From NCBI GenBank assembly GCA_028290765.1, contig JAQGJF010000459.1, positions 1 to 6,453 on the forward strand: a DNA stretch of 6,453 bases, given 5' to 3'. A program made the position numbers and the translations under genes. Position 1 is the first letter of the stretch. The number at the start of each line of letters is the position of its first letter. Shown piece after piece: positions 1-6,453 of this stretch. This stretch comes from Tardiphaga sp. GTDB lineage: Bacteria; Pseudomonadota; Alphaproteobacteria; Rhizobiales; Xanthobacteraceae. The notes below the pieces were generated by a model, which was not told where the DNA came from, did not search any database, and was given only the letters and a program-made list of their open reading frames with translations.

Positions 1-78
1 GACACGGATGAAGGGAACGGTTCGATGCCGTGCAATTGGTCGACTGCCTGGCGTCGGTCACTTAAGGAAGACACATGA
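1..78 (+). CDS. Possible 3' end of an upstream gene (partial, unrecognised)
   Basis: Reading frame 1 is open from the window edge to a TGA at 76-78. It encodes about 25 residues, including a WSTAWRRS stretch, and I recognise no family in it. Its stop overlaps the start of the DUF983 gene as ATGA, the usual sign of translational coupling, which is the only reason to list it. An open run of 25 codons is common by chance in GC-rich DNA and third-position GC is unremarkable. DUF983 genes often follow haem-copper oxidase genes, so an oxidase subunit or assembly gene upstream is possible, but that is inference. Confidence 0.25.
   Translation, partial: DTDEGNGSMPCNWSTAWRRSLKEDT
64..70 (+). promoter_or_regulatory. 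Ribosome binding site of the DUF983 gene
   Basis: AAGGAAG lies four bases before the ATG at 75. It is a good purine-rich Shine-Dalgarno sequence and supports that start codon. Confidence 0.6.
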
Positions 79-452
79 AACCGATTGATCGCGGCCATCG
101 TCGCGGGCGCATCTGGAAGGCAATCGGTCGCGCTTTGCGCAATCGCTGCCCCAGCTGTGGTCATGGAAGGTTTTTCAGCAGCTACCTTTCCCAGGTCGAA
201 CGTTGTTCGATTTGTTGTGAAGGCTTCGGGCAGATACGAACCGACGACGGTCCGGCTTGGCTGACGGTTCTGATCGTTGGGCTTTTGGTTATCCCGCTAG
301 CTCTCTACGTCGAGACGAATTATCAATGGCCTTTCGCGATCAGCGCGGTCGTGTGGCCCATTGCAGCCCTGATGCTCGCGCTTGGCGTTCTTCCCCGTGC
401 GAAGGCCGTGTTTCTCGCGGTTATATGGGCAACAAAAGCGCCCGGTTTTTGA
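75..452 (+). CDS. DUF983 family small membrane protein
   Basis: This 125-residue protein belongs to the DUF983 family. The family signature is visible: a basic N-terminus, a CPSCG motif (C25, C28) with a second pair at C44/C47 (C48 also present), then RTDDGPAW at 55-62 and two hydrophobic segments at about 62-80 and 86-106. The four cysteines suggest a small zinc-ribbon-like knuckle on one face of the inner membrane. Family members are frequently found beside cytochrome oxidase and SURF1 genes, so a role in oxidase assembly is often suspected but is not established. Here no oxidase gene follows; the next gene is an Xre regulator. A good ribosome binding site and a possible ATGA overlap with an upstream frame support the start. 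The family call is firm, the function is unknown. Confidence 0.9.
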   Translation: MKPIDRGHRRGRIWKAIGRALRNRCPSCGHGRFFSSYLSQVERCSICCEGFGQIRTDDGPAWLTVLIVGLLVIPLALYVETNYQWPFAISAVVWPIAALMLALGVLPRAKAVFLAVIWATKAPGF

Positions 453-490
453 AGGCGGTCTAAGGTTCCACCGGCCACGTCCCGCACGAA

Positions 491-519
491 TTGATATCTG
501 GAATATGAAAACTCATACT
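491..519 (+). promoter_or_regulatory. Candidate promoter of the Xre regulator gene
   Basis: TTGATA (491-496) and CATACT (514-519) are separated by 17 bases in an AT-rich spacer, a fair match to housekeeping -35/-10 boxes. A second candidate pair is TTGAAA (519-524) and TAGACA (542-547), also 17 bases apart. The first pair overlaps the inverted repeat at 504-517, which would suit a repressible promoter. This rests on motif matching only. Confidence 0.3.
504..517. promoter_or_regulatory. Inverted repeat, candidate operator (TATGA-N4-TCATA)
   Basis: TATGA and TCATA form a perfect 5-4-5 dyad. It sits between and over candidate promoter elements, about 67 bases before the Xre start codon. Small Xre regulators often bind such dyads in their own promoters, so autoregulation is plausible but not shown. 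Confidence 0.35.
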
Positions 520-537
520 TGAAATTGCACTTTAGCT

Positions 538-551
538 GATCTAGACAGATC
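538..551. promoter_or_regulatory. Inverted repeat, candidate operator (GATCT-N4-AGATC)
   Basis: A second perfect 5-4-5 dyad, with the same arm and spacer geometry as the repeat at 504-517 but a different sequence. Dyad centres are about 34 bases apart, close to three helical turns. It may be a regulator site, or the matching geometry may be coincidence. Confidence 0.3.
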
Positions 552-555
552 CTTT

Positions 556-567
556 CGCGCATGCGCG
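556..567. repeat. Perfect 12-base palindrome CGCGCATGCGCG
   Basis: This uninterrupted palindrome ends next to the purine-rich stretch (GGGGTGA, 567-573) that probably serves as the ribosome binding site of the Xre gene. It could be a protein-binding site or could lower access to the ribosome binding site. Alternating CG runs are common in GC-rich genomes, so function is uncertain. Confidence 0.3.
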
Positions 568-583
568 GGGTGAATGGCTTTTT

Positions 584-901
584 ATGATTACAGCAAATCA
601 ACTGAGAGCTGCGCGGGCGTTGTTGAATATCGACCAGCGCGAAGCCGCAGGCCTCGCCGGGCTTTCCGTTCCGACGATACAGCGGATGGAGGCCAGCGAC
701 GGCGTGGTTCGCGGAAACGTCGATTCCCTCATGAAGCTGATTGCTGCACTTGAGGACGCCGGGATCGAGCTCATCAATGGGGGCAGTCCGAGTCCCGATG
801 GGGGGCGCGGCGTGCGGCTGAGGGAACACGTCGTCCAGCCGAAGATTCGGGCGAGGCAGCCAAAGGAGTCGACGCGCACCGTGGCGGGACGGTCTCGATA
901 G
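584..901 (+). CDS. Small Xre-family helix-turn-helix transcriptional regulator
   Basis: This 105-residue protein is a compact DNA-binding regulator. An Xre/Cro-type helix-turn-helix covers about residues 6-59: the QLRAARALLNIDQ entry helix, the positioning helix near 17-28, and the recognition helix SVPTIQRMEAS near 28-38. After the domain come IELING (61-66) and GVRLRE (76-81), a pattern I associate with many small rhizobial regulators, then a basic disordered tail of about 24 residues. There is no sensor domain, so it probably acts alone as a repressor or antitoxin-like autoregulator. No toxin partner is visible on either side. The ATG is preceded by GGGGTGA with a ten-base gap. The gene converges on the hyf-like operon, and nothing in the sequence ties it to that operon's control. 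Its target is unknown; three inverted repeats upstream are candidates. Confidence 0.85.
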   Translation: MITANQLRAARALLNIDQREAAGLAGLSVPTIQRMEASDGVVRGNVDSLMKLIAALEDAGIELINGGSPSPDGGRGVRLREHVVQPKIRARQPKESTRTVAGRSR

Positions 902-905
902 GATC

Positions 906-962
906 CGTGCCGGCGCACGAGGCACGATCGAAGGACCACAGTAGAACTCCGAGAGTTCGATC
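906..962. other. Hairpin-rich convergent junction, no clear terminator
   Basis: The gap between the converging Xre and hyfI-like genes holds several perfect inverted repeats: CGTGCC (906-911) with GGCACG (921-926), the alternative CGTGC/GCACG at 906-919, GATCGAA (926-932) with TTCGATC (956-962), and the tight hairpin GAACTC-CGA-GAGTTC (944-958). The last two share bases and exclude each other. No T-run follows any stem on either strand, so these do not qualify as classical intrinsic terminators. They may still slow polymerase or protect the 3' ends of both transcripts. Confidence 0.4.
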
Positions 963-988
963 AAAATTCATCTCAGCATATGCCCTCT

Positions 989-1522
989 TCACAGGGAAGC
1001 TGTGTCCGTGTTCGCCTGCTCCAGCAGAGCCAGCAGGCCCTTCAGAATTGCCGTCGGTGTGGGTGGGCACCCCTCTATGTGGAGGTCCACCGGGATGACT
1101 TCCGAAACCCCACCTACCACCGCGTAGCTGCCGGCGAAGCAGCCACCGTCGCGGCCGCAATCGCCAAGCGCGATGACCCATTTTGGGTTTGGCATCGCGT
1201 GATAGGTTATTTCCAGGGCATCGCGCATGTTCCTGGTGACCGGGCCGGTGACGAGCAGCACATCGGCGTGCCGGGGCGAAGCCACGAACCTGATCCCGAA
1301 ACGTTCGACGTCGTAATAGGCGTTGTTGACGGCGTGGATTTCCAGCTCGCAGCCATTGCAGGATCCGGCGTCCACCTCGCGGATCGAGAGACTTCGGCCC
1401 AGGCGCCGTCGGGCCGCGCGCCTGAAGGTCACCGCGATTTCGTCCATGGCGGCCGCATCCGCGGCCGGCGGAATTTCGGTCAATGGCCGTTGGACCAGGC
1501 TCTTGAAGAGAAGCTTGCGCAT
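989..1522 (-). CDS. hyfI: NuoB/HycG-like small subunit of an Ehr-type complex (HyfI-like)
   Basis: This 177-residue protein is the iron-sulfur small subunit of the complex, homologous to NuoB of complex I and HycG/HyfI of group 4 hydrogenases. It should sit on the cytoplasmic side between the large subunit and the membrane arm and carry one proximal 4Fe-4S cluster. Candidate ligands are C55 and C58 (in SCNGCELE), C122 (LGDCGRDGGC) and C152 (EGCPPTP). The spaced CNGC pair is hydrogenase-like; complex I NuoB has two adjacent cysteines there. It is shorter than E. coli HycG/HyfI (about 250), lacking the long C-terminal extension. The chosen ATG lies seven bases after the hyfG-like stop; its ribosome binding site is weak, so coupling to hyfG translation is likely. 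A much longer open frame back to 1795 runs inside hyfG and shows no homology. It is the last gene of the operon. Confidence 0.88.
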   Translation of the reverse strand: MRKLLFKSLVQRPLTEIPPAADAAAMDEIAVTFRRAARRRLGRSLSIREVDAGSCNGCELEIHAVNNAYYDVERFGIRFVASPRHADVLLVTGPVTRNMRDALEITYHAMPNPKWVIALGDCGRDGGCFAGSYAVVGGVSEVIPVDLHIEGCPPTPTAILKGLLALLEQANTDTASL

Positions 1523-1529
1523 GTCGTCT

Positions 1530-3056
1530 CTACAGGTCGTGCCCCGAGTAGGAGCAGTTGAACGATTTGTTGCAGAGTGGAAAATCCGCGACGATGTTGC
1601 CTTCGATCGCGGCTTCAAGCAGCGGCCATTGAAACCACGAGGGATCGCGCAGGTGGCAGCGCTCGACCGCTCCGGTGCCGGACAATCGAAGCCAGGCCAG
1701 CACGTCGCCGCGAAAGCCTTCGACGATCGCCAGACCTTCCCGTGGTTCGCCTTCCCGGCGTTGTCCCGGCGGGGGCGCCTGAACGCGCAGCGCACCTTCC
1801 GGCATACGGTCCAGGATCTGGTTCAGCAGCGACAGACTTTGCTCGACCTCGCGGATGCGGATCCAGACGCGCGCGTTGACGTCGCCTTCGTTGAGAACGG
1901 GGACATCGAATCGGAGCTTTTCATAGGGGGGATAACCGAGCGTCCGACGCGCATCGAATGAACGCCCCGAGCCGCGCCCCACAAAGCCCCCCGCGCCATA
2001 ATGCCTGGCGAGCGCAGGCTTCAGTGTGCCCGTCGTGACGGTCCGGTCCTGCAGCGACGCGGTATTGTCGTAGAGTTCAACCAGCGGCGGAAAACGCAGT
2101 GTCACTTCATCGATCATGACTCGAATTGCCGTTTCGTCGTCCTTGTCGAGATCCCGCGTCACGCCCCCCGGCGTGATGATGTCCCGCATCAACCGGTGCC
2201 CGAATCCGGTTTCCGCGGCCCGCAGCACCAATTCCCGCAACACGCTGCAATGCGCATGGATCAGCGCAAAGGATGCATCGTTGCAGATTGCGCCGAAATC
2301 GCCGAGATGGTTGGCTAGGCGCTCGAGCTCGGCCAGCAGCGCGCGCAACCAGACGGCGCGAGGCGGCACCTCGATCTGCAGCGCGGCTTCGGCGGCGCGC
2401 GAGAAAGCGTAGGCATAAGCCACCGTACTGTCGCCGGAGGTGCGTCCTGCAAGCTGCGCCGCCCGCTCCAGCGGCGCACCGACCATCAAGCCCTCGATGC
2501 CTTTGTGCGTGTAGCCGAGCCGCTGCTCGAGCCGGACCACGGTTTCGCCGGAAGCCGTGAAGCGGAAATGTCCCGGTTCGATGATTCCGGCATGCACCGG
2601 ACCGACCGCGATCTGGTGCAGATCATCTCCTTCGGCGGTAAGAAAGCGGTAGGCGGGCGCAGTCGATGGCACGTCGATACGGTCCTGTAACGGAAAGTTG
2701 ACGCCCCAGCGACCATGGTCGAGCCACGGTCGCGTATCCAGCGCCGCTTCGGGCTCCAGTCCAAACAGATCGTGAATGGAGCGTTCCAGCCGGATCGCCG
2801 GAGCATGGTGCTTGCCGACCGACGGGTAGCGCCGCTCGGGGCAATCGAGGCTGACGACGGCAACATCCGGCGCGGACTCGTCGAACAGGGCCATGTGCAC
2901 CGCTGACGGTTCGCCCCAAAGCCCGAGCAACGTCCAGCGGTCCAGTGCAATCTGGCTGACCGCAAAATTCCAGACATCCGGACCGATCACCGCCCTGGGC
3001 CAGGGGCGCTGGTCCTGCCTGGTGCCTTCCAGGATGAGATCGATCAGAGATGGCAT
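1530..3056 (-). CDS. hyfG: HyfG/HycE-like large subunit lacking Ni-Fe ligands (Ehr-type)
   Basis: This 508-residue protein fuses two peripheral-arm modules, as HycE and HyfG do. Residues about 30-125 are the NuoC-like 30 kDa domain, ending in ERSIHDLFGLEPE (91-103). Residues about 150-508 are the NuoD-like 49 kDa or hydrogenase large-subunit domain, starting with VGPVHAGIIEPGHFRF (151-166) and RLGYTHKGIE (179-188). In true group 4 hydrogenases four cysteines hold the Ni-Fe site. Here the N-terminal pair is replaced in RTSGDS (205-210, serines at 207 and 210) and the C-terminal pair in DPSWFQ (471-476, serine 473 and glutamine 476). It therefore cannot bind Ni-Fe in the known way and is best classed with the Ehr complexes, of unknown substrate. 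After the second site runs a 32-residue tail containing C495 and C501. The start at 3056 follows GGAGTGAG at six bases; an in-frame ATG 13 codons upstream overlaps hyfF and has a poor site. Confidence 0.9.
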   Translation of the reverse strand: MPSLIDLILEGTRQDQRPWPRAVIGPDVWNFAVSQIALDRWTLLGLWGEPSAVHMALFDESAPDVAVVSLDCPERRYPSVGKHHAPAIRLERSIHDLFGLEPEAALDTRPWLDHGRWGVNFPLQDRIDVPSTAPAYRFLTAEGDDLHQIAVGPVHAGIIEPGHFRFTASGETVVRLEQRLGYTHKGIEGLMVGAPLERAAQLAGRTSGDSTVAYAYAFSRAAEAALQIEVPPRAVWLRALLAELERLANHLGDFGAICNDASFALIHAHCSVLRELVLRAAETGFGHRLMRDIITPGGVTRDLDKDDETAIRVMIDEVTLRFPPLVELYDNTASLQDRTVTTGTLKPALARHYGAGGFVGRGSGRSFDARRTLGYPPYEKLRFDVPVLNEGDVNARVWIRIREVEQSLSLLNQILDRMPEGALRVQAPPPGQRREGEPREGLAIVEGFRGDVLAWLRLSGTGAVERCHLRDPSWFQWPLLEAAIEGNIVADFPLCNKSFNCSYSGHDL

Positions 3057-3062
3057 GGCTGT

Positions 3063-3070
3063 CTCACTCC
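3063..3070 (-). promoter_or_regulatory. Ribosome binding site deciding the hyfG-like start
   Basis: GGAGTGAG on the minus strand lies six bases before the ATG at 3056 and within the 16-base gap after the hyfF stop. This favours 3056 over the upstream in-frame ATG at 3095, which has no comparable site. Confidence 0.6.
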
Positions 3071-3072
3071 GC

Positions 3073-4524
3073 TCATCCGAGGATAGTGGCCACATGCTGA
3101 AACCAGGTCACCAGCGGCGGCGGCAGATAGATCCCGGCCGTAAAGACCAGCGCCAGATGCGCATACATCGGAACATAGGAAGCCTGCGCCGGCGCGGTGC
3201 TGCCGCGTGCTTCGCCAAACGCGACACTGGTCAGCCGCAACATCAAGGCGCCAAGGGCAACCAGGAGTCCGAACACCAGCAGAATGGCCAGCAGAGGCTG
3301 CCGGGCAAAGGTCGAGCTTACGACCAGGAACTCGCTCATGAAAATCCCAAGCGGCGGCAACCCGGCGATGGCGACGACGCCAATGACGAGACCCCACCCC
3401 AGCCCCGGATGGGTCTCGGTCAGTCCACGAAGGTTGGCGAGTTTTTGGGTGCCCTTGACCTGTGCAATATTTCCGACGGCGTAGAAGATCGCCGATTTGG
3501 TCAGGCTGTGCATCACCATATGCAGTAGTCCGGCAAAATTGGCGAGCGCGCCGCCCATTCCGAACGCAAAAACGATAATGCCCATATGTTCGATGGAAGA
3601 GTAGGCGAACATCCGTTTGATGTCGCGGCGGCGATAGAGCATGAATGCGGCGAAGATCAGCGAAGCCAGCCCCAACGTCACCATCAGCGGACCGGGTGCG
3701 ATCGCGTCCGAATTGGCCGCCAGCAATATCTTGAAGCGCAGCAGGGCGTAGAGCGCGACATTCAAGAGCAGGCCGGACAGCACGGCGGATATCGGCGTCG
3801 GTCCTTCGGCATGGGCGTCCGGAAGCCAGGCATGAAGCGGCACCAGGCCGACCTTGGTGCCATAACCGAGCAACAGAAACACGAAAGCAACATTCAAAAG
3901 AGCCGGATCGAACTGAGAGGCGCGCTCGACCAGCAGCGTCCAGATCATGGCGTCGCGGCCTTCGCCGATGACGGGACGGGCGGCCATGTAGACCAGGATC
4001 GTTCCGAACAACGCCAGCGCAATGCCCACGCTTCCCAGAATGAAATATTTCCAGGCGGCCTCGAGCGCTTCGTGGGTCCGGTACAGTCCGACCATCAGGA
4101 CGGTCGTCAGCGTGGCGATTTCGATCGCCACCCACATCAGCCCGATATTGTTCGACACGAACGCGAGGTTCATGCCGAACATCATCATCTGATACATCGC
4201 GTGGTAGAAGCGGAGATAGGTGGGCGTCAGCTTGCCGGTCTCCAGCTCATGCGCGATGTAGCTGGCGCTGAAGATGCTGGTGGTGAAGCCGACGAAGGTG
4301 TTGAGGACGATGAAGACGATATTGAGGTCGTCGACCAGCAAATAAGGGCCGGGCAGCGGACGATCGACGATCAACAGAGAGGCGGCGGCGAGAAAAGTCG
4401 CCAGGCTCGCGGCGATGTTCAACCGCGCGGTCAATCGATAGTCGGGCAGCAGCGCGAGCGGCAGGATGGCGAATACGGGTATCAGAAGGATTGCCGTCTC
4501 GGCGTCGAAGGAAAGCCCGCTCAT
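3073..4524 (-). CDS. hyfF: HyfF-like antiporter-type proton channel subunit
   Basis: This 483-residue integral membrane protein belongs to the NuoL/M/N and Mrp antiporter-like family, HyfF branch, with about 13-14 predicted membrane segments. Its role would be to move protons or sodium ions across the inner membrane, driven by electron transfer in the peripheral arm. The charged residues of the family's channel are present: E135 in WVAIEIATL, K159 in WKYFILGS, K224 in LLGYGTKVGLVPLH, H231 ahead of AWLPDAH, K343 in MHSLTKSAIFY and E398 in IFMSEFL. The discontinuous-helix region GPTPISAVLSG (241-251) is intact. The length is close to that of E. coli HyfF (about 526), slightly shorter at the C-terminus. 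Its ATG overlaps the hyfE stop as ATGA and follows GGGGGAA at about seven bases. It has none of the C-terminal lateral helix expected of a NuoL/HyfB-type subunit. Confidence 0.92.
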   Translation of the reverse strand: MSGLSFDAETAILLIPVFAILPLALLPDYRLTARLNIAASLATFLAAASLLIVDRPLPGPYLLVDDLNIVFIVLNTFVGFTTSIFSASYIAHELETGKLTPTYLRFYHAMYQMMMFGMNLAFVSNNIGLMWVAIEIATLTTVLMVGLYRTHEALEAAWKYFILGSVGIALALFGTILVYMAARPVIGEGRDAMIWTLLVERASQFDPALLNVAFVFLLLGYGTKVGLVPLHAWLPDAHAEGPTPISAVLSGLLLNVALYALLRFKILLAANSDAIAPGPLMVTLGLASLIFAAFMLYRRRDIKRMFAYSSIEHMGIIVFAFGMGGALANFAGLLHMVMHSLTKSAIFYAVGNIAQVKGTQKLANLRGLTETHPGLGWGLVIGVVAIAGLPPLGIFMSEFLVVSSTFARQPLLAILLVFGLLVALGALMLRLTSVAFGEARGSTAPAQASYVPMYAHLALVFTAGIYLPPPLVTWFQHVATILG

Positions 4525-5183
4525 CGTTGCTTCCCCCGGACATTGTCGAGCGCGCCGACGTCCACCGTGTCGAACCGCTCCCTGATGCGGAACAGGAAGA
4601 CGCCGATCACGATGAAGGCAATCAGGATCGAGAAGGCAACGCTGATTTCGACGACCAGCGGCATCCCCTTGGCCCCGGTGGCGGCCAGCACCAAGCCGTT
4701 CTCGAGCGACATGAATCCGACGACCTGACTGACGGCGTTGCGCCGGGTGACCATCACCAGCAGGCCGAGCAGGACGACCGACAATGCAAAGGCGAGATCT
4801 TCGCGCGCCAAGGGGTCGGCATCCGCGGTGATCCGAAGCATCAGAACCATCGACAGGGCGACCAGCCCCATTCCGGCCAGCATCGTGGTTCCGATACCGA
4901 CGGCGGTCTCGATGTCGCGGTGAATGCCGAGACGCTTGATGATGCGGTGGAGGGCCACCGGGACAACGATCGCCTTGAAGACCAGCGCGATCGCGGCCGT
5001 CACATAGAGATGCGGTGCATCCTGGATATAGGCCTGCCAGGCCACGGACAGCGACAGCACCACGGCATGAAATGCAAAGGTGTTGAGCAATGAGTAAAGG
5101 CGATCCTGGTACAGCATCATGAAACTGATCAGGACCAGCCCGCCGGCAAGCAGATGAGCGACGTCAAAATACAGGCCGCGCAT
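4521..5183 (-). CDS. hyfE: HyfE-like membrane subunit (NuoK-related C-terminal part)
   Basis: This 220-residue membrane protein matches HyfE of hydrogenase 4 (216 residues in E. coli). It has about six to seven hydrophobic segments. The C-terminal half resembles NuoK: GFMSLENGLVLAA (156-168) carries E161, the buried membrane glutamate typical of this subunit, and E179 follows in the next helix. The ending ERFDTVDVGALDNVRG (202-217) is, to my recollection, a conserved HyfE tail. HyfE is thought to link the antiporter-like channels to the HyfC/peripheral module and to take part in ion transfer. Its ATG directly follows the hyfC stop (TAGATG) and has a strong GAGGAG site seven bases upstream. 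Its stop overlaps the hyfF start by four bases. Confidence 0.9.
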   Translation of the reverse strand: MRGLYFDVAHLLAGGLVLISFMMLYQDRLYSLLNTFAFHAVVLSLSVAWQAYIQDAPHLYVTAAIALVFKAIVVPVALHRIIKRLGIHRDIETAVGIGTTMLAGMGLVALSMVLMLRITADADPLAREDLAFALSVVLLGLLVMVTRRNAVSQVVGFMSLENGLVLAATGAKGMPLVVEISVAFSILIAFIVIGVFLFRIRERFDTVDVGALDNVRGKQR

Positions 5184-6140
5184 CTACATGCTCCTCGACA
5201 CGAACAACAAAAGCGTGCCGAGCAGGCCGAGCATGAGCGCCGCGCCGAGAAATTCGGGCACACGGAAAACGCGCATCTTCGCTGTCGCTGTCTCGAACAG
5301 GGCCAGCAGAAATCCGGCGAGTGCGAGCTTGGCGAGATAGAGTCCGGCACTAACGACATAGGCCATCGGCCCGGCGCCGAGGATGGCCAGCTTCCATGGT
5401 ACGAATACGCAAACGATCAGTGAGGCATAGAGCAGCAGCTTGAGCGAAGCCGCGAATTCGATCATCGCCAGATGGCGTCCGGAGTATTCCAGAACCATTG
5501 CCTCATGCACCATGGTGAGTTCGAGGTGCGTCGCGGGGTTGTCCACCGGGATACGCCCGTTTTCGGCAATCGCGACCATGATGAGTGCAATCATCGCCAT
5601 GGCCAACGAGACGCGCAGGCCGACGGTGGGAGATGCCATGAAAGTGGCGACGGCAGACAGCTGGGTCGAGCCGGCGACCAGGGCCAGACAAAACACGATC
5701 ATCAGCATCGCCGGCTCAGCGAGCGCTGCGATCATGACTTCCCGGCTCGAGCCGATCCCGCCGAAGCTGGTGCCGACATCCATTCCGGCCAGCGCCAGGA
5801 AGAAGCGTCCGCTTCCAAGCAGCGCAACGATGGCGATCAGATCGGCGGTCCAGCTGAACAGCAGGCCTGTCGCGAAGGTCGGAACCAGTGCTGCGGCAAC
5901 CCAGGTTGCGGCGAAGATCAGGTAGGGCGTCACGCGAAACAGCCAGGACGCATTGTCGGCCAGCACCACTTCCTTGCGCATCAGCCGCAACAGGTCACGG
6001 TACGGTTGAAAGATGGACGGACCCTGGCGGCGCAGCAGGCGGGCCTTGGCCTTGCGCACGAATCCCGTGAGCAGCGGCGAGAGCACGAGCACAAGCGCCA
6101 TCTGAACGGTCTGAACGAGGATGTCGGAGATCACGACCAT
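5184..6140 (-). CDS. hyfC: HyfC/NuoH-like membrane anchor subunit
   Basis: This 318-residue protein is the NuoH-family subunit that anchors the peripheral arm in the membrane and, in complex I, forms part of the quinone cavity and the start of the proton path. About eight membrane segments are predicted. Family landmarks are RRQGPSIFQPYRDLLRLMRKE (37-57), GMDVGTSFGGIGSSRE (119-134), LAEPA (140-144) and the acidic loop starting at ENGRIPVDNP (193-202) and continuing through E213 to E218 in LEYSG. The length matches E. coli HyfC (315). The ATG at 6140 overlaps the hyfB end by ten bases; a GTG at 6134 would give a GTGA overlap instead and cannot be excluded, since neither has a strong ribosome binding site. 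The stop abuts the hyfE start. Confidence 0.92.
   Translation of the reverse strand: MVVISDILVQTVQMALVLVLSPLLTGFVRKAKARLLRRQGPSIFQPYRDLLRLMRKEVVLADNASWLFRVTPYLIFAATWVAAALVPTFATGLLFSWTADLIAIVALLGSGRFFLALAGMDVGTSFGGIGSSREVMIAALAEPAMLMIVFCLALVAGSTQLSAVATFMASPTVGLRVSLAMAMIALIMVAIAENGRIPVDNPATHLELTMVHEAMVLEYSGRHLAMIEFAASLKLLLYASLIVCVFVPWKLAILGAGPMAYVVSAGLYLAKLALAGFLLALFETATAKMRVFRVPEFLGAALMLGLLGTLLLFVSRSM
5191..5196 (-). promoter_or_regulatory. Ribosome binding site of hyfE
   Basis: GAGGAG on the minus strand, within the end of hyfC, lies seven bases before the hyfE ATG at 5183. It is the clearest Shine-Dalgarno sequence in the operon and fixes the hyfE start. Confidence 0.65.
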
Positions 6141-6453
6141 ATCGCAAGCACCGCGAGCAAGGTTACGAGCGCCAGAAAAACCAGACTCAGATACTGCCGA
6201 ATGGTCAGAAATTGGAACCGGTTCAGTCGGCTGGCAACAAAGCCAATGGCTTCGACGATGGGTTCGTACAGGGCGTCCCAGACCAAGTCGCGAAGCTCGA
6301 TGGTGAACCGCGCGGGCCGGATGTCTCCAGGCGCCGGCAGAACGACGCGCTCGCGGGCTGCGAATGCCATGGCGAAGACGCGACGAAGCGGCTGCGCGAA
6401 GCTGGCCCCGGAATACTGGGCCGCCGGGGTCAGGTCAGAAAACCCGCAGCCCC
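6131..6453 (-). CDS. hyfB: HyfB-like antiporter subunit, C-terminal fragment (5' end outside window)
   Basis: The frame is open from the window edge to the TGA at 6131-6133, giving the last 106 residues of a NuoL/HyfB-type protein. The fragment opens with GCGFSDLTPAAQYSGASFAQ and PLRRVF, which matches the conserved 'CG..LT...QY...SFA.PL..VF' stretch of HyfB and related antiporter subunits after their core helices. It ends with one membrane helix (about residues 84-106, from IRQYLSLVF to the stop). The charged segment between them, with ELRDLVWDALYEPIVEAIG, looks like the amphipathic lateral region. The proton-channel core lies outside the window. It is the first visible gene of the operon and overlaps hyfC. 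Confidence 0.85.
   Translation of the reverse strand, partial: GCGFSDLTPAAQYSGASFAQPLRRVFAMAFAARERVVLPAPGDIRPARFTIELRDLVWDALYEPIVEAIGFVASRLNRFQFLTIRQYLSLVFLALVTLLAVLAIWS

Follow-up and report, generated by a model that had tools for sequence, protein, structure and literature searches.

Gene content of the locus

The window, the whole 6,453-nt stretch of Tardiphaga sp. DNA analysed here, carries six hyf-like genes on the reverse strand, one of them (hyfB) incomplete at the window edge, and two genes on the forward strand:

75–452, forward strand: DUF983 gene
584–901, forward strand: XRE-type regulator, which accompanies the operon in relatives
989–1522, reverse strand: hyfI-like (EhrS) small subunit, 177 aa, with a C-x2-C...C...C motif; one proximal [4Fe-4S] cluster predicted
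1358–1360, 1349–1351, 1157–1159 and 1067–1069, reverse strand: codons of the small-subunit cluster cysteines
1530–3056, reverse strand: hyfG-like (EhrL) large subunit, 508 aa, 30-kDa and 49-kDa domains fused
1533–1574, reverse strand: CNKSFNCSYSGHDL (residues 495–508), C-terminal end of the large subunit, opposite HycE IIGSLDPCYSCTDR
1629–1646, reverse strand: DPSWFQ (residues 471–476) of the large subunit, conserved, opposite HycE AATYAN
2427–2444, reverse strand: RTSGDS (residues 205–210) of the large subunit, opposite HycE RVCGIC
3073–4524, reverse strand: hyfF-like antiporter-like membrane subunit, 483 aa
4521–5183, reverse strand: hyfE-like membrane subunit, 220 aa
5184–6140, reverse strand: hyfC-like (NuoH/HycD family) membrane anchor, 318 aa
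5478–5555, reverse strand: HyfC loop RIPVDNPATHLELTMVHEAMVLEYSG, 26 residues, with H205 and H212
6131–6451, reverse strand: hyfB-like antiporter-like subunit, C-terminal 106 aa, the remainder lying beyond the window edge

The original prediction described the frame at 1530–3056 as a hydrogenase-type large subunit with RTSGDS at residues 205–210 and DPSWFQ at 471–476, and the frame and both motifs are present as it stated. The frame starts at the second ATG; an alternative ATG upstream, at 3095, would extend the protein to 521 aa. Residue numbers used here are those of the 508-aa frame (13 is to be added for the longer one). The hyfB-like fragment matches residues 568–668 of the 669 in the hydrogenase 4 subunit B model. 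An identical protein (100% over 508 aa) is listed in the database from JGI; the closest relatives with an organism name are from Bradyrhizobium, at up to 75–76% identity, and metagenome proteins reach 88%. Among 398 genomes drawn from the phylum, 182 have a match at E 1e-25 or better, many of them NuoD-like, and 62 have, by our own count of the matches listed, one of at least 41% identity that reaches the C-terminus.

Eighty related loci were collected, and gene neighborhoods were compared at the 62 with full flanks; gene calls in the GC-rich loci are longest open frames, antisense frames included. A homologue of the XRE regulator is found at 57 of these 62, upstream on the operon's strand in 43 and downstream in 13. 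In the window it is downstream and convergent, and the 13 downstream relatives are 12 Bradyrhizobium and one Xanthobacteraceae. A spermidine-synthase-like gene lies near the operon in 4 of the 62 loci and a YoaK-family gene in seven (among them L094, L092, L145 and some alphaproteobacterial loci). At locus L139 (226–4168) hyfC is preceded by two hyfB-like matches in a row, which may represent a duplication of this antiporter-like subunit.

Register of the Ni-Fe ligand motifs

RTSGDS had been predicted to be the counterpart of the hydrogenase motif RxCGxC, and it does match HycE RVCGIC in the alignments. The parallel claim, that DPSWFQ corresponds to DPCxxC, proved wrong. With HMMER, MAFFT (20 proteins) and hhalign (probability 100), DPSWFQ falls opposite HycE AATYAN, and HycE DPCYSC aligns ungapped with NCSYSG (residues 500–505), a register that rules out DPSWFQ as the second ligand motif. 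The columns of the four HycE Ni-Fe ligands hold S207, S210, S502 and G505, so the predicted loss of all four stands; no cysteine of the protein falls in them, C501 being one residue off the third, at the Pro of DPC.

The best solved relative of the large subunit is HycE (7z0s_E), by sequence and by fold, and the fold is also close to NuoD/NDUFS2; MBH and MBS chains are absent from the 50 VIA-align structural matches listed, which is no argument against kinship. An AlphaFold2 model (mean pLDDT 92.5; mean 63 for residues 501–508) aligns with HycE over 500 residues, model 1–507 to HycE 7–537, so HycE 529–534 must be close to the end of the model. At the C-terminus, the structural match (507 to 537) and the sequence register (507 to 536) differ by one residue, and given the low confidence of the model's end, the structure alone leaves room for C501 at a ligand position.

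In group 4a [NiFe] hydrogenases, a C-terminal extension is removed after cofactor insertion. The window protein stops opposite HycE R537, the last aligned residue of the solved chain, and the hycE gene encodes a further tail. Of the group 4a features, neither the RxCGxC and DPCxxC ligand motifs nor a cleavable C-terminal extension was found in the window protein. Three features of Ehr (energy-converting hydrogenase related) complexes were found: homology to group 4 [NiFe] hydrogenases, absence of the Ni-Fe cysteines, and clustering with antiporter-like and small subunits (hyfB as a C-terminal fragment).

Conservation of the former Ni-Fe pocket

R-x-SGDS is present in all 81 sequences (the 80 loci and the window) and is thus neither chance nor sequencing error. 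DPSWF is likewise present in 81 of 81, partly by selection, since DPSWFQWP was one of the six search patterns used to find the loci. A large-subunit alignment of 134 deduplicated sequences was hand-sorted into 118 of the main family, 4 divergent, 7 hydrogenase and 5 NuoD-like; the main-family sequences come from genomes and plasmids of Pseudomonadota and from a single Rhodococcus plasmid. In these 118, of wider origin, the DPSWF motif has D in 117, P in 115 and S in 118. Counts are also given for 240 database proteins, the best 120 hits of a search with the window protein and the best 120 of one with the Rhodococcus protein, which overlap in kind with the 118 and are not independent of them.

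At the ligand columns of the main family, Ser is found at 207 in 115 sequences, at 210 in 110 and at 502 in 113, and Gly505 in all 118; Cys occurs once at 207 and never at 210, 502 or 505. Of the best 120 Rhodococcus-search hits, 119 have Thr at position 210. A single Cys at column 207 is seen in 10 of the 240 database proteins, the other three ligand columns having none in the counts listed.

The hydrogenase Cys-Gly-Ile-Cys has become Ser-Gly-Asp-Ser in the main family, and Ile-Ile-Gly-Ser-Leu-Asp-Pro-Cys has become Asn-Lys-Ser-Phe-Asn-(Cys/Leu)-Ser; N496, K497 and N500 are specific to the main family. D209, K497, S498, F499, N500, G505 and D507 are invariant in the 118 sequences, and in the 240 database hits D209 and K497 are kept throughout and N500 in 238. 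Mean pairwise identity within the main family is 59% and the lowest 33%, so the invariance of D209, K497 and N500 indicates that these sites are constrained. Sites that are the same in all 118 sequences make up 8%, and D209, K497, N500 and G505 belong to them, which rules out a pseudogene or decayed site. Judged by its sequence, the pocket that once held Ni-Fe has been remodelled rather than left to decay.

Residues of the hydrogenase-type path are also kept, E160 in 117 of 118 and H250, R361, E403 and R449 in all; the HycE path residues are named in a passage of PMC9474812. The canopy Asp is replaced by Asn (N500) in 118 of 118.

C501 is Cys in 108 and Leu in 9 of the 118 sequences, and Leu in 114 of the 120 best hits of the Rhodococcus search. 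A family-wide metal site made of C495 and C501 was considered: both are Cys in all 120 best hits of the window search, but Thr/Ala/Val and Leu, respectively, replace them in nearly all of the best 120 Rhodococcus-search hits, which rules it out.

Maturation genes in carrier genomes

HypD is one of six Hyp proteins said, in a passage of PMC12134894, to be needed for the Ni-Fe cofactor. A match to it was found in 12 of 31 carrier genomes and was absent from 19; these are genomes of relatives hand-picked from the 80 loci, not a random set, with completeness not stated. One of the relatives with no HypD match is Rhizobium johnstonii 3841, whose copy of the genes is on pRL11 (RL_RS31230–RL_RS31255). 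In 18 of the 19 genomes without HypD there is at most one [NiFe] large-subunit match, weak and partial (profile positions ~1–67, frames of 505–618 aa), like the Ehr protein's own. The other, G031, has five hydrogenase-family matches, so an assembly gap is possible there. This distribution suggests that the complex does not need a Ni-Fe cofactor.

It bears as well on whether the protein could have remained a hydrogenase in which Ser or C501 stand in for the lost ligands. In favor of this, C501 is next to a ligand column and most main-family sequences keep this Cys, and the structural alignment leaves a one-residue doubt about how the ends are matched. Against this, three of the ligand columns never hold Cys in the 118 sequences, HypD is without a match in those 19 genomes, and there is no C-terminal tail; such a hydrogenase is extremely improbable.

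The small subunit and neighbouring genes

The four cluster cysteines of the small subunit (C-x2-C, C, C) are each kept in 114 of 115 family sequences, with hydrogenase spacing. Candidate electron-input partners were sought around the operon. Homologues of HyfA, HycB and HyfJ were found at none of the 62 full-flank loci (tblastn with E. coli queries, E 1e-5), and a HycF/HyfH-like sequence at one place, L001 122–499, more than 4 kb from the operon. Open frames of 180 aa or more in the neighborhood were scanned (120 of 323, from 53 of the 62 loci), with no recurrent oxidoreductase partner or ferredoxin among the 25 of 117 Pfam families listed, where single occurrences could be hidden.

In E. coli formate hydrogenlyase and hydrogenase 4 (HycE, HyfG) the four Ni-Fe cysteines, the canopy Asp and the C-terminal tail are present, in contrast to the window protein; the relatives' operons also differ from them in having no adjoining HyfA/HycB or HyfJ, and two antiporter-like genes rather than three in the gene orders listed.

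One reading on which these neighborhoods bear is a formate-linked complex that works with a formate dehydrogenase from another part of the genome, a link proposed for Geobacter Ehr and Nitrospira hyf. In Geobacter sulfurreducens, according to passages of PMC7894505, Ehr subunits reach higher levels with formate than under conditions that contain hydrogen, and its authors take this to support H2 production from formate; in passages of PMC5596200 the same six genes in Nitrospira are described as a putative group 4 hydrogenase, probably a formate hydrogenlyase, with a co-occurring formate dehydrogenase proposed. That the best solved relative is HycE fits as well. However, no HycB-like link protein was found beside the operon at the 62 full-flank loci and no recurrent partner in the neighbour scan; abundance is not function; and the likeness to Geobacter and Nitrospira is drawn from published descriptions. 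For the window complex a formate link of this kind is quite improbable.

The lack of an electron-input subunit beside the operon, together with a constrained, charged pocket that has no metal ligands, would also suit a complex with no redox catalysis at all, its peripheral arm acting as the sensor or gate of an antiporter-like ion channel. The four kept cluster cysteines are hard to account for without electron transfer, and this is very improbable.

A sulfane-sulfur reductase like MBS/Mbx of Pyrococcus furiosus is hardly credible. MBS is likewise a relative without a Ni-Fe centre, but as described in passages of PMC7684303 it keeps two of the four cysteines and has a three-Cys proximal cluster; the window has none of the four and a four-Cys motif with hydrogenase spacing.

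Membrane subunits and comparison with complex I

In the superfamily, the loop between transmembrane helices 5 and 6 of the membrane anchor lies beneath the substrate cavity. In HyfC this loop has 26 residues in 94 of 98 sequences, versus 23 in all four hydrogenase HycD/HyfC sequences (the HyfC sequences counted here and for the two His below are not deduplicated; of the other four, L096 has a 25-residue loop, and L058, L141 and L143 escaped the loop pattern). HMMER places a three-residue gap at this loop in solved HycD, MbhM and ND1. H205 and H212 are each kept in 96 of 97 covered sequences.

In HyfF, E135, K159, K265, K343, E398, H335 and H339 are kept in at least 98% of covered sequences, a pattern compatible with ion translocation, although the Lys of GTKVGLVPLHAW falls short of that level. 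The HyfF of the Rhodococcus sp. WAY2 plasmid (L093, 7244–8761), as aligned, has other residues at the antiporter-like E135 and E398, and pumping may be altered there. These Glu changes and the Lys of GTKVGLVPLHAW that is not kept mean that pumping may not be general.

The complex shares with respiratory complex I (NuoD/NuoB/NuoH) both its fold and the loss of all four cysteines, which raises the possibility of a quinone-reducing, carrier-fed complex whose Cys-less pocket takes quinone as complex I does. HyfC belongs to the NuoH family, the large-subunit fold is near NuoD/NDUFS2, and H184, opposite the conserved NuoD His that is taken to be the one of the quinone site, is invariant in 118 of 118 main-family sequences. 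It is however also found in 6 of 7 hydrogenase sequences and so is not diagnostic of a quinone site. At residue 208, the column of the NuoD quinone Tyr, 117 of 118 sequences have Gly; Asn takes the place of the canopy Asp in every sequence; ND1 has a shorter loop than HyfC; the cluster cysteines are spaced C-x2-C as in hydrogenases, not as the tandem pair of complex I; and the family forms a separate branch in the tree (below). Quinone reduction is regarded as unlikely.

Phylogeny and divergent relatives

A tree was built from 51 of the 134 large-subunit sequences, rooted on NuoD and with only six hydrogenase sequences, groups such as 4f not being included. The family (100/99) joins HycE/HyfG (100/98), apart from NuoD and two CooH/Ech-like sequences. 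The protein of Cupriavidus metallidurans, whose hyf genes are described in PMC2864759 (in passages), is included (strain FDAARGOS_675, L092). Nitrospira Ehr is placed near group 4f in a passage of PMC10284858.

Four divergent sequences (Caballeronia L096 and L132–L134) have no Ni-Fe cysteines and neither D209 nor K497, which means that some relatives without Ni-Fe lack the pocket signature. In L132–L134 the ligand columns hold N, D, L and G. These three sit within the family on a very long branch (4.7) where their placement is unsure, with the result that the family label is not one clade in the tree. They come from a very divergent cluster in three small genomes (about 2.0–2.3 Mb), in which the large and small subunits are recognisable; in L132, the four open frames at the expected place of the membrane subunits match no Pfam model at E 0.01.

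L096, from a plasmid of Caballeronia sp. SBC2, resembles the window in lacking the Ni-Fe cysteines and in having homologues of hyfC, E, F, G, I and B. It differs from the main family in not keeping D209 and K497 and in its small subunit, to which a ferredoxin domain with two clusters is fused in frame (10089–10898). In the NuoD-rooted tree it diverges first within the family (100/99), and it is a possible intermediate between formate hydrogenlyase and Ehr. Since it branches first, without Ni-Fe cysteines yet with the fused ferredoxin domain, it suggests that the Ni-Fe site was lost first and a ferredoxin-like subunit later, as read from one long-branched sequence and a chosen root.

Nature of the complex and a possible mechanism

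The complex is almost certainly of the Ehr type, an assignment that the original prediction had made and that the ligand loss, the make-up of the operon and published descriptions (as passages) all back. Further points in its favor are the cluster cysteines of the small subunit and the antiporter-like residues, both kept, the lack of a cleavable tail, the lack of ferredoxin-like or assembly genes beside the relatives' operons, and the strongly conserved, remodelled pocket. Such a complex would be a membrane complex of the complex I superfamily with the six subunits of hyfBCEFGI, related to formate hydrogenlyase and without a Ni-Fe centre; with the Ni-Fe cysteines lost, it probably does different chemistry than a hydrogenase.

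This kind of complex is already known, and that of the window is a further, ordinary member of the widespread Ehr family. Ehr proteins without Ni-Fe ligands are described in passages of PMC6349859, PMC10284858, PMC4378227 and PMC7304191. Their function is called unknown in the second and third of these; the first suspects that redox chemistry drives charge translocation and puts forward formate dehydrogenase as a partner, and the last considers H2 unlikely as the substrate. The same six genes occur in C. metallidurans CH34 and strain H16, where a role in lithotrophic growth is termed very unlikely (PMC2864759), and in Acidithiobacillus ferrooxidans, where they are classed as non-hydrogenase by HydDB and formate oxidation is thought possible (PMC7735108), again in passages of these papers. 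As described there, the clusters of CH34, H16, A. ferrooxidans and Nitrospira are like the window in a Cys-less, group-4-like large subunit, the six genes, or both, and no feature setting the window copy apart from them was found. Geobacter Ehr subunits are reported in a passage of PMC8691401 to be more abundant in syntrophic coculture. Passages on Rhizobium leguminosarum mutant screens (PMC5118466, PMC11103875) hold nothing on these genes. The signature of pocket and HyfC loop together was not found in the passages describing Ehr in the open-access literature, and is not claimed to be unpublished.

The original prediction also spoke of ion pumping with a different redox or conformational input, which the sequences allow as a proposal. 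The mechanism slightly favored here is a carrier-fed oxidoreductase with a metal-free pocket, coupled to ion translocation. A soluble one-electron carrier, ferredoxin-like, would give electrons directly to the proximal [4Fe-4S] cluster of the small subunit; the former Ni-Fe pocket, formed by S-G-D-S, N-K-S-F-N and the His-bearing HyfC loop, would bind a small substrate other than H2 and exchange electrons and protons with it; and the kept Glu/His/Arg path and the membrane arm would couple this chemistry to ion translocation. The formate and H2 production linked to such complexes in passages of PMC7894505 and PMC5596200 counts against a metal-free mechanism. A stronger form of the proposal is rather unlikely and is offered tentatively, namely that the main family represents a new kind of active site, a metal-free charged pocket (D209, K497, N496, N500, S207, S502) facing the two-His HyfC loop, carrier-fed through a one-cluster small subunit and pumping ions with a substrate that is not H2, quinone or polysulfide, possibly a small carbon acid (formate, CO2).

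Ehr complexes are widespread, yet their database names are hydrogenase 4, formate hydrogenlyase or NADH dehydrogenase. The original prediction held a 'hydrogenase 4' name to be misleading, and this is borne out here: with the 'hydrogenase 4 subunit F' model, whose cut-off is 533, HyfF reaches 910.5 bits, and large subunits of relatives are entered as 'NADH-quinone oxidoreductase subunit C', 'nickel-dependent hydrogenase large subunit' or 'hydrogenase expression protein HypE'. The host is a soil bacterium akin to root-nodule bacteria, and its complex resembles a hydrogen-making enzyme; the presence of Ehr complexes in soil bacteria without a HypD match sets them apart from hydrogen metabolism. 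The invariant pocket residues and the HyfC loop are concrete sites for mutation and give a handle on the old open question of Ehr function. If a substrate were found, it would add a further branch to the ways in which the complex I superfamily has exchanged its catalytic centre.
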